Under the pieces are notes generated by a model. That model ran no database searches. It saw nothing but the letters and a program-made list of their open reading frames with translations, and had not been told where the DNA came from. DNA of 64,000 nucleotides, from assembly GCA_019096065.1 (NCBI GenBank), contig JAGUCH010000001.1, forward strand, positions 2,108,001 through 2,172,000, in the 5' to 3' direction. Below are positions 1 to 64,000 of this stretch, piece after piece. Position numbers and translations under genes: made by a program. This stretch comes from Paracyclopina nana (taxonomy: Eukaryota > Arthropoda > Copepoda > Cyclopoida > Cyclopettidae). The stretch's first letter is position 1. Every line of letters begins with the position of its first letter.

Positions 1-44
1 GTATTGTTTTCTGATTGGAACATACTTTATCTGTCATAAATTCA

Positions 45-152
45 GTGACTCAGTCTGTGGCTCAGTCTTTGGCTCAGTCTTTGGCTCAGTCTGTGGCTCA
101 GTCTGTGGCTCAGTCTGTGGCTGAGTCTTTAGCTCAGTTTAAGGCTCAGATA
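45..152. repeat. 12-bp minisatellite, about nine units
   Basis: Nine consecutive 12-base units of the form GTGGCTCAGTCT follow one another with one to three changes each; the last two units are more degenerate. No coding role is visible. It lies upstream of the glutamate receptor gene. Confidence 0.9.
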
Positions 153-1023
153 GTGCAGGGGCTTTTTTAATGATGTAAGAGTTATCTACCTTATTATTTG
201 AATATTTTGCTGAGGAAAAAGGATATTTTAAACTTTGAAAGGTCCAGGTGAAAAATGATGCTTTTTATCTTGAGCTCGTAGTACATTTGCTCAGGCTCAA
301 GAAATTGACACGTTTCATGGTGATAGCTTCACATATTCTTTTTGGTATGCTATGTTGCTCAATATTATTCCCACCTTCCCTTCTTTTTGTGTCACAATTT
401 TACCAGTTCACGATCAAAGGCAATTTCCCCTTGCCTTCATCTCAAATGAGAAATAATGACACTAGTAGTGCGGAATATCAAACTCCATACAGTAGCATAA
501 CGAGGCAAATTTTGGCTTGCCTAAGACTGTAAGAGTTAATGAACCCAACAAAATCCAAGAATAGAACAATGAGGTCAATGAGGCCGAAATATTGGAAATT
601 AATTCCTGTTTTATCAACTAAGCTGAATCGTCAATATGTTTACAATAATTATGTGGTATGTCCGAAATGTTGGCACTTTTGGCATGCTTTTCGACACTTC
701 TTTTTATATGACTTTCGATGCATTCATTAGCATGGGTGCTGAAAGGGCCAAGGCCAGCTTGTAGTGTTGTAGGGGTCAATTCTTGTGGTGCTGCAACACC
801 AAGCTGCATTTACTTATTACATTCATATGCTTTCACTTGAGGAGCTCAGAGCTCCTCTTAGGCCTGGTAAAAGGACTGCATACACAAATATCCAATTTTC
901 CGCAAAAGTCTTTTAGCTCTCGATCTGCAAAAGATAGACAGCTGAGATTTTGCATTTTTCACGACTTTTAGCTATGGGCACCACATAATATGGTGGTAGT
1001 AAAGTTGTTTTTGGTCGTTGCAG
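153..1023. other. Non-coding stretch upstream of glutamate receptor
   Basis: No exon is supported here. The first recognised receptor exon starts with a splice acceptor at 1023 and lacks a signal peptide, so the leader exon must lie here or before the window. Short open stretches exist, including a hydrophobic one near 350-420, but none offers a convincing ATG plus a donor in the required phase. Confidence 0.5.
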
Positions 1024-4000
1024 GAGGCTTATTCGACATGGCTGATACAGTGCAAGAGATCGCCTTTCGCTACGCTGTTGATCGTGTCAACGTGGATCGT
1101 GATATTTTGCCCAGATCTCGGCTGACAGCCCAAATAGAGCGAATACCTCAGCAAGATTCTTTCTACGCGTCCAAGCAGGGTGAGATTCTTTTTTGCTGTG
1201 TACTTAGATCCTCCCAGCTGATTTCCACCGCTACATGAAAGATCACTTTTCAAGATGGCCGGAGATGCAAGTTGATCTCCTCCACAGGGGGTAAAAAGGC
1301 TCTATAAAAATAGCAGCATCCACTTTTGATTGCTTTGCTTTCTTCACCTTTGCGTTCCTCCTATATGATAATTCCAACTTATTTTGGCAAAACCAGTGAA
1401 AAAACCAATTTTCAAAAATGGTTCATTTTTTCCTAAAGTCACGCATAAAAGACACTCGGTTAGTCAATATCACTTTGGGCTCGTTTTGCCGCAAAGGTGA
1501 TGGGCATTGGCTGATTTGCCTCCCAGTCACGATTTGCCTGCAAAAACGCGAGAGCTTTGATCATGACCTGAAAATAATCAGAGCCGCGGCCGTACTATTT
1601 TTTGCCATTTGATCCATCACAATCAGAGCCTGATCATGTCTCCCTTTTCACTCAGTTTGCAAAGCCCTGAAGGCCGGAATGGCCGGTCTGTTTGGGCCTC
1701 AGTCAAGTGTCACGTCCAGCCACGTCCAATCAATATGCGATACCCTCGAGATTCCGCACATAGAGACACGATGGGACTACAGGATGCAACGTGACGACTA
1801 TTCCGTCAACCTGTACCCACACCCGCACGCTTTAGGACAAGTATGCTACATATCAGATACCCTCGAGTGCACAATACGTTCTACTACGAATTTTGCAGGC
1901 TTACGTCGCCATGCTCGTGGCGATGAATTGGATGTCATTTGTGGTTCTCTACGAAGATAGCGACGGCCTTGTGAGGCTTCAAGAGGTCCTTAAGCTCTCC
2001 TCGATCTACAGTGACCTGCATATCAAGGTGCGACAGCTGATACCAGCTTCAGGGGGCGATTACAGGTAATTACATACTCGAGTGCTCATTAGCGAGCTGC
2101 TTTACATGCTCCTCCCTGCAGGCCTCTGCTGAAGGATATCAAGAGCTCGGGCGAAACGAGGATTGTGCTCGACTGCAAGACAGAGAGCATCTACGAAATC
2201 CTGAAGCAGGCTCAACAAGTTGGCGTGATGACAGCTTACCATTCCTACTTCATCACGAGCCTGGTATAAAACTATATCCATCTCGATACTTAATACAGTT
2301 TCTCAAGCAGCTGCCTTTTTTCAAAGAAAGCTATATTCCTTTAATGCCATGTTCATATTGTAAAATTGCCTAAAGGCATGGAAAAAATGTCGATTAGGTA
2401 AAGAGAATATGCTGTACTTATCTGTTTTTTATCATAGCAACGGTAATTTTAATACCCTGTATAAGTTGGTATTTAAATAGCTAGCTGCTATTTGAGTAGT
2501 TCTTCTTTATGTGAAGCTAGGATATTCAAATAGCCGTCACAAGGCCAAGGTAATGTAATAATGATGAGAAAACCTGCCAAGGATCGTGCCAAAGTTATAA
2601 GATATTAGCCCGGTTCCACCATGGTAAATCAGCATAGTCAAGAGACGTAACTTGACTTTTTAGCATAGTCAGGTCACAGCTAGCTCGCACGCTCAGCTCG
2701 ACCTGACTTAACTGGTTTACCGCACTGCACTATGCTGATATCCCGTGTTGGAACCGGGCTATTTTTAAACAGTTTTTAAATGTTTTTTGGGCAAATTAGG
2801 TCTTGTTAAGTTCATCATGCTTCATGTTCATTTGATATCTTTCTTGGTGTTGGATTTGGCGGAAATCTAGTTTGAGCTTTATCGAACTTATGTTCTCTCA
2901 TAGTATTAATTTTTCTAAGTAAATCCGACTTTTCACTTATTTTGGGGTTGCTACTTACAAATATTAGTTTCTTTAGAAAGCTGTTCTAAGTACTTCTTGT
3001 TTGGAGCACACATGAGCATCATAAGAGCAAAAGTGGGCATTGTTCGATTATGCTGGATAAACCAAAGTGTGTCGAGATATGATCTATGAGGAACCAAATG
3101 ATGAATGTATCAATTAGCAGAAGAGCATAACTGTGCTATACAGCAATAGATCAATTTTTGCAGTGACGACTTTCTCTTCTTTTTTGTCAAGGATCTTCAC
3201 ATGGTGGAGCTGGAGGACTTCAAATATGGAGGCACGAATATCAGCTCGTTTCGTATGGTGGATCCGAGCAACGAGGTTGTCCTTTCTGTGGTTCAAGACT
3301 GGGTCAAAGGAGAGATGCGGTTCAACAGAAAAATCCCATTTGCTGGGAAAACAATCAAGGTAATTCGATTTCAGCTCTTCTATTGCACATACAAATCACA
3401 GCTATATTATAGTGGCACACACCTACGCGAGCTACTATAGTATATACTATATTCCTACGTAAAAACGTGCTACTACTACTACACATTTTTGTAGTCGTTA
3501 TATACTGTGTACAGTAGAGAAAACACATTCTACGTATCTCTTAGCTAGGCCTTCCAGGGGAAAAACTTTGTTTCTCTCTTGTTTGACTTTCAAGCCTATT
3601 TTAATACAGTATATCTACACAGCTCTGATCTATTTTTTCCAAGAACAACAGCTGTCCAAATTTGAACTCAATCGTCATTTAACCAGAAAATGCACTAAAT
3701 GGACGCACCATTTTCAAGCTAAGCTCCCAGCAGGAAAAACTGGAGTTTATTGAATATATTCTGTTTAGTGCTCTGGTGATTTTTTGGGACTTGCAAAGCA
3801 TGGCAAAAAGCTGAAATGACGTGTAAAATGGTAGATTTTGACCTTCTTCCAATGCTCTATTTATGCATCATCATTTTTCTGTAGCCAACAAGCAACAGCA
3901 CCATCAGCCCCAATGCAATCTCTGTAAGTTCAAAAGCGTGCACAAAACAATCATTACTCACTGTGGAAGAAGTCACAAAGCTTCTCAGCTGAGTGCTTCC

Positions 4001-7000
4001 ATTTGCATTGCGCGAACAACCTGGTGTTATCAGCCGACTAAAATACACTCATATTTTGCATGTGCATCAATTAACTAAAAAATCAGCTCCACCAGGCTAA
4101 TTTGCATGTTGAAATGGCGCTCTCTCTCTGTCAGATGTGGAAGAATATCTCTTGGAGATTATTTGTGGTGATTCTGGCCTTGCATTTTCATTAATTCATG
4201 TCGTCGTTTTGTGCGCAGACTGAAACCGCTCTGATCTACGATGCGGTTCAAATGTTCGCGAAAGCCCTCACTGATCTGGATCGAAGTCAAGAGGTTCAAA
4301 CTGCCAGCATCGATTGCACCGGACGGGAAACCTGGCAGCATGGAAACTCACTTGTCAACTACATGAAAATGGTACCTTTTACTTCTACTCAATGAATTCT
4401 CATTTCCAATGAGCAATTAATATTCGACTCTTACTGAATGCCATTTATATTTTTTATAATATCTTGCGAGTTTCGTTTCGGTTTGAGCTCAGTGGATTAA
4501 TTTTAAGTTGCAAAATCTCTATAGTTCAAACGAGTGTTTTTACAGGCTGCTTGATTAAGAAAAAATCTGATGACATGGAAAAAATAACTCTTTTGAGTTT
4601 CTGTCAAATTTTTAAGCAGGCATTTTTTAAAAATGGAAGTCACATTTTTCCCGGATCAGGCTGAATAGCATAATTTTCATTAGGTTGAGCTTGAGGGGCT
4701 AACCGGAAAAATCAAGTTTGACAGCCTCGGATTTCGCTCGGATTTCAACCTCGACATCATAGAGCTGAAAAAAGAAGGCCTGGTTCAAGTTGGCGTGTGG
4801 AATCAAGGATCCGGAGCGAATTTCACCAGGAATTACACCGAGTCATATTCGGAAATTGTGGAGAGCCTCCACAACAAAACCCTCAAAATCACCACAATTT
4901 TGGTAATTTTTCATTCTAGACGACATGTTTTTTTTAATATGTATTTTTGTGTGGTAGAATGAACCTTACACAATGTACCGCGAGAACTCTGAGGCTCTGT
5001 CTGGCAATGACAGATTTGAGGGCTACAATGTGGACTTGATTGACGAAGTGTCCAAAATCCTGGGCTTTAACTACACCATCAACATTGTGGCTGATGGGAA
5101 ATATGGGAGCTACAATGCCAAAAACAAAACGTGGAACGGCATGGTGGGAGAATTGCTGTCCCAGGTAATTCCGGAATTACAGAGGCGCAACTAATTGCAC
5201 TTTAATTCACGCAACCTTCATTTAACATGCAGAAAGCAGATTTAGCAGTGGCCGACTTGACAATCACCTATGAACGCGAGCAAGGTGTGGATTTCACCAT
5301 GCCCTTCATGAACTTGGGTAACGAAAAAAGCTATTTCAGACTATAGTGATTTTTGATTATATTTTGATTATGCAAGGTGTGACCATCCTGTTTAAGAAGC
5401 CAACTGCCAAAGATCCCAATTTATTCAGCTTTTTGTCTCCTTTGTCACTTGGTGTGTGGATCTACATAGTGACAGCTTATCTGGCTGTGTCTTTGCTCCT
5501 CTATGTTATTGCGAGGTAAGGCTCCCCTTTTTTTAATGTCTCGTTCATCTATCTCGCATTCATTCTAAAAAAAATTAAGAAGTGAGCTAAATAAGCCAAA
5601 AGATTTGCATTGAATCGACTATCTGAAATTTTCATCGTTATTGTTTTGTTATTATAGTAACTTCATTTATTTAACTTTGAGGTTGAAACGAAAAAGGTGG
5701 CTTCAAAGTATTTTCACATTTTTTGAAGAGCTCACTGTCCTAGTTAATAGAGTCGAATTTACAGCAATTTTGCGTACTAGCTTGCATGCATTATTTTTAA
5801 GTGAACCCTTTTTTGAAAGGAGATGAGGAGTGCATTATGAAATCTGGGATGCAATTCATGATTAGAAAGCAGTTGGTTGCATAGTTGCTCTGAGTTGAAA
5901 AAGAGACATTTGGTTGCCAAGCTACCACGACGAGCTGGTGATGTTTTGGTTGGAGGCCTCATTTGTAGAAGAAGCCACTACGACTTGTTGTGGCACTAAT
6001 GGAGCTGATGGCAGAAAGTGTGGGCATGCGAGTTTTTACGGCCTCTCTGGCCTCCCTTCATTTGGTCATCTTTTTCACTTCTCTGGTCACCAATTTCGTG
6101 GCCTCCGACCTCGCGTCCTCGGGCTCCAAGGTGAAAGCTGACAAAAAGTCGAAGCTCTTCTGGAGGCTCACCGTGCTCCAGTGTCGAATTGCTCAGTTTG
6201 ACAACCTGTGCAGGCTCCCCTTGATTGCCAGGCTGTTTTTCTGGGCTCACGACGACATCTTCCTACTTGAGGTGAAATATCCAATTGGGCCTTTAATTAA
6301 TAATAACTATCCTTCTTTTGAAAAAAGGCTTTAATGAGGCCTGGCGTTTTCTTCACTTTTTACCTGGCAGCCATTTTCAGCTGCACTGCAGTCTTTTTGG
6401 CTTCAGATTTGTTTACTCTGCTCAGATTGATTCACGTCTTCTATGCACACTAGGCCAGGGAGGCTTCATTTTGTCCGTTTTGGCCAAAATCGGAAATCAG
6501 TATTTTTCAACTTTTTTTGCTTTAACACTTAGTTTATGGTCCAACTAATCCAAATTCACTCAGCAGAGACATATGAGCTCAGTTCAGCTGATCATAAATG
6601 CCTGATTTTGAGATCAAGTAAAAACTTGGAAAAAAGCAGCCAAAAAGTATGGCAAAGAAAATGGTGACAAACAACCTGTTCTAAGCTGGATACCTATAAC
6701 AATTTGTATTTCTGTATGATTTTTGATCTTACTGAAATTATTCAAGCATTTGCAGTTGATTTTGCCTGATAGTAAATGCCCCAAAATTGGCCTCAAAAAA
6801 GCTGTTCACTTACTAGAACAAAATTAAAACAAAATATGCTGTACTTTCTTGGATCAGCATGGATCACCGAAATTCATGGCTTAAGAGTCTCTCTGACACT
6901 CAAATACATGATTCCAATTGAATTTAGCTGCTACATTTTGCAACCTTGGAAGTTTTGGGAGGCCAAAAAGTCAAATTTTGCTATTATTTTGGAGCGCCAT

Positions 7001-10000
7001 TGTAGCAGCTTCTATTTGACAGAAAAATCAAACCGGACGAAATAAAGCGTCACTGGCCCTGTGTGCTATGAAGACTTTGTGGACGCCACGCTCAAGTGGT
7101 CAGACACAGTGTGGTTCCTCGTGACAGCCTCGATTCTGTTTCTCACCGCTGGCTTAACAGCGTTGTTTGCCTCTGTGGACGTAATTCCCCTTCTCTCAGC
7201 CTCAAATACGACGTATGATCCTCTCATCAGATTATGGCAGCATTCAGACTACTTTGTTCAATACGATCTCCCATTGGCACAAATTTTCTATACCCTTTCT
7301 GCAGTGGGCTTCACTGCCCTCGTACACAAGTGGATTTTGTACCACCTGAACGAAAAGTTTGTCAACCTGGCAGGAATCACTGCGCAAATCAGGGAAAGGA
7401 GGCAAAAGCAGAATGCCAACAATTTCAAGGGCAGCATTTTGTTCCAATTCTGGAGGCTTTTCTCAGTGCTGCCCATATCAATAGTGGCCCTTTTGCCAGC
7501 TCAGTTCATCAAAACTGAGCATGGCATTCAGCTCTTTTTGGTCACGCATCTCCTCTGCTCCGTTTACCAGTCTTGCGGAGTCTCCCTGTTCTTCCTGGCC
7601 ACGAGTACAATTTTCAATAGGAAAAATCACATGGGCAAATTCTTGAGCCATGACATCCTGGTCAAGAGGCTTTTGCGCCTATTCAGGCGCAAGCGTGAGC
7701 TGCTCCAGACTCATTTGTCCTTTGTCATCAATAAATTATCCAGATTGAATCCCAATGAGCAACTTGATCAATTGCAAGGCCTTGAAAACTCGAATAAGGC
7801 AAATAACGCTCACTTCCAGGATCCCACTTTTCCTCGCGCCCTAGAGCCCAGACGAGGTGAAACTGTTCGTTTTTAGGTGGCCTTTTTTGAAAATAACTGT
7901 ACATTTTTTGGAATAGAGCCACTGCTGTTATTGGAGAAAAGGTCCAAGTATCTGGTGAAGCAGGGCACACTGGGCACATTGATCACTTCAGATCATTTGC
8001 TGGATTCTTTCCCCCGAGTTGGGGACCTTCCAGGGTTCATTTCAGAGAAAGCCAGCTCTCCCATAGAAGAGCCCGTTTTGCATCCCTCAATATTCCCCGA
8101 ATTTGACACAATCTAGCAGCAATTTTTCCCCTTCTCTGCGCAGGTGTTCACCTTACGAAAAAGGCTACACGTATTTTGCCGATAACGGCAAATCCGACGA
8201 GAAAGGCTCGAGGCTGGCAAAGCCTGATCCCATCTACGAGACTTTGTTTTCTGGTGCTAACGGCAGATTAGCCCGCACAGTGGGCACGCAAGTGGGCCAT
8301 CCTGACGAGGTCCAAGGTGCCACCAATCGCCTCGACGAAGAGATGACTTTTACGCTGTTAAATTCATTTTGGTTCATGACTGCATCATTGCTCCAGCAAG
8401 GAACTGATCTTCTACCAAGGTAATCTATTTTCCCTTTTTTCTCGTGACTGGGCCCAAAGTGGGTTGGAAAAAGGAGAAAAATAATAAATTAACTCATTTT
8501 TTTTACCAGATTCTTTGATAAATTTGACAAAAGCTTGCTGCGCTCGAATTACCCTAGGCGCTAAGAGCCAAAAACTTGGACGCCTATTTTATGTAAGCAA
8601 TTGTCCATTGTCATTTATTTTTCTATCTAGGGCTGTGTCTACACGAATGGTGGCTGGGATGTGGTGGTTCTTTACTTTGATCATGATTTCGTCTTACACA
8701 GCCAATTTGGCTGCGTTCCTCACCGTTGAGCGAATGGAGTCGCCCATCGAATCAGCGGAGGACTTGTCAAAGCAAAGCACCATTAAATATGGATGCCTTA
8801 AAGGGGGATCCACCGCTGCTTTCTTCAGGGTAAAAACAGTGTTTTTTGTATTAAATAAATATTCGGTGTAATCATCACGATTTCAGGACTCGAAAATTCC
8901 AACGTATTCGAGAATGTGGGTTTTCATGGAGTCCGATGAGAAGAACTTTGTCGGCTCTAATGCTGGCGGGGTGGATCGAGTGCGAAAGGAAAATGGCAAA
9001 TATGCTTTTCTCATGGAATCGACCACGGTGGAATACATCATAGAACGTGACTGTGAATTGACTCAAATAGGAAGCTTGCTCGATTCCAAAGGCTATGGAA
9101 TAGCTCTCCCTCCAAGTGAGTTTTTGCGAGGCCTGAAATAATTAGCAGCTATTTCATAGCGCAACTCTTGCAGATTCTCCATATAGGACGCCAATTAGTA
9201 GCGCAATTTTGCAGCTGCAAGAAGGTGGCAAACTTCACATGCTCAAAGAAAAGTGGTGGAAGCAGAGGAAAGGCGGAGGGAAATGCAAGGTAATTTGCCT
9301 TAAAATCTCATTTCGGCGAATCTCTGCTTTTGCTTGGCCCCTAACTGCAAAACATAGAGAGGATTCACAGGGCTTTCTTTACTCCCTTAGGAACAGGTAA
9401 AAAGTATCCATTGTCACCTGGAAAAGTCCAACTTTTAGATACTAAGATAAATAATTGATTTTTGAATTTTTAGCTTAGAGGTTGGAAAAATAGCTAGGCA
9501 TGCCTATCATAGAACGCAATTTTCTTGGCTTTGCTTCGTCCGCCAGCTTTATTATTACTTTCTTTAACTTGGTTTGAAATAATTTATAAAAAACTTGAAG
9601 AAATATTAATTTCTTTAATATGCTGAATGCTGGCAAAAAAGTTGACGAATTTTTCTTAGTGTGAGTTTTGCTAATGCTATGATCGAAAAGGTGATTGTTG
9701 CTTGTGAATGTGCCTGTGGACGTCTATATTTGTGCTTTCAGGAGGTTCAGGAAAGTGGAGCAGCCGCCCTGGGCTTGAGCAACGTGGGCGGGGTTTTCGT
9801 CGTGCTCATCGGTGGAATGACTTTGGCTTGCATTGTGGCTTTTTGCGAGAGCGTCTGGAACAAAAAGCAACAGAAACGAGCGGCGCTGCTGGTAAACAAA
9901 AATACTACTAAACAGCTCAGCATGTCCACTTATGCTAAATATCAATTTAGCCTACCCAGAAAGTGTGGCTAAAAGTTGAGGATTATTATGAAGAGCAGGT

Positions 10001-10881
10001 GAAAGCACTGCAGCACTACTTTTACTTAACAAAAACGCACTTAGATTTCGGTATTCAGACTTTGTAAAAGCAGCTTGAAAAGACAACAAATATTGGACAA
10101 TCTAAATCACATCATTGTAAAAGTTGCTCAATGTTAGATTTTTAACATGTATCAAACTGAGAGAATGTAGACTGGGCTGACTAAAAATATTGTTTATTAG
10201 CCATTGAATCTAAGTGAATCTAAGTTCATCTGGTTCACAATGAGCAATATTTTGGCCAAATATCAAGCAAGTCTCCATGGGCCAATCCCTCTTGCAAGGC
10301 AATTTTCAAGCTTATTTTCCACCCCTTAAAATATTTTGCCAAAATACTGCTTATATCCGCAGCCCAAGGTAAACATCCTGAGTAGCTCCCATATTAGCAA
10401 AGATGACAACTTGCCTTATGAAAAAGCATTTAAATGATCATTTCAGCAAGCCAGCCTATCACAGAGCACCTGCACAGAGACCAGCACGGGCACGCTGACC
10501 CGTACGAGCGGCGGTTTCGGCGGTACGATGTGCGAGCGTGACCGCATTCTCGGGCTCCCTTTCGAAAACGGTCACGTGACCCACCTTGACCTGGCGGCCG
10601 TTCACCCGCGCACCAACCACCATCACATGCACACGGACTTTCGGGACGGCGGCTACATCACCTCGAGTCTGAGTGCAGCTGCACTCAACGCCAATTCGTG
10701 CGCAGTGCCCATGATGGACTTGGGCAATTCCAATGCGCGCAATGTGCAGCTGGTGCACAGCTCTTCGCTGGGGTGGGGTAGCAATAATGCCAATAATACC
10801 CTCGGTCGGGGTATTCGCTACCAACAGCAGCACCAAGAGGAATGCCCCCATTTCAACAACTACAAGGAGGCGCCCACATGA
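1024..10881 (+). CDS. Ionotropic glutamate receptor, kainate/AMPA type (partial at 5' end)
   Basis: Ligand-gated cation channel subunit of the plasma membrane. Exons: 1024-1179, 1656-1840, 1899-2065, 2122-2263, 3192-3359, 4219-4371, 4684-4902, 4958-5164, 5233-5317, 5377-5515, 8144-8419, 8631-8829, 8887-9115, 9174-9289, 9742-9891, 10447-10881; all phases agree, giving about 1007 residues after the missing leader. Seen: amino-terminal domain (starts GGLFD...[12 protein letters not shown]), ligand-binding lobe S1 with DLTITYERE (Thr and Arg that bind glutamate), M1, pore helix with LLQQG (Gln encoded at the Q/R site), M3 with [11 protein letters not shown], lobe S2 with GGSTAAFFR and the ligand-binding Glu in MESTTVEY, M4, and a roughly 144-residue tail. 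The loop between M1 and the pore is about 50 residues longer than usual. The subtype (kainate rather than AMPA) is inferred from the amino-terminal domain. The start codon is not identified. A poly(A) hexamer occurs at 11518. Confidence 0.93.
2606..2761. mobile_element. TA-flanked MITE-like inverted-repeat element
   Basis: A roughly 150-bp segment begins GCCCGGTTCCA and ends TGGAACCGGGC, with further inverted similarity inward (AATCAGCATAGT against CTATGCTGATA). TA flanks both ends, which fits the TA target duplication of Tc1/mariner-type elements. It has no coding capacity and lies in a receptor intron. Confidence 0.7.
5999..8116 (+). CDS. Nested multi-pass (7TM-like) membrane protein
   Basis: A same-strand gene inside the 2.6-kb receptor intron 5516-8143. 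Supported exons: 5999-6271 (ATG at 5999, phase 0 donor), 7048-7856, and 7917-8116 after a 60-nt intron; the last two join in phase. Exon one ends in phase 0 and 7048 needs phase 2, so an exon is missing between them; 6381-6499 fits the phases but is weak. Hydrophobic segments are seen near the N-terminus (around [16 protein letters not shown]), around [43 protein letters not shown] and [15 protein letters not shown]. They are followed by a basic [12 protein letters not shown] segment and a long hydrophilic tail. I recognise no family; class A GPCR motifs (DRY, NPxxY) are absent. The stop is only 27 nt before the next receptor exon and no AATAAA lies between. Confidence 0.6.
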
Positions 10882-11895
10882 TCCAGCAAATCGGTGTCCT
10901 TTTTATGATCACGTCTCTTTTTTATATGAGCTGCTGCTATATATACACTGATAGACCAAGAAAACGCGAGCAATTTGCATGGTGACTTGTACTGTATACT
11001 GCAACTACTAGATGTGTACTATTATTACTAAATTATATGCTAATTGGCGCCAGGGTTTGTGAAATACATGCTTACATCTTAAAGTCGAATAATGCTATTT
11101 TTGGCCTTAAAAAGGTTACCTGCAGTATTAAGAGTACATGCGGCAAATGTCTGATTTGTCCTTGGTTTGAGCAAAAAACAGTTCATGTAACTCTGCCCAT
11201 TTTCTGTATGGTTTCTAGCTCTCTGTGTAGTGTTGCTTCTGTTTGATTAATTTGAAATGAAACACTAATAGACTGACAATGGGGAAACTGAGGGAATAAG
11301 TGTGGATATTTCATTAAGTTTCTTCATAAAGTATTACATAATGAATACAACAGTAAGCAATTTGGCGGGCAGTTGTTTTAAATAGAATTTCCCCATTGTG
11401 AATGATGTCAACAGACTGATGCGAATTGAGGTCGTGAAGCTTCACAAATGCAAAGAGCAAAGCTATAAAAGAGCCCCAATGTTGGGCAACTTTCGTCAGA
11501 ACCAAAAAGTTAACAGAAATAAAAGCACCAAGTAAGTAAAACAGTCATTGTCCTCTCTCTCACTTCAAACGTGTCTATAAATAAAAGTATATGTATAGTA
11601 CATGAGGCCATCATCTCAATGTCAAAACTAGATTCACTTTTTCTTAAGAAACATAAAAGTTGGGGCTTGCAATCTTCATAGACTGTATTATATCTAAAGT
11701 AATTCAGTCATTGCATTGCCATAAAGTATGGAAATTCACCAAACCAAAAAATTATTTTTGTAAAAATGACGAGTCTTTAATACCAAAGTTTTATTGCAAA
11801 ACGTCAGCTTTAATAAAATTATCGTTTTTAATAAAATTTGTCAAGATCAGGGTACTGATAAGTATATGCTGCATACTATATCCTGGACGGCTCTA
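10882..11895. other. Receptor 3' flank, no gene seen
   Basis: AT-rich sequence following the receptor stop. It contains the likely poly(A) signal at 11518. No open frame with coding character was found on either strand. Confidence 0.5.
11518..11523 (+). terminator. Possible poly(A) signal of glutamate receptor
   Basis: AATAAA lies about 640 nt after the receptor stop. It is the first canonical hexamer noticed downstream; actual use is inferred. Confidence 0.35.
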
Positions 11896-12540
11896 CTGGT
11901 TAAAGGCTAATCGGTAAAAGGCTATTTGGTGTAAGGCTAATTGGTAAAAGGCAAAATGGTGAAAGGCCAATTGGCTAAAAGGCTAGATTGGTGAAAGGCT
12001 ACCAAAGAAGGCTAAATTGATAACGTTACTAGAGTACAAATTATTTAATGACATTGATCATTGAAGTTAGAGCAAGGAAAATCAGCTGTATCTGTTAAGT
12101 GTTGAGCGAAATAACTGTTTTTCATTGCCAAATTTTTGCCAACTTTTGAAATAAGCAGCTGCTTTTGCTTTAAATGTTACAGGTTTGCTTAGCTTTTTCA
12201 CCTTAGCTTAGCTTTTTCTTCCTTATTCTCAACAAACTAAATTAGCTTGGTCAGTCAAGTAAAGACAAGTAAGTCTTGTTTGTAAAATGTTCCTTTGTAC
12301 AGATCCAAGTCTTTTTAGTAATTCCTAAGCTAAGCCCAAAAAAGCAGTTTTGTGCCACAAAAAAATGAAACTGAGATTAACCAGGAAAATTAAAAGATAG
12401 TGATATGTCACTTGTGAACCAATCAAACACTGTCACTCACCTTTTTTATATAGCTTTTTACCAATGTAACCTTTGGCCAATTTGCCTTTAACCAATTAGC
12501 CTTACTCCAAATAGCCTATTGCCGATTAGCCTTTAACCAG
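11896..12540. mobile_element. Foldback (long inverted repeat) element with 15-bp repeat arms
   Basis: The left arm is a run of about 15-base units of the type GGTAAAAGGCTAATT (11898-12020). The right arm (about 12460-12540) carries the reverse complement of the same units. The outermost bases, CTGGTTAAAGGCTAATCGG and its complement, match and are flanked by TA on both sides (11894-11895, 12541-12542). The interior has no open frame of note. The architecture fits a non-autonomous foldback element with TA target duplication; the family assignment is inference. Confidence 0.75.
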
Positions 12541-13036
12541 TATACCCTCCTGGACTTCTGTGTTCGTTTGTAAATAGAGGGTAATTGAGGTGCCCAAAAG
12601 CGTCTTTTTTACATTCCATCGAAGAGACATCATCAAGTTATTTTCCACGAGAATCATCAGTAAAAAAATTCCAGTCGCAAGATCTGGACAGGGACATTTT
12701 TTTGCTGAAATGCCGAAAAATTCACGCGATTCTGGCTGACGAAACAAGCTTTCCTCTTGCATCAGGATCACCGGTATATAATTTGCGATGTCAATGGCCC
12801 TCTCAGTCTTCAGTTCATTTCTGAGCTGTACATGCTATACAAGGTGATTTTTGCTGCAGCACCTGCCATTTAGTTCAAACTTTGAGCACGTTCAAACATG
12901 CTAAGCAAGTTCCATCATGTTCAAGCAAAAGCCACTGAAAATGTAAGTCATTCAATTCAGCTGGACTTAAAAAATGAAACGAGAGTACTAAAAATCCTGT
13001 TTTCCACTTTCATAAATTGAAAGGAAAATTACCAGG

Positions 13037-13044
13037 AAAAAAAA
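13037..13044 (-). terminator. RNA polymerase III T-run for tRNA-Leu
   Basis: Eight T on the minus strand begin about nine bases after the tRNA 3' end, a standard Pol III stop. Confidence 0.8.
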
Positions 13045-13052
13045 GTATAATT

Positions 13053-13132
13053 TGACAGCGGTGGGATTCGAACCCACGCCCTTTCGGACTGGTGCCTAAA
13101 ACCAGCGCCTTAGACCACTCGGCCACGCTGCC
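13053..13132 (-). tRNA. tRNA-Leu, anticodon TAG
   Basis: On the minus strand a full type II cloverleaf can be folded. The acceptor stem is GGCAGCG against CGCTGTC with one G-U pair. It has a D-arm with GAGTGGTCTAAGG, an anticodon stem CTGGT/ACCAG closing the loop TTTAGGC (anticodon TAG), a variable arm, and a T-arm GTGGG-TTCGAAT-CCCAC. The discriminator is A. No intron is present. It lies head-to-head with the IMP-L2-like gene, 38 nt from its ATG. Confidence 0.95.
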
Positions 13133-13170
13133 TAACGTAAAAATTATTAATTCAAAATCAATTTTATAGG

Positions 13171-14734
13171 ATGAAGAACCCATACAGCTTTCGGATCAAT
13201 ATGATTCTGGCCCTTAGCATCTGCTTAGTACTGCCCAATTACTCTGAAAGTTTCCAATTCGGCCAGAATTTCGGCCAACAGTTAAAATCTCAGTATCGCT
13301 TCAAACTAGACCAATACCGAGATGCTGTTCGACCTAAAGTGAGTAATTACCCTCAACTATGTTGTGCTATGAGTTAATAAATGCCCTTTTAGCTTGCTCC
13401 GTCCATCTCAGAAGATGTTCGAATTCAACATAAGCGCTCGGGTGGGACCGGAGACTCCGTGGGGTCTGGAGGAGCTGATGGAGGCTTTCTGTCCTTCCAA
13501 GAAGCTCCCGCAAAGCTTATCGAGGCCCGCGAGCATGGCCAAACAACTCTGGAATGCTCAGCTGCCGGAAACCCTGTCCCAAGCCTCAGTTGGTACAAAG
13601 ACGGACAGCCTCTCTTCAAGGTACTACATAAAGCTCTTTTTCCATACTCAGTGGAAAAAAACGTAGTTACACTAAAATTAAGCACACCACGGACTATAAT
13701 TTAATAGGATGAACTGAAGGTCTTTTGGGAATATGCTTACAGATGTGAAAGCTTAAAAAACTATAATTTTTACAGCTAGTTGGATGGTAAATTTTAACTG
13801 GATTTCCTTTATTGGACTGAAACAATCAGTCGATTTTTGAAACCTTTCTAAAAAATTCCATTTCTTCATAGCTATTAAATAAAATTGATGGAGTTGATGG
13901 TGAGCGTTTTTGTTGCAGATTCCAGAGGTCATGTTCTACCCTGGCTATGGCTCTAACGAAATCTCAGGATCAGCACAAAGGCTGGAAGGTGAGGAGAAGT
14001 CGCTCGGAGTCGCACATGCCAAGCTCGAGTTGGACTGCGTCACCGAAAAAGATGCTGGCTTCTACGAATGCGTGGCTGTCCAAGGCCAAAAGGCACCACA
14101 GTCTGTAACCACAGAGTTGCACGTAGTCAGTAAGTGAACGAGAAATTACAAATGTCCGTTTCATTCAAAATCAATTATGAACAGGTTTTGCGTCCGGATC
14201 CTGCATCCCCAAGACATTGTCCATGAGCGCACCAAGGATCAGCCAATATTACCAGACTTACTTGATGGAGATGGGATTCGATGCCCACTTGAAGTGCTTG
14301 ACCATTGGCAGACACACCACCATGTGGATCGGCCCTGATGAGGAGACCATCGTGGAGGGAGACAAGTACAAAATCATGCCAGATGGCAGCCTTATCATTC
14401 ACGACTTGACTTTTGATGACATGGGCGTTTACCAATGCGTGGCCCAGAACAAATTTGGACATGACGTGGTGGAGACATTTGTCTACCCCGTTGCAGTGAG
14501 TATCATCTTAGCATTATGAAAAAAGTACTGTACTATCTGCAATAGCCAAGCATTACAACTACTGATTCGAAACCAAACTTGTTGGAATTTCTTAGCCAAT
14601 TCATCTACATTTTATTAACTTTTGATTGGGATCTCTATTACTGGACTCACAAAATTTGACATAATGTATGACAACTGATTGAGCTCATAAGAAAATTACT
14701 AAGCATTTTTATCTCCAATTTGCAGCCCATGTAA
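13171..14734 (+). CDS. ImpL2: Secreted two-Ig protein, IMP-L2-like
   Basis: Exons 13171-13338, 13393-13620, 13919-14129, 14185-14495 and 14726-14734 join in phase to a 308-residue product. It opens with a signal peptide (basic start, then ILALSICLVL). Ig domain one has Cys in TTLECSAAG and in AGFYECVAV; Ig domain two has Cys in AHLKCLTIG and GVYQCVAQN. The stretch from PDGSLIIHDLTFDDMG to ETFVYPV matches the C-terminal Ig domain of Drosophila IMP-L2 as I remember it. That protein binds insulin-like peptides in the extracellular space and damps insulin signalling; the same role here is inferred. The last coding exon adds only Pro-Met before the stop. A splice-acceptor AG lies one base before the ATG. 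A distant AATAAA is at 15184. Confidence 0.85.
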
Positions 14735-16696
14735 TTTCACTGGAAGTGCCAAAATGAAGAAGAAGAAGAAGAAGATGTCCTCAACTTCCATCAAAACATT
14801 GCAAACTTCTCTTCGAAATAGTTGCCCTGTTTTGAAAGGAACTTTCAGACGTCCTCGCACGCTTTCTAGTATTCCGTTTTTTGAGTTGTTGGCAGATAGC
14901 CAACGCAGATTTTATTTATAAGTCATTTTTTTTGAAAATGCAACATTGTGTATAATGAATCTCTCTCCCTTGTGTAGTGTACCAACTGTGTATCATTTCA
15001 ACGAAGAAAAAGAAATTGTTCCATTTATTGAAGAAGTCTCACGCACACACACACATTGATAAACACATAGTTGAAATATACTCATATTCTAAGCATTCAA
15101 AATCATGCTTTAGGAATTGAAAAATTGCGCGAAAAGTTTGAAGAAAGTTCCGTTAACAAAGAGGCTGTCTTTTTCAAAGTTCAAATAAATATGGAACCAT
15201 TCAGCTAAAATTCAGTCAAATTCTGAGGCAAACTAAATTAATAAGAGTTACATATACCGTTTTCTTTTGCCGGGAAAATTCGAAATCTGTGACAGTTCCT
15301 GCATTTTTGGCCACCCTTTTGAATTACGGCCCGCTTTCCCACTCGCCTGCGCAGAAGTGAAAAACTCAGAGTTTCCAGATTTCGACTTCGATCATAGTAT
15401 ATCAGTGAATTTGGCGTTTTCTTGTAGGTTTTGGCTTCTTCATCTTTAGTTCGAAATTAACGCTGACAATTGTGATAAAAGTGCCCTGAGAAGTTCACGT
15501 TAATTTTGGCCTGGAAAAAATTCGTCAAATCGCTGCTCGCTAGTGCTAAAGTGAGTAAACAAATATTACGCCTCGCGGAAAATCCAGTTCGTCTACATTT
15601 CAACGCTGAGTTTATAAACAGCTCTCAGTTTGTTGTGTTTTTTGCGTGCCTTGAAGTGAGTCATTTTTTGACATTTTTCTATTTTCTCTGAAGGCTAAAC
15701 AAAGTCAGAGTAGAAATCAGTTTGCCATTTTTAACTGGGCAATTGTGTTGCTAGGGAATTGGCATTTTTGCCCCTCTCGTCCAGTCAAGTGATAAAAGTG
15801 GCCCAAAAAGGTAACAATAGGCAGGTAGAATTGCTGAAAGGTCACGAGCGAGGTCAACTGAAACCTAAGTGGAGCTCATACCACATTTCTGCCTCCATTT
15901 CCTGTTTTTAACGAGCATTTTGTCTATTTTGCTACTTGTAGTTAAAATAATGCTTATCTCAAATCTTGCTAAGCTTGAATTTGCTGTGTAGGTTTATATT
16001 GAAAAAAGGCACTACATGCAAATTCTGTATGCTTATAGGTTGTCAAAAGTAGGGCACTTTCATGAATGCCTCAAATCGCAAATATTTATTTTTGCGTAGT
16101 TTGAAGATTTTATGGAGCCTGAATGAAGGACTCTAACAAATATTTTATTGAAGTATGACATCACAGAGTCTTGCTGAACATTTGACAAATTCGAGTGGCT
16201 CTATAGAACTTTATGATAACATCCACGAAAAGAAGCCTAACGAACACTTGTCCATCATCACTTAGCAGGTCACGGTCATTTAAAGCTGATTTTGTATCAA
16301 GGGTGACATGTTGATATTGCAGTGTAATCAGCCTTGAATAAGTAGGATATTTTATCTGTATGGTTTCACGTCTAATCTCATTATTTTGTGTGTGCATTGT
16401 TCTCTTTTGGCCACGCCCTTATGCTGCAAACTTTTTTTTTAGGAATTTCTAGCAGCCAGTCTTGTGAAAGTTTAGTGAGATTTGCAGCCATTGTGACTTT
16501 TTGGGAGAAGTTTTTGAGATTTTCTCACATGCAGCAACAACAGCTCGTCTCTACTATTCTCTTGACAAACACTTGTACATGCCATTTTTCCCGATCATCA
16601 ATCGTCGATTCGAACTTGTTTTTCATACGAGCTAAACTAACAAACAATAGATTGAGGAAAAAGTACGATCCATTCGATATACTTTTGCAGATCAGC
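14735..16696. other. Intergenic, no gene seen
   Basis: Contains the IMP-L2-like 3' flank with a (GAA)n run near 14756, an AATAAA at 15184-15189, a short CA run near 15043, and the presumed 5' region of NudE. A splice acceptor ends at 16690, so untranslated NudE exon(s) are expected here. No coding exon was recognised. Confidence 0.5.
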
Positions 16697-18287
16697 ATGG
16701 ATCAGGCGTTTTCCAGTCCAGAAGAGGAAATCCAATTTCTCAAGGCTCGTGTGGCTACCTTGGAAAAGGAAGCGAAAGACATCAAGGAAGAGTTCAACGA
16801 GTTTCAAGAAGGATCGCGAGAACTTGAGCACGAACTGGAAACTCAGCTCGAGCAGTCTGAGGGCAAAATCAAGGAATTCCGATCCCTGACCAGCCGGTTG
16901 CAAATGGAGAATGAACAACTGAAGGATAAATTAGAGCAGTGCCACAAAGAATATCATTTCCAAGTAAGACTGCTTTTCCCTCTATGTGGAAAATCCCTCA
17001 TTTTGAAGAGGGACTGCTGCATTATTTTCAGTGTAATCCTTTTCCAAGGCCAAAAGATTGCATGATGAAAGGATTTTACATTATGTGCTCAGCAAGCTTT
17101 ACGGCTGCGAAAAAATGGCTAAATATTTCCCTATATTTTCAGATTACCGAGCTGCAAACGGAATTGGCAGAAATCAAGGCGATCAAAGATCAGTTAAACA
17201 AGTATATACGAGAACTTGAGCAACAAAATGATGATCTTGAACGAGCAAAGAGGTAATATTTTCGATGTTGTGCTTCAATGGCAATAATGTGTAATGGTGG
17301 CTATGCTGTTGCAAATTCCTTTTACGCCAGCCTGTTGTCCGAGCTATGCACTACCATCTCGGATAGTTTGAGCGAGCTTTAGGACTTAAAAAAAGTTTTT
17401 TCATTCTATGCCTTATCTTTTTATATATTGAAAATATTTCAGTTTTTCTAATTTGCCATTTTGGTAGGGTTTTTAAAATAGCATCAAACATTCGAATATT
17501 CTTGCTTTTTAACCAATTCAGCGACAATTTTTTTATAATAAATTTCGCTTCCTCTCTTAGCTCAGGAAACCTTTGGAACCTTTAGCCCTCCGCTCTAAAT
17601 TGAATTTTACTCCTGTTATTTGACCATTTTTATTGGCTCGCTTTCTTCACTTAGCAACAGCTATAGCGCTTGCTCCGCTGAAAATGAAATCATCTGTCTA
17701 TTCTTTACAGATCAACGTTGGCCTCGTTAGAGGACTTTGAAGGCAGACTCAATGCAGCAATCGAGCGCAATGCATTCTTGGAGTCGGAGTTGGATGAAAA
17801 GGAGGCGTTAAAAGCCGCAGTGCAGCGCATGAAGGATGAGACGCGAGATTTGCGGTCAGAGCTCAAGGTGCTGAGCAATGGCAATCCAGACAACCCTGAC
17901 AATGACAAGTCACTTTTGGAGAAACTCCAGCTGGAGCGCAACAACAACTTTAACAAGTCTTGTCCGGACTCGAACAAACATGCGGCTGAAGTCACCAACG
18001 GCGAAAAGTCATTGGACCATGCCGGCATGGACACACCGCCTTCCTCGTCCAAGTCTTCACCAGCGAGGTCCACTCCCCTGACTCCGTCGGCGAGGCTGTC
18101 AGCCTTAAACATAGTGGGAGATTTGCTCAGAAAAGTCGGAGCCTTGGAGCTCAAGTTGTCTTCGTGCAGGAACATAGTGAAAGAGAACAATGTGGGCACG
18201 CCCAACTCGCTGGCCACGCCCACTTCTCCATTAGGTGCAATGCCCGAGGGCCGACGGCGCTCAGGCACACCATCCATAGGAGAGTAG
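16697..18287 (+). CDS. nudE: Nuclear distribution protein NudE (NDE1/NDEL1)
   Basis: Three coding exons, 16697-16963, 17143-17252 and 17711-18287, give 317 residues, close to family length (about 320-345). NudE scaffolds LIS1 and cytoplasmic dynein at centrosomes, kinetochores and cargoes. Seen: long N-terminal coiled coil starting near [18 protein letters not shown] and running through [19 protein letters not shown]; the conserved [19 protein letters not shown] and ELDEKEAL block; a Ser/Pro-rich region ([19 protein letters not shown]) likely to be phosphorylated; and the C-terminal [17 protein letters not shown] helix. The ATG follows a splice acceptor by six bases, so the 5'UTR is spliced. 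The gene converges on MCM5; the stop lies only 38 bases from the start of the 1308-bp duplication. Confidence 0.95.
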
Positions 18288-18445
18288 TAGTACGAACGCT
18301 ATTAATTGCAGATCTGATCATTTAATCGTTTCCTGTAGGAGAAAATTTTTGTTCTTATTGAAATGTTCTTTCAGAACCCTTCCCCCACTAATTACTGCAA
18401 GTATTGTACTTATAATCAATTTAAAAAAGAGAACCTTAATTAATT

Positions 18446-18940
18446 AAAATGCAAAAAACGTACTTGACGTAATGAAGATGAATAAAAGTTATATTTGTAT
18501 TCGCACGGTTTTGACGCTCGTCCCTGTTGAACCTTGGCAAAGTTTGCAGCAGATCCGGAATACTTTTGGCGAGCCAAGTCTTGGATGTAGGCGTGCTCAA
18601 ATTCTTAACATAAGCGGTTCTTAACTTGGTTTTCAATACTGTTCCGCGTGCTTACGTCAACTTTAGGATAGTGTAACTGAAAATCTTCTGAAGACAGTCA
18701 GTGGTTCAAGTGCAAAAAATATTAATTAAAAAAGGCTACACAAATCTTTTTGTATCTTCAATTACATAACAGAGTACATTTTACTCGACGTGTAAAGGCA
18801 TTGTGCGCTGCATACACTACTAAAATTTGCCTTAACAGATCGCAAAATGCTGAACTTTGTCCACAGCAGATTCTGATTACTTCCAATAACTTGACATCCT
18901 CTCGCGAATGGTTTCTTGACTTTCTTAATTTTTTAGTAGC
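18446..18940 (-). pseudogene. Two decayed copies of the MCM5 3' end
   Basis: Two stretches (about 18446-18660 and about 18720-18940) align with the intact last-exon end and 3' flank around 18985-19260. They share stretches such as CGGAATACTTTTGGCGAG and TGCGCTGCATAC, with many substitutions and indels and no open frame. An identical pair recurs 1308 bp on (about 19754-19968 and 20028-20248). They record earlier duplications of the same segment, before the 1308-bp event. Confidence 0.75.
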
Positions 18941-19067
18941 CCTTGAATGAGTAGTCCTGCACTAGATCACAGCTATAAGGATTTAAATGCAAAAATGTAA
19001 TTTGCCAAAGATTGGCAAAGTGAAAATCAATAAAAGGTATATTTGCAATTACACAGGAGAGTACAGT

Positions 19068-19636
19068 TTACTTGATACGATAAAGCATTTTGCGCTGCAT
19101 ACGATGTTGGAGTTCGCCCCTGCGGATCATGAAATGCAACACTTTGGCCACGGCAGATTCGGAATACTTTTGGCGAGCAAAGTCTTGGAAGATGGCGTGC
19201 TCGGAGACCTGACAGCCAATGGCAAATCGTTTCTTCAATTGATTTTCAATGCGGTTGAGCATATCTTGGTCATCTTGAGTGGTGAATCCTTCCACGCCCG
19301 AAAGGCTTCCGGAGAGAGCCGCATCCATGGTTGACACGTGGAAAAGCCTCAGGGACTCCTCAACATGCCTATCAATGGCAAATGGCTGGAGCTCCATCTT
19401 GGCCAAAGATTCTGAAATTCGGATGATGGCCTCCAATTGGCGAACCGTGATTGGAATGGCGATCCTCTTTTCGGTTCTCTCTTCTTGCTCCCTTGTGCTA
19501 GACCTCATCATCACATACTTGTTTTTGAGCTTTTCAGCGGCCTCAGCACTCAGCCTGGGGCCACATCTCGATCGTGCATAATTGATGTACTTCTTGAGGA
19601 AGGCCAAGGACAGCTCGCCCTCTTCGGCTTGGCTCG
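19068..19636 (-). pseudogene. Stranded duplicate of the MCM5 last exon
   Basis: Identical in coding sequence to the last 189 codons and stop of MCM5, but cut at the duplication junction so that it lacks the first part of the exon and all upstream exons. Just upstream on the minus strand, TTTTCTCCTACAG forms a plausible new splice acceptor at the junction, so use as an alternative terminal exon cannot be excluded. No donor that would skip the live last exon was established. I treat it as a duplicate fragment. Confidence 0.8.
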
Positions 19637-20375
19637 TTTCCTGTAGGAGAAAATTTTTGTTCTTATTGAAATGTTCTTTCAGAACCCTTCCCCCACTAAT
19701 TACTGCAAGTATTGTACTTATAATCAATTTAAAAAAGAGAACCTTAATTAATTAAAATGCAAAAAACGTACTTGACGTAATGAAGATGAATAAAAGTTAT
19801 ATTTGTATTCGCACGGTTTTGACGCTCGTCCCTGTTGAACCTTGGCAAAGTTTGCAGCAGATCCGGAATACTTTTGGCGAGCCAAGTCTTGGATGTAGGC
19901 GTGCTCAAATTCTTAACATAAGCGGTTCTTAACTTGGTTTTCAATACTGTTCCGCGTGCTTACGTCAACTTTAGGATAGTGTAACTGAAAATCTTCTGAA
20001 GACAGTCAGTGGTTCAAGTGCAAAAAATATTAATTAAAAAAGGCTACACAAATCTTTTTGTATCTTCAATTACATAACAGAGTACATTTTACTCGACGTG
20101 TAAAGGCATTGTGCGCTGCATACACTACTAAAATTTGCCTTAACAGATCGCAAAATGCTGAACTTTGTCCACAGCAGATTCTGATTACTTCCAATAACTT
20201 GACATCCTCTCGCGAATGGTTTCTTGACTTTCTTAATTTTTTAGTAGCCCTTGAATGAGTAGTCCTGCACTAGATCACAGCTATAAGGATTTAAATGCAA
20301 AAATGTAATTTGCCAAAGATTGGCAAAGTGAAAATCAATAAAAGGTATATTTGCAATTACACAGGAGAGTACAGT

Positions 20376-22806
20376 TTACTTGATACGATAAAGCATTTTG
20401 CGCTGCATACGATGTTGGAGTTCGCCCCTGCGGATCATGAAATGCAACACTTTGGCCACGGCAGATTCGGAATACTTTTGGCGAGCAAAGTCTTGGAAGA
20501 TGGCGTGCTCGGAGACCTGACAGCCAATGGCAAATCGTTTCTTCAATTGATTTTCAATGCGGTTGAGCATATCTTGGTCATCTTGAGTGGTGAATCCTTC
20601 CACGCCCGAAAGGCTTCCGGAGAGAGCCGCATCCATGGTTGACACGTGGAAAAGCCTCAGGGACTCCTCAACATGCCTATCAATGGCAAATGGCTGGAGC
20701 TCCATCTTGGCCAAAGATTCTGAAATTCGGATGATGGCCTCCAATTGGCGAACCGTGATTGGAATGGCGATCCTCTTTTCGGTTCTCTCTTCTTGCTCCC
20801 TTGTGCTAGACCTCATCATCACATACTTGTTTTTGAGCTTTTCAGCGGCCTCAGCACTCAGCCTGGGGCCACATCTCGATCGTGCATAATTGATGTACTT
20901 CTTGAGGAAGGCCAAGGACAGCTCGCCCTCTTCGGCTTGGCTCGAGGCTGCGCCAGCATTCATGTGTACATTCATGACGTGCTTGGCCAGAGTGGTGTCT
21001 CTTTCCACATTGTGCTCGTCCTTGACGATGAAGATGGTGTCGAACCTGGACAAAATGGTGGGCATGAAGTCGATGTTCTCCTCTGCTTTCGTCTCGTCCC
21101 ATCGGCCAAAAATGGAGTTGGCAGCAGCCAAAACTGAACACCTATAAAAATGGAAAACCACTATTATGAAAAACCTGAAATTAAGTAAAGACTCTTTTGT
21201 TGATACCTTGAGTTTAGAGTGGTTGTGATGCCAGCTTTGGCAATGGAGATGGTCTGCTGCTCCATGGCTTCATGGATGGCAACCCTGTCTTCCTCTCTCA
21301 TTTTGTCAAACTCGTCAATGCAAACCACGCCACCATCAGCCAAGACCATGGCACCGCCCTCAACCACAAAATTTCTCGACACAGGGTCCCTGAGAATGGA
21401 GGCAGTCAAGCCAGCAGCTGAGGAGCCTTTGCCAGAGGTATAGACAGCAATGGGGGCAACCCTTTCGGCAAACTTGAGGATTTGGGACTTGGCAGTTCCG
21501 GGGTCACCGAGCAGCAAAACATTGATGTCACCACGCCGAGTGAGGCCATCGGGCAAGACTTTTCTCGATCCACCAAAAAGAAGGCAAGCCACGGCCTTCT
21601 TGATGTCCTCAAACCCATAGATGGCGGGAGCAATCGACCTACAGAAAACCATGTGAAAATGCCTTACATTCATTTCAGTTTTTAGTTTTACCTTGAAATG
21701 ATGTTGTGGACATCAGGTTTTGAGGCCAGCCGCCTGAACTCTTCCTCTTCCTCGGGAGTGAACTTCAAGTCCTGAGAAGTTCTTCCGGCTCCAGCAGAAT
21801 CGACCTCAATTCCGATGACTCTCAAGTAAGGAGCTCTCACACCAACAGCTCCCTTATCAGACTTCTAAAAAGGCACCAAATATAAATAATCATAATATTA
21901 CATGAGTATTTTCAAGTTTACCTTTGGGTTAAGCGAGCCTTTTTTGATGGAATAGATGCCAAGCAGGGTGACTCGGTTGCCAGGCACAACTCGGTCCACA
22001 AGGAACCTGTCCGCAAACAATTGGAGGTGTCTTGGCATCTCCCCATGTGGAACCGAGTCAGGAGACTCTTGCAACTTCAAGATTTGAAAGTCCACACATT
22101 TCACCTTGTCAGGCATGATGAAAAAGGGATCCAGAGGACATTTGGGCCTGCCAGCCTGCTCAGTGTTGCATTTCCTAGGCATGGCATAGCCCTCAAGGCC
22201 AGGCTTGATTTCAATGTTTGGGATGACAGTCTTGCAAGACCGGCATTGAATCGAGATTTTCGTGGCCTTGGCCTTGATGCCACTGGCGGCTACAATGATG
22301 CCAGGGATCTTGACCAGCTGCGAAATTTGATCCGAGTTCAGATCTCTGATGGAAGAGGGATTGGCCTCAGATTCCAAGGTGACTTGGATTTTCTCAACAT
22401 GATCCTCGCCATCAGGGCGAGGAGCAGTGACTTCATCGGCCACTTCAGTGGCGGCTTCCTCAAAGAGGGGCAAATAATCCGTGGGAGCTTTGTACAACTT
22501 GTCCGCCAGGGACTCGTCAAAGCTGGCCAAGTCCTCAAGGTTGACACTGATCCAGTATTGGTGGAGCGCATAATTTCGCCGAAGAGTGTCGCGATATTTG
22601 TAGCTCAAATTGTTGCCTTCTTCGTGGAATTGCCGAAGGAATTCCTTGAAGCGCTTTTTGGCCGCCAAATTGGACACCTCGTTGTCTTTGCCGGAGCCTT
22701 CGGCGCCAAAGTTGTCCGAATAAAACACTTGATTTGCGTCAAATCCTGCAATTTGGACAACGTTGAAAGTCCGCTAATTCTACTTTATTCTTTTCTTACC
22801 TTCCAT
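20376..22806 (-). CDS. MCM5: DNA replication licensing factor MCM5
   Basis: Subunit of the MCM2-7 replicative helicase in the nucleus. Exons on the minus strand: 22806-22800 (seven coding bases, Met-Glu plus one), 22745-21922, 21864-21692, 21638-21207 and 21141-20376. They give 733 residues; human MCM5 has 734. Seen: N-terminal FYSDNFG and [13 protein letters not shown] block, zinc finger (CRSC...C...C), Walker A GDPGTAKS, Walker B CIDEFDKM, arginine finger LSRFD, and a C-terminal winged-helix ending [11 protein letters not shown]. Every phase matches. The last exon and 3' flank are part of a perfect tandem duplication. Convergent with NudE. Confidence 0.97.
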
Positions 22807-25800
22807 CGTTGAAATTACAAGAGCGAATTATTCACTTTGAGAGTTGAGCGTTCTGCTTTAGTTCTGGATTTCGTTCCCGCCACAGAAAAACAACAACAAA
22901 AGTGCGCGAAAAGCCTAGACTGTCCAACTGAAAATCGACATTTATTAACCATAAACGCCAACTTTAAAAAATAAACAAAGCTAGTTTAGTTGGTAACGCT
23001 GTTGAATAAAAACTCAATTCCAGGCAAAAGGCTCCGGAAAAAGCGTCGAATTCCACAAAAAAGCCACTTTGATAAAGAGGAAAACAATTAAAATGTCCGT
23101 TATTGCTCTGCTATGAAAAAATTGAGAAATTCTAATTTTCCATTGGCGGGAATTGTCCTTTTAAAAATTAAAGGTAATATTTTTGGTCTGCAAAAGAATC
23201 TTATTTCTTCACTCAATCAATCCAACTTGGTGTCATATCTCAATTTCATTAAGAATTTGCTACTTTTAATCATAATGTGATAGTGAGTTTACTTTAGTTG
23301 CAATAGCCAAGGCAGATACTTTTTTACTTTTAGGAAAAGATTGAATGGCTGTCAAAGAAAAAGGAAACCGTTGCTGGATTCACTGTGGCAACATGTGCAC
23401 AAAATGCCCCCATATTTCTGCTACTTTTTGAGTGTGCAAATCTGAAGGCCACCTTGCGATAGCATAAGGATACTTTTTGCACTTTTTTGCAACAACAACA
23501 CTAGCATATTAGTATGTGTCTTCAAAGGATGCAATGAGCACATAATTTCTAAGGAAAAACTATATAAGTCAATTACCAGGTTAGTTTTCTTGCAGGCAAA
23601 AGTTGCAGGCAATTGTTTGACTCAGTTTCACCCAATGTGCATCGATTTGAGGCAGCTATTTTGCTGAACCCATAATGCATTTTTTCAGCCTTGTCAGACT
23701 TCATCAGTTCAATTTCAGTGCTAAAGCTCCCCCTTTTTTCCCTTCGTCTTTTGAGTATTCTGCAGCAAGAAAGAAAACCTCTTAGGCAGAAGGTAAGAGC
23801 CTTAAGGATTCTCTTGAAAATTGGCTACTTACTTTGAGGGCTGCTTCAAAAGCTAAAACAAAATTTACTTTGTGTCACCGCCGGCAAATTGACACATTTG
23901 TCATTCCGCTTGTGCAACAGAAATTGGATTTGCTTTTGATCGAAACATCGATGGCTGCAGTGCGCACACTGTGGAAGATAAAAAATAGATTGCCATGTTT
24001 GCTTTCAGCGTCCATTACAGAAGCAGTAACCCAAAGTCAATCAATCAAATAATGCTGCAAAAAAACCTGGCAACTTTTCACCTGTCAATGTCAGTCGAGC
24101 TTGGGTTCATCAAACTACTTCTTTTTTCATTTTGGGACTTTTTTAAAAGGCTCACCATAAATGAATATGCTGATGAGCCCATTACCATATTAATGGAGAG
24201 ATGTTTACCCGGGAGTCAAGACCTTGAAAAAACAAGATCAGACCTTGAATTTTTCATTGCCACTATTCTAGAAAGCCTAGCGTGGTCTCTCCTTAACTAA
24301 TTTCATCATTTATTTATTTTTCGCGCATTCTTGACTTTATAAAAGTATTTGGTGTAGTTCTTAAAAAGCCCATGCAAAAAACTTGGCTTCCCTAGAGAGC
24401 TAGGAGATTTAGTAGTTTGAGATATCCTTTTTTGAAAGTCAGAATCTTGCCAAGAAGTGCACGGAAATCAATGCTGCAATTGAATTTTATTTGGAAGGTT
24501 TTTTTTGCTGAGGATCTGTTGTAGGCCATAAATAACAGAGGTTCTCAGCGCTGCGCTGTAATCTTATTTATGAGACACTTTTATGGTTGATTTGGCCAAA
24601 TGTGAATGCTGCGAAAATCTTCTAAATTATCAATTTTCAGGATAAATATCTCGAGCTCTCACCGAATACTGGAAAAAGTGACAATCACTGTACATTGCTT
24701 AAGTAATCTTCTAAGAAAATCCTTGCTTTGAAGTTGAAAATAGGAAAACTTGATCAAAGTGTGACAACTTGTATCTCTTATCTCAAGTCATCCATGCTCT
24801 TCTTAACTTTGATGTGTTTTAATAATTCTCATTCAGGGGCTGAATTTCAGAGCTATCTAGCTTTTACAGAGTACGGCTCCAATGCCGTGCATCTGCACGA
24901 AAACCGTTGAACTTTTGTCTAGACGAGAAGGCGCCACTGATTAAAATAATGTAATTTCTATCAAAAGTTGTAAAATCGAAAGGGAAGTGGCTGTAAAAAC
25001 GCCATATCCCCGAAGTAAAAGCACTTTTTGCTTACATCTAGCCAAGCTGGCTGTATAAGTGCCCAGAAGATGGTTCCTGTTGTTTTTTCACTTTTTTTGT
25101 AGGCGTTGCAGCAATTCCGGAATGTTCCCTTTTTATCGCGTCATAAACCCTTCAAAATAGCCACTTACCTCCAAAATGCCTCATAAGTTGTCAGGAAATG
25201 CACACCTAGCGATTGACATGGAGAAATGTTAAAAATACCTTGTCATATATTTGCCTTCATCTGCGGAAACCAGCTTTCTCTATGTGAGAAGCATCCTTTT
25301 GAAATTTGATCTTTACTAGGAAAGCGAAAGATACATTTTTCAGGGAAAAAACGAGCATAAATTCGTAAAAAATAATAATTTCCACCATATATTGAAAACA
25401 GTAGCAATCTGGGAAAGCCTTATCTGATGGCGGTCCTCTGTGGGCATAATAATTAATAAAAGCTAATGCTTTCCAGATATTGAATATCTGGAGCTACCAA
25501 ACATCATGCTTTCCTCAATATTTCCTGCGAAACAAATTAATTTCATGCATACTTTGCTGCCAAGTTTGCAACATTCAAGCTACTGTGATTGGAGTCAGTT
25601 TGCTTTTTTGCTATCTTGAGGTTTTTCCACTACTAGGAGTTTTCCATGAAAACCTTGTTATGGCCCTACAGACTTTTAAAGTACTCTCGAGAAATTAAGG
25701 TTGGATGTGCTCATCTACTTTGATGTCTACTCAAACTTCAATTTCTCATAGAGAATGTATTATAAAAGATGGTTTCATAATAATGGCATGTACCACGTGC

Positions 25801-26248
25801 GTTGTTACCATGCTATTGAAACTTTTTGGTGTTCCACAACGTAAGGCCCTCGCCAACTACAAAATACTATATGCACATATTTAACAGAATGGCTTCGTCC
25901 AGGTTAAACGGAAAACTTTTTCAGCGAATAAACTTTGCCATATATATATAGAATACGACGCTATTTTGATTCAGCAGTTAAATTTTGGCTCGCTCTGTAA
26001 AGGCTTCCTGAAAGAAAACTTTTTCGTCCAGATTTCATTCATTCATTTTCTGATTGGTTCAACAAACTTGGAAAGTCTGCTGTAATCAAAACTTTCATAT
26101 AATTTCTGAATTGCATTTTTGATATTTTATATTCTTGGTTCTTGGTTTCCACCTTGTTTTCCAAAATGTTAAGGCTATCCTCTTGATGCATCCTTTGATA
26201 TTTTCAAAACACATTTTAGCTGGAATCTTGTTGTGACATTTACAACAG
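22807..26248. other. Intergenic, no gene seen
   Basis: AT-rich sequence upstream of MCM5. No exon with conserved protein character or long open frame with an ATG was found on either strand; no tRNA or clear inverted-repeat element was noticed. Confidence 0.5.
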
Positions 26249-26403
26249 GTGAACCAGGCCTTTCACATCGGCCAAAAAGCGAACGCTTGCAGCGCTCTTC
26301 TTCTCCCGTTTCTCCATGCTGAGGTGGAACCGTCATCAGTCTATCTTGGTCTTGGCTTGGAGGCCGACGACAAATTGAAACTCCAAAGCCTTTACTTAGC
26401 TTG
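26249..26403 (+). CDS. Candidate upstream exon of the single-pass membrane protein
   Basis: A GC-richer island bounded by TTTACAACAG and a GTAAGC donor. One frame is open throughout and ends in phase 2 (TG before the donor). The exon at 27940 begins with one leftover base (phase 2), so the two join to a Trp codon without a break. The encoded peptide contains LLLPFLHAEVEPSSVYLG. Neither a start codon nor a family is recognised. A shorter open frame on the minus strand is an alternative. Confidence 0.3.
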
Positions 26404-27949
26404 GTAAGCTTACATAAGCTCGTTGCTGCTTTTGTTGCCAACTACAGTAGTAAATTATCAAGTTGCTTTTTTTGCAAGCTATGGCAACTTTTTTAAGCAT
26501 AACTTTAGTCTGCAAAAAGTAAGCTGAGTCTAGTTTTCACCCTTAATAAGCCATCTTGTCAAATCAGTATCAATTTTATTATGCCACTTTTGCTTGCTGC
26601 GTAAGCTCAGAGGAATAGAGTATCAAGTTGCTTATTTTCGCGACACAAACTTGTTACTATTTTTAAAGCACAAAATTCTGGTTTTCTCCTAAAGCAAATC
26701 ATCTTGGTAGAATTAGAATGAATGTTAGTGTGTCACTTTTTCTCTGCAATGAATTTTCCACAAGCAAAGAAATCTTATGCTTATAGCTGGTATATGTAGT
26801 ATAAATGTATGGGAGCTAGGAGGGTATTACACATACCAAGGTGCGCGTAATTTATGGTAAAACACATCTTGCAATACAAATGTAGCACGCATTATAGTAG
26901 TATGCATTAATGTGTTCACAATGGCAGGCTTAAACATTTACAGAAATGCATTGTTGGTCAATTCAATGGTTATGCTATTTTTTCCTCATGAAAAACACAT
27001 ACCCAAGTCGTTTTGGTACATATTGTTTGCATCAATAGAGCTGATTTTTTCCCTTGTAAGCAATATGAGAAACAAAGATGGAGTGCATTGAGAAATAAGT
27101 AGGCCAATTACTGGTGTAAGCTATATTGGAAAATGTAATACAATCCGTTACACAAAAGAGTAAATAATGAACTCTATTTTGCTACTAATACAACGCATCA
27201 TCTTTTTGGTGTGATTAATTATCGCGGTCCCCACGAAAGCACTCTCATGCATTTATCAAACGACTTTCAGGCTTTCAAACTTTCAAGAACTCATGTAAAA
27301 AGCAGACTTATTCAGTGAATTACGATGACTTTAGCATAATCTTTTTAAGTGTTGCCACGATTCTCAGAATCAGGCCTAATTGGAAAATGTACGAGTCAAT
27401 GTTAATGAGCAAATAAATAAGTGTTAGAAAAAGATCGTTTGCTGCGTCTTTTTGCAATTAACGTTACGACAAAAGAGAAATGAGAAAGCCTAATGATCAA
27501 ATTGTGTGATGATGAAAGAACAAAGAAAAGTGGAGGCACCGAAAAAGAAACCACTGAGGTTTCTTTGTAGCAAATGCAAAAATTACTTCATTTGAAATTT
27601 AGGCCTTTTTAAACGTGCATCAATGTTAAATACGAAATACATTTTGTCAGGGCAAGTTTTCGCGTCATTGCGTAGAAGTTGACAGAAGAACCGAAAAAGC
27701 CCTAGGCTCTGACATATTTGAATAGAAGCATTATATGGCATATAAAAACAGTCCTTTAGCAAAACTTTCTTCGTGTCCTCTTTGCTAACAAGAATAGATC
27801 ACCATGCTACTGGCTGTGGCACAAAAATCGGATTGTTTGTAGCTTGATGATCAAGGGCCATTCATTCATGAAGCATTTTTGGTTTCGTGGCAAGTTTCCA
27901 TTAATTTTGCTGATACACTTCAATGTCCCCTTTTTTCAGGCTGCTTCCC

Positions 27950-29175
27950 ATGAAGAGGAAAATGTCAGAGGTGGGTGGTGATGAGCTCTCCTCTTCTTCA
28001 GGTGACGAAGAGGAATTGACCACGTTGATATCTGTGAAATGCAGGAAAAATGTGCTCGTGGAGGAGAGCAGCAATTTTCGATATGTGGTGAAAAACGTGG
28101 ATAACAACAGCCATAGCAGCATCAGTTCCGAGCTGATTTTCCCGCCAAGAGTGACAGTCTCTGGAACTGACATTCGTGCCAAAGAAGTCATTCTGGTCCT
28201 CATGGCCTTGTGTCTTCTCGTCTGCTCAGTTTGCCTTTTTTTCAAGCATTGGAAGAAAAACTACCGAGATATCAATCAGGTTGACATTTCCTCCGCTAGA
28301 TGGAGTCTCTTTTTTCTAAAGTTTCAGTTTGTCTGACATTTCAGCTTCCCTATTATGCCTACTTGTACCAAAAAGAGCCTGAGGCGTTCGGCCGGTGGGG
28401 AAATCCCGACCCCGTAGACATTCCGGCGCCACCCAACCCGCAAAAGCCGTCTTTAGCCATGGCTATGGCGGCGGCCGCGATGGCGCAGCGCGCAACTTTC
28501 GCAGTTGTCACGCAACCTCGCAAGTTCACTACTGCTACTTCTGAAGCTGACGCAGTCGCGGCCACAGCTCTAAAAACTAGCCGGTATAGACTACATTCTC
28601 GGGCTCAATCTGATGTGTTAACCCGTTTCAATGCTTGCAAACACCAAATCCGTAGAAATAGCCTCATTCAGGAAGACAATGATGCTGAGCTTGAAGAAGA
28701 GCCGGTGCACGTGCACCGACAGCAGCAGCAGAGACACAGAAGCATTCCAGTGACGATACAAGGTATAAATACTATCATAAGAAATCTTATGATGCAGACG
28801 GCAAAAGTTTGCCGAATTTTATCCTGTAAGCCCTGTGAAGGCTTAAATGCACTTTTCAAGCAAGCATCAGACCTACAGCATATAACACATGCATGCTGCA
28901 TTTCAATTTAAGCTCATGAAAGCCGTCATCATCATTTTTTTTTGAGTAAGCTCATCACAAATTCTCTCTTTGAATGGAGGAAGCCTAAACCGGCAAAAAT
29001 TGACCAAAATAATATTTATAATACTGCTACCTATATTTTTTGTTTGCATTTAAATTTCCTTACAGAGTCTTCGATGGAAAATGGAACCACTCCAATTGAC
29101 CGGTTTACTCGTCCTCTCATATTGAAAAACATGCCCGACCTCACAAAAAAGCCGGAAATTGTTACCACTGTGTAG
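27950..29175 (+). CDS. Single-pass membrane protein with C-terminal PDZ ligand
   Basis: Exons 27950-28279, 28345-28762 and 29066-29175 join in phase to 285 residues from the first ATG; the true start may be in an upstream exon, since a splice acceptor precedes it at 27939. Seen: acidic Ser-rich segment (ELSSSSGDEEELTT), one hydrophobic helix near residues 79-98 (VILVLMALCLLVCSVCLFF), then a basic stop-transfer stretch and a motif LPYYAYLYQKEPEAFGRW that looks conserved. Pro- and Ala-rich and His/Gln-rich stretches follow. The C-terminus TTV fits a class I PDZ ligand. A type I orientation with a cytoplasmic tail is inferred from the basic residues after the helix. AATAAA begins directly after the stop. 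Family unknown; a relation to FNDC-type membrane proteins is only a guess. Confidence 0.7.
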
Positions 29176-29181
29176 AATAAA
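29176..29181 (+). terminator. Poly(A) signal abutting the stop codon
   Basis: AATAAA starts at the base following the TAG stop of the single-pass membrane protein gene. It implies a 3'UTR of only some 20-30 nt if used. Confidence 0.6.
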
Positions 29182-30815
29182 GATCTTATTATTGCCATTC
29201 ATTCCATCTCTTTACCACTTCCGCTGTAGATTATGAAAAGCAATTTTCGGCCCGCTTTTCCTTGTTTATATTTTCCCTTAACCAACGGCGAAATGGTGGC
29301 TAAATTGAATATGGGCCCCCGTCATCTGAAGTCCTCAAAGCTCTCAATGCTGCTGTACTTACTTCCTTTGAAGTAAGGTGACCTGGGCCTAATTGCTAAA
29401 AGGAAAAGCCACTAATGCCACCATGGAAGCAATCCAATTTACCTTAAAGGACTTAGGGTCATTTGTAGCTTATACAACAACATCACATGAGCCGGCCATG
29501 AAGAAACGAGGTGACCTCTAACCAAATTCTCTCAAGGTAAGGGAAAACTTGGAGTAGCAGCTTCTAAATCTAACTATTCTCAATCCTATTACAGGAGAAA
29601 GCTTTCTTCAGGCTGGCGTATCCTGAATACAATGCAAAATCTTTGCTTTTTTAATCCTGAATGGTTCAAAAGGGAAAGCTCAACAAAGTTTCATGACTGT
29701 ATTGCCAAAAGTTCAGTAGAATTCAGAGCAAAGCGTTTCAAAGTAAGAGGAAACACAATAAGGGATTTTACTGGTAAAGCACACAAGATAATTATTGGTT
29801 TCAGCTTTCACCCCCTCTGTAGTCTACTAACTTTCGCAAGGTACAACGTTTGGGAAGTGATGAAGTGGCTGAACTAATTTGTTCGAACAACTTGAGACAC
29901 CAAAGTGTCCAATTCTTATAATTTATGGCCCCACTTGGCCAGTGCATAACTTGGAACCCGTTCAAAATTGTATCAACGCGACTACTAAAAAATCATTTGA
30001 GGTTGCTAGGCTTAAAATACATACGAAATCAAGGTTTGCACATACACACAAATTCTTGTCTGCGAAACCACTCACGCACTCTTCATGAGGCTTTCTTCTA
30101 GGCTGTAATTCATTTCATGCAGGTAGAAGTTTGCATGTTTTGGAAAGCCTGTTGTCAGCTGAAAAAAGGTGGTCTGTTGTTAGTGCTTACTTTTATATTG
30201 CTGTGTGATCACAATTAGGCTTCTATAGCTAGCATCATTATTTACCAAGCATGGAGACACAATCAAGCTCATGTGGCTGCCACACTGATCATGAGTGGAA
30301 AATCTAGCCAAAATCAGCCAGATTGGTTTGTCAACAGCAACAAATACGAAAAATCACTCATTTTGCCCAATTTGCCTCCAATCATAGGAGAAAAGGAGAG
30401 GAAATCGAGGTGATACTTACACAATTTTCCAGTTTAAACCTCCTTGAAATAGAAATTGGAGATAAAATAGAGGCCCGAATAGCATGCAGTTATATATTCT
30501 TGTTTGCATGCAGCTCTGTTTGTTGTACTCCTTTGTACTTCTGCTTAAGTGGCTCTTAAGCATCTTTGTAGTATTTGTACATGAGGTGCCATCAAGCTGC
30601 TTTTATCCAAGAAATTACGCATGATTGGCGCTTTTTGTTTCCTTTTGTCGCTTTCCGCCATAAACAGTCCACGCGCTGCTGCTGCTCCAAATTGTAAACA
30701 AACACAAAAGCAAGCAAGCATAACCTGCGCAAGTGAATAACTGTGTCGCCGTTCGACAGAATTTGTGCAAGCGGGAAACTTGCAAATTTATTCGAAATGC
30801 ACTTTTACCTTGCAG
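29182..30815. other. Intergenic, first MINDY-4 exon expected but not found
   Basis: No exon is confirmed. The MINDY-4 reading frame opens at a splice acceptor (30815) without an in-frame ATG, so its 5' coding exon should lie here. No stretch resembling the family N-terminus was recognised. Confidence 0.4.
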
Positions 30816-33800
30816 AAGGGATGCAAATGAGTCCATTGAGGCCGCAATTGCCAAACAATTGAGTAAAGTGAGCCTTTCACGACACTCGGCCAAATTCCCA
30901 AAAGAGCCACAATACAGGCCAAGCTTTGATTCACCCACATCCTCGTCAGAAGAGCTCACACCTGACCTCGATTCAATTCATTTGAGAAGGTCCTCAGCCA
31001 ATCGGCCGTCCGCGAGGTCCGGATCAGCCAATCCACCCTCCTTGCTGGTTACACACATCCTTAACAAAAACCTCGAAGCCACCAGAGCTAATCCCACGCT
31101 CGTTCGACAATCTAGCACCGGCCTTTCTGTTCCTGATCGTGGCCTTTGGTCTTCAGACGGAGGCCGCTCCAAATTGCCTCCATCTTCTGGATCTTCATCA
31201 TCAGATAACTCATCCAGCAGCAAACTTTGGCCCCTTGCTATGGAAAATTTGAGAAGCCATTCCAAGCCTAAAAGTATGATGATATTCCCTTTGACATTTC
31301 ATTTCTTCTTCTTGGAATGCCCTTTTCCATTTCGGAGGCCAAAATTCTATTGAACCTTTCTCTCTTTTACTTGATTGATGGCTTTGTTTTCTAGAGCTGC
31401 TTCCTGCTGTAGAGGATAATTTGGACCCTGGAAAATCAGCTCGTAGAGCTCCAGTTGGCCTTAGTTATGGCCCTATAACTTCTTCAATTGAGGACCAAAT
31501 GGCTGGGAGGAGAGCTAACCATCGAAGGTCTAAACAAACAAGTAAGCTTCAGACGATCCTCACAAAAAAGCTTTTTTTTTTGGAGTGGAATATTAGTTCT
31601 TAGTGTAGAGCTGAACAAAAGTTGTTGAGTTAGACAACTTTCTCAGTAGAAGAGGCCTGGAGTTGATATATATAGAAAGAACATTCAGATGAATCTTTCT
31701 GAAGGTGGGACTCTTTTTTTTATAGGCCTGAATGAAGGATTGTATGGGAACAGCCTCCAAGAAAAAGACTTCTGTGAACAGAGGCCAACAACGCTATCCT
31801 CAAGGGCTTTGCCATCGGTGGAAGTAGATTACTATCATCAGATCCTAACCACTCACACCAACGAACTCAGGTCAGCTGATGTTTTTATAGCCTTGAAATT
31901 GTTTAGTGCCCCCTATTGCCTCATCCTTTCCAAAAAAAATTTTGCTTCATGAAACATAAGTAGCTACCTGTGTGTTTGATTTCACTTACTACTTGCAATA
32001 TAAGTAGGAAGGTTCTCAATGTAAAGGGATATATAATGGAAAGGACACACGTGTGTGACCAGATATAAAGTAAATTTGATCACTATTGTGGATATTGGAC
32101 ATACTGACAACCTTGAGAGTTCCAATAGCTCTCAAAAAATCGAGAAAGGTTTTGTAAAAGCTGCACAGCAGTGCAAGAATCCTAGTTTTTTCGGAGTAGA
32201 CAGTCTCCTGGCGCCAAGACGTAAAACCGTTGAAAAAATGTCAGACATTCTGGCTCCACCACGCAAAATCCCGCTAAAAATGCAATTTCCGTTTTTTTCC
32301 TCTAGTAGTGATACTGCTAATCATCCGAGCGATAATTGGATGCCCAGAAATGAGATGGGACTGTCAACAGCTCCTAAGGAGTCTGGTGATTCCCCAAGAA
32401 GGCCTAGAAGGAATAAGAAGCCACTAGTAAATCAGCAATCAGAAGAATTACTGCTAGATGTTGATGAAGAACTTGGAGGGTATGCTTTCCCTAGCTTCTA
32501 TTTACTCCTCTCACTGTTTCCTTGAATTTGATTATTCCCTTAGGGAGTTAATGGCAAGCGCAAGGATTTCTAGCCCCAAAACGGCCTCGATTCATGTGGG
32601 AGGCTCCCCAATAGACGTTGAGGCTGCTGTGGCCTTAAAAAATCTCCTCTTAGGGGGAGCTAACAAAAATTTCCCTGATGGATGGATAGGCCAGTCTTTT
32701 TCTTTCAACCGTACCCTCCCTTTTGGCCTTGTGCAGAAGAAAGGTGGCCCATGTGGGGCCTTGGCTGTTGTGCAGGCTTTTGTCATCAAATACCTCCTAT
32801 TTGAGGGACCAAATTCGCAACTGAGGAACAATAATAATGGGCTGCAGCCCAGCCAAGAAGTGCAAGAAAGTGCTCTTGTATCAGCACTAACTCACATCCT
32901 CTTACAGGTAAAAATATTTCTTGAATGCTGCCCTATCAAAGAGAGACATTGAAATAGTTCCTGTGTAAGAGAAAGCACTTATGCTTCACCTAGTAATTGC
33001 TTTGAAAAGCTTAATTCATTACATGAGGTACCTATAATATACCTGAAAAAATACCTTTTCTCAGGCCAGTAAAGATGGAGAGGTAACTTTGGCTGTTCCC
33101 GGCCTTAAAGGCCATTTTCACGGCCTTCTTGGCCAATTCAAGGCCGACGGCGTGATCGAAACGCTCAACTTGCGAAAAATGGTGTCAGCAAAAATGCTTC
33201 ACGATTTTATCGCTGCCAACATCAATTTTTACTCCTCTGATGGCAACTCAAGCTTGATTGCATTTTTGTGCTCGGTGATGCTTACCAGAGGAATGGCTCA
33301 AGTTAGACGTGAGTACACAGTATATAGACTTTTATGGCCTCTTATTATTTGTTGACCTTTGCAGAAGATATGGATATGTCAGATTGTCCCCTAATGGGTG
33401 CTCACGGATATTGCAGCCAAGAAATGGTGCATCTTTTGCTCCTTGGCAAAGCCATCTCTAATACTTTTGACGGGGACAAAGTATTAGATGAGACTACAGT
33501 GCTCAAGGGCATTCATAAAAGGTCAGAGATTGGCCTTTTGTCCCTTTTTGAACATTACGACTCAATTGTGGTTGGTGAAAACCTCAAAACTCCCTCATTA
33601 CCGATTTGGCTCGTGTGTGCTGAATCGCACTTCACTGTCCTTTTTGGCCTTGCCAAAGGCCTTGAAAAGGTTTCAATGGCAGAACGAAGGCCAATCGACC
33701 TTTTTTATTACGACCAACTCAGCCGGATACAAGAGGCACCTATCAAGTTGACTTTAGACGCCACTGGTGGTAATTATTCTGGCCTTGGCCTTCGTGGCCT

Positions 33801-33918
33801 TCGCAGCAGTGGAACAGAAATGAAGGATGAGTACTTGATTTCACCGATTGAGCTGTGCCTCAAGACCAAATGGAGGGATGCTGTAGTGGATTGGAATGGA
33901 AGTGAGCCTCTTCTATAA
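30816..33918 (+). CDS. MINDY4: Deubiquitinase MINDY-4 (FAM188B family), 5' end incomplete
   Basis: Cysteine protease of the MINDY family, which cleaves Lys48-linked ubiquitin chains. Exons: 30816-31273, 31395-31541, 31726-31870, about 32129-32479, 32544-32907, 33065-33308 and 33365-33918; all phases agree. The first half is Ser-rich and low in conservation (SSGSSSSDNSSSSK). The catalytic half is clear: GQSFSF then QKKGGPCGALAVVQ, with the active Cys in GGPCG, the LLFEG segment, KADGVIETL, GAHGYCSQEMVHLLLLGKA, SLFEHYD, and the catalytic His in ESHFTVLFG. It ends LCLKTKWRDAVVDWNGSEP, as in human MINDY-4. The upstream exon with the start is missing. The acceptor of the fourth exon is weak. Poly(A) signal at 34007. 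It faces the Ser-rich gene tail to tail. Confidence 0.92.
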
Positions 33919-34006
33919 CCATGAGCAGGTTGCTTTTTATTCAGGAAAATGTTCTGATTGCACAAAACTTTTTCATTTGCAATGGCTTTTGTCTGGAATA
34001 TTCTTT

Positions 34007-34012
34007 AATAAA
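34007..34012 (+). terminator. Poly(A) signal of MINDY-4 gene
   Basis: AATAAA lies 89 nt after the MINDY-4 stop, in typical context. Confidence 0.7.
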
Positions 34013-34415
34013 GTTGTATTGAATTGTTTGTATTATGTGCTAAAAATAGAAAACAATTGATTTTCATTTGGTTGCCTTATATTAAAATGGAAAGGTTGCG
34101 CGAGTGCCTGTAGAATGTTCCGCCAACAAAGCTAAATATTTCCTAGCCAGATCAAATTTTTTGAGTGAAATGAAAACTCCATGATTTTCTTCGTAATTCT
34201 TATTTAGCAATTCGAAAAATACTACAGAGTGAAGTCGCACTTGGGAAATGTAGAAGATTTGTGCTCTCTTAGTCTAACAATTTTTCTGTAGAATCACAAC
34301 GAGAGGTTTTGTTTCTTCTTTTTCTTCTGCCTTTGCAAATCCTAATGAAGACTCGTTTATGTAATAACTTTAATTGTGCCGTGAAAGGAGCTTTGATCAG
34401 TGTCTTTTGTGCACT

Positions 34416-36242
34416 TCAATTGGTGCGATCATCATCAAAGTCTTGTTCATCTTCATAGTCAAGTGAATACCTGCAAAATCCAATTATGTAAGGGATTTTA
34501 TAGAGCACTACGCCTATTGATGTTACCGGGGAACTGGTCGATCATCTGAGAGGAGATTTTCCATGGACTTAGCATCCTTTTTTCGAGTACTATTGTGAGC
34601 AGATGACGCCGTGGATTTTGACCTCATGCGATAAGATCTTCTCCAGGATGAAAAAATGCCTCCAGACTTGCTATGCTGGACAGGTGCGGACGGGGGACCT
34701 GCTAAAGACATGCTCATGGGGGACAACGACAAGCCTCCAATGCTACGACGGCAAGACCTCGATCCAACTAAAATAAAAATAGGGATTTGCTTGAATTGAA
34801 TACAGGGATTTTTAAAAATTCTTTTGATCAGGCTCCTAATAAGATACGATATGTACTCTTTGGATAAAAGAAATTTTAACATTATAATGGGGATTTGATG
34901 TTGAAAAATGAAATTATATAGATGCTCAGCTTTTAAAGCATCTATAGTTTAATGGCTTGATTTTGAGCAGGTTTAGAATAGTTTTAAGAGGGCAAAAAGA
35001 AGCGCGTGTACTGTAATATATTATGTATCTTACAGTTAAAAGACGAAAGCTGGTTTCGATTTGGGCTGAGCATTGCATCGTCCAGGTCATCTTCTTGGCT
35101 GTAATTCATGGTGTAGTAGAAATTGCTCGACCTGTATCGAGTATGCTGGCTTGAATTGCGCAACGAGGCTGAGCCCGAAAAGTGAGGCTGCCTTGGAGTG
35201 GACGCAAAGGAGGATGTGCGATTGACCGTATTCGTACGTATCTTTCGTTCGGACCTCGCATCATACTCCTTATAAGGGCTTAAACAGCCTGGACCATTGA
35301 CGGACAACCCCAGCAGTTCTGGGGTCGTACCGCGAACCTGCAAAAGGGAATCGGAACATTTCCATTAAAGCTCTCGCAACCTCAACATCACGTGGAAACC
35401 TAGCTATAATAAAATTGAACTAAACCTAGCGCATAATGTTAAGCATTTCTCCAATTTCTATGGCAACGATTTTCAAATATTTTCGTGCTTTGAGAGGAGC
35501 TTTCAGGTGTTTGCTCGTCTAGGAAAAATGCCATATCAGAAAATTGATCTTTCGCTGAGCTCTATAAATACAGAAAGTACTCTTCGTCAGCTTACGGGAG
35601 AGAACTCGACAGATTTGAGCAGGTCTCTGCATGGATCCAAAATGTGCTCTTCGCTGTGGCTTCGGTTGTAGGGAGAATAACCTCTGACAGGTTGAACCAT
35701 GGGATGGACAGGTCCACTGTTGTTGTCCACATCCATCATGCCATCACTAGAGTCCGGTGAAAAGGTCCCATTCGATCGTGGAGACAAGGGCCAGTTAATG
35801 GGCGGTGGGGAACGAACGAGATGGCTGTGAATTTCTGAAAGTGAATACTCTTTCCCTCCGCCTCCATAAGATCTTGTGGGTGAAATGGACTCTGGACTCA
35901 TCAGGCCTCCATCCTAATAATCATTTTCACCTTAAACTTTTGAAAAAATAGCTTTTAAAGTAATTTCACCTTGATCGATTTCACATCAGGATTGAAATCC
36001 AGGTTGTCCTGGCTTGACAGCAGCTGCAAGTAAGGGTTGTCAGTCCTGGAGATGTGCAAGGCCTCCAGTTCAGTGTCCACAATCACGAGGTCACTAATGG
36101 ACGGACCCGAGGCTGCCGAGGCCATGATGTTGACCTCGGGCACCGAGGCTGTCCGTTTGCCCTTGTTGAAGAATTTTGCAATCATTTTCAGAGGTTTTCT
36201 AGGGTGGTGCCTGCCAGCAGCCTCCAAATTGGAGGAGGCCAT
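34416..36242 (-). CDS. Unrecognised basic Ser-rich protein
   Basis: Five minus-strand exons, 36242-35970, 35913-35596, 35337-35034, 34767-34527 and 34470-34416, join in phase to 396 residues. The ATG at 36242 is the first in frame. I do not recognise the family. Visible: a basic N-terminal block with KMIAKFFNKGKR, many Ser-Pro sites (SPESISPTRS, PLSPRSNGTFSPDSS), Gly run GGGG, a basic Arg/Ser-rich patch near the end (SSWRRSYRMRSKSTASS) and a strongly acidic C-terminus (DYEDEQDFDDDRTN). There is no signal peptide or membrane helix. It looks like a largely disordered intracellular protein, perhaps a phosphorylated adaptor; this is inference. Confidence 0.7.
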
Positions 36243-39200
36243 TTTGGTTGATGTGATGAGGCTGTTGTTGCTAAGATCCTCACCTCATCGAAGATGAACG
36301 TCAACTTGCTCAACCAAAAGCAGCAGCAACCTCTGAAAGGGACAGCAGCAGCTGTATAAAGCTGCGATGGCAGCACACGAGAAAGCTGCTTCAATGGCAC
36401 AACCACCAAGGAAAAAGAATGAAAGAGAAAGCTCGCACTGAGGAAACTACGTACACGATTATTCTATGGTATACACCATATAGTAGCTGGTTAAGAATGA
36501 CACTGCGTGGGCTGCATCACTCTAAAAGTCCATCAATGTGCATCTATAGTTTGACTGCTTTTTGGTGAGGGGTGGCTCACTTTGGACTTTCTAATGGAGC
36601 TTTCTCAGTTTTGCATACGTACTCGTAACTTTTCTCAAAGGCTTTCTTGACTGGCATTTTGGTAAATTGCATTTGGAGGCCATATCATAAAAATGTGGCT
36701 GTAAATTGCGTTGCCATTTGAATGCTCAATTGTACTTTGAAATTAAGCTACTGTAAAATAACTAGTTTTTCTTTATAGCTTTTTTCGATTGGGGGAAGCT
36801 TTTACCTTTTCCTTTTTAATTAAACATGAAAAGGCTTTCATTGCTTACTAGCGGTAACAAATATTTTTCTCGGCCAAATTAATCACTATAATTGGAGAAG
36901 TAATCACCACTTTTGGCTGACAGTTGCCAAATATTGACTCTCTTATTGTCGCGTTTCTCCGGTTGTAGTGAAATAAAAGAATTTCTGAGGGCAGTGTACT
37001 TTGCCTGTATAATCTCTCATATGTGGGCAATTCGCTCTAAATGCTCTCTCTCTATTTTTTCCCGATAAATTATTCATAAAAGAGGCCTCCAAGATCACTT
37101 GGACTAGGATGCGATCATCTAGTATCTTTTATGAATAAATCCTTACATTAAGCACATGAACCAAGCGAAGAATTTATGGTAGTAGATAATAATGCAACTC
37201 GCATATCTTGACTTTTATTGTGAGAAACGAGCTCAAAAAGATGCTGAGAAAAGATAAATGCATTTTTTCCGCAGCCAAAAAACGCCTTTGTTTGCACGTA
37301 CATATAAAAAAGGCCTACTCTTATGCTACACAAATAAAGCACCTTTATGGCCACCGCATTCAACATGCGGCCTTTGTGTGTGTTTGCAACTAAAGTGGAC
37401 TTCCACGTTTTCATTACAGAGCTTGCAATATTTTATTTTTCCCCAATAAATTCACACATGAGCTGAGTTTTGGATGTCCCTGCAGATGCAGACAGAGTGC
37501 TTCTTTCTTACTTGGGACTACCAAATATTGAAGGAGTATCCAAGTCTCAAACAGAATTTAAAGTAGGTCGAAATTTACCAAAAGCCTGATTGAAAGCATG
37601 CTCAGGAAAGCTCTCAAGATTGCCAGGAAAATACAGTGAAATGATAAACTGCACCAAATATTCGTTAATTGTAGCAGTAGATAGTGCAGCAAAACACTGC
37701 AGACGTTGCCTGAAAGTTAAACTTGGAAAAAGTCCGAGTATCTATCCGTCCACTGTAGCTTTAACTTTCTTTGAAGCGTTTTTTATGCTGCTAAAATGGA
37801 AAATACTGACGCATTATTTTCAGCCGATACGACAAACAAAAAGTATAGGAATACGCATAAATTTTCTCTTTATCCAGCCTAATAGCACAAATATGCTAAA
37901 GCTTTGCAATTCTTCATTAAACTTGATTGGATTTTAAATCAAATCATTAAATATGAACACAATCGCGTAAAGACACATATTTGGTGATAAAAATTACTGT
38001 CTTTGGAAAATGAAGATTACATTTAAAGTTTACATAAAAGTCGATGCATCGAAGCCTCATTCGTAATTAAAGTTTGGGTGCCGTCACTATGGCCTAAAAT
38101 CTGGTTGGTTCTAGGATCTAAAACATAGGCGGTTTTAAAATATAAAAAGACACTTTTTTGGATCCAAGTACTAAGATCCAAGCTGAAAAGTTGGTTTCAG
38201 TTGCACATGGGTTTTAATAATAACGATCAAACAGCTTCAAAACTAGTAACCAACAAGCAATTTAGATTTTCATAATATATTTTTTATTGCTGGTAACTAG
38301 CTTTCCAAGCTACCTTTTGGAATTATGATGAATGAAGGCATGATGTTTTTCCAATGTAGATCTTAAAATCATGATGATTAGATCTTAGCATTCCCCTATT
38401 AGGCTTTAGCATCCAAACCTTTAGATCTTAAGACCCTGAGCCCCAAAAGAGAAGGATTTAAAAAAACCTCCATGATTGAACAGCCTAAAACCTATCCCTA
38501 TTTTAGGCCGTAGTGAATTTTCCCTTAAGTTTGATGACATTCATGAACGAGGCAATTTTCTTGGCATATTAAACTCCCGCGGACTAATCAGTAGCATAAA
38601 TATTTCCAGCCTTTCCAGCCTTTTTCCCGTTTCCTCGGATGGTGAAAAAGAACAAGTTAATGGGCTGGGGGTGTCACCCAGGCAAAAAGCAATGCCAACA
38701 GCACCCAATGTTCGCAGGCTCCCTCGTTAACACTGACCGGGCTTTTCACTGCTCGACTTCAGTGATCAGACGAGAACTGCTAGATTTAGTGAGAAGTGAC
38801 CATTGGCAAAAATGCTCTCCATCACCGGTAAAATAACAAGCTCGTGGTCAAGGCGTGGTCAAAAATCAAAAAAACTCGGCCAGCCAAAAACCTAAAGATT
38901 TAGCCGTGAAAAACCCTTAAAAGTTAAAACTACAAAAAAGGTAGCTGAGAAAAAGAAGAAACTCATAATTAAAAAACAGACTCGATAAATTTCGGGCCAA
39001 AAAAAAGAAGTATGGTTGTGTACATTGCTAGAAAAAAGTGAGCTATAGTTGAAATATGCCCAATGCATGCTTATCAAATTTTTATCGAATCAATCTAGTT
39101 AAAGTTAACGATAATGTCACTTCAAAGTTATAGAAATGAATGATTCTTTGTTGGCTCGTCTTATTTTGTCGATTCTCGTGAAAGCACAGCTGATTAGAAG

Positions 39201-39273
39201 ACCAGAATAAAAACAAAAACAAAGTAAGTGACAAATCAAGTTTTCCACCCCCTTCACAGTTTCGAATTTCGTA
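36243..39273. other. Intergenic between two divergent genes
   Basis: Promoter regions of the Ser-rich gene (-) and ANKRD49 (+) must lie at the two ends. The middle is AT-rich with an inverted-repeat element at 38085-38515. A splice acceptor at 39259 sits 14 nt before the ANKRD49 ATG. No further gene was found. Confidence 0.5.
38085..38515. mobile_element. Terminal-inverted-repeat element (non-autonomous)
   Basis: The left end CACTATGGCCTAAAAT and the right end ATTTTAGGCCGTAGTG are inverted copies with one mismatch. Short subterminal copies of GGATCTAAAA / GATCTTAAGA types cluster inside. No coding capacity and no clear target duplication; the CACTA-like ends are suggestive only. Confidence 0.5.
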
Positions 39274-39948
39274 ATGGCCTCAAACTCGAAAATTTCCTCA
39301 ACAATCGAGTGGTCCGAGGAAGATCCGGAAGATTCGCAGTTCGAAGAACTTCACGAAGCCATCAGATCCGGAAAAGTGGGGCGGAACGCATATTCCGCCG
39401 GTTCGGATTCGGAAAAAGAAGAAGAAGACAACAACGAGGAACCGGTTGAACTTGGCCCCAAATTGCTTTGGTGCGCTCAAAACAATCACAAGGACAAGTT
39501 GGCCTTGATCCTTGATGAGAATCCAGATTTGATCAAGTTCACTGACCAAGATGGCTACACTGCTCTGCATAGAGCAGCGTATTCGGATTCCAAGGAATGT
39601 CTTGTGGATCTGTTGATGCGGGGAGCAGATTTAAGTGCGGAAACGTTGGACGGGTGGACACCTTTGCACTCAGCTTGTCGTTGGAATCGGTCGAAATGTG
39701 TGGAAGTTCTCCTCTCTTGGGGAGCAGATGTGAACAAAACGACCCAAGGTGGACAAACGCCGTTGCACTTGGCGGCTGTGTGTCCGGAGGCCTTGGACAC
39801 TTTGACTGTACTGCTTATGCAGCCCAATCTCAACCCATTGTCGAAAAATTGCCAAGGAGACACTGCTTTGGACATTGCCAAACGAAACTCGAATCCAACT
39901 TCCATTTTTGATACCTGCTTGCCATTTTTCTGCGATGCTCCCGAGTAG
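39274..39948 (+). CDS. ANKRD49: Ankyrin repeat domain protein 49 (ANKRD49)
   Basis: Intronless 224-residue protein, similar in length to human ANKRD49 (239). An acidic N-terminal region (residues 10-60, EWSEEDPED, EKEEEDNNEE) precedes ankyrin repeats from about residue 65: LLWCAQNNHKDKL, DGYTALHRAAYSDSKECLV, DGWTPLHSACRWN, GGQTPLHLAA, and a final degenerate repeat with DTALDIAKRN. The spacing and the DGWTPLHSAC(R/K)WN block match ANKRD49 specifically. In vertebrates it is a nuclear protein studied in spermatogenesis; its role here is unknown. The ATG is preceded by a splice acceptor 14 nt upstream. The next gene, MROH1, starts 138 nt after the stop on the same strand. Confidence 0.9.
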   Translation: MASNSKISSTIEWSEEDPEDSQFEELHEAIRSGKVGRNAYSAGSDSEKEEEDNNEEPVELGPKLLWCAQNNHKDKLALILDENPDLIKFTDQDGYTALHRAAYSDSKECLVDLLMRGADLSAETLDGWTPLHSACRWNRSKCVEVLLSWGADVNKTTQGGQTPLHLAAVCPEALDTLTVLLMQPNLNPLSKNCQGDTALDIAKRNSNPTSIFDTCLPFFCDAPE

Positions 39949-40086
39949 TTGAGCTATTTACAACAATGAGAGAATAGTATTATAAACATATGAGACATGC
40001 TCGAAAACACCTGTTAATTGTGTTGCAAAAATCAATACCTGCCAACGTAACAATTATGCTGCCTTTTGCAGATCACATCACTCACC

Positions 40087-43000
40087 ATGGACGATCCAGA
40101 GGCTGAAGATATGGAGGCCAATGGGTATCTGAGAGAGACCATCATGAGCCTTCATAGGGCCTCCATGAACAAGGACGAACGTGTCAGATTGGCCAGTTTG
40201 AACTCATTAGTGGAAATGGCCTCTGATGGTGAATTGGGGCCCTTAGTGGTGCAAACGTGGCTAGAGCAATTTGCTCGCGTTAATGGGGGAAATGGTGAAT
40301 ATTGTGGAAACGACCGAGTCAGGCTCCTTCGGTCAATGATGACCATTGCTGATAATTTAATGTCCAATGGCAACGCCTCCAACGACAGCAATGCCTTCAG
40401 GTAAGTCTGCCTGTTTTTATCAATTTTCATCATAATAACTCTTTAATTAGGGCTGCTGTGGGCCGAACTGTCAGCTTGGCTGTGGAAGAAATGACGCGGA
40501 CCTCTGAGGTCGTCGAGGCGGTGCAGAAGCCATGCTCGAAAATCCTGGTGAGACTTGGCTCCAAAAGGCACGTGGACAAAGTCATGGATGCAGTCTTGTC
40601 CAAATTCCAGCCTGGAGCTGCCTCTCATTTCTACGTTTTGACCACTTTGAGTGAGCTAGCCACGTCCAATCCTTCTCACGTCGTCCCGTTTCTCAAGGCC
40701 ATCCTGGGCACAATGTTGGCAAACATGAAGAGTGTGAAAAAGGACCAATTGAGGTGCCGAAATTGCTTTCAAATACAGGAACCAGATTTTAATGATGACA
40801 TTTCAGATTTGCTTATGCAAATGCCTTCAGCCGGTTCTCCGAGGCCATTCTGGACTATTTGGCCAATATCGAGGCTGCACCAGACCAGTCAGTGACCAAG
40901 GAGCATTTCGTGACTGAAATTGACTCGGCGCACGAGATCCTCTTCAATATTTGGCTAAATGGCAAAGGCATGAGCTTGACGCCCAAATTCGAGGCCGGCT
41001 CAAAGGTCAAAAACGCTGTGATCGAAGCTCTGGGCTTCATGGCTCCCTTGCTATCCGATGAAAGGCTGTACAGAAATGCGGCCTCCCCTGTATGCTCCAC
41101 ATTACTAGGTAAATATTATGTCCATCAAGATACTGCAAGTAGTATCTTAAAGGATCTCAATTTGTTGGCAGGCTTGTATAAAAAGGTCCCGGAGCCCTTC
41201 TATTTGACCCAGTGTGTGTGCAACTTGTTAAAGGCCATGCTTGACAGGGACATTCAGCTCATCGACGGAATAGCGGAGCCCCTCTTCACAGCCTTATTTG
41301 TTCAAGTTTGCCAATTTTCTGCCTCGAGCAGTGACCTCGACTCAAAAAGGCGCAACCACTATGAGGTTTTGAGGACGTACGACCTCCTTGTTCGCAGCCA
41401 CACCGACAAACTCGTCACTGGCCTTATGCTGAGGTTGAACAGTGTGGACGAAAATATCCGAGTTTCAGCCTTGATTGTCTTCAAACACCTTCTCAACTCC
41501 TCCATGGACGTGTTGGCCTCCAAAATGACTGATCTCTTGAACAGCCTCCATTCGAGGCTGGCCGAGACCTCGAATAGGGTGAGGAAAATGCTGGCCCAAA
41601 TTGTGGCCTTGGTCGCGAGTTTGGGCTACCTGGAGGGCGAAAAAGGCCAAGATTTCCTCGAGTTCATCGTGAAGCTGTGTGCCCTACCAGACCAGCCTCA
41701 AGATGGCGGACATCAGGCCTCCGAGTACATTTTGAACTATTTGACCTCCGACTACAATGGAGGCTCTGTGGTGACCAACTCCAGCCTGAAGGACATGTGT
41801 GATAATATCCTCATGCTGTTGACCAAGGAGGCCATGGAGGCCGTTTTGTGGCCCAAACTTGTCGACTATTTATTAGCTCCGGATTACACTGAGGCTGTGC
41901 CCTCTTTGATCAAAAGCTTGGCTGCCCTCTGCTCCAAAGCCAATTTCGGCCAGGAAATTGACTATGAGAAGCTGAAGTTTCTCAAAGGCCCCTATGACCT
42001 TTTGGCAAGACTGATTGTGCTGGCATCTGTGCCCGAAAAGGCTGAGCACGTTCTGGGCTTCATGCTCAGCATCTCCGGACTGATCAACAAGCATTTGAGC
42101 GCTCTGTGGGCCCAAAGGATTCCACTGCTGCAGCACTATTTGGAAAACACCAAAATCAAGGCCAGTCAAGAGCAATGGGAGGAATGGCTGCTTGGCCTTC
42201 TTGATGACACCCTAGCTGAGGTGGATCTGGACGAATGGACTGTGGCCTTTGCAGCCTCCCTGACCCTGCAAATAGGCTTGTATCCTGAGGAGGACAGTAT
42301 GCGAAAAAACTTCCTCTTCAAGGCCCTTGGGAGGGCCTTGAAAAAGGCCAAGGCCAGTAACAGGGTCATCATTGGCGAGCATCTGAATTCAGTTTTCAAG
42401 GCAACCAACCATGACGACGAAGAGCAAAGTGAGGCTTGTGCGTTGACCTTCGGTCACGCGGCCTCTGCTCACCTTGGCCTTGTTCTCGAGAGGCTGGAGA
42501 CTTTGCTGAAATCCGAATTCGGACGCAGATCCACCTCCTTCTTTGGCTTCATGAGGGCTGACACCAAGTCTGAGGATTGCAGCCAAAGGTGCACGATTTT
42601 GAAGGCCGTCGGTGCCACGAGGCTGGCCTCCAAGGCCGATTTGGAGGTGAAGGCTGATGAAATGTGCCAAAAGTTCATCATGCCAGCCATGCAAAGTACG
42701 AGTGGGGGTTTGAAGATGGCGGCCTTGAAGGCCACGTCTGACATAGCCTCGGCCTTGAATGGCCTTCAAGACTTCCGGCTCGCGCACCACTCTGACCTTA
42801 TCCACGAGGCCATCGAGTGTATGAAGGCCAAATCGTGGTCTTTGGCAGAGAAGCACGTGGCCCTCATCACCACGCTAGAACTTGTCAAGTTGCCTCCCTT
42901 CGTATCCCAATTAACAAGGTAAGTGGTTTATTTGCCATCACTTGTCCCCAAAAACAAGATGCTTGAAACTGTTAGCTCTACTTGTCCCTTGAAAGCCCAT

Positions 43001-46000
43001 TTCATAATTAAGCAAATACGGCAAGCATAGTCACAGTTATGATTGCACTGATGTTGCTAATGAGGCTTTTTGCCCCATTTCCATCGTCATCATTTTCAGC
43101 TTTGAACATGTCCTTGACTCTGTCCCAAGTCCCATTATGAGGTCTTGGTTCAATTCCAGACAAAACATGAATCATCACCTTAATTATAATCAGAATCAAG
43201 TTATCATGAGATTTGGTAAAATCAGGGTGTACCTGGTACTCGTCCACGAGTTTTATCCACTGATTGGTATGCTTGGCCTTGAAATCTGGGCCGAGTGCCA
43301 AAAAGACGGAGCGAACATCTGGAAAGCTTCCCTCTTGGTCATATCCTTCGGTGATGTCTTCAAAGCCATGAGCTCCACCTTGAGCTTGTTCTTCTTGATC
43401 ATCACTCCCATCATTTGGTGGAAAATACAAATCCGCATGCATGGGATCCCCACCAAACACTGTGAGATTTTTGGGCGAGAGCACAATGTCATGAACGTAA
43501 TTGGCCTGCTTGATTCTCAGATAGTCAGGAATGTCTGCTTTCTTGTAGATGTTCATGCTGTCACTCCACGTGTGCACCAGATCCTCAAAAACTTGGTCGA
43601 CCTTCGAAGCATTTTTCACCATGATGTTTCCAGATGAGATGATCCGTTCAATACTCTCAATCGTTTCCGGCTTCAGTCCATCTGTGAACCTCTTAAAGGT
43701 CTAAAATGTATTGCTTAGCATCATGACATTTTTTGATAGCTTTTGGTTTGTTTTACCAGTTTTTTGTTCTCGGTCATCCCATGATCACCCAAAATGATAA
43801 AGTTCGTTTTCGAGGTCAGGTTTGCCTGTTCCAGTCCTTCAATGAACTCCTTGATGGCAGCATCAACCTTGGTCACTTCGGTCTTTGTTTCAATTGAGTC
43901 AGGGCCGAATCGGTGCCCAACATTGTCAATATTGGGATAATACACAAAAGCTACTTGAACTTTGCCCTCTGCCAAGTCAGTCGTGACATTGCTAAATGCC
44001 TCTTTTAGCACTTGAATATTGTCAGTATAAGCATTGCCTGAGTCCACATATGGAGTGCAGCTAAATGGCAGGATTTCTTCCCCATCAATTTCAAAAGGTA
44101 CTTGACATTTGGACCAATGATGCAAGGATACGTTCAATCCTTGGTGAGTCAAGGTACTCCAAATGGGTACGTGTCCAGTCCACCATTTTGGATTTTCTGT
44201 CGAGCTGTCATTGCCCAGAGTGAAAAAATACCCATTTTCACGATCTACCATGTCATTATCGAAAATTTGGTGGCTCTCCGAGTACAAGCCTTTAATTTTT
44301 TCAATTTGAGAAATAATGTTAGATTTTTATGGATTTTGAAACCTGTGACGATTGTGGTCCAGGATTGGAAGCTTGAAGAGGGAAAGATGGGCTGAACATA
44401 TTGAGTTGTGACTCCTTGCTCTTGAAATATTTTGTATCCAGGATGCTTGTCAAGCTCGCGAGAGAAGTAGTCCCAACGACATCCATCCAGCATGAGCACG
44501 ACCAAGTTGTTTACCTTTTTGGCATTTTCCACTGGGACTCCTTTGCAAGAAGCAATTGCCGAAATCAAAAGTAAAATTAATCTTGTGGCCATCTTCATCG
44601 ACTGTTGAATTTACACTTATTGACTTTTGATAATTTAGCTAAATAACAATAGAGATAACTGTTATGTTTTTATAACCTTCATCATGGCGCTAGCGCGTCG
44701 TGTTGTAGTAAAATGTAGTAGTATAGTAGTATAGTACGAGCCGCGCTGCCTAACCACACTTTCACCTAAGCAGGATGTGCAATGCTATTCACCTTGACAG
44801 TACATTGTATATACAGTGCTTGGTTGAGAAATAAACTCAGTTGTGGCTTTGTACGAGAGAAGTCAAGTCCCATCATGTAGACACCAAATCCACAACAACT
44901 GGTGGCAGCTCACTTACATGCAGCCCTGGAGGGAACGAGAAGTGAGTGATGCTGTGTCCTATTTAGATGGCTGATAGTGAGGACGAATATTACGAGGACG
45001 AATATTACGAAGAGGCTTCATCAGAGGGAACAATTCGACCTACTGCTCCACCACAAGAGGATAACACAGAAACCTCTGCATTTCCTCAACAATATCTGTT
45101 CACCATGGCTCAGCGTAATATCAAGGCAATTGATGTACCCGAATTTAGTGGGGACCCAGCAGTTGACAAGCTGCAAGCACGAGCATGGGCTAGGAGGATC
45201 GACGATTTAAGAGCCCTTGCCAACGAAAACATCCCAGCTGGACAGCCGCAAAGATGGACGGACGAAATGACGGCCATGTACGCTGCCATGGCACTCAAAG
45301 CCAAGGCAGCACAATGGTATAACACCCTAAAGGAAGAGGGATTTGCTCCTAAAAAGTGGAATGGAGTATCTGGTCTGAAGAAAGAGTTCCTGGATCATTG
45401 GCACCATGAGGCCACTTTAGCCGAACAGTCAGCAGAGCAGGAGGCAAATAAGGTCAATGAAGTTCGTTCCTCCTACCATTCCAACCCTTTAAACTGGTAA
45501 ACGACCAGGGTGGGCTCCGCACCACTGGTCGTCGCAAGGTCGTTGAGCTTTTTCACGCAATCACAAGCTTCAGCCTACTATCCTTGAGTGAGAATACCAA
45601 CCGACCTTTTGTATCAATCCACAGCCTTGGAGCCACCTTTGAAATGTTGTTTGACACTGGCTCCAATATTTCCCTGTTATCGCTTATGGCATTCAGGAGA
45701 ATTGCCCCCCAACTAAGACCTCAGAAAATTACAAATGCTCCTATGTTACGCGCAACTTGTGCTTCCGGAAACCCTTTAAAGATCAATGGACTTTATGAAA
45801 TAGACTGTGTGATAGAAGACTGACAGTTGAGGTGGCCATTTTATGTGTGCGAGGGACTCGCACTTGATGGAATTGTGGGTATTGACCTGATCCATGCTAC
45901 CGGCTTGTTTTATGATCCCATATCGATGAAAATCCGCTCTGCAAATAAGTTTCAACTTGAGGCCAGAACTCAGAAGAAGATGTACATACCCGCCAGAAGT

Positions 46001-49000
46001 GTCGCTACAATTTCCATGCAGCTGAAGAACCAGGATAATGGGCCCATAGCTCACTTTGAAGGACGTCTCCAAAGAAGCGATGCCGTCCAACTTTGCAAGA
46101 AGGATTGCCTCATCCGTTCTAATCAACAAGGAATCGCTAATATTAAGGTTACTAATGCAGGATTATTGCCTTTTGAGATAGACAAGGTTTCTTTCATAGG
46201 GCAAATTTTGAGTGTTGATAAGATTGTCCCAGTACATGATGTGTTTTTAAAAGATAAAAATGTTATAGGGAGGCCTTCTAAACAGGTGGAGGACTACATT
46301 CTAAAGCATGCAAACCTTGATCACCTTTTTCCTAATCTATGTCAGAGTTATTTGAAGTGTTTACTTCGTAATTCTGACATTATTTCCACTTCAGAATTTG
46401 ACTTGGGTGACTGCACCCTGATGAAACACAAATTTGACACACATGACCACCGACCAGTTCATGCTAGACAATTCCAGATTCCCATGTCACATCTTGATGA
46501 AATCAACAAAAGCATTGAAGATTGGCTGGAGATGAACATTTCGGAACCCTACAATTCTCCCTGGAACTCAAGTATTTTCTGTGTGCCCAAGAAACTGCCA
46601 GTTGGAGCTACTGGTTGGAGACCAATGGTCGACTTTAGAAATCGAAGGAATGTTCCTGTTCTTCTGCGAGGTGGTGAACCTCACAATATCACTGTTAAGG
46701 CCATTGAGGACATGGCATTTCTGAAGAAGCCACGAGAGCTTCTGCGAGGTGGTGAACCTCACAATATCACTTTTGAGGCCATGGAGGATATGGCAGTTCT
46801 GAAGAAGTCACGAGGGCTTCTGCAAGGTGGTGAACCTCACAATATCACTTTTGAGGCCATGGAGGACATGGCAGTTCTGAAGAAGTCACAAGGGCTTCTG
46901 CAAGGTGGTGAACCTCACAATATCACTTTTGAGGCCATGGAGGACATGGCAGTTCTGAAGAAGTCATGAGGGCTTCTGCAAGGTGGTGAACCTCACAATA
47001 TCACTTTTGAGGCCATGGAGGACATGGCAGTTCTGAAGAAGTCACGAGGGCTTCTGCAAGGTGGTGAACCTCACAATATCACTTTTGAGGCCATGGAGGA
47101 CATGGCAGTTCTGAAGAAGTCACGAGGGCTTCTGCAAGGTGGTGAACCTCACAATATCACTTTTGAGGCCATGGAGGACATGGCAGTTCTGAAGAAGTCA
47201 TGAGGGCTTCTGCAAGGTGGTGAACCTCATAATATCACTTTTGAGGCCATGGAGGACATGGCAGTTCTGAAGAAGTCACAAGGGCTTCTGCAAGGTGGTG
47301 AACCTCACAATATCACTTTCGAGGCCATGGAGGACATGGCAGTTCTGAAGAAGTCACGAGGGCTTCTGCAAGGTGGTGAACCTCACAATATCACTTTTGA
47401 GGCCATGGAGGATATGGCAGTTCTGAAGAAGTCACGAGGGCTTCTGCAAGGTGGTGAACCTCACAATATCACTTTTGAGGCCATGGAGGACATGGCAGTT
47501 CTGAAGAAGTCACAAGAGCTTCTGCAATGTGGTGAACCTCACAATATCACTTTTGAGGCCATGGAGGACATGGCAGTTCTGAAGAAGTCACGAGGGCTTC
47601 TGCAAGGTGGTGAACCTCACAATATCACTTTTGAGGCCATGGAGGATATGGCAGTTCTGAAGAAGTCACGAGGGCTTCTGCAAGGTGGTGAACCTCACAA
47701 TATCACTTTTGAGGCCATGGAGGACATGGCAGTTCTGAAGAAGCTACGAGAGCTTCTGCGAGGTGGTGAACCTCACACTATTACTGTTGAGGCCATGGAG
47801 GACATGGCAGTTCTGAAGAAGCTACGAGAGCTTCTGCAAAGTGGTGAAACCCACAGTAATTCCGTCGAGGCCATGGAGGCCATGAGGGACATGACAGTAA
47901 TGAAGAAACTTGAGGCCATGAAGGACATGGCAGTAATGAAGAAACTACAAAAGAGTGGTGAAACCCACAGTAATTCCGTTGAGGCCATGGAGGACATGGC
48001 AGTTATGAAGAGGCTACAAGAGAGTGGTGAAACCCACTGTAGCACTGTTGAGGCCATGGAGGACATGGCAGTAATGAAGAAACTACAAAAGAGTGGTGAA
48101 ACCCACAGTAATTCCGTTGAGGCCATGGAGGACATGGCAGTTATGAAGAGGCTACAAGAGAGTGGTGAAACCCACTGTAGCACTGTTGAGGCCATGGAGG
48201 ACATGTCAGTTATGAAGAGGCTACAAGAGAGTCGTGAAACCCACTGTAGCACTGTTGAGGCCATGGAGGACATGGCAGTAATGAAGAAACTACTAGAGAG
48301 TGGTGAAACCCACAGTAATTCCGTCGAGGCCATGGAGAGCCTGGCAGTTATGAAGAATCTCCGGAAATGTATTGAAACCCTAAGTATAGTTGTTGACGCC
48401 ATAGAAGACAGGGCAACCATGAAGAAGCTACAATCTACAGACTTGGTTGTTGCGGCTTTACTTTCCTTTGTTAAACATGGACTTGTACCCAGACAACCTA
48501 AGTGGAAATGGATTATTAAAAGATATGGCCCTATTTTTGAAGTCAAGAATGACTTGTTGTTTGTGATGAGTGGGCCCAAATCAGTGTTGGCAGCACCGGC
48601 TGTTTGTCATGCTGACATTATTAGTGCTGCGCATGCAGCTGTTGGGCACAAGGGCATCAACAAAACCAGTGAAAGAATTCATGAGCAGTATTTTTGGCCT
48701 AGTTTATTGACTGATGTTGAGGAATACATCAGTTCATGTTGGAAATGTGACAAAACCAAACCTGAGCAATCACATCCGAATGTGGAATTGCTGCCCCACC
48801 AGCAACTCAAGGGCCCCCTGGAGAGGGTCCATGCTGACCTCTTTGGACCTTGGAGGGATTCAGATGGAAAGAAGTATATTTTGGTTATCATGGAGTCTGT
48901 TAGTAAGTATGCAGAGTTTGTCACTCTGGTAGACAAACAATCTGACACTGTTGCTGGGGCCATTTTTAATCGATGGATTGCAAGATTCGGCTTGCCAGCT

Positions 49001-52000
49001 GTGCTCATTGCTGATGGAGGGACATTATTCACCTCACAGTTGAGTCAATCTCTTTATAATCTGCTCCGGGTAGATAAGAGCACAACCAGCCCTAGTCACC
49101 CTCAATGCAATTCAGCTGCTGAAGTTATTAATAAGCACACTATAAGTTACTTGCCGAAGATGCTTGATACATCTTCTCCTTTGAGTGAGACAACAAGAAT
49201 GAGTCCATTCTTCCTCCTTTTTGGAGTGCATCCCAGAAAACCATTAATGGATCCAAATATGGTTTTAGATGCCAAGATCAAGCCAGAAAACTTTAGGAAA
49301 GGGTTATTGGTTTGGTTGGATTGCCCAGAACTTCTGAAATTCAACCCGAAAATTCCCCTCAAATCAGAGGAACCAGCTGCCAGCATTGCCTCTCCGATGA
49401 CGACAACACCTCCACTAATTCAGCAAGAACCAGACTCTCCACCTGCGGAAGAGGTACTCATTCATGACGATGTGCATGAACCCACTCAATATGATCAACC
49501 ACCAGACTTGCCGTCAAGAAGTAACCCTGGCTCACCTAGGAAACTACTCAACCGTTTTCGTGACAGCTTCCGAGTGGGACGAGACCCCACAAGCTCATTG
49601 ACACACAATCAGGCTAGAGCTCAACAAGTTTTGATAGAAGACCAGCCTTTACCAGCCAAGTTGCCAGAATACAAGCCTGGCCGGGGCCGACCTAAGAAAA
49701 ATGATGTTTGCCTTAACATGGCTTTGTTACATTTTCTTATTTGACCTGACACCTTACACTTTCTAACTTTTACGACTTGGTGGTGGTTTTGCTAATATCT
49801 TCATCTCCCTGTTAACAACAGCTTTCTTTAGCTTGGGAGGGATGTTATGTTTTTATAACCTTCATCATGGCGCTAGCGCGTCGTGTTGTAGTAAAATGTA
49901 GTAGTATAGTAGTATAGTACGAGCCGCGCTGCCTAACCACACTTTCACCTAAGCAGGATGTGCAATACTATTCACCTTGACAGTACATTGTATATACAGT
50001 GCTTGGTTGAGAAATAAACTCAGTTGTGGCTTTGTACGAGAGAAGTCAAGTCCCATCATGTAGACACCAAATCCACAACATAACGCGCTGGTAACAGAAA
50101 AAGATTTCTTGCTTGATGTGGGTATCTTATATTTGCTCAAGGTTTTTAGGAGTTGTGAAGTGTTTTGAAATCATGAATGCGGTGTTACGTTTACCAAAAA
50201 AGGCATCAAGGCACTCAAATTCTACATAGCCATAGGCGAAGTTATTCCCAACCAGAAATTCAAACGCCCTCAAACGCCATTATAGTTCTCAGTGAAACTC
50301 AGTTTCATGTAGTGATGGAACGAGCCGGGAATTTTCAGCTTGATCAAGCTTCAAGCTTTTAGAAATGTGTTCGAGCGATCCCAAGCTTTTGAAAATAATT
50401 ATGAAGCTTTTTCAAGCTCAAAATTTCACATTTCAAGCTTTTTTGAAGCTTTTCACTTTTTAAGACCTTAGTGTCAAGCTTTTTCAAGCTTTGCATATTT
50501 TGGTTTTCAAGCTTTTTCAAGCTTTTCAAAATTTGGTTCGAGCGATCCCAAGCTTTTTGCTTATGTAGCTCAAGCTGGGTTTTAGCTTCAAGCTTTCAAG
50601 CCAAGCTGAAACTCGTTCCATCACTAGTTTCATGAACATAGAGTTTTAGTATTTTATATACTGTAATACGATTTCCTCGTGTTATAATTCAGTTTACCGA
50701 TCCGACTCAGCTCTTTTATATCACAGTTCTTTCTAAGCAATTTGGGGGATATTAAATACTTAACAGCCCTTGAATCAAATTTGAGAGATTTCATGTATTT
50801 TAATGACCCTCATATCCCATGGAAGTAATGCAAATTCCAAAGAAGTTGGAAAAAGAGAGGATCATCCAGATTCGAACCTCAGACAGTTGGATTAGCATCC
50901 CAATGCTCTAACCACTGAGCTATGGAAACATGTTATGTATAGGACTTAACCATGATTTAAGCCACATAAAGAAATTTAAAAAAAGTCAAGGAATGGCTGG
51001 GGTTTGAACCCTAGACTGCTGAATTAAATGCCGAGCGCTCTAACCATTGTGCCATAGGAGCACCTCTGAAGAGATGGGTTTTGAAAGTCTATTTAATTGC
51101 TCCCAACCCACTGGATGCTAGCTAATGAGAGCCAGTGATATTCACATAGCAACTAAAAACCGAGCAGTATTTTCTAGGGCACGGGGCAGCCCGGTAACTT
51201 CATTAAAACACTCAAAAATCGTATTACAGAATATAAAATTTTATATTCCGAGCTGGGGCACGTAAAATTGGGTCATTAAATAGCTGACCTCGGATTTAAA
51301 AATGGAAAAACACTCGTACAATTACAGCCCTCGCAGGCTCGGGCTAGTAAAGCTGTACTCGAGTTTTCCCATTTTAAAATCCTCGCTCAGCTATTTAATG
51401 ACCCTACTTTACGTGCCCCAGCTCGAAATAAATAACTATTACCTGCTGCTTTTGGGACTGAGAAGGTACGGTAAAAATTGCTCGAGTTTGGTAAACATAA
51501 AACCAAGACAAATCTACCGAGCGTAGCGAGGTCAAAAGTGAGTCGAGGTTTTGACAATGAAAATGACAATTTCGATTTTTTTGCATAGGTGGAGAGCTAT
51601 CTTTGCTCATCAGCTGCTGATGTACAACGCGTTAGCGTGTCAGCTCAGTGGTAAACTGAACATGGCTAAAACAAACAGAACTTGTCTAGAACTAGCTGAA
51701 CTTAACTGATCCAGTAAGGTTGCTGTTTTAGCAAGGTGACTTAAAAATCGTATACGGGATCGCCCTAATGTTACATTGTGACATAAACTCAGCATGGGTA
51801 AAATGAAGGAGTGCTAGCACGTAACAATGACTATCAGAAAACTTGGGAAATTTTCTGGTCGGGTTTATTTTCTCTCAAAAGCCATATTTGACCTTTGAGT
51901 TAGCTCTAGTTTTTTGGAGTTGGAGTTTCAAATCATGAAAGTGGTTTAATTTGCACAAAAGGCGTCGAGACTTTTATTTGGCCCTAGGTGATATGTTTCT

Positions 52001-55000
52001 GTAATCTCTAAAAAAGGCCAAAAAGTCATATATTTTAACCATGAGTTAGCTAAGTGCCAAATTTGGATTTAGTTCGTGTTTAAGAGTTAGTAGCTTCAAA
52101 GCTGGGAGATGAACAACACCTCAGAAGCTGAGAACGAAGACGTTTTCCATGACAGCCCCTGGATCAAGTCGGGTTTGGTCGGGCTGATTTCGATCCATCA
52201 GCTGTTTGCGTACACGCTCTGCCCCATGATAATCTGGTATGAGAAGCACGGTGAAGATCCCCTGAAAAGGACCATTTTCAACCAGATTTTCTCAAGTGCT
52301 TGCTTTGTCATCATTTTCCTCAACCTTATCCCATCTAACTTCATCTTAGCCAGGCTCGTTTATGGCTCTCCATTCAATTACCAGAGCACGTATTTGCTCT
52401 GTTTCAACGTGAAAAGCACGCTATGCATTTGCGGCCTGCTGCTCATCATTGAGTACGAGGTGCTTCGTTTTTTGGCCATTTGCGTGTGGAAACGAGTTCC
52501 GCCCTTCAATGATCTCTTCTTTGGCTTCTACTTTGACTTGGCGAATGTCACCCTTTCAGCTATATTGGGTGCCTTTCAAAACTTTACTCAAGTCACTCCG
52601 GATTATCTTGTTTACTTTCTGACTGGGGAACATGAAGACTTGGCTAGGCCTTCGCTAAGGTAAAAAAAAGCACATTATATCTCGATAGATATTGGATATG
52701 GGCTAAATTGACATTTTGCAGGATATACCACTTTTTGGTGGCAATCTTGGTGATTGGAAGCCTCATTCTTGAATCGATGATTTTCTTCCAAACGAGAAAG
52801 GCCAAAGTTAGGGACACGCTTGAAGCGAACAGGTTCAATACTGCATCGAAAAACAGCAATGTTCGACTCTCCATTGCTTTTTGGATCAATTTCTCCACCT
52901 TTATTATCACCTACTCGTTCTTGCTGCTGAATCAAGGCATGCATGATATGGATTTACTGAAGAAATTGCTCATGGATTATTTCCTGATCACCACTGAGCT
53001 CTCTGTCGTTGTTCCCGTGATGTTTTTCGCTCAAAACTCTCAAATATTCTTCGTTATGACTGGCAACTTGAGAAAGCTTCTGCCCTTTTCAAACCAAGAT
53101 AAGGTGGCCAAATTGTGATGCCCTTTGCTTTTTCATTGTGTTCTAGGCTTGCTAAAAATAAAATATTTTGCATAAAAATTTGCTACTTCGTAGTCCAAAA
53201 ACCTGCAATTTGCCAATAGCTCATTTTTCGACTGGTTTAGAAAGCCCTGAAGTTAATGATGGTAGGACAAATTGTCGTGCTCACGACAGATTGCACTAGA
53301 TGTGATTTCAACAGCTTTTTTACGCACTAAGGCTGAGCAGACCAGGCCTTGGCCTTGCCAACCTCCAAAACTTTGATCCTGTCCTGAGGACTGGTTTGCT
53401 AATTTCTTATATTACTTTTGTGGGATATACTACTTCTATCGACAAACTTTTTGATCCCGCAGTGCTCACACTGGGGGAATTTCTCGAAAAACCCAATAGG
53501 CACTATCTTAACATTTGCTAAAATATTAATATGGGTGGTCATGTAATACTTTTTGAAAAAGGCCTTTTTTTGGATGCTTTTTGCTTCAGTGGGGCCATAG
53601 CCCAAGTTTTTCCTTCAAAGCCAATCTTGATCACGTCCAAATGCTGTAAAATCAATATTAAGTAAAGATACTGAAAAGCTTGCGTTGCAAGTTATATACA
53701 GAATACAGTAATTCTTTCTATATTCATATAAGCGAAGGTTGAGGCTGCAATTGGAAAGCTCCACGAAATCTCTTAACATTCCTGCCATGGCATGTTTGTC
53801 TTTTTTGCAAAACCTCGACCAACAACCCTTTTATGTACTATGTGGAGAAGTAACAAGGATGTTTGCCGTTTTCCCCATCGTGTTTGCACTTTTGCTTCCT
53901 ATTGTGCGCCGATACTCTGGGGATTTCCGAGCAATTTCCGTCTGTTTGAATAGACCAAATGCACATTCGTACTTAGCAAATGTCACCGTTGGCAATATTT
54001 GCAAATAAAAATGGCAAGCATATCCATGCTCGACAGAAAGCTGAAAAATTCTGAAGCTCGTATTGATTTTAATAGTATGGTTTATTTGTAGTTTTACCTC
54101 AGCGTGAAAGTGTTTGATCACAATATCTACAACACAGAATCAGATCCAACTCAGCAAATCTCTTCTGTAGCATCTGCCATAGCTTTTGCGTAATTAACAA
54201 CCTGCATTTTTTAATAGGTGCTCCATATTGAAGGCCTGCTTCACCGCCGTTTTCCCCAATCTGATCAGACAGCCTCCAAATGAGGCCGTTGAGGCCGTCC
54301 TGACCAAAATGTTGAGCCTCGTTCAAGCTCTGCTGCTGCAGGAGTTACGACAGTCAACGCTAGACGAAATTTTCACCTTATTAGAGCCTTATCTGAAATT
54401 GGCCGAAAAGACCTCGCGGCAAATGGCAATGACAATCCTTCACGCGACCTTGAAAACCTTCCTGACGGAGCAGAAGGCCAACGAGGTCGAAGAGGAGAGC
54501 TCATTTGCTCCAGGACCTTACATCATGGGCAGCTTGGTACCTAGGTGCTTCGACCCTTCCATTTGGGTCACTTCCACAGCTTTGGCCTCCCTCAAAGTCA
54601 TCGTGAGTCAAACTCAAGTTTCATAATCCATCTCCCAACTTTCTGTTCAGATCGTTTCTTCAAATGTCATGAATGGATCTTGATGCGAAACTTTACCTTT
54701 TTTCCCATGCAGGTGCAGATCTCGCAGCAATTCTTGAGTGACGAAAGCCACTCAAATGGCCTCGACCTCGAGGAGGATTTGGAGGCCGCTCTCGTGGCCT
54801 TGGACCGCATTTCCGCCTCGTGCTCGCCACTGACAGTCAGCTCGTTTCGCAAGATGAACAATTCCGATATTGACATCCTGGACGATCCTGAGGTCAGCCC
54901 TGGCCTCGTGGCCTCCACCATAGTGAATATCCTCAAGCTGATTCTGACTCCCAACGAATTGCTGCCCTTGTTACACAGCCTCATCGACGGGCTTGGAGAT

Positions 55001-58000
55001 GAATGTTCAGCCTCAGCCAGGGGGGTCAGCCTCGTCCTGACCTCATTACTAGAGGTCAGAGGCCGCGAGGTCACTGCCACAACCTCACTTTTGACCAAGC
55101 TGCATGCAAGGTTGGCCTCGCCTATGCAAGAGGACACCAGAGGCCAAAGCTTGATGGCTGTGCGCATTTTGACCTCGCATAACCCCAGAGAGGTCATAGA
55201 GGCCGTGCTCAATGACCACAAGTTACCATTCGATGAGCCCTTGGTAAATAAGTTCACGCTTTTTTCAATGAATTCAGATTCAGCTTGATTCTGATAAGTT
55301 GGAGTGGGCTCATTCAGACTTGATAAGAAAGGGAGAAAACTGCCACATTTTGTAGGCTTTCTAACGACAATTTAATACTCGAGCTGGAATTCCACACACG
55401 TTCCCTCGCTCACAAAAGGGAAAAAGCTGTGAAGAAAAATAATCGAACTGTCCGAAATGGAATCTTCGATAGTAGATGCAAATTGTTGAGCAAATAACTT
55501 GCTTTTTTCCAAATCCTACAGCAGCTACGATTCCATGGAGCAGTTTTATTGTCAAAATACTCATAAAAATGCTACGCTGGAATTTTTTGATTTACATCGT
55601 TCTGGATTTATATGAGAATACTAAAACCCGGGGACTCGTCCGTTTTTTCCTTTTCTTTTCCGAGGCCTGCTAAACTTTGGGTCTGTTTCCGACCTTGCTT
55701 ACCCACTGTAAAATCTTTGACGCATATGCTACGATGATGCATTCTGCCATGATATGTAGTATGGCCGTAATAACAATAATAATACCAAAACTTTTAACAA
55801 GCTGGGATCAAAAGTTTTCCCCATTGCAACTTGTCCGTTACTGTGTGGCAAAGCAAGGTACAAAGCAACTATTTTTGCTTTTTTACTAGTTCTTCATATT
55901 TTTGCCTAGCAAATGTGGTGTCTTTTATTTTTTGGTGCAGCAGGAAAAATCAGCCCAGAGTGCAGCACAGCTCAAGTATATCATGTTTCGAGGCAAATTG
56001 GATCAGATATGAAAATAAGAAGCTTTCTGGGTGTCTTCTTTATTTTTCTAAATATCAAAGATAGATTAGATGTCATCAATCACCTGATCTCTTTGATGTA
56101 GATGTCTTTTAGACAGCAGCTCTTAAGAAAGGATCTCGCCTTGATTCCACTCAATATTACATGCTTTTTTTGTGGATAAGCTTTTTATGTTACCTAAAGG
56201 AGTAGAGTGGGTAAGCAACGCAGATGTTGAATTGAGCTGAGCAACTAAGATTTCATTAACCAATGAATCGAAAGTTTGCCATTTCTCATCCAATTTCTCA
56301 CAGCTTTTAAGAAAAAATACTGTTTTAATTAATTCGATGGGCATTTCTTAAATTCATGGAAAACAAGTTTTTTCTTGCAATTTAGCCTGTATTTATACAT
56401 TTGACATATTGACAATTGAAAATTGGAAAGGAAAGGACAATTTTTTGCTTCTTAAACCCAAAAAATGAGGCAAAAAACTCTCCTACTGGCTCATTATCTT
56501 CCGCATCTTTGATCGTAGCATGGTTGCGGTTGTTATCGGTTCTTATTTACTGATGAGGTTGCGATGTCAGTAAATAAGAAGCGATAACAACCGCAACCAT
56601 GCTACGATCAAAGACGCGGAAGATAATAAGCCACTATCCTCCTTTATTTAAGAGCACCTAGTGTCTATTTTTATGTTTTTAGGTAGCCTCACTAATGCTA
56701 GTTTTTTCCCAATTGCAGGCTGAAATGTGGCGTGCTTTGACCAAAGAGAAGAGCTTGGCTGAGTTCATCCTCTGCCATCTATTGGACAATTTAAAGCCAG
56801 AGGCGTTAATCATTGAAGAAAAGGACAAAATTACCTTCAGGACCAAAAAGGTGGCTGGCCACAAACCACTAGCCTCTATTCATGCTCTAAAAATTTGTCT
56901 GGAGGTCAAGGAAATGGAAGCCATTGTGGATCATGCAGAATTCGCAGATGTATTTGTGCCTCTAATTATGGCCATGGCCTCATATTCGGCCTCCGAGGTC
57001 GTTTTGGCCGAGGCTGCAGCCTCCGACGCCTTGAAGGCATTTTTAGCCTCCAAAGGCTGCCAATCAGCTGCAAATATTGTTGAGGCCAAGTCAGATGACG
57101 GCGAATTCGTCTCCAGCCTCACCGAGGCCATTTGCGTGGACTTTCCCATGTACTTGCCAAAGCTGGCCTCAGCCTTCAAGGTAAAGCTGTTTACCACAAA
57201 AATATTTACATATTTGCAATTCAAATATTTCGCGCCTTTTGGCTCGCCCCTCACATCAATCACTGTGTATTAGAATTTTTCCAGAAGAAAAGTAAAAATT
57301 CTATTAGAAGAACATATTTACTGTTCGCCTACCGACTTTATTAGCCATAACATATAAGAACTTCTGGTGTTTTAGGTCTATTCCTCGATGAGAAACGAGC
57401 ATCTGGTCGTCGCGGCCTCGTTCTACGCCCAATTGATCTTGACGACCGAGGCCGTCCTCGATTTGGGCCTACAGGAAGTTGCTGTTTCAAGCCTGCTCGA
57501 ATATCTACGCGGCCATCGAGAAGGTTACTTTTCCTTTCTTTCTTTACATTCGCCCTGAATAAGTCTGGCTACAGATTGTCCCACCTTTGCCGAGCCAACT
57601 AATCAAAACTATAAGAAACGATGGCTTCTGTTACGTAGTACAGTCAGCGCACCCTAGCGTGAAAAGCCGTGTAGTATGTTCACTACAGAGGCAGCTACAT
57701 AGCAATTCATAATTTGCCAAAAAATTGGCCTTCCCTTATGATTTATCAAAAACTCGAAAAATAATATTGGATCCCTATTTTGTCTCATGCTACTTCGTGA
57801 AAAAAAATCAGGCCAATCAGCTGATAAAAGCTATAAAGCTGATAAATGTTAAAGTTATTTAATTGAAATTTTCCGCCTATTTGTAGACCAATCACAGCAG
57901 AGTTAAAAAATGTGGCTTTTATAGTGCTACCTGATGAAAACTTTTGTCATCACATAGCGTTTGACTTGGGCTGTTTTTTGCAAAAACTGGCAACTTTTAA

Positions 58001-59049
58001 CAGCTTTTAGTATATAGCCCAAAAATAATTTTATTTCACTTTTCCGTCAAAGCGTCATGCCTAAACACTACCTTACATTGGCGCCATCTAGTATGATAAA
58101 TTTCAAAATCAGCTCTTATAAAGGTTAAAAATGGCAATTGTGGGACCAACTGTGTTTGCATTGCAAAGTCGTGTAACCTTTTCTCGGGGGTTTTAATGAG
58201 AAAACTGTATTTTACATAGGTCATGCTGAGCTCAGAATCATGTGTCTCTCTGGCCTCTCTGGCCTCAGCCTCGACCCCAAAAAGGCCAGTGTACTGAGCC
58301 AGTTCTCGACCTCGGTGCTTCGAGCTGTCATGGATACGATCGGAGACGACTTTGAGGCTGAAGATGTCAACTTCCACGCGTTGTCGGCCCTGGAACACCT
58401 GATCGACTCGCTGACCTCCGAGGTCATGACCTCCGACCTCGCAACCTCAATAGTGACCAAAATATCGCCCTTCTTCGACGGAGGCCGAAAACGTGACGCG
58501 GCCGCAGCCATGAAGGTCTTCTCCAAGCTGGCCTCATTTTCCCAGCGTGCGGCCTCGGAGGCCGAAAGAGGCCATTTTTCGGGCCTTGTTCACCAAGTCA
58601 TGGTCAGCCTTTTGCTCCACCTGAATGGCGAAGACGAGGAGAGGTCAGAGGCGAGCAAAGTGGCAATTACTAATAGCCTAGGGTTTTTTGCAGCCTCGCC
58701 AGCCTCGACGGCCTCGCTGTTGTTGTTGGGCAAGAGGCCGTCGTTCAATTACAGCGAATTTCTGCGAGATTTTTGCCGGCACTCGATTGGCTGCGACGAG
58801 GCTGACATGTATGTGGATCGAGCTTTGAGCTACTTGCGCATCAGCGAGGCCAGGCTGCGGGGCAACGCGGCCTTGCTGTTAACCAGTTTGATCGTGGAAG
58901 GCCACGGAGCTGAATATGGCCGAAATCACTCCGAGGTCATTTGTGCCAGTTTAAGCCGGCTCCTGGCCGACGGCATCCCCGAGGTGCAAGCCGTGGCGGC
59001 CTCCAGCCTCGGCAAAGTGTGCATTGCCCTGTCAAAATTACCCAATTAG
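40087..59049 (+). CDS. MROH1: Maestro HEAT-like repeat protein 1 (MROH1/HEATR7A)
   Basis: Exons 40087-40400, 40451-40753, 40807-42918, 54218-54602, 54713-55243, 56719-57180, 57376-57523 and 58220-59049 join in phase to about 1694 residues (human MROH1 is about 1640). The whole protein is helical HEAT-type repeats with no signal peptide or membrane helix. Family-like blocks include GPYDLLARLIVLASVPE, ALTFGHAASAHLGLVLERLE with the following RRSTSFFGF, and CFTAVFPNLI. The function of the family is poorly known. Introns are short except the third (42919-54217, 11.3 kb), which houses other genes and transposons. The codon use around Glu-Ala-Val and GAGGCC is heavy in the C-terminal half (many EASEV-type segments). 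The ATG follows a splice acceptor at 40071 by 15 nt. Confidence 0.85.
43008..44598 (-). CDS. ENPP6: ENPP6-like ectonucleotide pyrophosphatase/phosphodiesterase
   Basis: Three minus-strand exons, 44598-44343, 44289-43757 and 43700-43008, give 493 residues. Seen: signal peptide (ATRLILLLISAIASC), metal-binding LMLDGCRWDY, nucleophile region PIFPSSSFQSW, NVGHRFGPDS, LGDHGMTE, a HGFED variant of the usual HGYDN motif, FLALGPDFKA, and a hydrophobic C-terminus (IITVTMLAVFA) fitting a GPI-anchor signal. The family hydrolyses phosphodiester bonds outside the cell; ENPP6 acts on choline lipids such as glycerophosphocholine. ENPP6 is favoured over ENPP4/5 by the LFCPW-like motifs and C-terminal PHNGTW block, but substrate is inferred. 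An acidic insert (NDGSDDQEEQAQGGA) precedes the HGFED motif. It is nested antisense in an MROH1 intron. The ATG lies 61 nt from the insertion point of an LTR retrotransposon. Confidence 0.88.
44660..44897 (+). repeat. 5' LTR
   Basis: 238 bp from TGTTATG to CACAACA, one mismatch to the 3' copy. It contains a GAAATAAACTCA segment, a likely poly(A) signal context. Confidence 0.95.
44900..44917 (+). promoter_or_regulatory. Primer binding site region
   Basis: TGGTGGCAGCTC begins two bases after the 5' LTR, as expected for a tRNA primer ending in CCA. The tRNA species was not identified; it does not match the tRNA-Leu in this window. Confidence 0.65.
44967..45500 (+). CDS. Retrotransposon gag-like protein (short)
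   Basis: 177 residues from an ATG just after the leader. An acidic, Tyr-rich start (EDEYYEDEYYEE) is followed by a capsid-like segment (VPEFSGDP, WARRIDDLRAL, ALKAKAAQWYNTL, LKKEFLDHW). It stops soon afterwards without the usual CCHC zinc knuckle, so gag is either truncated or naturally short. The following pol frame is different from the gag frame. Confidence 0.75.
   Translation: MADSEDEYYEDEYYEEASSEGTIRPTAPPQEDNTETSAFPQQYLFTMAQRNIKAIDVPEFSGDPAVDKLQARAWARRIDDLRALANENIPAGQPQRWTDEMTAMYAAMALKAKAAQWYNTLKEEGFAPKKWNGVSGLKKEFLDHWHHEATLAEQSAEQEANKVNEVRSSYHSNPLNW
45584..46660 (+). pseudogene. Retrotransposon protease and truncated reverse transcriptase
   Basis: Protease is recognisable by LFDTGSNISLLS and, further on, GIVGIDLI. 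An in-frame TGA (45821-45823) lies between these two parts. RT begins around SHLDEINKSIEDWL and reaches FCVPKK and WRPMVDFRN (early RT blocks), then breaks off directly into the repeat array. The palm with its Asp pair is absent. The frame is the same as that of the array and integrase. Not functional as RT. Confidence 0.85.
46661..48433 (+). repeat. Coding tandem repeat array, 78-bp then 69-bp units
   Basis: Fifteen 78-bp units run from 46661 to 47830 (26 codons each, core EAMEDMAVLKKS). An irregular stretch of 120 bp (47831-47950) follows, then seven 69-bp units to 48433 (23 codons, SGETHCSTVEAMEDMAVMKK). Both lengths are multiples of three, and the array stays in the pol frame, except for TGA codons at 46967 and 47201. 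The units are rich in Glu, Met and Lys in an alternating helical pattern, so a coiled-coil is possible. It occupies the place where the rest of RT and RNase H should be. Confidence 0.95.
48434..49744 (+). CDS. Retrotransposon integrase with Pro-rich tail
   Basis: Continues the array frame without a stop. It starts with a connection-like segment, then the HHCC zinc finger (HAAVGH and CWKC), the core with Asp in HADLFGPW, Asp in IADGGTLFTS and Glu in NSAAEVINKH. The second Asp and the Glu are separated by 35 residues, the canonical D35E spacing. After the Glu the core is shorter than usual before SPFFLLFGVHPRKP, so an internal deletion is likely. The tail is Pro/Ser rich and ends with a basic GRGRPKK AT-hook-like motif. 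Confidence 0.88.
   Translation, partial: STDLVVAALLSFVKHGLVPRQPKWKWIIKRYGPIFEVKNDLLFVMSGPKSVLAAPAVCHADIISAAHAAVGHKGINKTSERIHEQYFWPSLLTDVEEYISSCWKCDKTKPEQSHPNVELLPHQQLKGPLERVHADLFGPWRDSDGKKYILVIMESVSKYAEFVTLVDKQSDTVAGAIFNRWIARFGLPAVLIADGGTLFTSQLSQSLYNLLRVDKSTTSPSHPQCNSAAEVINKHTISYLPKMLDTSSPLSETTRMSPFFLLFGVHPRKPLMDPNMVLDAKIKPENFRKGLLVWLDCPELLKFNPKIPLKSEEPAASIASPMTTTPPLIQQEPDSPPAEEVLIHDDVHEPTQYDQPPDLPSRSNPGSPRKLLNRFRDSFRVGRDPTSSLTHNQARAQQVLIEDQPLPAKLPEYKPGRGRPKKNDVCLNMALLHFLI
49835..49842 (+). promoter_or_regulatory. Polypurine tract
   Basis: GGGAGGGA directly precedes the 3' LTR start at 49843, the expected plus-strand primer. Confidence 0.75.
49843..50080 (+). repeat. 3' LTR
   Basis: 238 bp, differing from the 5' LTR only at 49967 (A instead of G). 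It is followed by the TAAC duplication. Confidence 0.95.
50310..50626. mobile_element. hAT-type MITE filled with AAGCTT repeats
   Basis: Ends TAGTGATGGAACGAG and CTCGTTCCATCACTA are perfect 15-base inverted repeats. An eight-base direct duplication GTTTCATG flanks the element (50302-50309, 50627-50634), the hallmark of hAT transposons. The interior is dominated by about 20 irregular copies of CAAGCTTTT/AAGCTTG, and GTTCGAGCGATCCCAAGCTTT occurs twice. It has no coding capacity. Confidence 0.9.
50861..50930 (-). other. tRNA-like relic
   Basis: The minus strand shows an A-box (TAGCTCAGTGGTTAGAG), a 5-bp anticodon stem TTGGG/TCCAA around loop ATGCTAA, and a B-box GGTTCGAATC. The acceptor and T stems do not pair well, so this is a decayed tRNA or a tRNA-derived short repeat rather than a working gene. 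Confidence 0.55.
50990..51064 (-). other. Second tRNA-like relic
   Basis: The minus strand has ATGGCACAATGGTTAGAGC (A-box-like) and GGGTTCAAACCCC (B-box-like). The anticodon stem is poor. Same orientation as the neighbour about 130 bp away, which suggests a tRNA-derived repeat family. Confidence 0.45.
51244..51430. repeat. Near-perfect 187-bp palindrome
   Basis: The left arm (from TTCCGAGCTGGGGCACGTAA) pairs with the right arm (TTACGTGCCCCAGCTCGAAA) over about 75 bases with few mismatches, and pairing continues almost to the centre near TCGCAGGCTCG. It may be a foldback MITE; no target duplication was recognised. Confidence 0.8.
51431..52108. other. Intronic, no gene seen
   Basis: Lies within the large MROH1 intron, upstream of the nested 7TM-like gene and presumably containing its promoter. 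No exon or clear element was noticed. Confidence 0.45.
52109..53118 (+). CDS. Nested seven-transmembrane (GPCR-like) protein
   Basis: Exons 52109-52659 and 52722-53118 (62-nt intron, phases agree) give 315 residues. Seven hydrophobic segments are visible, beginning near GLISIHQLFAYTLCP, FSSACFVIIFLNLIP, CICGLLLIIEYEVL, FDLANVTLSAILGAF, FLVAILVIGSLILES, FWINFSTFIITYSFLL and LSVVVPVMFFAQNS. The N-terminus has an Asn-Thr-Ser glycosylation site right after Met. After the third segment LRFLAIC stands where class A receptors have DRYLAI, but there is no NPxxY. It is a divergent GPCR-like or chemoreceptor-like protein; the family and ligand are unknown. The gene is nested in an MROH1 intron on the same strand, with its own poly(A) signal at 53157. 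Confidence 0.75.
53157..53162 (+). terminator. Poly(A) signal of nested 7TM gene
   Basis: AATAAA lies 38 nt after the stop of the nested 7TM-like gene. Confidence 0.75.
53399..54160 (-). other. Possible minus-strand exon fragments, unrecognised
   Basis: Several open minus-strand stretches are bounded by splice-like signals. About 54130-54102 runs into a 57-nt intron-like gap and then a longer stretch down to 53831 (contains ARKSPEYRRTIGSKSANTMG). An acceptor near 53643 then opens another stretch with KIGFEGKTWAMAPLKQKAS. They may be exons of a small nested gene or pieces of a decayed one. No family is recognised and no complete frame with a start was assembled. Confidence 0.25.
56485..56634. 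repeat. Long intronic hairpin, about 66-bp stem
   Basis: The left arm (TTATCTTCCGC...TCTTATTTACTGA) is followed after about a dozen bases by its reverse complement (CAGTAAATAAGA...GCGGAAGATAATA) with only a few mismatches. It lies in the MROH1 intron 55244-56718. It could be a foldback MITE or the source of a double-stranded RNA; no clear target duplication. Confidence 0.85.
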
Positions 59050-60750
59050 AGTTGCGCATTTGTTTTGAAGAAAGAACTATATTAAATACAAAGTATAGCA
59101 TATCAAGCTAGTTGTTTGGCTTTCCAAGGCGGATATTGAGCTATGGGCCAAGTTCATTTAAGGCTTCATTGCCTCCACAAAAAGCCTTTTCGGCCTCGAA
59201 AGTGCAACTACAGGCCTTTTTTTACCTAATTTTAGCTGGTTTGTTGGTTGGCTTACCAATGTGATTTATTGGCGCTGAAAATGACGGATTTTTCCTTTTT
59301 CGGAGGTGCCCAAATGTATGTAATATGGGATATTTCTTACGCGTGGAAGTAAGAAAGAAAACCAATAATAGTAGTATGCAAATGTCCTACGACGGGGACA
59401 AGTTGTTGACATTTCCATCCATCATTTGATATTCACTGTGAGGATTTCAGGGGGGAAAAGAGGATGACATTTATTAGCGATATGCTATCCCATTGTGATC
59501 ATGCTAAAGAGTAAACAAAATCAATTAGAAAGCTCGTCATTGAAACCAATCTGTAAGGTTATGCTGGACTTCTTGTTCATGCATCAAAGATGGATTTATT
59601 ATGCAACACAGCAGCTATGATTAATCATGCTGCCAAATGTTGACCAAAAAAGCCCTTATTATGTGGCTTCCAGCTTTAAAAACCCATAACTAGTAACTCT
59701 GCGCTAAATTTGGATAAAAAAGTTCAAGAGTTTTTTGAAAGTTAACAGAACTTTGAAACATGACGGGAATTGTTCCAGTTTTAGAACCTGGCATATAAAT
59801 AGATGCATTTTTCTTAGGTAACGCTTTCTTGTTTTCTTTTGTTGCTTCATTCAGGCATAAATCACGCGTTTCCAGATGCTGGCAATAGCCTGATTCTATC
59901 ATAACTGAACAATAATAGGCTAAGAAAAAGCCTTGCGCACACAAAAAAGGGTTATTCAAAATGCTTAAAATTAAAGCATGGCAGTTGTATCATTTCAGCT
60001 AAAGTGATCCTATTCAAGGGGCTTTCTAAAAAAAGAGGCTCTTTTTACTGCGGTCATAACTAACAAAGGCAATATAAAGTGTGTGGAAATGCATAGCATT
60101 TCACCTGAATTAATCTGGAATGTGCTCTGACAAAAGTTATTACCGCCCCACAGTGGTTCAAAATCCCTTCTAGACGCGCACGGGGAAAAAACTCGCGAAA
60201 TCGTCGAAGTCAATTTTCATAGGGCTCTAAGCTAAAAATTGACTTTCAGAGCTCCCAATTCCGCACATTTCCGCAGCCAATTTTGATGAATAATCATTAA
60301 ATGGGGTCTGATTATCATGATAGCAATAATATCTAAATGTCATTCAATGTCAAAGGAAAGTTATAGAATCCTGAAAGTAGGCAAAATTTGCTGTTCTACT
60401 GTTTTTCCTCATGGAAACTTTTTCAAACAAATTTTCATTTTAAAGATGAATTTCAACTCTTTTCTGTCATTTTTCACTAATTTGAGCTATTTTCATGGCT
60501 AAGAAGCTCTCCCAAAAAGAATCTGAAAATTGGCGTCAAAATGAGAATTTGGCGATTTGGCGGAATTTCACATGAGCGTGAAAATGGCTTTTTGAACCAC
60601 CGTGCGCCCTTATTATGCAATGCGTTTCATCCCGAATCCTCAACTTTGATACAGCGCAAATAAATGAGCAGAAAATTACAGCTGGTGCAATCAGCCATCA
60701 CAAAAGGATTAGAATTAGTCTCACTTAGGCAACATCATTTCATTGTTCAG
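59050..60750. other. Intergenic, no gene seen
   Basis: MROH1 3' flank (ATTAAA near 59082 is a possible poly(A) variant) and AT-rich sequence. No exon with coding character was recognised on either strand. Confidence 0.5.
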
Positions 60751-60870
60751 TTCTCTCCATGCGCGTTACTCTTCTGTACGTCGTCCTCGTCGTCCTCGCG
60801 ATGGTTTTTGTGCTGAGGCCGCTCGCACACTCGTAATGGACCACTCATCCAGAAAAGAGGCTTAAAACAA
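60751..60870 (+). other. Probable 5'UTR exon with a 25-codon upstream ORF
   Basis: An acceptor-like TTCATTGTTCAG precedes it and a strong GTAAGT donor follows. Inside, ATG at 60759 opens a 25-residue hydrophobic peptide (MRVTLLYVVLVVLAMVFVLR... ) ending at TAA 60834-60836. The next acceptor at 61059 leads into the GPCR start, so this is likely an untranslated GPCR exon carrying an upstream ORF. Alternatively it encodes a small membrane peptide. Confidence 0.4.
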
Positions 60871-61084
60871 GTAAGTTCGTACATCTCAAATGAGGCCTCA
60901 ATCACATTTTCAAAACGGAAAAGTACCATTTAGTAAGGCTTTTTTAAACAAGGAGAAATACCTCATTTTCCACACTTTTAACGTGTACTTTTCTTATATC
61001 AGTGAAAATATGCCACTTTTTCAGATTTTTTCAAAAGAGAAAAATGTTTCGCTTTTCAGATTGTTAAAATTAGGGAAAGAAATC

Positions 61085-62915
61085 ATGGATCGTTCACTGC
61101 TTAGCGTTCATCACCCGACGTTCGCGCCTGAAATCGAGCAAATCGACCAGGAGCATTTGCAAACCATCCACAAATTCCTGACTGACATGAATTTCGGTGA
61201 CAAGAATGTCGACCTCACCGAGATCCATTTGAGGCCAGTCTTCAAGCCAGCCTCGACGTTGGGCGTTACCATTCTCTTTTATGGCGCCCTGATTCTTTTT
61301 GGTATCCTTGGCAATGGCATCGTCATGGCCGTCCTGTGTAAAAGGAAGCTAGACAACTCGGCACGATGCATGCTCAACTTGATGGTGGCCTTCATGATGC
61401 AGTTGGTCATCGTCGTACCATTGTCCCTTTTTGTCCTGGTAGTGCATAATTGGGTCCTTGGCTCGTTTGTCTGCTACAGTCTCCCCATCATTCAGGTAAA
61501 ACCAACCGGCTTGATTTTCTCTACGCTTAAACATATGGCAAGGCAGGAGTAAAACGCAAACGGGAGAAATGGCAGAAATGCGGGTTTTTCATTGCTCTCC
61601 TCCTAAATGGTTGGTGGCTAGGTGGATCATTACAGGAGACAAAACTGAGCATAATGATGCTCTATGAGGCCCATTAGTCTCCTTTAGTAGGTCCATTTAT
61701 TCGGGTTATCCAAGTGTGAAAACCTCCAGAAATAATACAAGATTTGATCATTTTAACCTGGCTCATCTTTGATGGTATGATACTAGATCTGTTTGCACAA
61801 GCCCTGCATATAATTGTGCCATGGCTCATTTGTCCAGTTGTTGACCCATTTGTAAATATACTATCTTTTCCTGTATTTGGGCATTGCGTACAGATAAAAT
61901 CTGATGCATCGTTGCTCAAGAAACGCGAGTTCAATGAGCCAGTGCAAGAAAAATTATTGGTCGATTACCTATAATACGTAATTACCCTTTTGGAGCCAAT
62001 ACAGGCTACTTTCGTGAAAGACTCGTTTTCAATACGTACAAAGTGTGGCTTTGGAAAGCTTGCTAGTCAAACATGTTGTTATGGGTCTAGTTTCAGTGTT
62101 TTCGCAATCCCATTTTCCTTATTGCAAACGCAAGCTCTAAACTCAATAATAGTAAAACGACGCGGTCCTATTTTATGGATTAACTCTCCTTTTCATGTGC
62201 TCGGTTGGATCGTTTATTTACTTGCTCTTGCCAAATGATCTTGGAGCAAAAACCTTGATTTATTTCAGGCCTGACTCTGATTTACATTCATCAGTTTCAA
62301 CTAGGAATCCTCTTTCTTTAAAATAGGCGCGCATTCTGATCATCTCCGAAATGCATGAGTGTAAGCGCCTTTCTAATCAAAAGCTTCTGGGTTTTTTCCG
62401 AAAAATGCAGCACATTTCAGATAATGCTACATTGCCCATAAACATCAATACACCACATTTATGCTCTACATAAATCGGCCATGTAATCAACATTAAAAAC
62501 ATAATAGAGAGAAAATCTAAGGAAGCAAATATTAGTGAGATTACATTTGAGATAGACTAAAAGTGAAAGCTGTCATCTGCCATTGTTGGTGAGTGCACGG
62601 GCACTTTGGGCTTATTAGACCGTCACAAATACAGTTAGCATGCTACGTCAGTCTATACATCCCGAATGTATAAATACATACCTGCAACGACAACGAAATG
62701 GAAGTCGTTAGGCCTCAATTCCTCCGTTATTTCAGGACATTCCGGGATACTGCTGCACATTGACACTTCTCGTTTTGTGCTTCGATCGGCATCAGAGCAT
62801 CAGACACCCAGAAATGGCACCTTTACCAATCGTCTGGATCCTTGGGCTGGTTTGGGCAATCTCGATAGCTCTCGTCCTCCCCTATATGGCTTACATTACA
62901 CACGTGGACTTGTCA
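61085..62915 (+). CDS. Rhodopsin-class GPCR, GPR83/neuropeptide-receptor-like (5' part)
   Basis: Exons 61085-61495 and 62736-62915 join in phase (197 residues) and cover the extracellular N-terminus through about the fourth helix; the remainder must lie beyond 62915, mostly or wholly outside the window. Seen: TM1 with GILGNGIVMAVL (the conserved Asn), TM2 from RCMLNLMVAFMMQLVI, Cys before TM3 in GSFVCYS, TM3 end with CFDRHQSIRHP, and TM4 with Trp in LGLVWAISIALVLP. The DRHQ-x-I-x-HP form recalls GPR83 and related peptide receptors; the ligand is unknown. TM2 lacks the usual LAxxD Asp (MVAFM instead), which is odd for this class. The donor after VDLS is GTAAGT. Confidence 0.85.
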
Positions 62916-64000
62916 GTAAGTGACATAAAACGTTTTAGTGTGATGAACCAGATATGACGGGCCAGTCAAGATGTCCCAAAAAAACATTTGATTTGTACCA
63001 AAGATGGCGCTACAGTCGCAATGTTTGGTTCTGATCAAATGCGCGCGCCATCTGTCGTTTAGAGCAACATGTTGCACTTCACAGTGAAATTAATGGTTCA
63101 AGCATCAGCTCAGGAAAATGGTGAGATCGAGCTTTTTTCAAGCCAGCAAAAAAGGTTACAACGTACGTATGTGAAAGTGTGTGTGTGCATCAGCAGATAA
63201 ATTACTGGAGATAGCTATACAGAAAATGCTAGAAGAAATTCCATTTCCATGTAGTATTTACGACAGCTGCTAGTATATAGATGCTTTCAGTATAACGTAC
63301 AGGACAAATGGATGATAACCCTTGACCTTTTCGAGCTTGAAAAGTAGCTCAGGTTGCTTCGGGTCCCACTTCAAAACTTCTCCTGAGTGCGTTCATTTTT
63401 CCATGAGATAAATCGAAGCCTGAACATCGTGCTGACATTTGCTTGAATAGGTTTGCGGAAAGTTCCCTACACTGCTGAAACAACTCCATTTTTCTGCGTG
63501 CTGAAAAGTGTGTTGTTTTTGCTGCTTTCGCTTCACATAATTTACGCCTATGTACTAAGCCTTTAAACTACTATATTTAGATACTTTTATCCTAACGACA
63601 AATGTCACGTAATTGAGGCTTTCTCTGTCCCCTAAAAAAGACGTAATGATTTATGGTCTCAAAAGACCTACTGAAAGGATTTTGGCATTTACCAATCAAT
63701 TGTGGCAATTTTTGATGGCATCGTTTATCTAAAATATCCCAACTATGTAATTTTAAAAGAAGAAGTGAAAGCAATAGGGTATGCTTTTCAATTTTCTGCT
63801 TTAAGAAGGAAGTTGGTGATGTCATATTCCGTTGCTACCATTTAGAAAGGCTTAGTAGACAGGCGAATTGTGTAAGGAACTCATCAAGTGGGATTTTCTT
63901 GGCCTTGGCATATAAAATTGAAGCCTTTATTTGATGCTTTCTAAATTATGGGGCTCCTCTGAAATGATTTTGTATATTGTTGAATACGCCCACTTCAAGA
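62916..64000. other. GPCR intron, no exon confirmed
   Basis: No exon continuing the receptor in phase 0 with helix 5 was found up to the window end. An acceptor at about 63450 precedes a hydrophobic open stretch, but its usable frame does not match the required phase. Confidence 0.45.

What the first reader, a model, noticed from the sequence alone, without database searches (positions are those of the whole stretch)
46600..48440. LTR retrotransposon with RT/RNase H replaced by an in-frame repeat array
Reverse transcriptase is recognisable only up to the WRPMVDFRN block. Immediately afterwards come about 1.77 kb of 78-bp and 69-bp coding repeats, and then an integrase with its HHCC finger and D-D35-E spacing. 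The palm Asp pair and RNase H are absent. Nearly identical LTRs show that this chimeric structure transposed recently, so it was packaged and copied by another element's RT. Gain of a repeat protein module in pol is not a form I know for Ty3/gypsy elements.
Basis: partly seen in the sequence, partly recalled or inferred. Interest (0 to 1): 0.85.

Follow-up and report, generated by a model that had tools for sequence, protein, structure and literature searches.

The report
RT-less retrotransposon with expanded pol repeat
This is one of about a dozen copies of a retrotransposon that has lost its own copying enzyme, carries many copies of a short piece of its own gene in that place, and appears to be moved by complete relatives in the same genome.

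Summary
The element (44660-50080) has no RT core or RNase H; in their place are 1.77 kb of 78- and 69-bp repeats, in frame between the RT fingers and a damaged integrase. It belongs to a family: at least 14 array loci, of which 12 share the RT-array junction and have paired LTRs with 4-bp target duplications; 8 of 12 have identical LTRs. At least 24 near-complete RT/RNase H segments, 97-100% alike, mark full-length relatives.

The array is not a gained module. Its unit occurs once in full-length relatives, in the RNase H-integrase linker, and was multiplied to 11-24 units after RT was lost. 26 of 26 listed single-unit places carry RT/RH; none of 14 array loci has the core. Repeat and pol amino acids show little or no constraint (one search gives weaker relaxation), yet shared coding indels are mostly multiples of three: 7 of 9, against 4 of 16 private and 0 of 9 shared non-coding. 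The frame may be kept open while its sequence drifts. Verdict: a non-autonomous Ty3/gypsy family, a new variant of a known kind.

The parts
44656..44659 (.). target site duplication TAAC, left copy
44660..44897 (+). 5' LTR, 238 bp, TG...CA
44900..44909 (+). primer binding site TGGTGGCAGC; 9 of 10 bases match the tRNA-Leu gene in the window, so a tRNA-Leu primer is likely (inferred)
44967..45500 (+). gag, 177 codons, shortened by a 621-bp in-frame deletion private to this copy (join at about 45430-45434, 5-bp overlap)
45640..46639 (+). protease (DTGS at 45653) and RT fingers up to VDFRN, with one TGA at 45821
46640..46660 (+). RT-to-array junction, the same in all 12 copies of the clade
46661..47884 (+). 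78-bp units of the array, derived from the RNase H-integrase linker; two TGA at 46967 and 47201
47885..48433 (+). 69-bp units of the array and a degenerate last unit adjoining integrase
48434..49744 (+). integrase remnant: H2C2 finger and D,D35E spacing present; 6, 51, 114 and 297 bp missing relative to full-length relatives
49817..49842 (+). purine-rich tract next to the 3' LTR, identical in all 14 copies printed (10 array, 4 full-length)
49843..50080 (+). 3' LTR, 237 of 238 identical to the 5' LTR
50081..50084 (.). target site duplication TAAC, right copy

Best explanation
A copy of a non-autonomous Ty3/gypsy-type LTR retrotransposon family. Shown: full-length relatives exist in the same genome; the array family lost the RT core and RNase H, and the single 25-codon linker segment between RNase H and integrase is present there as 11-24 tandem units; the family is dispersed with paired LTRs and target duplications and is young. 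Inferred: its RNA is packaged in particles made by full-length relatives and copied and integrated by their enzymes in trans (LTR ends and polypurine tract the same, primer site nearly so); unit number grows and shrinks by strand transfer or slippage during reverse transcription; expansion is tolerated because the linker and the rest of pol no longer work in cis, while in full-length copies purifying selection keeps the unit single.
For: 14 array loci. 12 of 12 clade members have LTR pairs and 4-bp target duplications; 8 of 12 have identical LTRs. The RT/RH segment is absent from all 14 array elements apart from scraps of at most 63 bp in the two oldest. 24 RT/RH segments at 97-100%. Unit once in each of 7 full-length copies inspected and at 26 listed places, each next to an RT/RH match. 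One junction in 12 of 12. Array length 807-1794 bp, differing even between copies with identical LTRs and backbones within 6 bp. Full-length copies under purifying selection, omega 0.18-0.25; array copies 0.77-1.07, not distinguishable from neutral.
Against: No transcript, particle or transposition data. The source of the enzymes is inferred from likeness. Slippage during reverse transcription is not separated from unequal exchange in the genome. Uncorrected pN/pS within the array family is 0.47-0.66, which by itself would suggest some remaining constraint. The primer sites differ by a one-base insertion after the first 10 bases.
Confidence: 0.85

Rival explanations
1. The array is a selected repeat protein module with a job in the fusion protein (spacer, binding or oligomerisation).
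For: Units of 78 and 69 bp are multiples of 3 and the frame runs through in 12 of 12 clade copies; no stops in the array in 10 of 12.
Against: Distinct unit variants: 41 replacement, 10 silent, 2 stop, against 35.9, 13.7 and 3.4 expected. AlphaFold2 gave mean pLDDT 45.7, pTM 0.39, no confident fold, from only 4 near-identical sequences. Unit number varies from 11 to 24. No protein with the array was found elsewhere (a capped candidate list).
Confidence: 0.07
2. The array restores RNA length lost by the deletions, for packaging.
For: The copy with the largest gag deletion, the window, has the longest array. Array elements are 5.0-5.75 kb against 5.9 kb for full-length ones.
Against: Across 12 copies array and backbone length are not correlated (Spearman 0.07, P 0.83), and total length varies by 700 bp.
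Confidence: 0.08
3. The array was captured from a host gene or satellite.
For: None found.
Against: The unit is in the full-length relatives at the site adjoining integrase; all 50 rows fall in array loci or at single-unit places next to RT/RH.
Confidence: 0.01
4. Assembly collapse or mis-join.
For: Tandem arrays are hard to assemble; exact unit numbers may be off. A one-base indel site at IN position 841 recurs in three array copies and one full-length copy and may be sequencing error.
Against: 12 separate loci, each with its own target duplication, share the junction.
Confidence: 0.01

Closest known systems
Non-autonomous LTR retrotransposons and their autonomous partners (RLC_Angela, RLG_Sabrina/WHAM in wheat, BARE2; PMC9744471, passages read)
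   Same: Lack working enzymes, move recently, share LTR ends with full-length partners; LTR subfamilies pair with partner subfamilies.
   Different: The wheat non-autonomous Angela has a degenerate CDS with many frameshifts and stops; here the frame stays largely open and a pol segment is amplified.
Tandem arrays in Ty3/gypsy elements: Ogre (PMC7004042, passages), Gmr9/GmOgre (PMC3305785, abstract), Retand (PMC11963269, passages); Zea element of Monfort et al. 1995 (reference line only)
   Same: Variable minisatellite arrays inside active LTR elements; strand transfer between co-packaged copies is the mechanism proposed for Ogre.
   Different: Those arrays lie between pol and the 3' LTR, outside gag-pol; this one is made of a pol coding segment, lies inside pol and stands in place of RT/RNase H.
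Mini-Ty1 donor-helper system (PMC4974528, passages)
   Same: Internally deleted elements transpose when proteins come in trans.
   Different: Engineered; no array.

Membership tests
Ty3/gypsy LTR retrotransposon (domain order recalled) | Paired LTRs TG...CA and short target duplication | tested here: met
Ty3/gypsy LTR retrotransposon (domain order recalled) | PR-RT-RNase H-integrase order | tested here: not met
   Met by full-length relative L038 (RVT_1 320-481, RNase H 550-677, H2C2 788-840, rve 857-953); in the window RT core and RNase H are absent. It is a derivative of the family, not a full member.
Ty3/gypsy LTR retrotransposon (domain order recalled) | Clade placement by RT tree against named elements | not tested
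Non-autonomous LTR retrotransposon family | Lacks an enzyme needed for transposition | tested here: met
Non-autonomous LTR retrotransposon family | Several copies with own target duplications and similar LTRs | tested here: met
   12 of 12
Non-autonomous LTR retrotransposon family | Shares LTR ends, primer site and polypurine tract with an autonomous partner | tested here: met
   LTR starts and purine tract identical in 14 of 14 printed; first 10 bases of the primer site identical, then a one-base difference
Non-autonomous LTR retrotransposon family | Mobilised in trans by the partner | not testable with these tools
   needs expression or particle data
Tandem-array Ty3/gypsy elements (Ogre/Retand kind) | Array between pol and 3' LTR | tested here: not met
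   array lies within pol, before integrase

The most novel reading that the evidence does not exclude
Selection in this parasite lineage acts on the openness of the pol frame and not on its amino acids: after RT was lost, deletions and array units that keep the frame were passed on and frame-breaking ones were not, because the RNA must be translatable through pol to be stable or packaged in cis. An RT-less element would then still pay for translation of a protein whose sequence does not matter.
Probability: 0.28. Interest if true: 0.65.

Novelty: new variant of a known kind. Interest (0 to 1): 0.45.

Why it matters
It is a compact natural system, parent and parasite in one 92-Mb genome, for asking what a defective retrotransposon must keep in cis. 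The contrast of in-frame shared indels with unconstrained codons makes the role of translation of the genomic RNA testable. It also shows a coding pol segment turning into a minisatellite, where the arrays in the papers read here lie outside gag-pol.

Tried and rejected
Host capture of the repeat: rejected. Length compensation: no correlation. Repeat protein fold: AlphaFold2 model not usable (mean pLDDT 45.7), so no fold search was made. Homologues of the array protein: none at E <= 0.001 among the 7997 best candidates. Host identity: ten homologues of a neighbouring gene bore no useful name. The two old copies L032 and L033 were examined as intermediates: both keep RT scraps and share the degenerate last unit; L033 still has integrase segments that the other 12 lack. 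Whether their RT-array junctions were ancestrally in frame stayed inconclusive (L033 out of frame, L032 in frame overall but with a stop). LTR exchange with the parent: suggestive only. In one search the array copies are still one side of a branch in the 3'-end tree (94/99); with four more full-length 3' ends the window type groups with them at 87/98, under the starred level. Their RT region was not fetched, so discordance was not tested.

Full report
What is there. The window lies at G000:C1:2108001-2172000 of a 92-Mb genome in 10 contigs; no call names the organism. Between TAAC target duplications lies a 5421-bp element with 238-bp LTRs that match at 237 of 238 bases. It has a shortened gag, a protease, RT up to VDFRN, a tandem array at 46661-48433, and an integrase remnant. 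Pfam finds no RT or RNase H in its ORFs.

The family. A search of the genome with 1000 bp of the array gave 50 rows (41 candidates, 40 scored, so a lower bound). 24 rows fall in 14 array loci and 26 are single 75-bp matches. I fetched the 13 other array loci and 7 of the single-unit places. Twelve array loci (window, L021-L031) have LTR pairs with 4-bp target duplications, 12 of 12; 8 of 12 have identical LTRs, the others 237/238, 236/238, 234/238 and 233 matches with 4 mismatches and 3 gap columns. The RT-array junction is the same in 12 of 12 and the reading from RT through the array to integrase keeps frame in 12 of 12, with stops inside the array only in the window (2) and L022 (1). Unit counts are 11 to 24. 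One array element (L030) sits inside a full-length copy.

The parent. All 7 single-unit places fetched are full-length elements of 5.9 kb with LTR pairs and 4-bp target duplications. In L038 gag and a 1307-codon pol are open, with RVT_1, RNase H, H2C2 and rve. Over the regions examined 4 of 7 show no stop or frameshift, L034, L039 and L040 do, and for L039 the RT/RH stretch was not read. A 1000-bp RT/RH probe gave 24 full-length matches at 97-100% (77 candidates, 40 scored). Each of the 26 single-unit places lies next to such a match, 23 full and 3 partial. The 14 array elements have no RT/RH beyond scraps of 48-63 bp in L032 and L033. So in this sample expansion occurs only where RT is gone.

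Origin of the array. In the parent the unit, ELLRGGETHSVAIEAMEDMAAMKKLQ, is read once between the RNase H end GAENPADYCSR and the integrase region. A homologue with 52% identity over this stretch has a linker of similar length; none of the 14 printed relatives shows tandem units. The array is therefore an expansion of the family's own linker. L032 and L033, older and decayed, have shorter arrays with the same degenerate last unit, so the array predates the clade; L033 still has the two integrase segments that the 12 lack, so the array and RT loss came before those integrase deletions.

Constraint. A permutation that keeps the change type and CpG state of each difference gives omega 0.77 (gag), 0.91 (protease-RT5') and 1.07 (integrase) in the array family, none significant, and 0.18, 0.25, 0.21 in the 7 full-length copies (P <= 0.0003 each). 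Plain pairwise pN/pS is lower, 0.47, 0.62 and 0.66 in the array family against 0.11, 0.20 and 0.15, so weak remaining constraint, or exchange with the parent, is not excluded. Among 111 units, distinct variants are 41 replacement, 10 silent and 2 stop, expected 35.9, 13.7, 3.4: no sign of a conserved repeat protein.

Open frame without constraint. From the indel catalogue (L022 left out for integrase, L032 and L033 left out throughout) coding indels shared by at least two array copies are -15, -3, -6, -3, -51, -114, -297 (multiples of 3) and +1 at integrase 841 and -1 at 1731, three codons before the end (not). Private ones: 4 of 16 multiples of 3. Shared non-coding ones: 0 of 9. Fisher P = 0.0023 against non-coding and 0.017 against private; binomial 0.008 against one third. 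Shared stops are 0 where 4.8 would be expected over three regions (Poisson 0.008; each region alone is not significant, P 0.14-0.32). The numbers are small, the classification is mine by hand, one private +1 lies between gag stop and the first pol ATG, and some shared indels could predate RT loss; those surely later (-51, -114, -297 and the clade-specific ones) give 6 of 8, P = 0.02 (which took L033 as the marker). Against the idea: 4 of 12 copies have a broken gag, and several with identical LTRs have frame-breaking private indels, so one round of transposition does not need an intact frame; 3 of 12 have both frames open.

Relations with the parent. In the protease-RT5' tree the 12 copies are one clade at 100/100. 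Their 3' ends fall in two kinds: L021, L023, L024, L027, L028, L029, L031 are 95.5-97.9% like L038 in the last integrase part, the window, L022, L025, L030 88-89%. With four more full-length 3' ends the second kind groups with them (87/98). This resembles the pairing of LTR subfamilies described in wheat (PMC9744471, passages), but it is suggestive only.

How it works. Most likely the RNA of the array family is packaged and copied by parent enzymes, as with mini-Ty1 (PMC4974528, passages). Unit number changes by strand transfer, as was proposed for Ogre arrays (PMC7004042, passages); copies with backbones of 4268-4274 bp and identical LTRs have arrays of 942 to 1473 bp. This step is inferred.

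Known or new. Arrays in Ogre, Gmr9 and Retand lie between pol and the 3' LTR; a review (section 2.2) lists ORF-derived satellites too, so coding origin of tandem repeats is known. Seven searches of the open library, of which I saw titles and abstract starts of at most 20 papers each, listed no element with a pol-segment array in place of RT. That is weak evidence of absence from print. I file it as a new variant of a known kind.

Noticed in passing
L030:2852-7893: An array element is inserted inside a full-length copy of its parent family, with target duplication TTTC.
   Followed up: partly
L022:5653-6213: Integrase region rearranged, with an inverted 239-bp stretch of the array (99%) at 5936-6174.
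   Followed up: no
G000, e.g. C3:8869278-8869823 and C9:1110925-1111470: A second family about 68% like the parent's RT; 11 rows with nearly the same score.
   Followed up: no
11897-12001 and 12451-12539: Two short tandem arrays of 15-bp units that look like reverse complements of each other.
   Followed up: no
45-149: 12-bp tandem repeat, 8.8 copies.
   Followed up: no
40859-42922: Host gene whose homologues carry PF23210 and PF23221.
   Followed up: partly
50340-50640: Stretch rich in TCAAGCTTTTT motifs beside the element.
   Followed up: no
13053-13132: tRNA-Leu gene whose 3' end matches 9 of 10 bases of the element's primer site.
   Followed up: partly
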